Of a DNA stretch of 64,000 nucleotides, positions 1-64,000 are shown one piece after another. A program made the translations under genes and the position numbers. A model generated the notes under the pieces. It made no database searches. It saw only the letters and a program-made list of their open reading frames with translations, and was not told the DNA's origin. Each line of letters begins with the position of its first letter. Position 1 is the stretch's first letter. Source of the DNA: Cavenderia fasciculata (Eukaryota; Evosea; Eumycetozoa; Acytosteliales; Cavenderiaceae); assembly GCF_000203815.1 (NCBI RefSeq), contig NW_004457734.1, positions 193,233 through 257,232 of the forward strand, given 5' to 3'.

Positions 1-623
1 GAAGGCACTGTGTTATCAGTGAAACCAGTCACACCTGATTTTGGTGGTGGACATCTATCAAGATGACTGAATAACAAAGTTGCAATCTTTAAATTAATGT
101 CTTTTTCAGAATTATTATTTCTTGCAGCATTGAGAATAGCCATTGAAGAGAATGATTCCGACGTCGGTCTATTATTCAATAAATATTCTATGACATTTAA
201 ATGTGAATTGGTAGCTGCCAACTCTACACCTCTATCCACCTTTAAATGAGGATATGTCTTGGTTAAATAATCTAGTGTTGATAATTGACCATACTCTGAT
301 GCAGTGTCAAGTGTCACGGTAGTTGGTTCAATACCAATCGTTTGAATTGCATAAACCAAGCATTCGACACTACCACTTGCAGCCACATTATCAACTACCC
401 AACTCTTTGAATCTACCAAATTTGTATCTTGACTCCCCAAATCAAAAGGTAAATCAAAATAGTGAGGATACAGTTGATACAACCTTTGCAATACCTTTAC
501 ATCTTTACAATTCCTTAGTATTACAGGCATTGCTCTGAAATAGACTACAAACTGTGCGTCATTCAATAATTTGTATCTAAATAAATTGAATGATCTTTGT
601 TGTTGTTCTATTATACTCTTTTG

Positions 624-654
<31 letters not shown>

Positions 655-863
655 GTGTCATCAGTGGTATGACAACATCTTAGATTAGATATAGATATAT
701 ATGATAAATCTTTGAATTTAGTGTATTCAATATTATTAAATTGCTGTTGCTGATGTTGTCTATTGATTATAGGTATGAATTGAAATATATGATTTAATAA
801 TACTTTAGATTTAATCACTCTAAATATAGTTGTAGTAGCTGTTGTTGTTGTTTTATCTTCCAT
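1..863 (-). CDS. Ankyrin-family protein, N-terminal part only (runs off the window)
   Basis: The start codon is at 863-861 and the frame stays open for about 287 codons to the window edge. The N-terminus contains FRVIKSKVLLN, then a poly-Asn tract, then FVVYFRAMPVILRNCKDV. Both motifs recur almost unchanged at the start of the 849-residue gene at 40222-42771, as do the segments after them (SKSWVxDNVAASGS and GIEPTT), so the two are paralogues. In this family the N-terminal domain precedes degenerate ankyrin-type repeats. Those would lie outside the window, although the last visible part (LNVIEYLLNN) already looks repeat-like. The function is unknown; ankyrin repeats usually bind proteins. No intron is needed in the visible part. 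Confidence 0.8.
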
Positions 864-1309
864 TATTATTATTACTATTATATTATTATTACATTATCTA
901 TAGATAACAAACTCATAGAGTAGAAGTAGTAGTATGGTTCATCTAAAAGTATCAGTTGTTTTTTTTGATTAATTTCCATTTATTCATGACCATCTAAAGA
1001 CTAGACTGGATAGGATACTAATAAACGGATATTTGAAAATAATTAGTTAGTTTAATGATATTATTCATTCATTTAAGATATATATCAAGTATGTACATAT
1101 ACACAAAGACATACTAATGATCATTTGTGGAGGAGCCAGACTTTTGAAACCAACCAATTTTAATTTAATTTTTTTTTTAGTGAGGGAGTTGTTTTCCTCG
1201 AACATGTTGAAGTCCAATCATTCATTCTTTCGGCTTGTTCATCTTTAATCTATTTTATATTATTATTATTATTATTATGATTACAATTATCCATCATCAA
1301 GAATAGATT
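864..1309. other. Intergenic, divergent promoter region
   Basis: AT-rich spacer between the divergent starts of the ankyrin gene (-) and the Sen1 gene (+). It contains T runs near 960 and 1172 and an ATT run at about 1261-1278 just before the Sen1 start. No coding signal is seen. Confidence 0.6.
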
Positions 1310-4300
1310 ATGACAACACCATCAACAGCAGCAGCAGCAACAACAACATCATCAATAGCGGCAAACATAGACGTGTTTGATCCATCGCCATATGAGAATG
1401 ATCATGACTTACTACTACAAAAAGCAATCGACTTTTGTATGGCAAGAGATCAGTAAGTAGTGCCGCTGTAGTATTTGTACCCACTCTATTATATACTTAC
1501 TTACCTTCTTCTTTATCTCTTTTTTAGTTTATGGTGTAAACATCCATCCGCAGTCAAAGCAATATTAGCAGATATATGTCAAGCTCCTGACCAACTTCGA
1601 AATCATCTATCTGAACAACTTTCAAGATGTTTAGATTGGTATGTTATTATTACTTTTGTATTATTATGATTACAATCATCACTAATACTTACTTACTTAC
1701 GTAACTTTCTTGTCTATTTATTGATTGATTGATTGAATGATTTAATTAAACCATTTATTTTAGTATCATCAAATATCATAGAGAAAAGAAATTAATGAGG
1801 GATAAATATTTGTCGGAATTTACCACAGACAGTGTCGATGAACTATACAATGAACTTAAAAAGGGTGATCAGAATCGGTTGCTAGTATCACTCGATCGTT
1901 ATGGTCACGATACTGCTAGATTGGTCAATATCTTTCACGAACTACTCCATCAACCAGAATTATTAGAGGAACCGAGGTTATACGTTTTGTTCAAGGAAAA
2001 GTTGTCATCGACCGTTACAGATTACGATGTGTCATTTGGTGATCCAGGTAAAAAGGTGCCTGGTGTCTATGTCTTGCTTATGAGTGGTGACAAGGTGTTG
2101 ATCGATTGGGCAATCTGTCATCTCAAAGACAATGATGGAAAGATTGATGGGGAGGAATTTCATGTCATTCATCCAATCTTTGAAAGATGTGTATCAAAGA
2201 TAAAGAATTATCATAAAATACGAATATTACAACAAAAGAATACAACTACAACAACAACAACAACAACAACTACCAATAATAATAATACCACTTCAGCAGT
2301 AACAACAGAAGATGAATTTATTTCCTATTTTTCTGATGATATCAATCATTTTTGGAGTGGATTTCAATTATTTTTAGAATATATTAATAATGATACTTTA
2401 AAGGTAAAAAAAGAAAAAAGAAAAAGAATATATATTTAGATTTAGATTAATAATAATAGATTTATTAATTTTGATTTATATTGTAGAATGGAATAATTCA
2501 ATATTTTCCAATGTTTATTGATATTATATTATCAGAGATTGATGTAGTACCCAAACCAATGATAAATCATCATTATCTATCATGTATCAATCAATTGTTA
2601 TCAGTTTTTGGTAATGACATTTGGAGCTATTCACAAAAATATACAGCCACCACCTATTCTCAATCATTGTTTGATCTCTTTACGCTGTATCGAGATGAGA
2701 CGATTATCAACAAATGTTTTCAAATATTTTCACAAATCCTTTTATACGTTAGAGAGGATAATTCTCCCGAAGCAAACTTTCTTCGTCAAACATTGATTGA
2801 ATTCTTTTTAAAAGAAAGTAATTTAAATTCAAATCAAGAACATCTATACAACAAATCTCAAATTAATCAAACTGTCAAAATTAAATCATTTTCAATTTCA
2901 ATGGATATTTTAATGACTTGGTAAAAGATAAAAAAAAAAGAAAAAAGAAAAAAGAAAAAAAAAGAAAAGAAAATAATTAATATTAATTTAATTTTTTTAT
3001 ATTTATATTTATAGTTATCAATTAAAACAATTTCCAATAGTTAAAGGATGGGAAGAAAGATTAGTTTATTATGCAATTCAATACCCAGCTTCAAATAATA
3101 ATAATAATCATAATAATAATCAAAAAAACTATCATTCCTCTTCATATAATAATAATAATAATAATCATTCTTCTTATAATAATAATTATAATAATAATCA
3201 ATCAAAAAATTCCATGTATAGTCCATCACTTGAAGATATTATAAAAGCAGAAAATCTTTTAAATTCAATTTTAGTTTCAAATGCAACAGAATTAAGATTA
3301 AGATTTCAATTAGTTTATCATTCTTCAAATGATACAAAACTGAAAATTTTAAAAGATGATTGTATGTACAAACAACAACTATTTATTGAATATTTATTAA
3401 TTTCTTTTTTATTTAGGTTTATTTTGGAGAGATGATATTTGGAGAATATTATTATCACAATCATCACCAAATACAATTGGATTTAAAATTCATGAAACAT
3501 TATTTAAATGTCAAAGAGTGTTGTGTTTATTGACAAGTGGTAATGATATTATTAATAATAATGTTCATTTATCATCTGTACTTTCGAATCCAAGTAAACG
3601 ACCAGCACTATATCGATACCTTCATCAATACCAAGAATATATGAGTCAATATATTGTACAATTTGCCAATCAATATCCATTCAACACTCCCAAGGAACCA
3701 GGAAACGAATACATTAAACTCAACTTGTTGGACCAAGAAAACTTTGCAAGATGTCTCTTTTCGTTGGTAGTTTCATCGTCAGACGTTGTAAGAGAGAGTG
3801 CTAAAAAGTTGTTGCTCAAGAAATACAACTCGAAAAAGACCATTACAGAAGCTTTAAAGGCTGCCATTGAAAATTCACCAAACGATGCATTACTTGGTAT
3901 CATTGGTATCTATAGAGACATTGTTCTCAATTTTGGAGCACCATACATTCAAAGTAGTTATCATTTACTCTTTTACTACTCGAATCATATCTTTTACCAA
4001 CTCAAAAACCAATTGGCTCCATCACACACACAGACCTACTTTCCTTTGATGACCGATGCCTTTTGGTGTCTTGTTGAACTCTTTTTCCAACAGAATCAAC
4101 TATTCAAGATTGAAGATCTCTCCAACCTCTTTATCCTCTTTACCGACTCGTTTTCAACCTTGTCGCTCGAGCATTACACATCCATCACCAAGACATCACA
4201 TACAGCCACCAAAGAGGATGGCACCACTCCAGCATTTCTAGTCAACCACCAACAACTTATTTTCCCAACACTCGATTCTTACCCTTCCTACATGCGATCA

Positions 4301-7300
4301 CATCTTGCTCGTCTCTTTGTCGAACAAAGCAACGAAGGTGTCATCGATCTTGAAGACAATGGTTTAGATGGTGATGATGGTCGATTTATCTATCAATACC
4401 AATTACAAAACGGTGATCAATTGGCAACCATCACCAACTACCCCGCCATTACTACTCAATTTGATAATTATGAACTGTTGGCCGATGATATCAAATGTTA
4501 TTATCGTCAAAGTGACTATGATGATAATAGCTCAAAAATCTATACTAGTATCATCAATAATCATAGTCATTGGATTGAATTATTTATCAATTGGGGTGAT
4601 GAAAATGTAAATTGGGCAAAATCTTTTATTCAAATTACAAAATGTAAGTAAAACAACAAAAAAAGATAAATATTATTATTTATTTATTTATCATCTTTTT
4701 TTTTTTATTTTAATTTTTTTAGCAATATTAAAAAATGAAATACCACCATGTACATTTTTATTGGAATATGTTGCAAAATTATCAAAAGCGATTGCAGGTA
4801 AAAAGATTCAAGATGATATTAAACAAACTTTGGAAAAACATTTGGTTGTTATGAATCAATATAATAACCAACCAGTCAAACAACAACCTCCACCAGTTCA
4901 AAAAACAATTCACAAGAATCCAACATCGGGAGGTGGATTAGGGGGGCATGGTGCTCCACAGTTGATTAAAAGTTTACACTCTTCATCACCAACCCTTTCT
5001 TTTACACCGACATCATCTTCTTCTTCTACTCCATCACCACAATTCTCTAGACAACACGCCAATTCAAAAGATTTTTCAAATATTATTGGTGAATTGTCAT
5101 CAAACAATGCAAATGTATTTGATTACTTTGAACAAACAAGTCGATCCATTCCATTGGCCGATAGAAAAAAAACAAAAATCTTGGATTTGGATGTTCCATT
5201 GTTTAGAAAAGACAAGGCCAGTAAATACCAACATCAAATGGAAAAGTTCTTACCAAAAGTTGAAAACCTTCATAAAATCATTTTATCTTGGGATCCTGCA
5301 AATTTAAATGAAAATGTAAGAATATTATAAAAAAAAAAGATTTGATTCAATTTATATTAATCTTTTTATTACTCTCTTTTTTAGGATACAAAAGGATTAA
5401 GATCAATTCCAACAACATTTGAAAATTTATCAGAATATATTGAAATTTTTGAACCATTATTATTACAAGAATATAAAGGTCAATTGATAAAGAGTATGGA
5501 AGAAATGGATAATGTTTGTTACAAGTTGACAGTTGAAGATGTTGCACGAGAGAATGATTTCCATGTTTGTGATTATTTCTTTGATCACAACCAAAGTTCC
5601 GATGAATTCTTTATCGATGATTTGGTCATCATTTCAAAACCACAATTTGGTGGATCAAAGTTTGGTAAAATTGAGAAAAAGGAGAAAAAGGAAAGAAAGG
5701 AAATGAACAATATCAAATGCAGTTGGATCAAGGTACGATTCTTTTTTGAAAATGCTACTAGTTCCAATGCCAACCCAAGTACAACGCTAATTGGTCAACT
5801 CAAAATTGGTAGTCAATGGAAAATGACTAAATTAACAAGTCTTTCAACCGTCAACAGAGAGTATATGGCTTTACACACGGTTGGAAAGATTCCTCTTGGT
5901 GCATCAATCATTTCACCCAGTCTTTCACTATCATCCTATTCACTTGAAAATGCATCGTCACGTGTAACTATTCCCAAAAAGTTAGAGTCTGCTCTCAAAG
6001 AATCTTTAAATGACAGTCAGATTGAAGCTATCCACGCTTCTCTTACACCAAGTGGTTTCACTCTACTTCAAGGTCCACCAGGTACCGGTAAAACCAAGAC
6101 TATTATCGCTCTCCTCTCTGTTCTCCTTCACACAATGACACCAATCAAAGATGACTCTAAACTTAAAAATCAAGCTCCTATTAAAATTCTTGTCACTGCT
6201 CCTTCCAATGCTGCCGTTGATGAAATTGCTACTAGAATTTTAGATCAAAGAATGTTAAATCAAGATGGTTTACCTTATCAACCTTTTTGTATTAGAATTG
6301 TAAGAAGAAAACAAAATAGAATCAATAATGGAATTATTTTTTTGTTAATATTTATTTCTATTTTTTTTTAGGGAAACAAACAACAAATTAATTCAACAGT
6401 TTCAAAAATAAGTTTAGATAATTTATTAAGTGAAGAACTTCAAAAAGATGATAACAAGGTTTCTCAAATTCAACAAAGAGTTGCCTCCTTGCATGAAGAA
6501 TCTGAAAAGACTAGATCAGAATTGGATGAAGTACATAATAGAATTAATCAATTAAGTACAGAATTAAAAGTATTACGTGATGCTAAACAACCAACAGATC
6601 ATATTACTTCGGAATTGACTAAACTACACAACAAAAAGTCAATGTTGAAGTCTTCGAAAAACAACTTTGTCGATCTAAGACGAGGCTATGATAATTTGGA
6701 AAATGAAAAGAGATCAATGCTTAGTAACATGTTGAATCGTGCATCTATTATTTTGTCTACATTGTCTGGTAGTGGTTACGAATCATTGTCGGCAGCAGTC
6801 AAACAATTTGATGTTGTCATTATCGATGAAGCAGCCCAAGCTGTTGAATTGTCTACATTGATTCCACTCAAACACAATGTTAAAAAGTGTATTTTGGTAG
6901 GAGATCCAAACCAATTGCCTGCCACTGTCATTTCACGTATTACGACCAACTTCCAATACGAACAAAGTCTCTTTCAAAGATTGTCACAATGTGGTATCCC
7001 CATGCAAGTGCTCAATGTTCAGTATCGTATGCATCCAACCATCTCTAGGTTCCCATCGAAACATTTCTACCACGGACAGATCAAAGACGGTCACAATGTG
7101 ATTGCACTCAACCACAACATCTACAAAGATGCTCGTTTTGGTCCATTTATTTTCTACGATATCACAGACAGTGTGGAAGACAGCAACCAAAGCTCACATT
7201 CACTCAGAAACGTTCACGAAGCAAAGTTGGCAAATCTCATCATCTCTCAATTGCTCGTTCATTTCTCAAAGGATTGTGAAAAGCTTTCGATCGGTGTAAT

Positions 7301-7773
7301 TACACCTTACAAACAACAACAAATCGAACTCTCACGTAGACTTTCTCATTTTAACAGTATGGTCGAAGTAAACACTGTCGATGGTTTCCAAGGTCGTGAA
7401 AAGGATATCATTATTTTCTCTTGTGTACGTGCTCACAAAGGTGGTTCAATAGGTTTCTTGTCAGATGTTAGAAGAATGAATGTCGGTCTTACACGTGCCA
7501 AATTATCGATGATTGTCATTGGACATACAAATCTTTTAATGTTAAATAGTGATTGGGGTGAATTGATTAAATTTTCAAAACAAGTTCCAAATGGATGTAA
7601 GTAAAAGAAAAAAAATTAAATAGAAAGAAAAAAAAAAAAGAAATGATTCTAATTAGAGATCTCTTTTTTATTATTATTACTTTCTAGATTTCCCAATTTC
7701 TTCTAGATCAATTGAAGACAATCAATTGCCAATTGTTCCTTTAGTATCTAAAATTCCATTTAATAACCCACCA

Positions 7774-7807
<34 letters not shown>

Positions 7808-7896
7808 GTAATATGGGTGATGATGGTAAAAACAAAAAGCATTATATGGATGATCAGAGAGGAGGACCAAACACAATTAAAAAACAAAAATATTAA
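1310..7896 (+). CDS. Sen1/senataxin-type SF1B RNA-DNA helicase
   Basis: Ten exons (1310-1452, 1528-1638, 1764-2403, 2487-2920, 3015-3361, 3417-4643, 4723-5315, 5385-6299, 6372-7596, 7688-7896) join into 1,947 codons plus stop, with matching phases at every junction. The C-terminal third has the superfamily 1 helicase motifs: Walker A GPPGTGKT at residues 1395-1402, motif II DEAAQA from 1622, then GDPNQLPATV, QYRMHP, and DGFQGREKD followed by LTRAK. DEAAQ in motif II, and a coiled, charged stretch between motifs Ia and II, are typical of Sen1/senataxin. These enzymes unwind R-loops and act in transcription termination and RNA processing in the nucleus. The long N-terminal region is helical and fits the Sen1 N-terminal domain, with Asn-rich and Ser-rich inserts. 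The short C-tail is basic. Length is between yeast Sen1 and human SETX. No defect is seen. Confidence 0.93.
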
Positions 7897-8635
7897 AATA
7901 AAGATCATAACATAATATATTGAGTACCAAAAAGATCAAACAAATGATCTGCATGCCTCTTCTCCACTTGATTAATCAGAGACCCGTCCTACTATAAAGA
8001 GATAAACATTGTAAATATACTTGAGGTATTTCGGTTTTTAATCTTTGATACTTGTATACTTGCAACTTTCAACCAAGGCCAAGGCTTCACCTCAGCTCTG
8101 CAGATAAAAGAAAGTATAAAATGATATATATTTATAACCTCTTTCATCTGCAAAGCTGAAACCGATTAGCCTTGGTAACTGAATCCATCGGTTGATACGA
8201 TTGTTAATTCCCGATTTCATTTGATCCATAATGTACTTGACATTATTGTGGTCAGTTCGAACTTAATACTATAACCAAAAATATTATAATTAGTACGAAG
8301 AGCAAATACTACTGCAGCTTTTCTACCACACAAGACTATAAATAAGAATGGTTACATATTGGAACAAACTAGCTCTATACCTAAATAGTATTATTATGAT
8401 CATAAGTAGCTTGTGTTACAGTATCAACTCTTATTTATTGTATTGCAAATGTTATACTATGAAGAGTTGATGAAAGAATCTTACATTAAAATGGCCTGCC
8501 TATTTGACACTATGAGATTCGTTATTACTCTTTTAATTATTTCTATTGTAATAACTACACAACTTGTGTATCTTTTGTTTTTTTCAAGCCAAAATCATTC
8601 TTAATTTTATATTTTATTTAATTTTGAATTATTAA
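7897..8635. other. Intergenic, converging genes; contains a long hairpin
   Basis: Gap between the 3' ends of the Sen1 gene (+) and the OSCA-like gene (-). Composition is less AT-rich than other gaps. It holds the inverted repeat at 8079-8175. A 63-codon frame at 8413-8604 has a hydrophobic C-terminal half but no homology that I recognise, no clear context and no good start, so I do not call it a gene. Confidence 0.5.
8079..8175. repeat. Imperfect inverted repeat (long hairpin)
   Basis: The left arm (8079-8115) pairs with the right arm (8141-8175). The outer 8 bp CCAAGGCT/AGCCTTGG are perfect. After a small internal loop, TCAGCT pairs with AGCTGA and TGCAGAT with ATCTGCA, separated by one mismatch. 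GAAAG/CTTTC closes the stem around an AU-rich loop. It could be the stem of a non-coding RNA or a small foldback element. Confidence 0.6.
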
Positions 8636-11125
8636 TTATGGAGCAGCTCCATGAACTGGATCAAAAGAAGTTGTAAGTGAACTATTTTGAACAGCCATGA
8701 GTGGACGATACCATGGTGGTTGGTATTGAGTTTCATTGTAACTTTGGTAGGCAAGACCTGCATCATAAAATATTCCTTGGTTGTTGAGTGGGAAGTCTTC
8801 ATCTTGAGCAATTCTAGAGTCCAAGATTCCATGCTCTGACTTGTGACAAAAGAGGAACTCACAGTGAGCCCAAAACAATAATGTAGCGACCAATGGAATG
8901 ATCACTAGATTTCCCCAAAAGAAATCATACACATTGAATACTCCAATCATGACGAGTTGATAAATGATTAACCCAACAATACTACGTCTGTATGCCAATG
9001 GGTATAATGATCCTCCTGATTGATAATTTGGTGTATTGACCCAAATAATATTATACTTTTGTGCCAAATAAGCTCCCATAAAATAAATGGTTCCAAATAT
9101 AAGAATGAATGGTGTCAATGTTGAATAGGCTAAACAAATTTGAAGATATAACCTAAATAATTAATTAATTAAATTAAAATATTAGAAAAAGATGGTTAAC
9201 TTTTTTTATCTTTTCTTTCTTTTGGAAACATACAAATTGGTAGTATAACTTGTACTATAAGAAAATGGTCCACATTTTTGAACTTCTTCTAATTGTCTTT
9301 TGGTTGATACAAAATATCTGATCCGAATAGATTTAACAATTAATTCAATTAATCTTAATACTTGTAAAAATACTCCTACAGCTAAAAGGAAATAAAAAAA
9401 AAGAATATATTAATATTAATATTAATTTTAAGATTTGATTTTGTCTTAAATTTTTATCTACTTACAGGCAATCATAATTAAATTGATCATTTGGAAAGCT
9501 TGACCTGGGAGAGCAGTAGAGAGAAGAGTAATAATGGTTGAAGGATTATTGACGATTGATTCCAAAGATTGGAAGATTGAACCGGCGATAGCAGAGATGA
9601 GGAAAACGTTGAATACTTGGAAGAAAAAGTATTTAGAGAATACCGACTTGTCAATAGAGGTGAATGAATGGAAGCCTTCAATCTTGGAGGCCAAGGTAAT
9701 GATTGGCACCAAGATGATCATAAAGATGATCAAAACAAGATTGGGAAGGAAACCTTGGAGGAAACCAGAGAGGACTGAAGACTTGTTGATGATATCAACC
9801 AACCATGAAAAGGCAGATATCTTGGCGAGTGTGGCGAGATTAGAGAAACCAGATAAAAAGGCAACTGGAATCGACCAGAAAAAGACGAGGAAAAAGATAA
9901 AGATGGAAACGAGGAGAGTACGAATGAGAATGGATTTGTAGCCAACCGAGAGGTTCTTCCAAAAGATGTCACTTGGGTCTGGTGAATCATGTCTTCTAAA
10001 TTGGTATGGGTAGTCTCTATTCATGATGGTTTGGACTGATATCTTGGCAGATTGTTTTTGGCTAAACACTACAAAGGCTGCTGTTGATCTGTTATTCTCT
10101 GCTTCATGTCTTTCACTTTCAATCTCCTTGTTGAGTTCATTGATACGTTGTTGATAGTATTCCAAAGCTTCTCTCTTTTCACCAAAGCATCCTAGGAATC
10201 CAGTCTTTACAAATTGCACTTTCTTTTTTGACTTTTCCTGAGCCACCTCGTAGCTCTTGATGAATCCTTCACGTTGTTGGATAAGAGTGAAAATGTGGTC
10301 AGCTGGATGATGCATGACAACATCTTGGATATCACCAAGGGTTGGTGGGAAGAAGGAGTAGAGAAAGTTGGTGAGTTGGTCCTTGGTAGAGATTGATTCT
10401 GGAATGTCCTTGATGAGTACCGAGTAGTTGCACAATCTATTTTGACATTTATATAGTATTCTCTTGATACTATACTCTCTATAATCCAAAAAGGTGAAAA
10501 AGAGTACGACTGCAGTGACAATCAATGTAAAACATAGATGTACCCAAAGTTTGTTGCTACCACGTTCAATGTTGGACATGGAAATCAACGAAAGTCCTTT
10601 GATCTCATCGACCAATTCTCCATCTTCATTGGTTGGACGATTCTCATTGTACTTTCCATAATAATTGGTTGGATACAATGCAATGGCAGACAATACCATT
10701 AATATTACCATAATCATTAATGATGTTTTAATTTGTCTAAGATAAAAATATGCATCCTAAAAAGAAACAAAAAAAGAAAGAATAAAAAGATAAATAAATA
10801 AATAAATAAATAAATAATTGGATTTAACGTATTAAAAATATATATATTTCTTTTTGTTTGTACTACTACATACCAAACCAGAATGTTCAATAATTTTTTG
10901 ATTTGGATAACGAATGGTAGAACCAATCCAACCAAAGAAAGTATTGGAAGGTGGTTGATCAACGGTTGTACCTTGTTGTTGATGCATTTCATAACGGTAT
11001 CGGTAGACTAAATTGTATCTTCTACGCAATACACAAAATAGTATCAATCCAAGAACCCCAATCACTACATTGATTACCAATGTAACGACAAATGCTGAAT
11101 CTTGTACTTCATATCTATTTGTCAT
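8636..11125 (-). CDS. OSCA/CSC1/TMEM63-family cation channel
   Basis: Four exons (11125-10874, 10756-9466, 9381-9234, 9152-8636) give 735 residues with consistent phases. The order of parts is that of the CSC1/OSCA/TMEM63 family: an N-terminal membrane helix (VVTLVINVVIGVLGLILFCV), two further helices (MIMVILMVLSAIALYP and LCFTLIVTAVVLFF), a cytosolic RNA-recognition-like domain starting YSVLIKDIPES with a charged helical insert, then DSPDPSDIFWKNL and a block of about seven hydrophobic helices (RSN1_7TM region). Relatives are mechanically or osmotically gated, calcium-permeable channels of the plasma membrane or internal membranes. The C-terminal tail is short and hydrophilic. The gene is divergent from the nucleoporin gene, 1.2 kb away. 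Confidence 0.92.
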
Positions 11126-12351
11126 TTTTTTTTGATTTAATACGAAAGAGAATAAATATTGTTTTTACTCCCTTTTATATTTTGATGTTGGGTGTAATAT
11201 AAATATAAATAAAAATAAAGGTTTGTATATATAAATATATAAATAACTATATAAATAACTATATAAATAACTAACTATATAGTGAACAAGTTTTGAAAGA
11301 AAGCTAGCTAGCTCGTTAACACTTGTTTGAGCAACAAACCAACTAATAATTAATTAAGTTAGTTTTTGGTTAGGGTCAGGTACCTTGAGCTGACTGATGA
11401 TTGTTGAATGATTAAAAAAAAAGTTGAGTTGTTGTTGTTGTTGTTGAACCTATTTAAAACTTTGCATATGATAAAATTTGCAGTTGCTAGCCTGAATTGG
11501 ATTGATCTAAAAAAGGCAATGATAAAATTTGTCAGCAGATTGGTTTTTGTTTTTTTTTTATATTATCGGTATCAACATACTCTATGAGAGGTGAATGAAA
11601 AAAAAAAACAACTATTGAAAGAAACAAGATGTTTGTTTGTTTGTTTGTTGCAAAAGATCCATCAGACAACGCGCTCTCTTGGATAAAAATAAACAAAAAC
11701 AAAAATTAATTTAATTACATTCAGTGTGTCTGTTGTCAGTGTCGTCGTCTTTCTATCATTGAATGAACCACACAACGCACCCCTTCACACAAAATGAAAA
11801 AACATTCATTCAGTGATCTCGACCATCGGTGTGTTGCATGCACCACCACAGCTTCTAAAGCACGTGTTTAATTAATTCATTTTGTTGGTGTGTGTGTATG
11901 TTGCTCCTTTTGGGGGTATTATTACATGTTATTTATATTTATAAGTGATTATAGGAATGATGATCTTTGTTACAGTTTAAGTTAAAAATCATTGCCCGTT
12001 CCCCCAATATCATGATTTTTTATTATTGTTGTTGAAGAAAAATAGGATGTTGGATGTTGAATGTTGGTTGAATATGATTACTCACTCATCTGTTACTCTT
12101 AATTAGAGTAAACTCTATATTATCTATAGTATTGTTAAAAAAAATGAGGAGTGAAACCTTATTCGTTTTTTTTGAACATCCCCTTTTTTTTTTTTTTTTT
12201 TTTTTTTTGTATTTCAGGGTCGATTGAGAAAAGTGCTCTGAACAACAAATAGGGTCATATTTAACAAGTGTAGTGAGATAGATAGATATAGGATAGATCT
12301 AAGAGTAGTGATTATAATCAACTACAAATCACACACTATCTCTTGTACACA
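11126..12351. other. Large divergent intergenic region
   Basis: 1.2 kb between the OSCA-like (-) and Nup160-like (+) starts. It holds repeated TATAAATAACTA units near 11230-11285, a GTTGTT run near 11430, TTTG repeats near 11640, and a 25-nt T tract at 12185-12209. Oligo(dT) next to the start is common in dictyostelid promoters. No coding sequence is seen. Confidence 0.55.
12185..12209 (+). promoter_or_regulatory. Homopolymer T tract upstream of the nucleoporin gene
   Basis: 25 consecutive T residues about 140 bp before the ATG at 12352. Dictyostelid core promoters often carry oligo(dT) near the transcription start, so a promoter role is plausible but not shown. Confidence 0.35.
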
Positions 12352-15300
12352 ATGCCTTCAACTACATCATCATCATCATCATCGAATATAGTACCTTCAT
12401 TTCATCATCAAACCGAAGTTGAATTAAGATCATTTGGTGATAACTTTGATCATTGGAGAGAGTTTTATCTATCATCACCATCTTCATCATCATCATCGAC
12501 AACAACAACAACATGTTATAGATCAGGTGGATTTTCATATTCAAATACTCCTCATACTAGAAATAGATTCATATTATGGTAGGTAGATAGATAGATAGAT
12601 TAGATGATAGATTGTGATTCGATTCATTTATGGTTCTAATATAACGTTATATTCATTACTACTATTACTATATATCTATTTATATAGGAGAGCAAACAAT
12701 TCAGTATTAGAACTGTCAGAGTTTGACATGGGATTGAGATTAGATGATTCATCGATTCGTATCAACTTTCCAGCAACTATAAATCAGAATAGTGGTGTTT
12801 GCATCTTTGAATGCAATCAACAATATATTGTTATCATGGTATTATTGGATACAAAGATACTCTATAGATTCACTTTTGTACATCCATGTGCCGATTCTTC
12901 AAATGTATGTTAAACATATTGAATTGATTTGTAAATTGTGAATTGTAATATTAATAATGTTGGTCATATTTTATTTGCACTTTTAGTTGATTGGAAACAA
13001 AAGAAAACAAGATCAATATGCTAATAGTTTGGGTGGATTAAAGAAATCGATATTTTATAACATTTCAATTGGCGATTTGGAAAACTCTGCTTCAATGATG
13101 AGATCACCATTGATTGGAGGAGGTGATTCCGTAGAGGTAACAGTCTGCAAGATACTGTCACCAACTAGATTATGTGTTGCCACCAATCATTCAAATTATG
13201 CACTGTGGATTGAATTGTCCGATGTATCACCACCAGCATCATCACACCACCACCAACACCAACATCAACAAGACTCAATGGATCAATCTATGAATGGAGA
13301 TTTGACAGTGATTAAAAAGGTAGAGTTGAAGGAAGGAGGTTTCTTGTCATCTTTTATTCCATCAAAGTATACATCCTCTTCATCTTCATCGTCACCCGTT
13401 CAAGACATTCAATTCCTTCAACACCAGTCACAACACAATCCAACCATCTATGTATTTGTATTACACGCCGACAATACAATTAAAATTTGGTCTGCACAAG
13501 AGAAACAATGTCTATTTACATTTACAATTGATACTGAAAATTGGTCTCAAACAATTCAGTCATCCTCTTCGACTCGTAAAATGTTTAAATTATACAATCA
13601 TAATTTAAATTCAAATAATTTTAATCTCTTATCATTCTCTTTAATTCTTTATATTGAAATGGAAGAAAGTGAATCTCATGTATGTAAAAGAAAAAAGTAT
13701 AATATATTTATTTATTTATTTATTGGTTGATTAATTCTTTTTTCCTCTATCTTTTGCTTTTTATTATAGTTTCAATTTTATTCAGGATTAATTGAACCAA
13801 ATAATACAAGATTACAATTACAAAGAGTATCATATACCAAATCAACAGGATTAATTGATTTTAGTGTAACTGCTCAAAAAGATACTTTATATGCATTGTT
13901 TAAATCAGATAGTACTACGAGTCAATTGGATCAATCAGACTATGTAAATGATTCAACTGATTCACCATCATACTCTATCGAATATATTTCATGTGCTGGA
14001 GTCATTTCAACATTTGTGGGTGATGGTAGTAACGATGTGAATATGGCATCGTCGGATGAATACTCTGAGAATATTAATATGGAATACAATATCTTTCACA
14101 AGGTTGATATTGCACAACAACAACGAACCAATGATAAACCACCATCTGCCGATTCCATCGAATCCCACTACCTCGAAAGATTATTCAATAGAGGTTATTT
14201 CTCAAAAAGATCTATTCAAAAGGCTTTAAATATTTATAGTCCTTCCTATTCAATGTCTCCAACCATTCCATTAGAATATCAAATTTCAAAATTAATTAAA
14301 AAAAAGGTAAACAAACAAATAATAATAACAAGTAAGGTATTGCTTTCAAAAAGAATCTAATATATATTTTTTTTCTTTTATTATTTAGATTACAAATTTA
14401 TCAAATATTGGAAATAATCAAAATAATAGTGTAGATGATCAACAAGAAGAAATGATAGCATATAATGAATGGAATGAATTTTATCAAATTTGTTTAAATC
14501 AAGCAAAATATGATATTCAACCAACTGGTTTATTTATTAATCAATCTTTAAATTTAATTTTCATTGTTAAAATGGTAAAGTAGTGAAACATAATAATATT
14601 TATTTACAAGTTGATTAATTGTTTTTTTGTTTATATATAGAACAAATTATCAATAATTAGAAATAATATTGAAAAATTTGATTCATTATTAAGTAGTTCA
14701 ATTGGATCGGAATCATTTAATAGTGCATTACAACAACTTGGAAGTCAATTCCAAGAGGAGGAAGTTCAAGTTCGAAACATTGAATATGTATTGGAATGTT
14801 GTAAAATGATTGACAAGAGTGTTGATTATGACTATTCATCGATTGAATATGATTTACAAAGATCACAAACCAATACTGCATTGGCATCTGAAGTGAATAG
14901 CAATATTTTAACATGTTCAATTAATAGTATGGCAGATAGAGTTTCAACAACTATGAAACATAAAAGACAAGGAGCAAGACAATCAAATAATCAACAACAA
15001 ATGATAGTACAATCAAAATTCACAGTTGAATTTACAAAACTTTTTAAAATGATTGAAACTCCCATTAAAACAATCTCATCATTGATTGTTTTATTGAATC
15101 AAGATTTTGAAAAGGAATCATCATCACTCCAAAACAACAATAATAATGGAAACAGTGATTTGTTTAGTGATATGATTGTATCATGTTTTAAACAATCTAT
15201 TCAAGCCAAGTATCAATTTGCTAGATCACTTTCACTATTGTTGTGTATAGTGTCTCGTCTTAGATCACAATTGTCCCTCTCATGTGAACAATTATTGACA

Positions 15301-15785
15301 ATTGAAAAGAATCTAACTCCAACCACCTATAGAGTATTAAATACCTATTATACTTTATATTGGTTTACAAATCAACTTTATTATCCTTCTTCTTCTTCTT
15401 TAGAGTATGTATAAAAAAAAAATAGAAAAAAAGAAATAGATTTCATTTTAATTAATTCATTTTCCTTTTTCTTTTTATTTTAGTATTGATCATAAAATGA
15501 ATATAATTGATAAGAAACAACAACAAACTACATTTAAAAGTCCATTATTGTTTGTTCTCATTTCACAAAATATGGATTATTTTTCAACTCTGTTGACACC
15601 GTCAACATCAATCTTGGATAATATTCAATTACAAATTGAAAAGATTGTACATCTTTTGGCCTATAAAAATGATGTATTCCCAATTGCAACTTATTTAACA
15701 GAGAAACAACAATTTAAACAACTTTCTGTATGTACAAAACAAAAATATATAGATAGATAGAATAATAATAATGAATGTATCATAT

Positions 15786-15816
<31 letters not shown>

Positions 15817-18145
15817 TTTTTATTTTTAGGTATTATTAACAATGATACAAAAGAATAGACCAATATTATTAGATGAATCATTAAATCCATTAACAACAAC
15901 TACAACCATGCCATCATATTATTATTTAATGGGATTGTGTTTTGCTCATTTTTCAAAGTATTCAGAAGCCTATCAATATTTGATTAAATCATCGGAATCG
16001 TTAAAATTGCAAGGTGAAATATCATTGGATTCAATCGATCCTCACATTAAGCATATTTGTATACTGTCAGATGAAGAATTGGTACCAAACATCTTTACCA
16101 TCAACAATAGTGATATCTCTCCTCCATCCCCTCCCCCTCCATCAATTGCTCAAATGCTCTACAAACTGTTGCTCAAGTGTTCCAAGGTGTTTGAATTAAG
16201 AAACCAATTAGACTATTGTATTCAATTGTCATTATTGGCTATTCAATACTCTCCACAACAGGAACATGGACAAGGACAAGGACACATCGGACAAACCAAC
16301 GATATATCAAATAGTTATGTTAATATATTCAAGTATGCCATCAAGATGTCACAGTATCAAGTTGCTTATCAAGCCATTGTAATGAATCCAGATAGAAGAG
16401 TCATGTTGGAATGTTTGGAGAAATTCATTGTTATCTTGTCCGAGGGATATGGAAAGAGTGATGTGCTAGAGTCGTTACCATTTGTTGGTATCTATCAACA
16501 TGTTGAAGCTATCCTATTAAACAAAGCTAGAGCACAAGACCTACTCGTCTCACCAGACTATTACTCCATCTTGTATTCTCTTCAAATGAATCATTCAAAC
16601 TATAACAAGGCAGCCGCCATCATCTATGAAAAGTCAACAAGAATCATCTCTGAAACAAGTGCTTCTGGTAAATTTGTTCGCAACAAGGGCAGTGCCGCAG
16701 ACACTTCCAATCTCTATCAATCCAAACTCAACTATCTTAGTATGTCTATCAATTGTTTGGAATTGATTGAAAATGAAAATAATAGATGGATTTCAATCGA
16801 TAATCATTGTTTCGACCATAACAATAACAATAGCAATGGTAAAGGTAAGAGAAAAGTAAATTCAAATAATAATATTATTTTATCATTCCAAAAACATAAT
16901 GAAAATGATAATAATGATAATGATAATAATAATAATGATGATATCAATGGAACAAATGGTGGTCAAAGTATAATAATGCACAAAGATATTAAAAAGGAAT
17001 ATCTTTTTTATAATTGTCATTTTATGATTTATCAAATGGAAAAACAACAAGATTCATCTTCTCCTACTTCTTCTTCATCATTGCCAATATATTATCATCA
17101 AGAAAATAATCAACAACAACAATCAAATCAACAATTAATTCAAAAATTAATTCAATTTGGTATGATTGATAAATGTTTTAGTTTGGCAGTTGCCAATGAT
17201 TTAGATATGAGTGTCATATTTAAATCATTTACTACTATGTGTATTGAATATGAATTGGACCCAACCAAGAACCCATTCTCATTCTCGCCACAGGCTTTTG
17301 ATACATACAATCTTCACTACCTCAACGATAATGTAAAGATTGTTTGGAGTTTATTGGCCAAATATCTCGAGAGATATGATAGCTTTACTACTGATCCAGC
17401 TATTGCTCAGAGTACCTATCAAATCGCAAACAACAAGATCGCTACAACATCGAATCAAGTGTATGGTCAAGTGATTGTAAACAGTGTAAAACAAAACAAA
17501 GATGGTTTTTACACTTTCCAAATCAGTAGTGGTAGTTTGGGACAAGGCAGTAACAACAAGTTGGATGTCATCCTACTTGGTCACCACAATGGCAAGGTTG
17601 TCCAAAAATACTTGCCACCATTCTTTAAAGAGGGATATGGAGTGGTGCTTGGAGGAAAGATGGTATCTTCTGGTCAGCGCTTTGAAGCCACTGAAATCTA
17701 TTGCAAGAGTGGTATTGACAATTGTCAACAACAAGCAGGTTACTATTACGAGTTGGTTGCCAATCAACTTTTAGAATACCCTCTTCAACAATTACCACTT
17801 CCAGAATGGTTATTAAATGCTTATTTCTTTAAATCAAATAATAATAATCAACAACAACAACAAAGATCACTTTCAAGATTAGGATCACTATTCAAATTAT
17901 ATTACAAAAACAACAGAGTTGAAGAAGCAGCCAAAACATTGGAATCTATTTTCAGTCAGGCAGTCGCAACCAAATCAACTCTGTCTCTTCCATCATTCAA
18001 CAGTATTGATCAATTTATGGTGGAATGCAAACAATTATTGGCCAATAATAATAATAATAGAAACGTTATACTAGAGGATAGTAATAAGAAATCACTCCAA
18101 CTTTTATTTGATAATATTCAAAATTTAATTAAAAATGTTGTCTAA
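12352..18145 (+). CDS. Nup160/Nup120-like nucleoporin
   Basis: Eight exons (12352-12578, 12688-12904, 12987-13679, 13770-14306, 14389-14574, 14641-15404, 15484-15727, 15830-18145) give about 1,727 residues in one frame. The N-terminal half looks like a divergent beta-propeller; its segment IYVFVLHADNTIKIWSAQ and following CLFTF match the usual Nup160 blade. The next block, HYLERLFNRGYFSKRSIQKA, matches the Nup160 helical insertion. The C-terminal half is an alpha-solenoid with the family-typical stretch YSLQMNHSNYNKAAAIIYEK followed by YLSMSINCLELI. Nup160 is part of the Y (Nup107-160) scaffold of the nuclear pore. It is longer than the human protein because of His, Gln, Asn and Ser runs. The ATG at 12352 is used; the TTG nine bases earlier is not a credible start. 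Confidence 0.85.
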
Positions 18146-18397
18146 ATGAAAAAAAATTAATAAATAAATAATGATAACTATCAAAACAAAAAAAACAAGA
18201 ATCACGAGGATTGTGGTGGTAAGAGCAATACACAAACCAAACAACAATCAATCTACCAATAGATAGGGGAGAGGGTTCACATTTTTTATGAGGATATCAT
18301 TAAATTTAAAAATGACGATCACATCAATGTTACCATTACTAGTTCCAACAACACCGGTCCAATAATAATAATTCTTCTCTAATTTTAATAATCCAGG

Positions 18398-18544
18398 AGG
18401 GGATTTGTCAAGTGGCTCAGGGGTAAACAACAAATTCAGGATTTGCAACAGCAGCATCAACAACAACTACATCAACAACCTGCACCAGCCAGAGGTAACA
18501 GGGTCGGTAGAGGTAGAGGTGGTAGAGGTAGGAGCTCTAGATAG
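18398..18544 (+). pseudogene. Orphan C-terminal exon with Gln-rich and RG-rich tail
   Basis: After a possible splice acceptor (CCAG at 18393-18396) one frame reads a short basic segment, GFVKWLRGKQQIQDL, then a Gln/His run, then VGRGRGGRGRSSR and a TAG at 18542-18544. This looks like the end of an RNA-binding protein; RG tails occur in Sm/LSm and many RNP proteins. No complete upstream gene can be joined to it here, so it is probably a gene fragment. A small multi-exon gene whose 5' part I cannot recognise remains possible. Confidence 0.4.
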
Positions 18545-18881
18545 TTAAATAAAAATAAATAAAAAATCCCCTTCTAGACATAGTTCTATAATAATGTATT
18601 AATCTATCTTTTTTGTTCAACAGTCAGATTTAATTGTTGATAGTGATCACATGATGCGGACTATGGCAAATATGATCATTGTAAGTCGTAAACCAACAAT
18701 GGAATACATTTCGTATTTGGATAATTCTTAAGAATTAAAAATGATTGGAAATGTTTTGAAGATTTTAGATTTGTTTATTAACTTATTAATTTTCTCTTTA
18801 AATATACCTATCCTATTTTTTATTTTATTTTGATTACATTTAATTTAAATAAATTTCCTAATATGGAAGTTGACATGAATT

Positions 18882-18979
18882 CAACTAGATACTGTCAAAT
18901 CAGAAACGATAAAGGTAGATGCTGATAGACATAGATGTTCCTAAATGAGACATCTGATTTGAGTCTTGGATTCTAGTTG
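18882..18979. repeat. Imperfect inverted repeat (long hairpin)
   Basis: TCAAATCAGA (ends 18904) pairs perfectly with TCTGATTTGA (18953-18962). After an asymmetric internal loop, CAACTAGA (18882-18889) pairs perfectly with TCTAGTTG (ends 18979). The loop is about 48 nt. Confidence 0.55.
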
Positions 18980-19788
18980 TTCTTCCTAATATTGGTACCT
19001 ATATGTTATACATCCTATCTCAAAGATGCTAAAAAAACTATCAATGTTAATTAATATAATTCTGTTTTTACCAGGGTTGTCCATAATGTCTTCCATAAAA
19101 GGGTTAATGGAAATTCTATTTTTTGATTTAATAAATAAATTCTTTCCATTTTCACTTAGACTTTGGTGTAGATTTGTTGTTTGTTGTAGAATGATACAAG
19201 TATATTAAAATTATTTATAGTAATAAAAAATTATAATTTTAAAAAAAGTAAATTCAAATTACTGTTTTGGGGTGAACTTGGGTTTGTTGTGTGTTATAAT
19301 TCATTTCGCTTTGAGTAGAATTGAATTCAAGAAAGGAAGATAATATCTATCTATCTTTTTCTTTCTTTTTAAAGACAATTAGATTTTTGTTGTTGTAATA
19401 CCAGCGGTTATAGGATTTCTCTCTGTAAATGAAATAGAACAGTAAAAAGTAGAAAAGGAATGTAAACTTGGTATGGTTACAGTTCGCACACTATGTCGTT
19501 CATCCTATCATATGATGTTGAATAGAAAATAGTAGATCAATAATAATAATATCCCCATCCTCTTATATATATCAGAGTATCATATCACAAGTAGGTAGAA
19601 GAAGCATTCTATAAATGATATCTCCATGTATATTGTAACCCTACCTCCACCAGATGTAAGTACTTTAGACTTTTGTTACTGCGGTTGTTATCAATTCAAA
19701 AAAACAATTCCTATACTACTATTATATATATTTAAAACATACATGCAATAATATACATTGTTATATTATTATTATTATTATTTAAAAA

Positions 19789-21535
19789 ATGATACTCTTA
19801 AAAATATTAATATTATTATTTTTATCATTATTTTCATTCAGTGGTCAAACAACAACAACTGTTTATGGAGCAGTTCAATCAATGCTAACTAGTAATCAAG
19901 ATGAAGTCGATTATATAGTTTTGGGAGCTGGTACTGCCGGATCAATAATGGCATCCAAATTATCAGAGGATCCAAACATCAAAGTTTTACTCGTCGAACG
20001 TGGTGAATGGGATTCGGATCCTTACATTTACAATACTAGTGATTGGTACGATCACTGGTTTGTCCATCGTAACCCTCTCTACAGTCATGACTATGTTGGT
20101 CAACCTGAACCAAATCTAAATAATGCAAGACCATCAAATATTGTTGGTACCATGGTTGGAGGGTGTTCTGGTAAATTAAATCAAAAAATTAATATTTAAA
20201 TATTAATAATAATTATTTGTTAATTTAATTTCTATTATTATTATTATTAAATTTTTAGGACATAATGGAATGTTGGCAAATTCGGGAAGTGCAAAATTTG
20301 ATTGGGAAAAATGGGGAGAAGAGACAAATGCCAAAGAAAATTGGTCTGGAGATGTTGCCAAGGGATTGTTGCAAGAATTCCTTGCAGACATTCCATTGGT
20401 CTTTCAAGACAGAGATAGAACATGGTTACCAGAAATAGGACAGGCCATTGAAAAATCATTGGGATTCCAATGGAATCGCCAGGAATTTGTAAATTTGGAT
20501 CAAACTGGGTACTCGACCAAACAACATTGGTTCACACCTCAACAATGGAAAAGAATAACAACCTACAGTCAAATGATCAAAGACAATGGTGCGTTGAATA
20601 GACCCAATTTACATGTCGTTGTGAATCAACGTGCCACCAAGATGGAGTACGAGTCGTTGGCAGATACTGCATCTGGTACTGGGTTCAAGGTGACAGGTGT
20701 TTGGATACAAAACACTCAAACTCGTCAGAGTGTATTGGTCAAGGTTAGAAAAGAAGTCATCTTGTCAATGGGTGCTATAGAGTCTCCTAAATTCCTCCAA
20801 CTAAACGGTATTGGTGAAAGAGGACATCTCTCGTCGCTTGGTATTACCACGGTCGTTGACTCTCCAGGTGTCGGTATGAACTACCAAGACCACAGCTCCA
20901 TCATGTTCTTTGGTCGTCCGCTAGTCGACAGTCTCAAAAAGATTGCCGTACCCAAGCGTGGTCCTGTCCAAGACGGCTACAGTATCTTTGGTCCACTCGA
21001 TGCTGCTGCCACATCGGGCAACAGCTACACAATGAACGTTGATATTGACAACTCTGCCTTCTTTTGTTATGTCGAAGCCAACAGACCAAAATCACGTGGA
21101 CATGTCAAGATTACATCGACCGACCCCTACGCAGATCCAGATGTCTATGCCAACTTTTTTGACCATCCACAGGATCTCGAAGACATGATCAAAGGACTGA
21201 CAGACTGTTTCACCTTGCAAGAGGAACTTACAAACATGGGTATCCTCGATGCTCACGGTGCATCTCTTCCACTCGGTCTAAACTCTTCACGAGAGGCCTA
21301 TATCAACTATATCAAACAGGCTGCCTCTACCGATCACCATCTAACCAGCTCCGTCAAAATGGGTGCCAAAGATGATCGTATGTCGCCACTAGACGGCAAT
21401 CTTCTAGTCAAAGGTGTTTCCAATATTCGTGTAGTTGATGCTTCAGTACTTCCTTCAGTTCCCTCTGCCAATACTGCAGTACCTGCATCTCTTGTTGCTT
21501 TACAAGCTTTTAAAATTATTAAATCACAAAATTAA
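19789..21535 (+). CDS. Secreted GMC-family FAD oxidoreductase (choline dehydrogenase-like)
   Basis: Two exons (19789-20170, 20259-21535) give 552 residues. A clear signal peptide (ILLKILILLFLSLFSFS) is followed by DYIVLGAGTAGSIMASKL, the dinucleotide-binding motif of FAD enzymes (GAGTAGS at 46-52), and VERGEWDSD. The second GMC signature appears as SMGAIESPKFLQLNGIG. The C-terminus has HLTSSVKMG with the expected active-site His region, and IRVVDASVLPSVPSANTAVP. The usual second His/Asn pair near the end is represented by SAN. GMC enzymes oxidise alcohols, sugars or choline using FAD. The substrate cannot be told. The signal peptide suggests secretion or an endolysosomal location. The single intron lies just after VGGCSG. 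Confidence 0.9.
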
Positions 21536-21570
21536 ATTAATTAATTAATAAATCAATTTTGTTTTATTAT

Positions 21571-24043
21571 TTAGATAAATTTATCTAGATGATTCTCTAG
21601 GAGTTGGCATACTTCAAAATGGTCACTATATTTAATTTGTTGAATGATTCTATTAATTGATTCTGTTTCAAATGTATCTCCAAATTGCTCTAGAATCAAC
21701 TTTGCTATATCATAGTATCCTTTAATTGATACAGTTCTTAATAGGTTTTCATTACATGTCTCTTTTCCAACATTGATTAGAAAAGAAACCATTTCCAGTG
21801 ATCCATTACTACATGAATAATCAATAGCCGATTTTGTAAATCCTTCATTTCGATTAAAGTATAAAAACTAATAAAAGAAAATAAATTAATTATTTTGATA
21901 ATATTATTTATAAATGTTATATATAATACATACTTGGAAAACTTGAAAGTGATTATTTTTAGCTGCCCTATCCATAGCATAGGTGGTTGCACCTTCTGTA
22001 CGATGCTCATGAAGGAACTTGACCACATCAATGTAGCCGTTTTCAGATGCCCAATCCAAAGCTTTGGTTGTTGCGCCTTCACTGCGATTGAAATGAAGAA
22101 ACTTTACGATATCAATGTAGCCATTTTTAGCTGCATCGTCCATAGCATTGGTTGTTGCACCTTCACTACGATGCTCGTGAAGGAATTTTACAATTTCAAA
22201 GTTTCCAAACATTGATGCATCATCCATGGCATCAGTTGTTGCACCTTCACTACGATTTTCATGAAGAAAGTGTACAATATCAATGTAGCCGTATCGAGAT
22301 GCCAAATCGATGGCATCGGTAGTTGCACGTTCAGTTCTATTAAAATGAAGGAACTTTACGGCATCATAGTGTCCGTTTGAAGAAGCGTAATCCATAATCT
22401 TCCAAATCTTGCAATTAGAGAAATGGTCATGAAAGAAATAGAATACATCCAATTTCCCATGATCAAGTGCATCCAATAAATAATAAGATTCACATGTTAC
22501 ATTGGCAGCGCTGACAAGATACGATAACATTTCAATGTTTCCATTATTAGCAGCATGTCGTACAGCTGCTGATAGTTGTCCTTCTATACGTTGTTGCTCT
22601 AAAAGGAATTTAACCATTTCAAGGTGACCCTCATAAACTGCCGTATTCACTGCATAGATTGTTGCACCTTCAGTCCGATGCTCTGAAAGGAATTTGACCA
22701 TTTCAATGTGACCTTTTTCAGCTGCCCAATCCATAGCATTGGTTGATGCACCTTCACTACGATTGAAATGAAGATACTTTACAATATCCATGTGATTATT
22801 TTTAGATGCATAATTCATAGCATTGATTGTTGCACCTTCACTACGATGCTCTGAAAGAAACTTTACAATTTCTATGTGACCGTTCATTGCAGCCATATCC
22901 ATAGCTCTCTTTGATGCACCTTCACTACGATTGAAATGAAGAAACTTTACTATATCTATAAATCCTCCACCACATGCTCTATCCATAGCATATTCTGAGC
23001 ATCCTTCTTGACGATTTTCATGTAAGAACTTTAAATAAATAAAATTATATAATTTAAGTTAATATTTATACAAGTAGCTTTTTGATAAATACCTATATAC
23101 ATACTTGAATCATGTGTAAATGACCATTTTCAGCTGCATTATCCATAGCATCTTTTGAACAACCTTCCGTTCTATTTAAATGAAGAAACTATAAAAAAAG
23201 TTGTTGTATTAGTTTAATGAACGATAATCTAATTATAAACCAAACTCACGTTTACAATATCTAAATAGTTATTCTTTGCTGCTTCGTTCTACAATGAATA
23301 ATGAAAGAGAGAGAATTAATTAGTTAATAAATTAATTATTTCTTTTTTTTTTTGTAATTACTTACCATTGCATCAGTAGTACATTCAAAATCAGTTCTAT
23401 TCTCGTGTAAATACTTTACAATGTCAATGAATCCTTTACTACTAGCAGCGTCTATTGTAGAGGTACTTTCAAGTTGTACACCTTTGATAGAGCATATTAA
23501 CTTGATAATTGAGAAATGACCATCTTCTTCACATGCATTATTCATTGCATCATTGAGAAAGCTGTTAATCTCTCCATCGACAATTGGACATTTCTTGATT
23601 AGGTATTCCAATATCTCTTGATTTATTATTTTCTCTCTATTTTTCTCTAATAGATTCCATTCAAAGTCTATACCAATCGACCATTCCACAAGATGAATAA
23701 GAGTATCCAATGTTGCATTTGGATGATAACAGTATTGAGTAATCACCCTTTTTCTTCTTTGTACCACTATTTGATTACAATCTTTAGGTAGATAATGTCT
23801 AATAAAGTCCCATGGTATTCCATACTTTGATATCATTTCAAGTCTAGGTAATTTGATAATATCTCTTCCTTTTAATGATGATGATGATGATGGTCGTCGT
23901 TTGCTTTGACTATGATTTTCATCGTCATCAACTGCTGCTGATGATGGATACAATTGATTTGATATCACATCTATCTGATTGAATATCAATTGTCTAATAT
24001 ATTTCACTCTAAACATAGAATGAAATATACATATAGTATTCAT
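21571..24043 (-). CDS. Ankyrin-type repeat protein with 28-residue units
   Basis: Five exons (24043-23366, 23288-23250, 23188-23105, 23028-21934, 21867-21571), all joined in phase 0, give about 830 residues. A unique N-terminal region ([16 protein letters not shown]) is followed by tandem units of the type [18 protein letters not shown] plus a short second helix ending IDIVK, each 28 residues. Exon 3 is exactly one unit (28 codons). Exon 4 holds exactly 13 units (365 codons, one unit with an extra residue). Exon 2 supplies half a unit. The C-terminus is a degenerate capping region. Such proteins are abundant in dictyostelids and their function is mostly unknown, probably protein binding. No membrane segment is seen. 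Confidence 0.88.
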
Positions 24044-24179
24044 TATTATTATTATTATTATTTATAACAATGCAATGAAAAAAAATATCATACATTTTAC
24101 AAAGTGTCTTGGATCAGTGTCTTGTGACACGAGCTGATTTATTAATTTTAATTTAATATGATGATTTGTTTAAACAAAT

Positions 24180-27100
24180 TTATTGTCTTGAGGATTTACT
24201 TGTAAAAGATCTTTGAAGTCTCATCTTTACATTATGATTCATAATCTTAAAGTTTGCTTTACGTCTCATATAGAAGAGAGTTCCAATGACGATAGCTACA
24301 ACTGCTGCACCACCTACAACACAACCAACGATGATTTTCCAAGTGTTTGAATCAATGTTGTCGTCGGTGTTGGTGCATTCACCGTTGGTATTTGATCCAC
24401 CAATTAAAGTTGAAAAGTCTGGGTCAACTAGACACGATCGACAATTTGGTAGATCAATGCCGATAGTTGCAACTGGAATTTGGTCCGATGAAATGTTGAC
24501 TAGTCTATTGACAATCGTTGTAACTCTACCATCCGACAGAGCAACTGGAAGGAATCTACCGTAAAATATAGTACCATGCATATGAAATTGGAGGTTGGAA
24601 ATAGATGCTCCATCACCTCCATATACAATGGTACTGTCTGTGTCTGTGCCATTACAATTATTGGAGTAGGGTTGCGAGACTATAGGAGTGACAAACAAGA
24701 GACGGAGAGTATTCAAAGTTGTTTCATATGGCCATGCATCAACTCTGACTGCAACTTTTATAGAATTGGGTGATAGTGGGTAGACTTGATTGGCAAACTC
24801 GTAACTTGATGCCTCGGGGTAATAAGTCAAAGATGCATTCAATACGAATCCAGTCAAGTTGAATGGTGGTTCCAAGGTGGCTGGTTGGTAGATATAGTTG
24901 GTTGAACCATCCGATGGTATGGTTGAATTGGTTATATTCCACTTGTTAATCGACATACTCTTGACTACTCGACCATCCATATCCAACTCTTCCACACCAA
25001 TCAGTGCAAAACTGTAGACTGTGTCACCTACTTTGATTTGGCTGTTTGGAGTATCACTGTTTAATGGTTCGGCCGATGGACTGGCAACTGATGAACATGT
25101 CGGTCCAAAGAATCCAGACTTGCAATAACATATTTGGTTCACACAACTAGCTCCATTTTGACAATTACAAATTTGCTCCTTTGTCTTTTGTACAACTATA
25201 ACAATAGAGTAGATGTATCCACCATTTAAATCAACTGACAGTCTAGGAATACCAGGTGAAAGTTTTCCATTTTCAACGTAGCAAATGATAAATGTACTGT
25301 TGATTGATTGAATCGAACAATTTACTTGTCCAATCTTTACTTTTGGTGTTAGTGGGGTCGCACCAAATCGACCAAATATAGTTATATTACCACCTATATC
25401 TTGTACCGGTGAAATACCATAAATCATTGGTGCATCCCAACTATAGAATGCTAATCCAACAGAAGCAATGGTATAGTCTGTTTTCAACTTTACAGAGTAT
25501 AATCGTGATGGTAAGACAGGTGTTACACAATCAACCATTGTCGGATTAAAGGTGTTGTTGTAACATCTATGAGTACCAGCTCCACCATCCAATTCTACAT
25601 AAAGTGGTACATTTGGAACAAATTTAAATGGTCCAATGGTTATATTGGTAGCTCCATACATTGATGTAAATATTATCTTGGGAAACAAGTTTCTAATGTT
25701 TACTCCAGCATTTAAATAATTAAATGTTGCATTGTACCCATAATATTGTGAAAATATAACTTGTTTTGTTGTTAAATTACCTTGAATTGGTATACTAAAA
25801 ATAGATAAATAAATAATTAATTAAGTAAATTTGAAAATTAGATTTTTTTTAAAATTTCAACATACGAGAATTTTGTATTTGGAATAATTGGGGATATACC
25901 GGGAGTAATATCAGATTGATTCTTTGCCCAACCTAAATTAACTCCATCAACAATAATAGTCTCTCCATCCAATGATATATATTGTTTGGTTGAATCTTGA
26001 ATAGAGAATGCTAAAAACAAAATACATTAAATCAATATTAATATTGTATTAATGATTATTATAAATAGTACAATTGTTACATACGACAAACAAAAGATGG
26101 ATCAGGTGTAATAGAAGTTGGGAATCCCATATTACCCTTTACATTCCAATAACAAAGCATACAATCTGGAGCACTTGTAAAGTTGTCCAAGAGATTGAGA
26201 AAACCAGATCTGCAAAATGAGTTTGGGATGGCTCCTACAACATTTGGATTTTGTAACATGGTGATAGATGATCCGTCAAGTGGTACAAAATTGGATGGAA
26301 TAGATCCTATTAATTTTTGATTGGTATTAAAATTACTTAAATAATAAAAAATAAAAAATAAAAATAATTAATTAGTTTCAATTGATTTTGATTGTTGTTG
26401 GGTGTATGTACAGTACAGTATACATAAGTACATACAGTATATTTGTAATATTTGGTGGGATGTTTGGAAAGGTGGTAAAAGAAGAACCAGCATAACTGAG
26501 GTACATTGGATTATTCGATGGGTATTTGGTTGGGAAGAATGAGTAATCTCCTCTTGCATCAATTCGATCGAATAGAGGACACACTGAAAAATCATATGAT
26601 GCAAATGAAAACGGTGAATCGCCAACCAATTGGCTTAAATTAAAAATAATTAATTAAATAAATCAGTTTATAAAATAATCATATTTCTCATCAAAAAGAC
26701 ACTTACATTGAATTTAACTTGGCACATGATTTTAATGTAATGTTATATGGGTTTTGATTTGTTGAAGCTGATAAATCTAATGATCTAAAAAAAAAAAAAA
26801 AAAAGAATTAAAATTAAATAAATAATTGAAATGTTCATCATATGATATGTAAAACAACATACATATAATCCATAGGAAGATCAATTTCTAAATTAATTGG
26901 ATTATTTTTTGATACTAAACGACTAGAAAAAAAAAATTTTTAATTAATTAGGTATCATTCATTGGGTGTGACACAACCCTACACAACATAAACATACAGT
27001 TGACCAGTAAGCTTTGGGAATTTATCAGTGTTTAGTTTCCATACTGCGTCTTGACTTGCCAATGAAATGGTCATGGCACGCCAATTTGAAGGTACTCCAT

Positions 27101-28099
27101 CATCACCCAATTTATTAATGGTCCCAAATGTTTGAGAATATGTGAATATTTGTCTAGACAAACAAATAATTAATTAATAATCATATAATAATACTATGAG
27201 TTTTAAAAAACTTACACATCAGCATATAAATTCATAAGTGATTGAGGTATTGTTGTGAAATTATAATTAACCTATTTTTTAAAAGTGGAAGTGTCATGTT
27301 AATATAGTTATTATGATGTACATACAATGAAAATAAATGTGTTACACTTACAATTGAAAAACTTGATAGGTTTGGTTTGTTAATTGCAAATTCATCCGGT
27401 ATAGAACCAACAGTATACTTGTCATCAATTCTAAATTAAATAAATAAATATTACTACTATTATTACCCAAAATAATAATCATTCATTAAGGTCGCGTGAC
27501 TCTACTTACAACATTGTTTTTACAGAGTTTACATTACCAAACATTGAAAGAATATTGATTGATGAATTGGTGACATTACGATAGGAAGTCATAATAACAA
27601 AATCTGTCATCATTGGGAAATAAAACGATGTTAAGCTACTATTTAATGGACCACTTAAATGGAATGTATCCTTTTTTTGATAAAATGAACTAAAGAAAGA
27701 ACAAAGGAAAAACGAGAAAGGGTTAATAACAAATTATTGTACAACTTGTTATTTTTGATGATCCTCATCATTTAAATACCTACAAATAAGTTATATGAAG
27801 ATTGTTTGTACTACGATCACAATTCAATGTAATCAACGATGAATTATTAATAGTACACCAAGAACTTGAATTAGTTCTTGATACCTCTACAGGTGCTTGG
27901 TATTGATCTAAAAGCCATATGACCGATTGTTCTATACGATAAATAATCATTAGTAAGGTTATTATTATCATATTATTTATTTTATCTTACCTTCTTCAAC
28001 TTCAAATTCTAATAATTGAACGTCAGCAATAAAGTTGATTGCGATGACAATACTAAAGAGTATGGTGAGCAAAAATGAAAATGATGATAATGAAGTCAT
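24180..28099 (-). CDS. ComC-like cell-surface protein: LRR, TIG/IPT, EGF, C-terminal TM
   Basis: Twelve exons (28099-27991, 27931-27784, 27689-27510, 27430-27352, 27271-27216, 27153-26998, 26922-26863, 26784-26707, 26633-26436, 26335-26085, 26010-25866, 25794-24180) join to 1,024 codons plus stop. A signal peptide (FSFLLTILFSIVIAIN) leads into leucine-rich repeats such as IPDEFAINKPNLSSFSI and FPKLTGQL, each on small exons. TIG/IPT-like strands follow (ETIIVDGVNLGW; GGNITIFGRFG). An EGF-like module comes next (CNCQNGASCVNQICYC). A large beta domain containing YGRFLPVALSDGR fits the ComC supersandwich domain. The end has a membrane helix (VGCVVGGAAVVAIVIG) and a basic cytosolic tail. Relatives are thought to act in cell-cell signalling or adhesion during development. 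Two paralogues lie at 52107-55880 and 63389-63975. Confidence 0.88.
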
Positions 28100-28610
28100 C
28101 TTTGTGGGTGGGTAAAAGAAAACAAATTAATATCGAGAGGATCAAAGGCACTTGGTGATGCTGGTGTTTTTTATGCTAGCAAGTCTTGTTTTAATGGGGT
28201 TAATTTAGAAAAGAATGATGATCAAATATATAAATAACTTTCGCAACGAATGGTTGAGAAAGGATCTAGTATTTTTGTCGTACAATGATGGAAAGGCGAG
28301 TGGAGCAGTCATGGCACTCTTGTCGTTGGTTATCGAAAGATTTCGTGTACAACATCGGGGGTTTTTGTGTCCTTTGGGAAAAAAAACAAAAAAAAAGAGG
28401 GACAAGAATCAGAAAACAAATATTTTGCAACAGGAGAAGGATTAATTAGCTATTGTATTTCCATTTTATAGTATTAATAATATAACTATAACTTCCTTTA
28501 TTATTACACCCTCTTGCACATGATTAGGAGATTTATTAACAACAAGACAAAAGTAATTTTAATTTAATCAGAAAATATAGTAATTAGATTTTTATTCATA
28601 GTCCATTGTT
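28100..28610. other. Intergenic
   Basis: Spacer upstream of the ComC-like gene start. A 76-codon frame at 28215-28445 (+) has a few non-repetitive residues but no recognisable motif and a lysine-rich low-complexity end, so I leave it uncalled. Confidence 0.5.
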
Positions 28611-31215
28611 TTACTTCTTGATTTTCGAGGTATAAGTGGTTGAAGTTTGTTCACCTTCATCCTCTTCTGTAACCATGAAACTTTTGTCTTTTTCATCATC
28701 CAAGCAAGATGGGTTTCTCTTTTGGGGTTGTGGTGCTGTATTTATATTTGGTCGGTTTAGTTGAAGGAGTTGAGAAAAAATAGGACCAAAGAAACTTTTT
28801 GCTCAGATCCAACAATTATTGTGCTGTATGGAATAATATCGATTGAGTCTTGATGGAATCTTTTTGTTGTGCATACAAATAAAATGGGGATTGTGTCGCT
28901 GTGGATGAATGGCCATTCCTTAATAGCTTGTTTCGACTTGGTGATCGAATCTGTCACCTTATCCCATTCACTTTTGACAAGGGCGTTTGATACCTCACCA
29001 CTAGTATCGTTCGAGGAAAATTTTGATTGACCACAAATCAAAATGTATTCATCTTTAATCATTCCCACCGATTTAATGTAGTTAAACCAATCAAATTGAG
29101 CACCAGCATTAATATAGGTGGAAAAACAATTTCCTTTACAAATATCATTAAACTGGGCCATTGACTCTTTTGTTTGAGTGGTTGGGTATCTATAAGAGAG
29201 AGTCGATACGGAGGGACGGGAATCTGGTGGGGAGGGTTTTGAAATAGTGATTTTCTTTGATTTCAAATCTTGAGATGAAAATATGGAATCTGAACCAAAT
29301 AGTTGTTCAAGTGTAACTGTGGTTATTCCTAAATACAAGAACATTGCAATTCTTGCTTGCATAACAAAAGCACAATATCTTTCCCAGTGCTGCCAAAAAG
29401 CTTTGGTCTTGATTTCCTGCAAAAAATCTTGTAGGAAGAGGAAGCTGGGGTGGACAATGGTGAGGGCACTCCAGCTAATAAAAATGAGAGGAAATGACAA
29501 GGTTGTGGTGACTTCATTCAAATACACTTTTACGATAAATCCACTATGCTCCAATTCTTCAAAAGTGAGGTCCGTTCCATTAGGTTTTCTCTGGGTCCAA
29601 TTGTCGATAGAGAGTGTGGTGATGGAATAGGCCACGAGTGTCATAACCAACTCTCTATTTAAATTTGAAATAGGATATATTTGTGATACGAGATAATATT
29701 TGTTCAATCTTCAGGTTTGATATTGTTGTTGGTGTCAAATCCGAGTTGGATATTTCTTCAATTAAACTATCACAAGAAATATTCAATTGGTCTAGCCCAA
29801 CCTCCCATCAACATCTGTGCATAGATAATAAATGGATCCTGAAAGCTGATGATTTGTGGTTTGGATGACATTATTTTTGACACATCATCAGCTGAAAAGA
29901 GTGGTAATTTGAGTGAAATGCATCAGTGGGAAGATTCTTGGGAGATTGTTTCTTGAAGAGATGACAGTAATGTCCCACCAAATAGAGCAACCACAAAAAT
30001 GCCATCTGTTGATCTTGTTTGGGCTGCTCCTACTGCCATTACAATATCTCTGAGATGTTTTCTTCTGACCTTGATGTCTTTTGATGTCACAGAAGAATCT
30101 TGGAGTAACTTTTGAAATTCGTCTATGGCCAATAATATTGTCAGAGATTCCTTTTCTTCCACTTCTTTGATGAGAGCCAATACAAGAAGTAAAGGCAATT
30201 CTTTATCCCAAGTATCAAACCATTGTTGGATAAAAAGTACCAAAGGGTCTCTGATGCGGAAGTAGTTGTGAAGGATTCTTAATGAGAATCCTGATACAAT
30301 GTCTCTAAACTCTAATTTACTAAGGGGTTCCCCATTTCCATAAGTCAAATATAAGTAAACACTGTCTGCTGATGCCTCAGGCACACTTTTACTAATGATA
30401 CGAGGAAACTCTAAAAGAAATCGAGTTTTTCCTGTGCCTGGGGCTCCAGCCACTACCATAATTGGGTGTACTTTTTGATCATCCTCTTGATTTTTGTGAC
30501 TCTTCCATCTATCGCGAACTGTAGCCTTCAATAATTTAGAAGATTGTTTTCTGCCAACAAAAGGAAAATCCTTTCCAAAACCAGAAATAATTTTATCTTT
30601 TTCAAAAGCAACCTAAACAAAAAAAAAAAAAAAAAAAAAGTCAGCTTTTGTTGTTGAATTCTTTATAGTGGTTGAATTACCTTTGGTTGTATTTTATATT
30701 GTTTTATCCATTCCTTTAATGATAGAAGGTTCAAAGCTAAAAGATCTTGAAAAAAGAATTATTATTAATAAAAAATAAAAATAAATCAAAAAAAGGAGAG
30801 CGTTTTAACCACAAAAGAGAAAGAATTGGTTGAACAATGAAGAAATAAAAATGATTTGATAGATGGAGTAATAAGACTTACTTTGAGGTAATTCTACATG
30901 AGATGATTCTAATTTTAAAATTAGATCGAGTGTCGCACCATCATCAAAATTAGTCACAACTGACTTATCTTCCAAGAGAGATCCTTCGAAAGAGAGACCA
31001 AACGAATCTTGGGATCGACCTTTTAGATCACCAAACTTATTGAACTTGAGAAGGAAACTTTTTACATTGTCAACATATATTTTTGTATTTTCATTAAATT
31101 CAAACTGACTATTAGAGTCTTTGTATCTAATCCAAATTGTTTTGCTACCTATCAAATAGAAAAAGAAAATCAATAATCCGTTTTCATGATGAATGTTGTT
31201 TATATATGTACTCAT
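28611..31215 (-). pseudogene. Crinkler (CR) family gene: ubiquitin-like header, P-loop NTPase, REase-like C-end; broken
   Basis: The 5' exon (31148-30882) encodes a ubiquitin-like fold (KTIWIRYKD ... GATLDLILKL). It starts from the ATG at 31215, either through a 63-nt intron (31211-31149) or read straight through, since that segment is also in frame. A small exon (30745-30681) follows, then one from 30612 with Walker A GAPGTGKT (30424-30447) and a Walker B-like ILLAIDEFQ. The 3' part has an REase-like core with a Q-x-K pattern (ICGQSKF, near 29015-29045) and an acidic tail ending at 28611. This order is that of CR effector/toxin proteins. Breaks: an in-frame TGA at 29923-29925, frame changes within about 29700-29780, and another at an A-run near 28796-28800. 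Unrecognised introns or sequence errors could explain some of these. The ubiquitin-like and NTPase parts look well preserved. Confidence 0.72.
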
Positions 31216-31544
31216 TTTAATTATATATAAAACAAGAAATGACTCTCTTTAATGATAAAGTAATAAATAATGTATAAGTTCTACTAGATGAATATTTAAA
31301 AAAAGTTGAGACAACTTGGTAATTTGAGCTTTTATTTTAAAATGAGGAAAAAAGTGTGTCAAATTTTTTGATTTTTTTTTGAAAGAATTTTTTGGAAAGA
31401 AATGTTTTTTTGAATTAATTATAAGGTCTTGGTATAATTTCTATATGATTTAACTTACAAGATATTTGCGCAATTAGAGTAAATAACTGCGACTTCCCAT
31501 ATTTATACAGGGTAACCCTATTAAAGAAAACTAGGATACATACC
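31216..31544 (-). other. Fanzor 3' flank; candidate guide-RNA (omega RNA) region
   Basis: 329 bp between the Fanzor stop codon and the CR start. The first 130 bp after the stop are less AT-rich and contain a GGGTTACCC palindrome near 31510. The rest is AT-rich with T runs. TnpB and Fanzor genes usually encode their guide RNA at or past the 3' end of the gene, so this is where it would be expected. No conserved scaffold could be confirmed by eye. Confidence 0.3.
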
Positions 31545-31942
31545 CTACCTGCCAAGGTGTAAGACATCAGCGGGTAAGGAACGGTATATCCAAGGGCGAT
31601 AACCTGCTTTGGTCTGGTGTAATATTCCCAAAAGGAGAATATTTTTTGCAGCACTCGTATCTCTGTTGAAGAACCTGTTGCAGACTGGACAAAAAAGCCA
31701 TTTCCATTGAGTTTGAAATGGCATATCCAATCCCGGGTACTTTGACTTCCAGAGAGCTTTTATTTGAGTGTAACAAAGTGACTTACCAAACTCATAGTCG
31801 TGGGTCGGAGCAGAGTTGTTTGTAAACTTGTTCCCATCCTCTTGACTATGGCCAATATTTTCTTGAATATTATTACTATTAGTTTTTTTTTGCTTTTCAA
31901 AATTAAACTTTATGATCAAGTTTATAATTTTGTCCTTGGTTA

Positions 31943-32037
<95 letters not shown>

Positions 32038-35000
32038 TTTTTTTTCTTTTTAATTATATTAGTAATTTTTTTTTTTTTTCTCTTTTTACCTGTTTTTTTT
32101 TGATTTTCCTTTGACTCTTCATCATCTTCTTCTTCTTCTTCATCATCTTCATCATCTTCATCTTCTTCATTTTCTTTATCATTGTAATCGATTTTGTTCT
32201 CATTACAAAAGACTATCAACTCTTTTTTAGTCTTTTGGTTTAGAGAGTAAAGTGACTCCAATGGCAAAGTATGAGAAGGTGAACCCTTTTCGAGGGTTAT
32301 GAATGTTTCCAGAGAACTATTGATATCTTTTGCCAAATCACCATTGGCGCACTGACAATCGTACTTTTTGCAAGCACATTTGCCACATTTTTCATCTTTT
32401 TTAAAGTTGCATTCCCAATGTACACCATTATCTGAAATAGGGGGGGTCGCAACAACAAGGGTCTTTTCAAGAGATTCAGGTAACTGTTTGTTTTCAATCT
32501 TTTGATGTTTAATTTTGTCTTTAAACATTTCGTTGTTGGTAAGATGAATGCTAGCGGCACATGCATTATGAATCTTGGAAAAAAAATATTATTAATGAAT
32601 GGTTTCATTTGTGAGTGATGAGAATAAACACATACTTTGGAGGTATTAAATTCATTTACCATAAGAGCCTTGTATCCCATATTCTTCCAAAGACGGTAAA
32701 AAGACTTTGGACCAAGACCAGTTGGTCCACCACCCCGAGAGGAACGGTAAAAATCAGAACCACCAATACCTATAGAGGATTAGAAAAAAAAAGATTAATA
32801 AAATAAATATATATAAATATGATAAATGACATACAAATAACAGTTTTGTTTTTGGGTATTGTTGTGGGTGGCACAAATCGCTTTGCATAAGCATAGCGGG
32901 CACGCTGATTGTCAATGTGTTTATTCTTGTCCATGGTCTGGAACGTATAGGAGGTGACCACCTGGACATAGAGACGACATTGATGTTGGCATGTAACCCT
33001 TTCATACTCGATTCGCTTCATTACCGATTCTAGACTGAACAAAGTTTCTAAAAGATAAAAAAAATAAAAAGTTTAGTTTAACAATAATACAATGATTTTA
33101 AAAAGTATTACACATACCAAAGGTGTTGTATTCTGGCAACCCTCTTTCAAATGATTTCAAGGGCATTTTGTACTTTTCTATCATCGCACAAAGACGGCTA
33201 GTCTTCATCAGGTTGTAGAGCGTTGCTACAGAAACCACTCTGGCGCGGTTCAGAGAGTCGACGATCGTGTTTTTTGACCTTCCAGGATCAATGCCAACAA
33301 AAAGATATTTGGAACTGATGGCTTGTCGAATTGATCTCCATTGATACCGACGTTTTTTACACATACCAGGATGGTAAAAATTTCTCTTGGCCCTTCTATT
33401 TTCATATAATGGTACTCCATCATCATCTTGAATATTTTTTATAAAGGATGAGTCAGGTACAGATGGGGCCGTAGGTGTTGATCCAGATGGGGCAGGTACA
33501 GATGAGTCAGGTACAGATGGGGCTGGTACAGATGAGTCAGGTACAGATGGGGCTGGTACAGATGGAGCCGTAGGTAGTTTTTCGGAGTATGATTTTAACA
33601 CTTTTACCAATATTTTTAATTTGGTGGTGAACCAATCGTCCTGTATAGAAATTTGATTGTCTCTAGCCCAAATTAAGAGTTCCAACTTGCTTTTGTTTGG
33701 GTCAAAAGATTTATCAGTTGATACTTCACACTCGCCGAGGGTTGCTTTCCATAAAGCCAATTTTATCGAATACGGATCTTCTTCTGCTTGAACAGTGATG
33801 TCGTAGGCCTTTGCTTGTTCCAATAGTGCTGCTTGATCAAATTTGGTAAACATGTTAAGTGATTTACCATTAACGAGACCCAATTTTTTTGTATTGTTCA
33901 GACCAGTCGAGGTTGATGTGAGAGGTATGCCAACAGATGATGAAGTTGTTGTGAGACCAGATGACGACGAGGAAGATGATGGCTCCGACGAGGAAGATAC
34001 AGCAGAGGTGGTTGATGCAAATGTTTTAATTTTATCAAACATTGACACTTTTGGTTTGAGCTCGTAAACTGAATGAGCAATCGTAATGTATGCAGCGATT
34101 AAATGAGTTGCCAACATTACTGATGGGTGATGAGCCATTGCGATGAGTCTTTTCCCTTTGACTTTAAATGTATCACATATGTTGTCATAGGAGTTTTGAC
34201 TATAATCAACAATTTCATAGTCTTTCTTATTCACCTCGTAAGCAGCTTTGGCAGCTTTACATGCAACATGACCACAAATGATGATGACTTTAGAAGTTGT
34301 TGATTCAAATTGCTTCTTTAGTTCTTCTGCCATTTCTTTTTCCTTTGGTTCGTCTTCAAAGCCACCTGCAGAAGAGTCGCGAACGCTGGTAAATGCGTCA
34401 CGAATACGAAACGACATCGAGGGATCGGATGTTGCATTGATTACATTGGCCAAGTTTCGCATGGTTGGGGCAATTCCTGAACGGTCAGAGTTGAGAGCAA
34501 TCGAAGTGGTGTTGAGTGGCTCGTGAAGAAATATTTCGACATGTGGTGAATCTGTCGAGATATATTCACGCAATATGCGATCTACTTGTGAGATGGCTGG
34601 CTTCACAGGTGGACAAGAGTCAGAGGAATGGACGAGTTTTTCCGATGCAGCTTTTTTGAGCGATGGGTCTACATTGTACAAGTTGGAAAAGTTACCACAC
34701 GTTTCTTTCCTTTTTTCATGTTCGGAAAGAATGGGTATCTGAATGTTACAAAGAGGCGTTGGGCATTGAATTGGCAAACATTCGCTATTGAGAGTGTGGG
34801 ACACAAGACAGTGGGCACAAGTGATTTTTCTAATCTCTTTGGTGACACTTGGTTTCAATCCAACTTGTTGTGCAATATAACAGGGAAAATGGGGGTGATT
34901 AGGTGACATCTTAGCCTTGTCTGTTTCCACTACAGTGCATTTCAGAGGATAAGAAATAATATCAGTGGAGGGAGTGGAATCCTCTGACATGGGTACATGT

Positions 35001-37404
35001 TCATTTGGTTCTTCGAGATTCTTTTGTTTTTTCCAAGGAATACATGGGGTTTCGAGATCAACCGATGGGCTGAAACCACGTTTCGACGTATTTTGAATAT
35101 CGATTAGCATTTTGTCAACAGCAACTATATAAAGAAAAATTGAATATTAGTAAACCAGAGAATAAATATATACTTTAATATTGTTAAATTACCTTTTTCT
35201 CGAAATGAAACAGGGCCGGGGGTGTTTTTCGTTATCATCATCACCCTCTGGTTGATTCTAATTGAAACGTTTTGAAGGTAAATGTAACCGATCTTATCCT
35301 TTACATAATCGTTAAAGTTGATATGGACAGTGGGGGGATTCTTCTTATCAAAAACTGGATCGGGTTTTGGCAGAGGAGAGACCAGGTAATCCACCAACAA
35401 GGATTTGTCGACATGACCAGATGTGTAGTATTGAAAAAGTCCAGACTGTGGCAAAGGTTTTGGCCTCCATATCGGTTGGTTTGTCAGTTTACTGATTGAA
35501 ATGTTTTTTGCTTCTAGCTGAACTTTCAATTCTTTTTTTAGTAATGGCAACGATGTTGAGTACCAACCGTCTTTGATTTCAATGTTGTTATCACGCAACC
35601 ATGTTAAAATCTCCATCTTGTTGGGTGACCGATTATAATCAAAATCTACAATATTCAATTCTGGACGATTTTTAAGCATATCTTTCCATAATACCAATTT
35701 AACCAATGCTATTTTATCTTCTTCTTCTTCCTTTTTTGGTGTATCGGTATCAAAGTTGATCCCTCGAGCTTTTAATTGTTGACAAAGGTCATCCCAAACC
35801 AATCCTTTGAAGTTGTGAAATGTATCAGATTTTTCACCCAATATTCTCACATTCGATTTTGACGACCCTCTTGACGATACAACAGGCGAGGGGGATGGTG
35901 GTGATACAACAGGCGATGGGGATGGTGGTGATAGATCAGGCGAGGGAGATTTTGATAAATCAATGAGATGATCGATTTCCTTGTCAAAAAATGAATATCT
36001 GCTTAATGGATAGCCACCACTCAACGGATGGCCAAGTACATTTTCCAGGTTGGGAAAGATGGTCTGGAGATATTTGTTAATCTTGTCCTTGGAAGTGAGC
36101 GTAATGGTTCTATCAATGCCAGAGTTTTTAAGGATGTTTACAAACAATTGTAACGAAAAAGGAATCAGAGTACTATTAAATCTAAAAGTTATATATATTA
36201 GTTTACAATACAAAAAAATATATATCTATTTTTTTTTTTAAAAAGTTTATAACATACCCATATTGAGGAACCAGGCATTTGATTCTTATTTCTTTGGTTC
36301 TTATCCTCTCGAAATCGGAGGTTTGAAGATTCTCCAATTTCTCCTTGTGATTGGATGCATTGGATTCTTTGGGGAATTCGTATCCAATAGTTTTCCAAAA
36401 ATCAATCAAAGATTCGAATTGTTTTGTTGTCAATTTTGACAAATCCACCTTTTCTTTGTCGAGACTATAGAGAATAAAAAAAAATGAATTAATTAGTGTG
36501 TGAAGTATAATGAATATATAGATAAAAAATTAATTACCAAATGACATTTTCGAGATTGAATAATTTCAATCGATTCAATTGATCTTTATCCAAGCTGGAC
36601 CAGCTGCTCTTTGGGGAGACAGAGCTATCGATTAATTCCTTCAAACGTTTGGACGTTTCAGATAACATCCTCTCATTGACTTGGGGTAAACCATCATTTG
36701 TTGGAATGATACCCGCATCCAAGCGCAATGCTGTCTCAGCCAATTCTTTAATGGTAATAATTTTACCATCAATGTTGATTTTGCTAAAATCGGCCATTTC
36801 ATTTTCAAGGTCATAATTCTTTTTTGACTTCTTTCCACGAGCCTGCTTCTTTTCCCTCTCTTGTTCCTTTTCTCTTTCTTCGAGGTTCTTTTTTCCTTTT
36901 GCAATACATCTCAAGTTGTGGTCTAATAGAATAAATAAAAGAAGAACAGAGGGTTAAAAAAAACTTTCTTTTTTAATAATAATTGATAGAGATCCTATCT
37001 TAGATATTTACCTTTGAGTTGTTGAGAGTCACAAATTAGTTTGATAGCCTCGATGGCCTCACCGATATCATTACCACCACCATTCAACTTGTCCAGTATT
37101 CCTTGCAAGAGTTCACATACTTCATATGAAAGGAGTAGATAGATTCTACGATCGTGTATATAATCTTTGAGACTGGTTAAATGGCGTTTGAACGTTTCCA
37201 CTGTTTCCGCCAAAAATTGAGTTTCAATGGAATTTGAAAACTCTGTCAAATATGAATGGCATGTTCCGATTGGAGCCAAATCTGAATCTTTGAGGGCGTT
37301 GCGGATCTTTTGATTTTCCGTCAATCTCTGGACATTTAGTTTAGAGAATGTTTTAGAAACCATTTCTAATATAGCTTTAGCCTTTTCCTCGTCTTTACTT
37401 GATA

Positions 37405-37451
<47 letters not shown>

Positions 37452-38029
37452 TAAAACAAGATATCTATGAGTATATCATTGTATAGTCACAACGTACATA
37501 TTTCTTTGGTAAAGAACTACTACTTCGTTCTTCCACTTGGGTTACTTTACATAACACGGCGTCAATTAATGCTTTTCCAATTGACAGTGGTCCACTCAAA
37601 CATTTATCTATGTCTTTCATCATTTCATCTTTTTCTATCTTGTTCAATCCAGTGGTATCATAGTACTTGGTGAGTGCATTTTTGAAGTCCTGCTTGTCTC
37701 CACTAAATACTAAAAATGGTAAATATAGAAAAAGAGAGAAAAAAATAAATTAATTAATATCCCTTTCAACCGTTGGGGTGATGTTGATACACATGCATAC
37801 CATTGGAGTTGCAAATGATTGTAGCGTGTGATAGTTGTGCCGTGATGCGACAGGTGGAGTAATACTGGCGGGTGTATTGGCCTAGATGTTTCATAAATGT
37901 ACTCTGGGTTTTATTCCATCTTTTTCCCATGACCGAATCGAGTGGGTTTTGTGTCGTCCGTGTTAGTGTATACGTTGGATATGGAAGAGGACCCTTTTCG
38001 AATGGATTGTCTTGCACTTTGGTGGCCAT
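31545..38029 (-). CDS. Giant Fanzor (eukaryotic TnpB-like RuvC nuclease) with SAP-like and UDG-like regions
   Basis: Ten exons (38029-37801, 37709-37498, 37405-37012, 36922-36538, 36464-36258, 36181-35193, 35124-33118, 33047-32835, 32769-32636, 32573-31545) join without a stop into 1,932 codons. RuvC-I is FVGIDPGRSK (D1418, 33287-33289). The block IGGSDFYRSSRGGGP then leads to MVNEFNTSK, whose Glu (E1585, 32651-32653) sits where Fanzors carry their rearranged catalytic Glu. CPVCNRFFNRDTSAAKNI gives a zinc-ribbon half and RuvC-III (D1895). All three catalytic acids are present. A Cys-rich insert (WECNFKKDEKCGKCACKK) and a poly-Asn run lie between them. Upstream are two copies of a SAP-like module (about 606-696 and 1234-1318), a Cys/His cluster (908-948), a UDG-like stretch (about 1000-1160) and Pro/Ser repeats (1324-1366). 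Residues 1-600 are mostly helical and not recognised. Most Fanzors are far shorter. The start is the first ATG in frame after a possible acceptor. Confidence 0.8.
31944..32036 (-). repeat. ATT/AAT microsatellite inside the Fanzor coding sequence
   Basis: 31 uninterrupted ATT units, read on the minus strand as AAT (Asn). It lies between the Cys-rich insert and the final zinc-ribbon/RuvC-III block, so it is a poly-Asn linker within the nuclease half. Basic Lys runs come before it in the protein and acidic Glu/Asp runs come before those. Confidence 0.95.
33442..33575 (-). repeat. Tandem Pro/Ser/Ala repeat in the Fanzor linker
   Basis: About 30-bp DNA units encode repeated PAPSVPDSSV between the second SAP-like module and RuvC-I (residues about 1324-1366). 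The near-identical units suggest recent slippage expansion. Shorter SPSPVVSPP repeats occur in the preceding linker at 35860-35950. Confidence 0.85.
37408..37446. repeat. 39-nt A homopolymer in Fanzor intron 2
   Basis: 39 consecutive A on the + strand, so a poly-T tract directly before the AG acceptor of exon 3 on the coding strand. It serves as an extreme pyrimidine tract. Its exact length in the assembly is probably unreliable. Confidence 0.9.
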
Positions 38030-38418
38030 GGTGGTAACGATCTTGAGAGGGGACCCCAGTGGTGGCGCTACAAGAGACTGCTCTGAAGATAACTTGAGTA
38101 AATAGTAAAATGAGATACTGTAATGTAATTAAACTTTGATAAAATAAAATAGATAAAGGGATGGAGATAAATATTGAGAGAAGTTAAAAAATAATAATGA
38201 AATGAAGAGCCCAAATTTGTGTGATTTAAATAGAGATCGCATTGAAGATCAAAAAAAAAAAATTAATTTAAAAAATATCTTTCTTGGAAACAATAAACCT
38301 TCACCGTAACGATCGATGCTTATTTATAGATTTATTTATATATTGATATTTATGAATGATCAATAAATTTTATCAATATTATAGATATATTTTTATCTTT
38401 ATTTTAAGCATATAAATC
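38030..38418. other. Divergent intergenic region between Fanzor and a small orphan gene
   Basis: The part next to the Fanzor start is GC-richer and open in the Fanzor frame upstream to about 38120, ending at a possible splice acceptor (TTACAG), so an additional 5' exon is possible. The part near 38345-38385 is AT-rich with an inverted repeat (TATTGATA/TATCAATA). No terminal repeats matching the other side of the gene were found. Confidence 0.45.
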
Positions 38419-38945
38419 ATGAGTACAGCAACCCAAACTATCACTGCATCTCCAGCAGCAGTAGCAACAACAACAACAATCACAACACCACCAACAGGAG
38501 CATTCTTTCAACCATTCATTGGCAATCGCGTTAAACCAACATACCCATTAAGACAAGTCCAACGCATTAGAAAACAAATATCATCTACGTTAAATAGACA
38601 TACAGGTGGCGACCAAGAACTACAATCAGAGGTTCTAAGAAGTTTCAGCATATCTAAACATGGAAGAGGTATCAAGATGTTGCTCGATCCCAAAGGAGAA
38701 AAGATCTACAACGATGGTACAGTTTTTATGGCTACAAGAGATTATAGTTGTCTCAACATCATTAGAAAGATGCACAAGGAAGCAAAAGATGGGAAAAAGA
38801 ATCATTTTACAAAAACACAGTAAGTTGCATTTATCACATCAAATACCTCTTCTTTCAACCTCCCATATAAATTAGTATGGATGTTCAAACCACACTACTG
38901 AGTGTCTCATCAAGTAATACAGGATTGTGTATATATTATATTTAA
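38419..38945 (+). CDS. Small hypothetical protein
   Basis: ATG at 38419 (preceded by AAATC) opens a 134-codon frame ending at 38823. The last codons overlap a good donor (GTAAGT at 38820). Splicing to an acceptor at 38874-38875 replaces the last residue and gives a C-terminus running to a TAA at 38943-38945. I cannot choose between the two ends. The N-terminus is a Ser/Thr/Ala run. The core contains RQVQRIRKQISSTLNRH and GRGIKMLLDPKGEKIYNDG, which is basic and probably folded. No family is recognised. It is transcribed away from the Fanzor gene, 389 bp from its start. Confidence 0.6.
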
Positions 38946-40221
38946 AATTACGAGTTCATTTATACTAATTCCTTTCTTTAAAAGAATATTATCATCGGTA
39001 TCACCTTTTCATACTGCTTCACAACTAAGAGATTTTGGTTTCAAAATGATTTGAATGTGTATTGAATATATTTTTGTTATTTAATACCTATTTCAATTAT
39101 CGAGCCAATGCCAAATTTGAAATGATAGGTATGTCAATTACTACAAGTTAAATATTTTATAGTTAATACGATATACTCACCAATTCATTCTTTAAAGATA
39201 GTTTGTTGTTGTAATATTAGTTCAACTATTATCAAAAGGTTACAGTGAACCTTTTCAAACCTATTTATATATGGAACTCCACATTGATTCGAGTCAATTA
39301 TTATTCGTTGATTTCAATGATCTAGTGGTCCAATATATATACATATTTTTTTATAATAGACTGTATATACAGGTATGGATTATTATTAATATTAATTTTA
39401 TTTTTGTTTCTTCCAACTTTACACATTTTTAACTTTTTTTTTGCCATTATAGATTATAGATATGATATCGATCAAGAGTAATGGTAGCTCTATTGATTCT
39501 ACTCATATTTCCTCTTTTTATTTATCCCTTACAGCTTTATAGTTCAATATTTAATCAAACAATACATCCATATATGGTACCTATCCATAAATGATAAAGT
39601 TTAAGTATCATGTAGACTTCAACATAGTAGTAGTATATACTACAACCACCACTCAATTACTAATACATATTTTTAACATAGGTCATCCTTACTATTTTTC
39701 TATAGAACCGATTGATCTTCTTCTTAATCAACCGCTGATCTATTAAAGTTATGTATATATTCATAACATAAATTAATTTCAAAACTAACAATTCCAATCT
39801 ATCAGATATCTGTTTAATGAGACTAGTCAACAAATCGGTTCATACTATAGCTGATAGTCTTGTATTATAGCAACAAAGGTGGTTGTTTGGTCATCAACTC
39901 TACCCACCTGAATTAGAATACAAAGTTAAGTAAATTCATCACAATACAACTATCAAACCCTCAACTAATCATATTCATGCCATATTATACTTTAAATATA
40001 GATAATGAAAAGATCTATCGATTGGTAAAAGAATAATTAAAAATAAAGAAGACCATAGAGAGAAATAAGTTTTACAAATAAATAGATTCTGAGGCGGTAC
40101 TCCCAACCAAAAATTTTCAAAACCCCCAAAGAAAATAAATATTCATTTTATTAATTTTTTTTTTTAATTTGTTTTTAATATAGAATTCTTTTTTTGGTGT
40201 GTTGTATGTAACTTTTATTCA
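38946..40221. other. Large intergenic region
   Basis: 1.3 kb, AT-rich, no frame with coding character on either strand. It contains the foldback at 39705-39841 and a T tract just before the ankyrin gene (40152-40164). Short ATATAT segments could be promoter elements. Confidence 0.5.
39705..39841. repeat. Imperfect inverted repeat
   Basis: GAACCGATT (39705-39713) is perfectly complementary to AATCGGTTC (39833-39841). Further in, CTGATCTATT (39735-39744) partly pairs with AATCTATCAG (39796-39805). The loop itself holds GTTATG/CATAAC. The pairing is weaker than in the hairpins at 8079 and 44329. Confidence 0.4.
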
Positions 40222-42657
40222 ATGAACAACAACAATAACGAATCAACAATCATAATATTTAGAGTGATTAAATCTAAAGTATTATTAAATCTTATATTAT
40301 CATTCATACCAATAATCAATCAACTATCATTGCTATACTCTCAAAAATATCAGTTTCTATTATATAAATCTATATCTTTATTAAAGTACAGTGATCATGT
40401 TGGAGCTTGTTACAAGACTAAAAGTAGTCATCATTACGATGACGATCAAAAATACATAGAACTAAAAAGATTGCAACAACAAAGATCATTTGTTTTGTTT
40501 AGAGATAAACTATTGAATGATCGACGGTTTGTAGTCTATTTCAGAGCAATGCCAGTAATACTGAGGAATTGTAAAGATGTCACATTGTTACAAAGACTGC
40601 ATCAACAGTATCCTCACTATTTTAATTTGCCACTCACTAAACCACCACCTGAAAAGTCAAGTAGTGGTAGTAGAAGTAATAGATCAGTTCCAAGAGTGGG
40701 AACAGCGTCAACTACAACATTGGGTGATTGTATTGGATCAAAGAGTTGGGTCATTGACAATGTGGCTGCAAGTGGTAGTTTGGCATGTTTGGTCTATACA
40801 ATTGAAAGTATTGGTATTGAACCTACTACCATGACACTCGAGATGGCTTGCGAGTATGGTCAATTATCAATACTCGGCTTTATTCAAGAAAACTATCCAT
40901 CGTTGCCAATTGGTAGAGCATTTGAATTGGCCACCTACAATGCACATCCCTCCATTGTACAATTTCTATTAGAGAATAAAACAGACGAGTCATTCAGCTC
41001 TGTTTCTCTTGTCAATGCTGCAAGAAATCAAAACAAAGAGAATAATCTAAAGATTTGTACACTGCTCTTTGAATATTCTAAAACGAGACACGGTGGTAGT
41101 GAAGAAGGAGATAGATTTGGTTTGGTTGATAATTCAGTCATGTCTGGGTCATTGGAGATTGTTAAGTTGTTTCATAGTCATTATGGTCATTCAAAGAATG
41201 CACTTGACATGGCTGCCGAACTAGGGTATTTGGATATAGTTATGTATCTCGATCAAGTTGGAGCACCTGCATCTACGAGTGCAATGGATTATAGTGCAAA
41301 GAATGGACACTTGGATGTAGTAAAATACCTAAAAGAACATAGAAAGGAAGGGTGTTCACCAGACATATTGAAAAAGACATTGGTTGGTGGATCTATTGAT
41401 GTTTTTAAATACCTTTATTTTAACGTACTTGGTGGTGAAGGAGGTAGTGTTGGGACGGTTGATTTAGCATCGTATATTAGTAATGTCACAAGTGGAAACA
41501 TTCCACTCTTACAATTTATAAGAGAGTGTTGTATGTTGACACAACCACCACCCACCAACTTGTTGTCACAAGTAATCACTCGTGGACAAGGCGATCGTTT
41601 TGCCATGGCAAAATACCTCATCGAGAGTGAGATGGTGGTTCAGCCAGATCATCCAGATTATGTCTACGAACAATCATTAATCATGCAAGGATTGGTTAGA
41701 CGTGGTCCACTATCACTATTTCTCTATCTAGTAGTAGATACGTTTAAAATCGACTTGACCAACAAACCATTGTCAGAGGATATTTGGGAGCAACTAAAAA
41801 GAGAGTATGATGGTCAAGTACTGGTTTATATGCTCCAACAAAACAAGCATCATTTAGAGGTGGTGCATTACAACGATATTCTTATCAACGGTAATCCCCC
41901 CTACTTGCAAGTACTAGAGTATATTTGGGAGGTGTGTCCAGATGCATACTCATACTCGCCGTATACAAGTCGACTTGCCAACCGAGTGTGCACACTCGAT
42001 CAAAAACAACAACGTATCGATATTTTCAAATTCCTCCATCGCAATCAACTTGTCAGTCAGTTCACCCTACCAAAACTAATTTCCCAAACGCTTCAACATG
42101 ATGGTGATTTTGTCTGTGCAATTCTATTACACTCTTTTATCGAAGAGGAGGAGGAGGAGGAGGATAAGAGTAGTAGAATAGTGGTAGAAAAGTTATTTGA
42201 AGATGCTGCCAATAAGGGGTCACTTGAAATGATACGATTTCTGGTCAACCGGTACCCACAACATATAATCTTTGAATATAAAAGACACGATGCGTTGTGT
42301 CTAGCTGCGAAGCATGGACACTTTGAAATTGTCGATTATTTGATCAACAACCAAATTCACCCTCCTCTTGACATACTGTCTCGGTCACTATTACAAGATT
42401 CAAATATCATTGATTGTGCAGCACAATCCAACAAATTAGAGATACTTGCCCATGTTGTTGGAAAATTTCCGAGTATCCTACCAACACACCGTTCATTAAT
42501 TGGGACCAGTCTTGATGTTCCACAATACCTAGCCAATCACTATAACCTAGATGACCTAATCCTATCATGTAAAGGTGAATCTAATTATTTTATTTTATTA
42601 AGAAATGCAAAAAATGATTTAATTAATCAAAATCAAAATAATCAAAATAACAATCAA

Positions 42658-42688
<31 letters not shown>

Positions 42689-42771
42689 GGAATAGTGATA
42701 ACATACCAACATCAACATCAAAATCTTTTGGACTCTTAAACATATTTAAAAGTGTATTTAAGAAATATTAG
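40222..42771 (+). CDS. Ankyrin-family protein, full length, paralogue of the gene at position 1
   Basis: One exon of 849 codons from an ATG at 40222. The N-terminal segment (FRVIKSKVLLNLILSFIPII) and FVVYFRAMPVILRNCKDV are shared with the partial gene at 1-863. Degenerate ankyrin-like units follow, for example ALDMAAELGYLDIVMYLDQ and AMDYSAKNGHLDVVKYLKEH. A Glu-rich run (EEEEEEED) sits near residue 645, and the C-terminus has an Asn/Gln-rich stretch and a short hydrophobic end (GLLNIFKSVFKKY). The 5' poly-Asn after the start codon is typical of dictyostelids. Function unknown. No introns, in contrast to the ankyrin gene at 21571-24043. Confidence 0.85.
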
Positions 42772-43304
42772 TAGTAACCTTTATGAATTCTATACTTTTA
42801 AATAAATACTTTTGTACACTCTACCTTCTCCATCTTATGTAAATATCTATAAATATATATATATAAAAATCAAAACAGATAATTGTTTAAAAATAAAAAA
42901 TGATTTTGATTTTTGAAAAAATCAATTTCCTTTAAAGGATTAATGGGGGTTCATTCATTTCATTTTTTTTAATAATAATGGGTCTCCTCTCTTTGTGTCA
43001 ACCATTGACAAACTAGTAAACACACACAATATGCACATCAATTTCAGTTTATATAATTAGCTATCAGGGTGATCTAATACCAACCACAAACATTAATCAT
43101 TTATCATTACTAATATAAATTGTTGTTGTTCTGTACATTAACTGCCACAGAATATTATACATAAATAATATAGATAAATATAAATACATTCAAAAAAACA
43201 TCTATCATTTCTAAAACAAATAATAATAATAATAATAATAATTATCATTTTAATATAATATAATTTATATTTATATATATGTGTTAATTCTAATATAACG
43301 TATA
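42772..43304. other. Intergenic
   Basis: AT-rich spacer between two (+) genes, with a short GTCAA/TTGAC stem near 43000 and an AAT run near 43220. Nothing coding is seen. Confidence 0.5.
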
Positions 43305-43547
43305 ATGTTTATACATTATGAAGATCAAGCATTCAATGATTTATCAGAGGATTGGAAATTAGCTATATTGGATCTATTTAATCACAGCTATGGTAGGTGG
43401 AGTAGAGACGTCAAACCTCCACGCGTACCAGGGTCACGTGTTAGAATGACTCTAAGACAATTAAATCAAAGAAGTAAGAATTCTTTTGTCATTCTTGCAA
43501 AGACTGCTTCATTGTCACCAAATAATAATTATAATAATAATAATAGT

Positions 43548-43584
<37 letters not shown>

Positions 43585-44129
43585 TTAAGAATGAATTAGT
43601 TGGATATGCATTATATACAAAATTTATGGTACCTCAAATGGGAGAGGCAAGATGGATAGTACAATTTGTAGTTTCTGGTGAATACAGACACCATCATATA
43701 GGTAGAGAATTAATATCACATGCTTTGGGAACAGGATGGACTGTATCAGGTCTAGTCAGCAGTAACCCCTATGCAATTAGGTGTCTCGAAAAGGCATCGT
43801 CGTCGCAATGTAGTTCTGTAGAGACTTGTAAATATGTAGATACCGTCATTCAATGTTGTAATATATCCTATATACGGCGATCACCACTACACTGTACGCA
43901 ATCCCAATCATTGATAGATACTCGATTCCGACTTGACCATACCGACAGTTTAAAATACCTAGAGGATGAAAAAGAAAAGGGTCATTGGAAATTGGGTGAT
44001 CATCTACCTGAAGGAATGGAATTTGTTGGTTTAGTATTTAATCATCAATTATTAAATAATAATAATAATAATAACAAACAATTTGACAATGACGATGATG
44101 ATGACGATGATGATGATGAGGGAATATAA
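43305..44129 (+). CDS. GNAT-like acetyltransferase-domain protein
   Basis: A single 274-codon exon from the ATG at 43305. After a poly-Asn insert, the segment GYALYTKFMVPQMGEARW is followed by IVQFVVSGEYRHHHIGREL and a helix, matching the beta4, Val-rich beta4 end and the acyl-CoA loop of motif A in GNAT acetyltransferases (V..EYR..HIGREL). SNPYAIRCLEKAS then fits the motif B helix (N-P-x-A-x-x-x-x-E). The C-terminus has Asn and Asp runs. The acyl acceptor cannot be told. A short acidic tail of ten Asp ends the protein. Confidence in the fold is fair, in activity low. Confidence 0.65.
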
Positions 44130-44879
44130 AAGAAAAACATAGTCATCAAGTTGGGGATTTTTATAACCTATAAATAGAAATATAAATATATATTGTAATA
44201 AATGTAAATGTAAATACATATAAATCTAGTGTAGGGGCATTTATATATACCTCTCTCTCTCTCTTTTCTTTTTTCTTTTGATACATGCCATACTACCTTA
44301 CCTTGTTTCAATATCTCCATGGATGATTCCAATTGTATTTCAAACCATTTAGTTTGACAGATGTTTCACTTGATGACAAAGCAAATGGGTTGAAATACAA
44401 TCGGACTGGGCAAGTTAAAACAATACTAACCTAGTAAAGTAAACTCTCTTTTTATCATTGATGGCAGTGGGCTCCATTAATACTAATGATACACTTGAAA
44501 CACCTAAAATACAAAAAATAGTCTAGACTATGTTACCGAATTAAATTTTAAACTCTCCAAGTGTAAGATTTAAACCTGCTAATGATTCAATAACTAATAA
44601 ATAAATAAGATATGTGATGAAGTAAATAGTATATATTATAATAGCTTATACTACAAAACCACCTAAGAAAGTGAAAGACATTTATGATTGAAATTTGCAC
44701 CTGTGATGCCTTTAATTTTTCTTTTTCCTTTTAATTTTTTTCAAGACAGAATCTTCATTGTTTGTCTTGAAGTGATTTTTATTATTAATATTAATATATA
44801 TATCTATATATTTATTTATATTATATTTAATATCAATCGATAGAAGATATCAATACTACAGAGAATAGAATAGAGAAAG
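44130..44879. other. Intergenic; contains a miRNA-precursor-like hairpin
   Basis: 750 bp between two (+) genes. It holds a CT microsatellite near 44252, the hairpin at 44329-44404, and a second weaker inverted pair (ACACTTG near 44492 with CAAGTGT near 44558). No coding frame is seen. Confidence 0.5.
44329..44404. repeat. Near-perfect 22-bp inverted repeat with 32-nt loop
   Basis: The left arm 44329-44350 and the right arm 44383-44404 are complementary at 20 of 22 positions (core ATTGTATTTCAA). Size and shape (22-bp stem, about 32-nt loop) resemble a small-RNA precursor or a bidirectional hairpin terminator. It lies about 200 bp past the GNAT-like stop codon. Confidence 0.6.
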
Positions 44880-47800
44880 ATGATACAGTGGAAGAAGTTT
44901 CCCTTCTTTGAAAAGGAATTGGTCAAAGAAGATGGAGCTCAAAACCCAAATACTACCATTCAAGTATGATATCATCACCTATGATCAAAGCAAAGACTAT
45001 ATCTCTTTTGAGAGAGATAGAGAGATAGAGAGATAGATAGATTAAAGAGAGAGTGAGAGTAGTACAAGAAGTATAACTAACTTTGATCATCATCATCATT
45101 ATTATTATTATTATAATATTAGAAAATGAAAATATCATGTACAACAAGTGGTAGAGGTTGTTTGATTGTAGGTGATTCAGAAGGTTTCATTTCATTCTTT
45201 GATAGAGAGATGACTGCAACTTCATTCCATGCATACCGTCAATTTGTTACACATCTTCATCAACTAAGAGAGAGAAACTTTTTGATTTCTATTGGTCATG
45301 ATGATGCTGCCTCTAACCCATTACTTCGTATTTGGAATCTTGATAAAAAGGATAATGATACTCCATTATGTGTTAGAGCTATAAAGATTGAAAGAACTGT
45401 TGTTGTATGTAAATAGAAATAGAAATAGAAAAAGAGGTTGAAACTAATGTTTATGTTTAATGTTTAAATATTTAGATTACATCATTGGCAGTATTGGAGG
45501 ATTTATCACAAATTTGTATTGGTTTTGCAAATGGAGAAGTTATATCGATTAGAGGTGATATATTTAGAGACAAGGTTATGAAGACTAAAGTGATGAAACC
45601 ACCTGGTGAAGATCCAGTCACTGGAATGGGTTTCATGACAAAACAAACACCTCATCCTGTATTGTTTGTTGTTACTACTTCAAAGGTTTATACTTATATT
45701 AGAGATCAAGAGGTAAGTAAAACAAAACACAGATATTATTTTAATTTATATATTAATTAAATTTTTGTTAATAGATGATAATTGAAGATGAAGGAGGAGC
45801 AGAGATGGGATGTTTTGTAATGGGAGATGATCAAACACCTATTATTGGTAGATCAGATGCTATCTATTATTATAATACTGATGGACGTGGACCGTGTTTT
45901 GCATTTAGTGGACCCAAGCAGAGACTGCTTTCATTCCGTTCGTATTTGGTGGTGGTGAGTCAAGAGTCGTCGGGTGGTGGTGGGTCGGGTATTGGATACC
46001 CAACATCACCGAGCGGGTCCCAAGGAGGGTCGTTTGCCAAGCAACAGGTGACACTCAACATATACGACACCAAGAATAGATATGTCGGCTTTACAGACAA
46101 GTTTGAGGGCATTTCATTCATCTCTTGTGAATGGGGCTCGATCTTTATCTTTACCACCGACAATAAGCTCTTCCAACTCGAAGAAAAGGACACTCAGACC
46201 AAGTTGGAGACACTCTTTAAAAAGAATTTGTATAGTGTCGCCATTGACCTGGCCAAGAGTAACCACTATGACAATAACTCCATCTCGGATATTTACAGAA
46301 AGTATGGCGACCATTTGTACGGCAAGGGTGACTTTGACAATGCTATTGCTCAGTATCTTTGTACGATTGGAAAGTTGGAGCCGAGTTATGTGATTCGTAA
46401 GTTTTTGGATGCGCAGCGTATCCACAACCTCACCAGTTACTTGCAAGCACTGCATGAAAAGAATCTTGCCAATGAAGACCATACCACACTGCTACTCAAC
46501 TGTTACACCAAGCTCAAGGATGTCAAGAAACTCGACCAGTTTATCAAGACAGAGTCAGAGATGAACTTTAACGTCATTACAGCCATCAAGGTGTGTAGAC
46601 AGGCTGGATACCACGAACATGCACTCTACCTCTCTCTCAAGCATCGTCAGCATGATCTCTACCTCAAGATTCTCTTGGAGGATTTGGGTGACGATCAAAA
46701 GGCACTAGACTATATCCAAACGCTCAAATTAGAGGAAGCACAAAAGAATCTAAAGACCTATGGTAAAATGTTGGTATCGAATTTGCCCGAGCCCACAACC
46801 AACCTTTTAATGCGTATCTTTACCGACTATCAGCCATCACACTCGATTTCCTTCCCATCGTCTTCGTTGCCATCGCCAACTGCCTTGCCAGAGGTTCGAT
46901 CTGCATTTTCAGATTTTAATTTTCAAGACAAGCAAAAGGCAACGCCTGATGAATTTATCGATATTTTCGTCAATCAACCCGAATGGTTGATCAAGTTTTT
47001 AGAGTATATGATTCAAACTGGAAACGACTCTGCTCAAATCTATAATACTCTTTTGGAATTGTATTTACGTGATGATATGGGTCACCATGGTATGAATGGT
47101 AATCATCTATCTAAAACTCAAAAAGAAGAAAACAAAGCTCAACGTTTAGAAAAGGCTTATGAATTTTTAACAAATCAAAAGGTAAGAAAATAGATAGAAA
47201 AAGAATTATACTTATTATTATATGATTATTAACATATTTTTATTTTATTTTTTAGAATGGATTTGATGAAGATCATGCATTGATTCTTGCACAAGTACAT
47301 AATTGGAAACAAGGAATTCTTTATCTTTATGAAAAATTGAAATTGTATAATGAAATTATAGAGTATCATATGGAGAATAGTGATTTTGAAGGTTTAATTA
47401 AAGCATGTAAAAAGTATGGTGACAAAGATCCAAATCTTTGGGTACAAGTTTTATCCTATTTTGCAACAAACAAGGAAAATTGTCAAAATGAAATTGCTGA
47501 AGTATTATCAAGTAAGTAATATATATTTATTTATACATATAAATTCATTTTTAGAATTAAATTAAATTAATTAATTTATTTATTATTTATTTAATTTTTT
47601 TTTAGATATTGATAAAGATAATTTAATCCCACCATTGTTGGTTATTCAAATTCTTTCACAAAACAAAAATACTACATTACAAGTTATCAAGGATTATATT
47701 TCAAGAAGATTATCACAAGAAACTCAACAAATTGATAAAGATTATGCATCCATTAGACAATATGCAGAGGAAACTGATAAAATGAGAAATGAAATTAATG

Positions 47801-48174
47801 AATTAAGAACAAAGTATGTAAAAAAGGAAATAGGATATATTCTCAAATTTACATAATACTTATTTATTTATTTATTTATTTATTTATTGTTTAGTGCTAA
47901 AATATTCCAACAAACAAAATGTGTTGTTTGTCAAAGTCCACTTGATTTACCATCGATTCATTTCCTTTGTCAACATAGTTTCCATCAAAGATGTCTTGGT
48001 GATAATGAAAGAGAATGTCCCATTTGTGCACCAGACAATAAGAGAATTCTTGAAATCAAAAAGGCACAATCTGAATCTGCAGGTCAACACAATCAATTCT
48101 TTAAGGTTTTGGAAAGTTCTCAAGATGGTTTCTCAACTGTTAGTGAATACTTTGGTAGAGGTATTCTTTCTTAA
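44880..48174 (+). CDS. vps11: Vps11, HOPS/CORVET tethering subunit
   Basis: Seven exons (44880-44963, 45123-45404, 45476-45712, 45775-47181, 47256-47511, 47606-47813, 47895-48174) give 917 residues. The start (MIQWKKFPFFEKELV) matches the family start, as in human VPS11. NPLLRIWNLDKKD, FVVTTSKVYTYI and DGRGPCFAF are typical of its N-terminal beta-propeller. The alpha-solenoid contains the clathrin-repeat region. The C-terminal RING is CVVCQSPLDLPSIHFLCQHS followed by FHQRCL and ECPICAPDN. The family length is about 940. Vps11 is a core subunit shared by HOPS and CORVET, tethering endosomes, lysosomes and vacuoles. A Gly/Ser-rich insert lies in the propeller near residues 260-280. Confidence 0.95.
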
Positions 48175-48424
48175 AAATACAATCCATTCACCCTCTACCG
48201 TACAGCACATACACCAACCATTACACTTGTTGTCATACTAGTTTTATAAATCTTTAATAATTAATCATTAACCAACCATCCATCCTTCATTTACATTAAA
48301 ATAAATAATAATAATAATCCCAAATCACAATCACATAATTAAAGTCTCATTTAAATGATAATTTATAAATAATATCTATTCTCTCTTCTCTTATCCTAAG
48401 TTCGTGTTTAGTCAAGTCTTGGGA

Positions 48425-49102
48425 ATGGGATCAAAAAAAAAAAAGAGCAAATTCAATCAAATTATTAATAGAATCAAAGTCAGACAACTACTCGTTGATC
48501 GGGTGACAAACAATGATTCAGAGAAACTAGTCAAGAGATACTACAATCAAAATAGAGAAGAACGAACCCCAGACCTTTATGGATTCCTACAAGACATACT
48601 TGTTCATCCAAATATGAATAACTTGACATTTGAAGAATCATGGTACAAAGATTAGTTAACTAGTGACAAATGTATCAATACTATCGAGTAGTGAACAAAT
48701 ACAATTGATTGATATGTATTTTTTTGGTTTTTCTAGAACAAAAATAGATGCAAATCAATTCATTGGTCATGTGGCAAAAAGGTGTGGTGATTCAACATTC
48801 CTTTGTATTTGTTGGGATCGGTTTCATCAAGATAAAACAATACCCAAATTAAATGTGTTGGTAATGGCTGGATGCAAACTAGATGTAAATGACTTGCTGA
48901 CTACAAATCTATGATCCATTTCTTATTGTCAAGTGCGTTGGATTCTTCACTACATAATAATTTCTTGGAAGTGGTTTATCATTCTATGGAACGTTTCACA
49001 AGTGAAGATCATATCGATCTCTATATAATTGATAAGTTAATTCAAACAATCACTAGCTCTATCAAAAAATACTCTTTTAGTTCAAACAATGACAGACACT
49101 AA
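48425..49102 (+). pseudogene. Decayed copy of the amoeba family gene at 49215-51524
   Basis: An ATG at 48425 opens a frame with FNQIINRIKVRQLLVDR, comparable to WIKLINRISTRELIKTR near the start of the intact (-) neighbour. DILVHPNMNNLTFEESW matches its EMLRHPNLMCKTFNQA. The frame stops at 48655. Coding character continues in another frame (48663-48914) and then a third (48911-49102). Two frame breaks and total length below one third of the neighbour indicate a pseudogene or truncated copy, in tail-to-tail orientation to the intact gene. Confidence 0.65.
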
Positions 49103-49173
49103 ACTTAGAATAACAAAACCTATTAAAAAACAAAAACTAATAAACAATTGATCGACATTAAATAAATTAAATT

Positions 49174-49176
<3 letters not shown>

Positions 49177-49225
<49 letters not shown>
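49177..49225. repeat. ATTT microsatellite overlapping a stop codon
   Basis: About 12 ATTT units. On the minus strand the repeat supplies the last two codons and the TAA stop (49217-49215) of the neighbouring gene, so slippage here could change its C-terminus by a few residues. Confidence 0.85.
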
Positions 49226-49226
<1 letters not shown>

Positions 49227-51524
49227 TAATTCTAAAAGTTGTTGTTTTTGTTTGTTAATGATTGGTTTGGAATTATTTAATATGGTAGTGATTCGATTGA
49301 CAATGTCGGAACATCTAGATGAACGATTCTTTTCAAAATAATGAAATAGAATCTTGAAACAATTGGAATTTAAAGCTTCGGTGATATTGTCCATGGTATA
49401 GTAGGTTTTGTAGTATTTGGATTCCACGTGTATAATGAGAGCATGGTTGCTGGCTTTGAAAGCACCTTTGACGACCCTAGATAAAACTGGTTCCGATTCC
49501 TTATGATTAGCCATGACTAGGTCAAGAAGATCAGTACTTCCAATCTCTCCAATCGTCTCCCATGTGTCTGGAGTGCTGATAATCTCGCCTGAACCATACC
49601 TTGATACACGTAAACATGTCTTTTTGATGGCTTCAGGGGATCCTCCAAAACAGAATTCGGTTGGAACAGAACGTGGCATAAATACTGAAAAGACTTCGGG
49701 CCTGTTTAAGAATAGTGCCAGTTTACAGAGAACTTGATCGTAATAACCTTGATCAAAGGTCATAAAATACATCCATGCCTGTAGTTGAATAAAGTTTCGT
49801 ACAATGAAATAGGCTGTTTTGGGTCGTCCACTAATTCGATCGAATTCATTGGTTGAAAATCTAATCGTTTTTTGATGGTAATAGACTGACAATAAAAAGG
49901 TAGCAATCTCTATATTACAACTATTGAATATAATGTCGAGGCTAATACTTGTCAATACAAGGATATTGGTATGTATTACATGTCTAACCAACTCGACATT
50001 ACCAACCTTGATGGCAGCATTGATAATGAGCATTAAATCATGAACTGTTTCATATTTAAAATGGTTGCTTAGAAATAGGAATATATCCAACTTGCTGGTT
50101 GTTGGTGGAATGAATTTTTCGGTTGTGTTTACAAGATTCTTTTTTTTCTTTTTTAATTCTTCAATCTTTTGTTGTTGTTGTAGTTGTTGTTGTTGTCGTT
50201 TTAATTGATACATTGGGAAATAATAATATACATTTTCGATATAGTCAGATTGACAAGCTGCATAAAACAATTGATCAATGTCTAATAGCTTGCCAAGATG
50301 AGTTCCAATATATTCAGCAACCTTTTGATGCCCAGATAATGACATGATCATTGCCAACGATGGTACGATGAGTCTAGAAAATTTGGCAAGTCTAACGGTA
50401 TGCTCACCAGTTGATTGGGTGGGAATACCATTATAAAGAGGAAACTTGTAAATCTCTAAAATCAACTCGAATGCAGTGAGAATGTTTAACAATTGCTCTC
50501 TTGATACAATTCTTTCCTTGTGTGTACCGATCCAGTCAATTGGTATTTCCTTTTCAAATCTTGATTCCATTACTTGATGTGAAGCTTTGAGTTTGTGAGA
50601 CCCAAGTTCCACCCAAGCCAAAGATAATACTTGAATTTGTTGAGAGGTGACTTGCATAATATCCTCCATTACTCCAAACGCATAAATCTCGAGTCTTGGC
50701 TCTTCATAATGTACCACCTTTAAATCTTTGACCAAACGACGAATCAAACCAACGTCACCAATCTTGAGCAGTCTATCAAAAATGTCGGGATAATCATGAG
50801 ATCCTTGAACATTATACTTTCTAACCAATTTATCCTCTGATAATAGTGTGATGAGATATTCTACCGCTTCTGCTGTATTGCCTGACAACAACATATTGTA
50901 CAGACACATGTCAAAATTTTGACGTTCAACAGTAGTAGCATACTTTAAAACGAATTGGATTGAATAGATGTTACCACCATAACAAGTAGCATAGAGCATC
51001 TTTGAAAAATTAAACTTTGTAATGATACTATGTGCAACAGTCACCATTCTGTGGTCACCAGACCGACCAGCACCCTCTAACATACCAAGATGTGCACCAT
51101 AATGATCCTTTATCGATCCAAAGTATTGTTTCACCAAACGTTCAATCTCTTCATCTATAAAGATATACAAGGTTTCTCTGGTGACAAGATCCATCCAATT
51201 GCCGTCAAAAGTCAGTTCGTGACCAGCTCTGATCTTGTCTCGCAAGAGATAGTGAAACCCATTCTTTAGTAACCACATCACACTATTTGCTTGATTGAAT
51301 GTCTTGCACATCAAATTGGGATGACGTAACATTTCTTTATAGTATCTATCAACATTTGAATTGTGCACTCTATCGTACTCGGGTACGATCTGTAGTCTTG
51401 TCTTGATCAACTCTCTTGTGCTGATTCGATTGATCAACTTTATCCATCTCCTAATGTTTCGAAGTAAATAGGTGCTATGTAATACTGATTTAATAGCTAT
51501 TTCCTTTCTTTCTTTATAATCCAT
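49215..51524 (-). CDS. Dictyostelid family protein of unknown function, ankyrin-like helical repeats
   Basis: A single exon of 769 codons from the ATG at 51524-51522. The N-terminus is helical and basic (IRRWIKLINRISTRELIKTR). Repeating helical pairs follow, such as RDKIRAGHELTF, GNIYSIQFVLKYA, GDVGLIRRLVKDL and VGNVELVRHVIHTN, which look like highly diverged ankyrin repeats. A Gln run (about residue 440) is followed by basic KKKKK. No catalytic motif or membrane helix is seen. A broken relative lies immediately downstream on the other strand. The whole family appears expanded in dictyostelids; this is inferred from style, not from a search. Confidence 0.75.
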
Positions 51525-51938
51525 TTAAAATCTAAATTTAAAACAACTTTTTCTTTTATAGAGATAGATATATATTGTTAATATATTAACATGTTATGTA
51601 TGATATCATCATCGATGTATCCCTGAATTACCCCATGGTGCACTGAAACTGTGAAAAGTTTGAGATAATTTATTTTTAATTTAGAATTTGTTTAGTTAAT
51701 CATATAAAAAGGATAGGATGTCTGAGATCTTTGAATTTATTCGGAATGAAATCTGCAGCTGAATGGGTTACAATGTGATCATCCTACTAAACTAAATAAA
51801 TGATCTAAACAAAACAGACTTTTGCGATAAAAGTTAAATAAATGATCTAGTTGCCTAACAACTAGTGAATCAACTAGAAAATGGAGTATGTGTCTTTCAA
51901 ATACTGATACCGTTGTTTAGTTTAATAAATAGATTCGA

Positions 51939-51988
<50 letters not shown>

Positions 51989-52106
51989 TTGTTTTAAAAT
52001 TTCTAGGTTGGTTGTATAGTACAAAAAAAAAAACTATGGTTTATGAACTTTTCTTCTTCTTGTGAAAGTAGGTAGGGTAGGTAATAAATAAATAACTAAA
52101 TTAAAT
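51525..52106. other. Intergenic with ATT microsatellite
   Basis: 582 bp. It contains an ATT/TTA run (about 51941-51986) and a repeated AAATAAATGATCTA pair near 51795 and 51836. A 66-codon frame across the microsatellite is poly-Ile and not a gene. Confidence 0.5.
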
Positions 52107-55100
52107 TTAGAGATTTGAATTTAATTCTCTTAGACGTTTGTCAAGGGCAGACTTGGTCTTATTGATCTTGAGTTGTTGTTTGACTAAAAAGTAACCGGCA
52201 ACACCCAATAGAGCAGCTCCAATAACTGCACCGATTACAGAGACTGCGATCTTCCATTTGGCAAACGAGGTGTCATCACATCCACCAGTCTTGGGACTAC
52301 GAGATGACGATGCTTTTAGAACGGCAAAATCATATTGGAAAAAGACATTACGGATTTTAGTTTCACCTGCTGGTGGCTTGACATAGACAATCAATAATTG
52401 ACTACTACCATCTTGTTTGAGTAGAGATGTCTCTACATTACCAGAACCACCATTATTGACATGTGCAATACCTGGGTGACGAGTGAACCATTCGACATCG
52501 TATACTGTCAACAGTGACCATCTGAGATCACCGATGACTCCAGTAGACTCATTCAACCCGACTGGACTGGCCAATGTGATGGGTGCCGTTGTGCACTCAT
52601 CGGGGGTCATATCGATCGCGAACTTAAATTGGACACTATCATCAGACCCACCCTCCAAAGTATAGTTGATGGCATAGGTATAACTATTCGAAGGGAATGT
52701 CAAGTACGATCCACCAAACAGAGCACTACCTCCATCTTGATTGGGGATGATTGAAACGGTCACAATCTTTGCTCCACTAGTCCACTCGTATTGATGAGTC
52801 GATGAATTAGCCAACAAAGTGTATCTCCAAGATGGAATGATAATCTCTGCTCCATTTTCAACCACCGATATCAATTTAGCTGTCAATACTGTCTTTTCAT
52901 TAAATGATGGTGTTATTTCTAATATTGGTTCCAATGTTGAAAATACTGCATTATTATCATATGATTCTAAATAGAAATAGAAATAGAAATAAATAAAAAG
53001 AAATTAATAAACAAATAAATAATAATTATTTTTCTATTCTATTTTTTACCTTGTTCACAAGAAGGACCAAATAAAGTATTATTATTATTTGTAATTGAAT
53101 TACAAACACAAAAACCAATTGCAACATCACAAATACCATTATTATTACAATACTTTGGGCAAACGGTTTCATCGAGGAATTCAAACAATTTGTTTGGTGC
53201 AGATGTTTGTCCATTTACAGTGACCTTGATATTCTTTCTTCCAGTGGTGTATGGTGAAGCTGGGAAATCACATACAAAGTAACTGTGGTTGGAATAGGTG
53301 ACTGGGCATGGGATGGGAGGAGTGTCTTCAATGACCACTGAAATGAGCGAGACATCATTCCAAAAGTCAGACCCTGTAATGGTGAGTTGAGTAGCTTCAT
53401 TTGGTTTGGTGGCAAATGAAGAAACGACATTTGGTGGTAGGTATCTGAAATAGGCATCATTACTAGCATTGTTGTACAACCCACTCACTTGAATTGAGAT
53501 GGGTACGTTGGATGTGATACCAGCAGCGTATTCACAACTAACGGCACGGTACGATGCCAATACTTGATAGTTTGTACAAGGTCTACCATAAATACTAATT
53601 CCAGTATCTTTCTTTCTAACTGCATTAGCCATTAAATCATATCCATATAATGTAATTCTACCTCCCAATGTTGGACATGGAGTTGATTGTAAAATTGATG
53701 GTCCTTTAAAAAATAAATAAAAATAAATAAAAATAAAAATATTAATTAATCAATCAAATTAAAAATGATTTATCTATCCTTTCCTCCACTTTTCAATTAC
53801 TTACTTTGATAAGTGAAATTTGAATTAATGATTGTATATTGTAAATTGACCAAAACATAGACTTGTAGTTTACCAAAACCAAGTGTCAAGGGATTAGTAC
53901 ATTCAAGACGATAGTTGGGGATAGTAAATCCACAACTGGTTTGAATAGCGTCACCCATGGTATTGGTCAAAGCAAGGAATAGGTATGGTGCCTTTGGACC
54001 CAAATCATTACCATTGATAACAATACTACTATTGGTTGAAAATGGTTCAATCTGTGAAATAGTGGGATTACAATCACGTTGGAAAATAGATCCATTGTAA
54101 TTGCTAAATACCAATCCTGAGATAAAATAGTTGGTTGAAAAGAGTCCGTGGAATGCACATAACAATACTCTTGGCAATTCACCTGTAATCGAAGTCTGAG
54201 AAACATCAACAATTTCCATTAACAAATTATCAAGAATATTGGCAGGAATTGAACCAGACAATCCATTGCAACCACTAAATCTAATTACTGTCAATTGACT
54301 AGTATTTAAGTAATTTGGTAATGTAAATGTTAATAATGCATTATAATTTAAATTCCTAAAAAAAAAAAATAATAAAAAAAAAAAAGATTAATTGCAAAAG
54401 AAAGATTGATAGATAACTACTATTATTCTCCGTTAAATATATACATACAATACAGATAAATAAGGGATTTTAAAATATTGTTCATCAAGTGGACCTGTCA
54501 ATTGTAATCCTTGGAGTTCCAACGTAACTAAGTTATCCCATCCAGTCAACTCTTTATAAAGTGGCATTGTTCTATTTGCTACTGATGCAAATACATTAAT
54601 TAATCGTCTAAAAATTTTTTTTAAATTATTTGTAAATTAATTAATTAAAATATTTATATATTTATATATGTATTATACATACAATGAAGTTAATACTGGT
54701 GGTAGAGTATAGAAACTCTTAAAATCAACATTATATCCAGCGGATTGGATTTGTCTAGACAAAAAAAATAAAATAAAAAACATTATTATTAAATGTTGCA
54801 ATAATATTAATCATAATAATCATAATAATAAATACATACAATGATTGTAATTTTGTACATTGAGCAATACTAATATTAAAAGCTGGACCTTGAAGTATGA
54901 AATTAAATGTATTTAATTCACTAATATTATTATTTAAAAAAAAAAAAAAAACCAAAGGTTAATATTTAATATTTAAATAAAGTTGTAATATATTATATTC
55001 TTGACATACTAAACCAATAATTCAGGAGTAAACAAATTTGTATGAATGGCAGCCGTTGAGAATTGTCTCAATGATTGTTGTGATGGTGAACTAATATGAA

Positions 55101-55880
55101 CAAAGGTTACAGAAGGTGGTAATATTGGAAGTGTTCCCCACATACCATCAATATAACTATAGATCAATCAAAAACTAGTTTGTTAGTCTTTTAAATAAAT
55201 AATAATATAATAATAATTATTATTATTTACTTACACTTTTTCTAAACTAGTCATTCCAGTCCAATTAGATCTTGTAACATCTACAAACATACCTTGAGTG
55301 TTATCTTGTACAGGAGTAAGATAGATTAACTCAAAGGTAGTGATATTCTTGTGTGTTAACAGTGTTGCTGGGAAGAGAACAGGTGTCGATGTGTAAAAGG
55401 TAAGACTCTTTAAATATGGAACAACTGAGAAATCAATCATATCAATATTCAAATTTAATAATTGTGTTTCAATGGTTCTAAATAAATATAAAGATGGATA
55501 GATAAGAATTGATTAGTTTATGTATAAATAAATCATAAAGATGATGAGTCTACTTACAAACCAGTAATTTGGGTATTCTCAGGATTACACATAACCAAAC
55601 TTCTTACTTGTAGACCTGTACTTCCACAACCTGGAGTACTACCAATTGGCATCCAATAAGTTAAAGCATAGTTGTTGAGTTGTTTGAGAAGTGTAACTAT
55701 TTAAAAAAGATAGATGATGAGTATTATATTCTTCTTGTCAAACAACCAAATAAACATTAACATACCTTGTTCAGATGGTAATTGAGCTTGAACGAAACCA
55801 TTGTTGTTATTATCATTAATTAGAACAATCAACAACAACAACAACAAGATTGTTGTTATATATCTAAAAGTGAACTTCAT
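52107..55880 (-). CDS. ComC-like cell-surface protein: LRR, TIG/IPT, EGF, C-terminal TM (second copy)
   Basis: Ten exons (55880-55766, 55696-55558, 55477-55235, 55156-55010, 54920-54840, 54754-54683, 54607-54449, 54355-53805, 53703-53050, 52966-52107) give 1,006 residues. The start ATG follows an in-frame TTG that is not used. A strong signal peptide (ITTILLLLLLIVLI) comes first, then LRRs (WDNLVTLELQGLQLTG; GSIPANILDNLLMEIVDV), TIG/IPT-like strands (SSIVINGNDLGP; GGRITLYGYDL; TQLTITGSDFWND), an EGF-like module (CPKYCNNNGICDVAIGFC), a beta-rich supersandwich-like domain and a membrane helix (VIGAVIGAALLGVAGYFLV) with a basic tail. Compared with the copy at 24180-28099, the domain order is the same but sequence identity is low. 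Confidence 0.87.
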
Positions 55881-56535
55881 CAAGAAATGGTGATACTGAT
55901 CTTTAGAAGACGAAACCTGGTGGGGGTTGTTTTTTTTTTTTTTTTTTTACCGCCTGGTGAGTGTCTAAGATATGTGTTTATCACAAGATAAGATTGATAG
56001 ATATTAATATTAAAAGTGTAAAGTCTTTATGTTTATAAATAGATAATTAATTGATAGGGAAGTAAAAGATAAAAATAAATAAGTGATGATGAGATGTTGT
56101 TGTTTCTAAAAACAAGAGAGAGCGTCTTTTCTAATCTTACAACGAGTGTTGTTTTGGAAATATCTGAATTGTGATATTAGTCTGTGATCTTTCAACAGAA
56201 TGGAATCCATGCCGCGGAATTTTAAATATATATTTTTATTCAATTTAATGTTTTTTCAAGAAGGGGAACATCCTGCAAAGATGAGAAGAATGGGGGTGCG
56301 ATCATGAGATCACCTTGGCTAAAGGTGGAAGGATACCCGGCATTTTGCATTGAAATTTCGAAGGACTACTGATCACTCTATCGAGTTGGTGTAAGGATGG
56401 AACCTTATATATTTTTCACAAGAGAAGAATAAAAGTTTTAAAAAAAAAAGAAAGATGATGATGTCAGTTTATGTTTGTGTTGTCTATAGATCATTCCACA
56501 ACTTATTCGATGTATTCAGAGAGGTGAGCGAAGGG
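55881..56535. other. Intergenic
   Basis: Spacer between the ComC-like start and the acyl-CoA oxidase 3' end. A T tract at 55930-55949. The segment 56200-56400 is clearly less AT-rich than its surroundings and contains a small stem around GATCATGAGATC (56300-56311). It may hold a non-coding RNA or a gene remnant, but no frame is convincing. Confidence 0.45.
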
Positions 56536-58962
56536 CTACTTCCCTTCCCATCGAAGGACTGCATAGGTCAGCCCAAAAAAACAAGAAAAAAAGTAAAACC
56601 TTTTTTTTTTTTTTGAACCTGGGAACAACAAATATATTTTTTTGTCTACATACTTTTTAGGAATTTTAAATGCAGATGCAATGTCTAAAGAATAGGGAGT
56701 GAGTTCAGAGCATACATGAGTAATTTCTTTTTCCATATCAAACCATATACCAGTGCCATTTTCTTTGGCTGCCAGGATACCATTGCTTACAAATACACCT
56801 AGATCCCTTTGAATCAAATCAAAGGCATCGAGAGCACACATCTTTTTGAGTACTGCCACTGTATTGACATCAGTGTCTTTGGCCAATGACTGTATCTTTT
56901 CTAAAAAGAATTTGTGAACGAATCGATCCACATTGGCTCTTGCCAATTTCAATGTCAATGACAGATTTTCATTCCATAATCTATACCATTCAACTGAATT
57001 AATTTTAATAATAATATTATTATTCTTTGTTGAATACATTATATTATATAACTAAATTAAAATATAAATATATAAGTAAATTAATTTAATAATTATTATA
57101 CTTTTTTGTTACCTTTTCAATTAATAAATATTCTCTTTTTTGAAATGCCAATTGTTGATATGTGAATTGTTTAAGGTGACTAAAGGAGATTGGTTTTTTG
57201 TTGGTGTGATAATCATATTGTTTGATATTATTGATATATGATAATTCACCTGTGAATTGTTGAGTGTTGTTTGATTTAATATCTTGAAGTTGTTTGTGGT
57301 AGGTTGCAAGGAGGAATTTACTGGTTTGTTGACAGAGGATGGTGTTGTCACCTTCTCCTGTGAGTCCGACCTCAAGGTGGTTTCTGAGGACGGGGACACG
57401 CGCTGACAGACGGAACCCCTGACCTCCCATACACTCTCTAGCCAACTGGGTGGCGCTGAAACAGTCCCATGCGCCAATCGCCTTGAGACCCGATGAATAG
57501 CTGTGCTTGAGCTCCATCGCATCGGTCAATATAACTCGTTTATGTGCAAAGTCGAGTGCAAAGCATCTTGCCAAGTTGGGAAGCAGACGACGTTGTTGAG
57601 TGGTGTGGTGGATGATGGGTTGCTCGGGTTTGCCAGGCTCACCAAACTGCTTGCGATTGTGTGAGTAGCTCAACCCGATAGAGACGGCTGTTTTGGCAGC
57701 TGCAAGACACAATACTGATATACAGAGACGACCGATATAAAATACAGACATCATAGCTCCAAAATGACGGTTTGGTGCAATCGTCGATTCATACTCTCCC
57801 CCGATTCAGTGACACGACTGAATCTATCCAACATGTTGTCCAATGGAATACGTACTTGTTTAAACAACAGTCCTCCATTATCAATACCGTTGAATGATGA
57901 TTTCAATCCAATATCTCTAATCTCGACACCGGGCATTGGCAGGCCGTATGGGTGTCCCGACAATGGAGGGGTTCGAATAGGTACCACAAATGCATGTACA
58001 CCATGATCACGACCCTTTAATATCAATCTAGCAAACACTGTACAAAACTGACCATGTGTAGCTATATTTCCAGGCCAATATTTTTGTGATGTCCAAGTAG
58101 GTGAATTTACAATAAACTCTTTTGTTTCTTGATCATATGTTGCTGTTGTCTCCAACCCATTTACATTACTTCCATGACTAAACAATAAATTAATTATAAA
58201 TAAGTAAATTAAATTAAATATTATTATTATTATTATTATTTACTTACCCTAACTCAGTTAAACCAAATACACCAAGTTTAGTACAATCTTGAATACCAGA
58301 TAAATACTTTGAATGATGTTTCTCTGTTCCAAGGAATAGTATAGTTCCACCCCATAGATTGTACTGGACGGCAAACTTGAGACTGACACTTAGATCAGCA
58401 TAAGAAATGGTTTCAAACCATGCCAAGAATTTATCAGGTCTATTCTTCATATCTTCCAATGTAACAATCTCTTGATCTGCAATCAATTTTGATGCAATTA
58501 ATGTTCTAAAAACAAAGAGTTGGTAAAGTTAAATTAACAATTTATACAAATACTATTATTACTATTATGATTATTTTTACCTTTCTCTATGTTTATAGTT
58601 TGTGTAGCCAGGTTCAGTTAAGAATGGTTCATCAAATTCTTCATTGTTTTGGAATAATCTAAAAAGATGATCTCTGTCTTGTTTAAAGTCACCGTCCAAT
58701 AGAGATGTTAAATACTCTACATTGGGACTACCTCCCAAAGGTGTAGAAGTAATATCATCATAGATATTACAACAATGACCTTCATTATGTTGATGATGAA
58801 CACCTGTTATTTCATTCTTTAAATGTTGAATTGTCTGAATATATAATCAATTGAATAGAGAGAAAGAGAGAGAGATAAAGATAATGATTTTAGTTGGTTT
58901 GAAAAAAGCTTGTGTTTCAACACAACACATACAACTGCAATTCTTTTTAAAGGTGTATCCAT
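56536..58962 (-). CDS. Peroxisomal acyl-CoA oxidase, with a frameshift
   Basis: Exons 58962-58933, 58834-58581, 58505-58248, 58177-57113 and 57051-56536. The protein has the acyl-CoA oxidase order: a helical N-terminus, ending LGVFGLTELGHGSNV (the FAD/substrate motif), WTSQKYWPGNIATHGQFC, IRTPPLSGHPYG, then CMGGQGFRLSARVP and LTGEGDNTILCQQ, which carries the catalytic Glu region. It catalyses the first step of peroxisomal beta-oxidation, transferring electrons to O2. Just before FGAMMSVFYIGR the frame changes at a short C-run near 57797-57801 (G-run on the coding strand); no intron can explain it. The C-terminus reads through a lysine run and T-rich stretch and lacks an obvious SKL-type peroxisomal signal; a last intron (donor near 56603) may be missed. 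Either a recent pseudogene or a sequence error. Confidence 0.82.
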
Positions 58963-59740
58963 TTTTTATAATATAATATTATTATTATTATTTTATTTGT
59001 ATGTGATCAAAAAAGAGATAATAAATAATGTATAATGAATGAATGATTGTTTAAAGTGAGTGCGTCGTGTTGCTAACTTTAAAACAACCACAAGAGCTGA
59101 GCTTACGCTTTTAAATAAAGAAAAATATCTTTTTTAAAATTTTATTCTCGAAAATCTTAATACAAAGGAACTTCATTTCATTCATTCATCATTCGTTTAT
59201 TCATCAATCGTTTTCAAATATCTTTCTTTTCTTGTGAAACAACTAAATCCCTTTGGGAACGGACAATATTATTATTGCTAGTCCATTTGATATGATCAAT
59301 CCCTAATGCTGATGAATAACCAGGTCACTGTGTGTCTGCTCGATTCTTTTATATTATCTTTAAAGATAATATGTACACGAGTTATTTCTTATAACAATTA
59401 GCTTAATAAAGATACATATACATATAATAATAATAGTATTTAATTAAAATATTTGTATGCTGATAAAAATAATAACATAATGGATGAACCTCAAAAACTT
59501 TCGCAAAGACAAAAGAATTCTTTGTGTGAAAAAAAAAAAAAATCAATTTTATTATTGTTATTATTATTATTATACCCAAATTTGTATCTTGTAGTTTTAT
59601 ATTTATAGTTTATCTCACACATCAGTATCAAAAGAGGATAGATATATTTTGATTGACATAGTAGTTAGTTAGTTCGTTAGTAGTTAGTTGTTGTTGTTAC
59701 AGAGACTACTGGTTCGAAAGATATCTACCTACCTACAACC
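58963..59740. other. Divergent intergenic region with a perfect palindrome
   Basis: 778 bp between the acyl-CoA oxidase (-) and phosphodiesterase (+) starts. Contains a 22-bp perfect palindrome at 59351-59372, A and ATT runs near 59530-59572, and AGTTAGTT repeats directly before the + gene. No coding sequence. Confidence 0.5.
59351..59372. promoter_or_regulatory. 22-bp perfect palindrome
   Basis: ATATTATCTTTAAAG followed by ATAATAT is its own reverse complement over 22 bp. It sits about midway between two divergent starts, so it could be a dimeric transcription-factor site. Chance occurrence in AT-rich DNA is possible. Confidence 0.3.
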
Positions 59741-61155
59741 ATGTCACTCAACAATGATTGGAAGAAAGAGTTGTACAAAGCATCGAGAACAACCATCATC
59801 AACATATCAAACGACACTGATTATATATTACAAAGAGTCTATGTTAAATTACAACAAGGTTTATTGCGAATATTTCCTCCTGGTATGATAGATCGTTTGA
59901 TATGTAATGTAAAAGATAGATCTAACTAATATACTCATATATCTATATCTATCTTTTATTTTATTTTCTCATTCTAAAGAAATCATTGCACCAAATAGTA
60001 AAATAGAATTTGCATCAGAGAGTAATGCATTTGTAACAGGTACAAAGGGTAGTGTCATCTATTTGTTGTTACCTCCTTCGATAGCTCCTTTGCACTCGAG
60101 TAGTATACAATCATTGTCTAATCTAATTGGAATGAAGTTGTGGGAACCATTCTTGTACGTCACTGTCGAATGGTCAAACCCGTACTGGACGACACACAGC
60201 TGCTCGATATCAGCGTCACCACAAAACATCATCGAAACCAAATACTATCTATCACACGAAGAGATCAATCGTCAAATACACTCTGAAGTAAAGACAACTA
60301 TCAAAAGTAACAATATCAACTTTAAATTAAACCAAAAACAAATTGTATTATTGAATCATCCTCAACCTTCTTCTTCTTCTTCCTCTTCATCCTCCTCATC
60401 CTCTTCATCTTCATCAACGTCACAAATAACTCCTGGAGGTCCCAATTCATCATCTCCTTCTCCTTCTGCTGCACCCAACACACCAACATCACCTAAAACT
60501 ATAAATACTAAACGTGAGAATCAAACGTCAAATAATACAACAACACCTTCTTCAAATAATAATAATAATAATGGTTCTATTAGACATTCAACATCATCAT
60601 TAACATCAAATTCTTCTACAACTTCAACTACAACACCAACATCACCATCATCATTGGTATCACTCAGTAGTACATTGTCATTCTTTTCATCGTTGTCAAA
60701 TTCACCGATACGAGGAGAATCGATATCGGGTGGAAAGGATTCGTTCCCATTCCCATGGAACAATTCAGATAGTGGTGCTTCAAAGGATAGTTGGAAACAT
60801 GCTGTAAGACGTGGAACTAGAGGTCAGTTTGTGACAGTTATCAACCGTACGACGAGACTTTGGATACGTAGAGATTACTCATTGGAGCATGGTAATTGGT
60901 ACGAGCTGCCACCCGAGGGTATTCCTCCAGGAGCAACCATTGAATTTGGTACCGCTGCAAGTGGTATTTGTACAGGCACAAATGGAAGTGTAAATTATTA
61001 TTCAAATGGACTCAAAGGTGACATCAAACTGACATTTAATAACCCATTCATTGGCGAAAACACATTCTCTTCGCATTGTCCTCCTCAATATACCATTGAA
61101 AAACATGCGATCCCTGGAACCACATCAACCGTCGTTTTTGTCATTACTGATCAAA

Positions 61156-61192
<37 letters not shown>

Positions 61193-63257
61193 GTCTCAAC
61201 AATCACAATCTTCTCAACAAAATCCAAATAATAATAATAGTTCAAGTAATTTATCAAATAGTTTAATAATAAGAGATTATCAACAAAATAGTGTACCACC
61301 ACCACAAAATACATTTAGAATGATATCATTGAACCTTGGATTATTGGTAAACTCTACCAATTATAGTTTAGAGGATCGTGTGACCAATGTAGCCAATATG
61401 TTGATCAACATGTCTGAAAAGTATGACATTATATGTTTGCAAGAGGTGTTTAATCAACAGGCAAAAGAAAAGTTTACAAAGATTCTTAGGTCGTGTTACA
61501 GTTATATCATTGACAAGTCTGGTGAAGACAGTGGATTGTATTTTGCTAGTACATTCCCAATCTTGTGGAGTGATTTTAGACTATTTAACGAGGGTATTGG
61601 TTTGGATGTACACTCTAGCAAGGGTATTCAAGCTGTTAAACTCGACACTTCATCCATCAAGGAAAACTCGATACTCTATGTATTCAATGCACACCTTCAA
61701 TCAAATCCCATCGAGGGATCAGTAGCTTGGCAAATGGTATCGGGTGACGATAAATTGAAAAAAGCTCAAACTGTTAGAACGCTTCAACTTCAATCCATTC
61801 GTGATTTCATTTCAACAGAATTATATAATAATCAACAAAACAAGAATAATAATAATAATAGTAGTAATCATAGTAGTAGCGGTAACGGTGGTAATGGTGG
61901 TGGACAAAAGAAATCGATTGGATTAATACTGTGTGGTGATATGAATATTATTGGAGAGAATGAACAAATCATATCGGATGAGGGTAGTATAGTACTCTCT
62001 CAAATCATTCCTAGTTTTGCTCGAAAGATCAATACAAAGGAGATTACGGCAACTTTTTCACGACAGTTGATGGCTCGTATACAAGACAATAACATTCCCA
62101 TCAGATATCTTGGTATTCTTCGTCAACAGGTCAATATTCCTCGTATGAAGAGTTTGATTCTCACCGAGATGATTTCATATATTATTAAAAAAGAGATCAA
62201 CGACCTTCTCAGCCAACGACACAACCATCAACTAAAGAACCAACAACAAGAGAGTAGCGATGAAATCACATACAAGAGCATTGTACTAGAAACTCTCAAC
62301 AAGGTGTTCCACTATGATTTGAAGCAATCGACAGATTATTGGACCAACACTCTCAAGAGAAAGTTAAAGTTGGAGTTTGTCAGTGCTCTGACCGAGCTTG
62401 AAGAGATGGATTTTGTCGATCTCAGATCACACGTTATCAATCTTCAATTGGTAACATCATTAAAGACAACGTTGGAAATGACACTACAAACCAAAGCTAT
62501 CTATCAATTGGTTAAAGGATCAAAATTCAACTCTAATATTGCCGCTCCACTCATTGTGGCAAGTGACATTGAAGAATTGATTCTACCACCTCTTACCAGT
62601 TACTGGGGTATTGAAAATAATTCAGATATTTATTATATTAGTCAACATCAACAAGCTAAATTGGATCAATTACAAAAAGAAAAGGATCAACAACCTTCTT
62701 CTCCACAACATCAATCTTCTTCTTCCTCTTCCTCTTCACTTGGTTTATCATTGTCACCACAATCTCTAGGAGGATTAGATGATACCTCTAGTGGTATCGG
62801 TAGTACAAGTAATGGTGGCGTTGGTGGTGGTAATCAAAAGATTAAAATCTTACTCAAACCAACCGAAGAGTATGATTCACTTCAAATGATTCTTGGACAT
62901 CCAGTCGATTTGTTTAGAATTGCCAATCCTCATCAACCAGGTTACACCATTCATCAATCACTCAATCAACTAGTACCAACTGCAGGGGTCAAAGAACGTG
63001 TCGATTACATATTTAGTTTTAATTCTCATTTTGGTGACGATGAAGGTAGAAATCCACTCCTTTATCTCAACTGTCTCGAATCCACAGTCATTCCAATGGG
63101 ATCAACTCCACAAACACGTTTATCCGATCATTTTGCTGTAGATTGTTTGATCAAACTTGAGGATGCTCCTAAAATCCCTCTTGGATCACCAACCCTAACA
63201 AGCAAGAAACAAACTTCTTCTAATTCTCTTCATATGAGAAGTTCTTCTCGTGGCTAA
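59741..63257 (+). CDS. Neutral sphingomyelinase-like phosphodiesterase (EEP fold) with two N-terminal beta modules
   Basis: Two exons (59741-59882, 59980-63257) give 1,139 residues. The C-terminal half is an endonuclease/exonuclease/phosphatase (EEP) domain: RMISLNLGLL, IICLQEVF (E536, metal ligand), FNAHLQS, CGDMNIIG (D701/N703) and RLSDHFAVDC (D1097/H1098). A long helical insert lies between GDMN and VDYIFSF. Two N-terminal segments share one pattern: N-x-T/S, then a PPG/PPGA, then TGTKGSV or TGTNGSVNYYSNG, at about residues 17-120 and 250-360. They look like beta-sandwich membrane-binding modules, perhaps aegerolysin-like. Long Ser/Thr, Asn and Gln linkers separate the parts. The overall pattern fits a Mg-dependent sphingomyelin or phospholipid hydrolase. 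No signal peptide or membrane helix is seen. Confidence 0.75.
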
Positions 63258-63388
63258 AACATATTATTCCCTCCCCAAAATAACCTTTTTTTAAAATATA
63301 AACAAAACAAAACAAAGACAATTCCAGTTAAGAATTGCTCTAAAATATTATTTAATCAAAATTGATTTATTTATTTATTTTTATTTAT

Positions 63389-63975
63389 TTATACCACGTT
63401 TAAAATTAAAATGATAAAGATAAATGTGAATAGATTACTAGTTGATAGTTGTTGATAGATGGAAATTGATGGACTGGCAAAATCAGATTGAATGATCATT
63501 GTGGCATTGAATGATTGACCGTCTACCAAGAGTGTGATTAATATTTCCTGGCCACTACCCAATTCACTGTCACGTGGGATGGTAATCAAGGTATGATTAA
63601 TAAATTGGATTTCATGTTGGACATTATTAATGGACAAGGTGACAAGAGTAGAATTGATACCATAGTTTGATCCAGATATAAATATTGATGTTTCATTATC
63701 ATCGAGAATGACGATAGAGTCGACGACGGGTGGTAAATAACCATAGGTGAAATTATAGAGTATTTGATTATCATCAAACCAATGAGATGTAGTGTACCCT
63801 CTACCAGTTCCAGCTGGCACCTTTATAGCGAGTTGGTTGTTTGGTACCAATACAACTAATGGCAATGATGCTGAATTTGCTCTTACACTTGTCCATCCAA
63901 AATCTTTACCCTCAATTATAATACTTCCGCCCATTGTAGAAATTGATTGATTATAATCATAAATTTCAAATGATT
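63389..63975 (-). CDS. ComC-like/TIG-domain surface protein, last exon only
   Basis: A terminal exon opening at an acceptor (AG at 63977-63976), with its upstream part beyond the window. It starts ESFEIYDYNQ, a junction that resembles the start of the last exon at 52966 (ESYDNN). Two TIG/IPT-like units follow (GGSIIIEGKDFGWTSV; TSIFISGSNYGINSTLV), with PPVVDSIVI between. The protein ends in a short hydrophobic tail (NLFTFIFIILILNVV) without a cytosolic tail, which suggests a GPI-anchor signal rather than the membrane helix plus tail of the other two copies. No EGF module is in the visible part. Confidence 0.75.
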
Positions 63976-64000
63976 CTAATAGAAATAAGAAATAAAGAAA

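Follow-up and report, generated by a model that had tools for sequence, protein, structure and literature searches.

Three Fanzor1 families of Sola2 type, DFa-1, DFa-2 and DFa-3, were described in Dictyostelium (Cavenderia) fasciculata by Bao and Jurka in 2013 (PMC3627910). As given in the text of that paper, DFa families have terminal inverted repeats (TIRs) of 12-13 bp and AWWT duplications, the DFa-2 transposase is 888 aa long and the transposases of DFa-1 and DFa-3 are mostly deleted; the lengths and any added domains of the DFa Fanzor proteins were not found in this text, and its supplementary sequences lie outside the present comparison. It was the only paper found in our search for Fanzor with Dictyostelium or with Sola2, most subscription papers lying outside that search. 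A DPG motif combined with a glutamate at an alternative position has been described as the molecular fingerprint of Fanzors (PMC10711439). The solved Fanzor1 proteins, SpuFz1, GtFz1 and PpFz1, carry three RuvC acids, and most Fanzor1 proteins are 600-700 aa long (PMC11423790), some reaching about 800 aa (PMC10711439). RNA-guided cutting as an aid to element persistence has been discussed for TnpB and considered possible for Fanzors as well (PMC10432273).

The window analysed here, a stretch of 64,000 nucleotides from C. fasciculata, contains on its minus strand (31545-38029) a giant Fanzor1-type gene, delineated by a splice model and by conservation in a sister family. Its ten exons lie at 38029-37801, 37709-37498, 37405-37012, 36922-36538, 36464-36258, 36181-35193, 35124-33118, 33047-32835, 32769-32636 and 32573-31545, all on the minus strand. 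Starting with the ATG at 38029, they join into 1,932 codons uninterrupted by a stop, and the nine introns of 62-92 bp are all GT-AG, the splice junctions having been picked by reading the sequence. The earlier note had announced ten exons, about 1,932 codons without a stop and a size several times that usual for TnpB and well above that of most Fanzors. This gene model is borne out, with coordinates and motifs correct, and so is the size: the 1,932-2,040 aa of the window and sister families represent about three times the usual length of Fanzor1 proteins (600-700 aa for most, about 800 aa for some). If the single chain is true, this would be by far the largest Fanzor among those met in the literature available to us, though its size has perhaps already been published.

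The three acids of the Fanzor signature, also announced in that note, are all in place. They correspond to D1418 of RuvC-I in GIDPG (G1416-I-D1418-P-G; codon 33287-33289, minus strand), E1585 at the alternative RuvC-II position (N1584-E1585-F-N-T-S-K; codon 32651-32653, minus strand) and D1895 of RuvC-III in NRD (N1893-R-D1895; codon 31659-31661, minus strand), the first two positions being worked out from the exon table. Indeed, with respect to the definition of Fanzor1 in PMC10711439, DPG is found at RuvC-I, the alternative glutamate stands six residues ahead of the zinc finger (E1585-FNTSKI-H1592, the His being counted as the first ligand) and the third acid lies in RD past the zinc finger. 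The C4 finger of Fanzor1 comes after [TS][TS]xx; here we read TS-KI-HNAC ... CPVC, with the right spacing in the first pair and with His in place of its first Cys, which distinguishes the window protein from the solved Fanzor1 proteins. What had been taken for a zinc-ribbon half is thus a finger with both pairs, H1592-x2-C1595 and C1885-x2-C1888, separated by 289 residues. The same His, as well as the three acids, is found in the window protein, in the NCBI model DFA_09740 (P0001) and in the protein of a DFa-2-like element. Since it is common to all three, the His is probably functional. The insertion between the two pairs contains a long Asn-repeat tract (31944-32040), which differs by one codon between two near-identical copies of the gene.

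The identification of the window protein as a Fanzor is supported by these motifs, and profile searches gave graded results. PF07282 matched all three core sequences, with a best E of 9.8e-9; taken alone, the window core scored under the curated cut-off (E 0.0097), DFA_09740 (P0001) gave 0.017 and the window exon-10 frame by itself had no match up to E 10. None of the solved Fanzor structures was matched by sequence, the best hits being LaTranC chains (E 0.055 and 0.057). Pairwise comparison shows homology between the window core and the DFa-2-like Fanzor (C14:2921-2934k): scores of 96 for RuvC I-II, 61 for exon 9 and 121 for the C-terminus (shuffle means 31.4, 21.1 and 24.2, respectively) were each reached by 0 of 1,000 shuffles, while RuvC-I with the linker alone was weaker (score 55, reached by 1 of 1,000). 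Furthermore, the last three introns have the same place and phase in both genes, with the DFa-2-like junctions chosen by eye. Whole-protein alignment of the two by hhalign was sensible at the C-terminus (probability 60) and in RuvC (probability 2) but nowhere else. The DFa-2-like Fanzor (C14:2919800-2926000) is large too: it extends for about 1,028 aa beyond the start of its first mapped exon, and further open frame lies upstream. An AlphaFold model of DFA_09740 (P0001), built with the window exons as alignment rows, places three strands around the DPG aspartate (P0001 696-719) in a block with a pLDDT of only 41-45; with a mean pLDDT of 39.6 and 995 of 1,194 residues below 50, it is too poor to judge whether the three acids meet in a RuvC fold.

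The relevant unit at this locus is an 8.8-kb transposon (31326-40144), of which the giant Fanzor gene is a passenger. Its ends, identified by eye, read ATTT-GAGCTTTTATTTT ... AAAATAAATATTC-ATTT and form an imperfect 13-bp inverted repeat. The left repeat (31326-31338) matches the right one (40132-40144) at 10 of 13 positions, compared with 11 of 13 in the sister copy B, counted by eye; similarity to a copy on C18 begins at 31319, and the right end at about 40144 is common to many copies. The flanking ATTT (31322-31325 on the left and, from the comparison of copies, 40145-40148 on the right) is presumed to be a 4-bp target-site duplication. Both ends were printed for seven copies, only the left one for A and D and only the right one for M and O. 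ATTT was present at both ends in six of the seven (the window copy, B, C, G, I and J) and ahead of GARC in the nine copies with a left end printed; copy F has AATT instead at its right flank, and the right end of copy M differs from the others. Since it is identical at nearly every end, ATTT could be part of the element rather than a duplication. Short TIRs and a 4-bp AT-rich duplication correspond to the Sola2 type, a name which for the window element rests on the text of PMC3627910.

Upstream of the Fanzor gene, on the plus strand, lies the remnant of a divergent gene (38419-40002), which in relatives contains the transposase. It has an internal deletion of about 754 bp at 39472/39473 with respect to the C18 copy, from which the region past 40002 also differs. 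A relative at C14:2926000 keeps open stretches of 411 and 385 aa in the transposase region; a Pfam search of the two matched no family, and no solution joined the transposase exons of this locus in a single frame. The DFa-2-like copy at C14:2926000-2935999 is not an intact transposase source, since its first transposase exon (2022-2440 of that stretch) has an in-frame stop. Species, TIR length, AWWT duplications and a transposase region are common to the window element and the DFa-1/2/3 families, as is a mostly deleted transposase in two of the three; judging from the description in PMC3627910, DFa-1 or DFa-3 is very probably the family to which the window element belongs.

Relatives of exon 7 were found at 12 or more loci of the 31.0-Mb assembly (21 contigs): the window, one C18 copy and ten sister-family loci with 50-55% identity. 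At this exon, the C18 copy (C18:718000-732000) and the window share an identical 682-aa frame. Over the whole gene, the differences between the two copies amount to two substitutions, a single Asn codon in frame and a poly-T change of 4 bases; the C18 copy has an open frame of 1,931 codons. The C18 copy is without its last ~110 bases, including the right terminal repeat, so that only its left end is recognisable.

The ten exons could also be read as two adjacent genes, with an unrelated transposon protein encoded by exons 1-6 and the Fanzor by exons 7-10. The NCBI model DFA_09740 (1,194 aa, one copy) is in line with such an organization, since it covers only exons 7-10, preceded by a short head of unrelated sequence and lacking part of exon 7; exons 1-6, moreover, had no match up to E 10 among the 7999 candidates scored. 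However, splicing of sister copy B (C21:2302000-2317000) yields a protein of 2,040 aa from ten exons, and its nine introns match those of the window gene in place and phase, including intron 6, a match that is partly by construction, as its junctions were chosen by alignment to the window protein and junction 6 by hand. No start codon is conserved at the head of exon 7, the Met nearby (aa 811) being Val in B, and if exon 6 is extended into the intron, the frame ends at a stop in both copies, with unlike tails. In addition, a module of about 110 aa occurs on both sides of the exon 6/7 junction. Between the window gene and B, amino acid identity is 44% in exons 1-6 and 55% in exons 7-10, with pN/pS of 0.51 (777 codons) and 0.46 (1,051 codons), respectively, at synonymous sites near saturation (pS 0.74 and 0.64); by segment, pN/pS ranges from 0.25 (aa 1840-1932, the last 92 residues) to 0.69 (aa 1610-1680). 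By this comparison, both halves look coding and constrained. Since both have been under past constraint, one giant protein from ten exons is well supported, presumably made from a single transcript across all of them, and the continuous protein proposed in the earlier note is most probably real. We therefore regard two separate genes as unlikely.

A decayed or inactive Fanzor, persisting only as transposon baggage, is a less likely reading with some observations in its favour: His replaces the first zinc-finger Cys, and of the seven sister copies examined among the ten loci, four (B, C, G and J) are open throughout, the frame of I and D is lost, codon 246 being the first stop, and F is only partial. 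Among the sister copies the few changes are nearly unconstrained, with pooled pN/pS of 0.81 and 0.78 that are not independent values. On the other hand, all three acids are kept in the window, DFA_09740 (P0001) and DFa-2-like proteins, the unusual His is shared by the three, and pN/pS between the window gene and B is 0.40 in the RuvC part and lowest in the last 92 residues. Another reading, a domesticated host enzyme that is no longer mobile, takes up the domestication considered in the earlier note and could draw on the open frame of 1,932 codons; it is not supported, and we find it highly improbable in view of the element ends with ATTT on both sides, the near-identical second copy and the ten sister-family loci. 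Rather, the giant Fanzor1-type protein is likely to be encoded as a passenger by a C. fasciculata DNA transposon of Sola2 type that is non-autonomous, and to act by the mechanism proposed below.

The long region ahead of RuvC had been described as a 1,400-residue N-terminal extension with folded regions of its own. Conserved and partly folded regions are present, and the giant size stands; not all of these residues are surplus, however, since the first catalytic residue of SpuFz1 (D383, E541, D606) is itself at D383 (PMC11423790). Relative to the SpuFz1 positions given there, the window protein has about 1,035 extra residues ahead of the first acid and 245 more from the second acid to the third; the D-to-E spacing is 158 in SpuFz1 versus 167 here, and the E-to-D spacing 65 versus 310. 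The intron ahead of 'GF' in the window gene agrees in phase with an intron of the DFa-2-like gene. From the start of the 'GF' exon to the RuvC aspartate motif there are 940 residues in the window protein and about 238 in the DFa-2-like protein. Removal of a first module (~590-700) and of an exon-7 block (~806-1400) would leave about 220-240 residues, so the window protein may have arisen from two insertions into a Fanzor rather than from a single N-terminal extension, in a comparison where the N-lobes themselves align at chance level. Indeed, against the DFa-2-like protein, the score of 40 for window exon 6 was equalled by 62 of 400 shuffles, and copy B exon 6 scored 52 (10 of 400) in a Ser/Thr-rich stretch; exons 1-5 of the window and of B were equalled by 121 and 149 of 400 shuffles and the pre-RuvC part of window exon 7 by 12 of 400. 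Ungapped comparison of 20-40 residues from the common 'GF' ranked midway among all windows.

Several distinct regions can be delineated in this part of the protein, all on the minus strand. Exons 1-6 (35193-38029, aa 1-806, defined by the splice model) belong to no known family that we found and may hold the WED/REC lobe. Window exon 6 matched exon 7 in all seven sister copies searched (E 1.6e-6 to 3.9e-8), which delimits a duplicated module of about 110 aa, with a first copy at 35515-35841 (aa ~590-698) and a second at 33587-33895 (aa ~1216-1318). By eye, we take this module to resemble SAP. The second copy is less constrained (aa 1230-1330, pN/pS 0.64), and one VIA row to Rho factor falls in this part. 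Window and sister sequences define a Cys-rich segment at 34676-34888 (aa ~885-955), with C908-x2-C911 and further Cys. It is followed by a conserved alpha/beta domain at 34025-34537 (aa 1002-1172), seen in the between-family comparison and in the AlphaFold model, with 66% identity between families and a pN/pS of 0.32.

The fold of the alpha/beta domain is uncertain. Compared for aa 1002-1172 alone, SMUG1-type uracil-DNA glycosylases are one weak match among others. Carbonic anhydrase was rejected as the enzyme: PF00484 stayed under the curated cut-off (E 0.0047 with the exon-7 frame and 0.0004 with the cut segment) and did not match the sister sequence, sister copy B has Gln in place of the His of 'GHxxC', and the best solved chain by profile, also a carbonic anhydrase, gave E 0.41 with no stretch passing. 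A PADLOC match to PD-Lambda-5_A (E 0.00061) sits in a Ser-rich stretch and was rejected as low complexity. Protein searches for homologues, which needed shared exact words and were limited in length, returned only the C. fasciculata proteins DFA_09740 and DFA_06309. With two peptide patterns for each region, viral contigs gave 45 stretches for the core and 166 for the alpha/beta domain, and bacterial/archaeal contigs gave 39 for the latter, none of which was confirmed. Since this giant architecture has been maintained in two diverged families, the additional domains probably benefit the element.

The mechanism that we propose starts from features read directly, namely the gene model by sequence, the element ends, the copy number, the conservation of both halves and the fingerprint motifs. 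Since the transposase gene of the element itself is mostly deleted, a Sola2-type transposase supplied in trans would most likely move it. The giant Fanzor, with a predicted activity of RNA-guided DNA cleavage, would be guided by an RNA produced at the edge of the element itself and cut an unoccupied or sister site, the repair of which would keep or copy the element. The duplicated SAP-like segments, the Cys-rich segment and the conserved alpha/beta domain could tether or regulate the enzyme on DNA. A more speculative and rather improbable extension is that this transposon-borne chain carries its own accessory modules, namely duplicated DNA-binding-like segments together with a base-recognition domain like that of uracil-DNA glycosylases, placed between the guide-binding lobe and RuvC. 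RNA-guided cutting would then be coupled, during transposition, to the recognition or processing of a base that is modified or unpaired. As for an omega RNA at the element edge, the minus strand of 31319-31560 folds no better than shuffles (z -0.40), and an Rfam search of 29000-42000 gave no gathering-level match. With two nearly identical genome copies and possible accessory functions fused to the nuclease, the locus offers a handle on the role of Fanzors for eukaryotic transposons.

On one side of the element, its neighbour at 29923-31248 (minus strand) contains an AAA-type NTPase segment (PF13401, E 5.5e-6). The short N-terminal frame ahead of this segment, which matched no family up to E 0.1, presumably resembles a Crinkler-type header. 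On the other side, the element directly adjoins an ankyrin-repeat gene on the plus strand (40168-42771; Ank_2, E 2.7e-17), and it may thus have landed in the upstream region of that gene.
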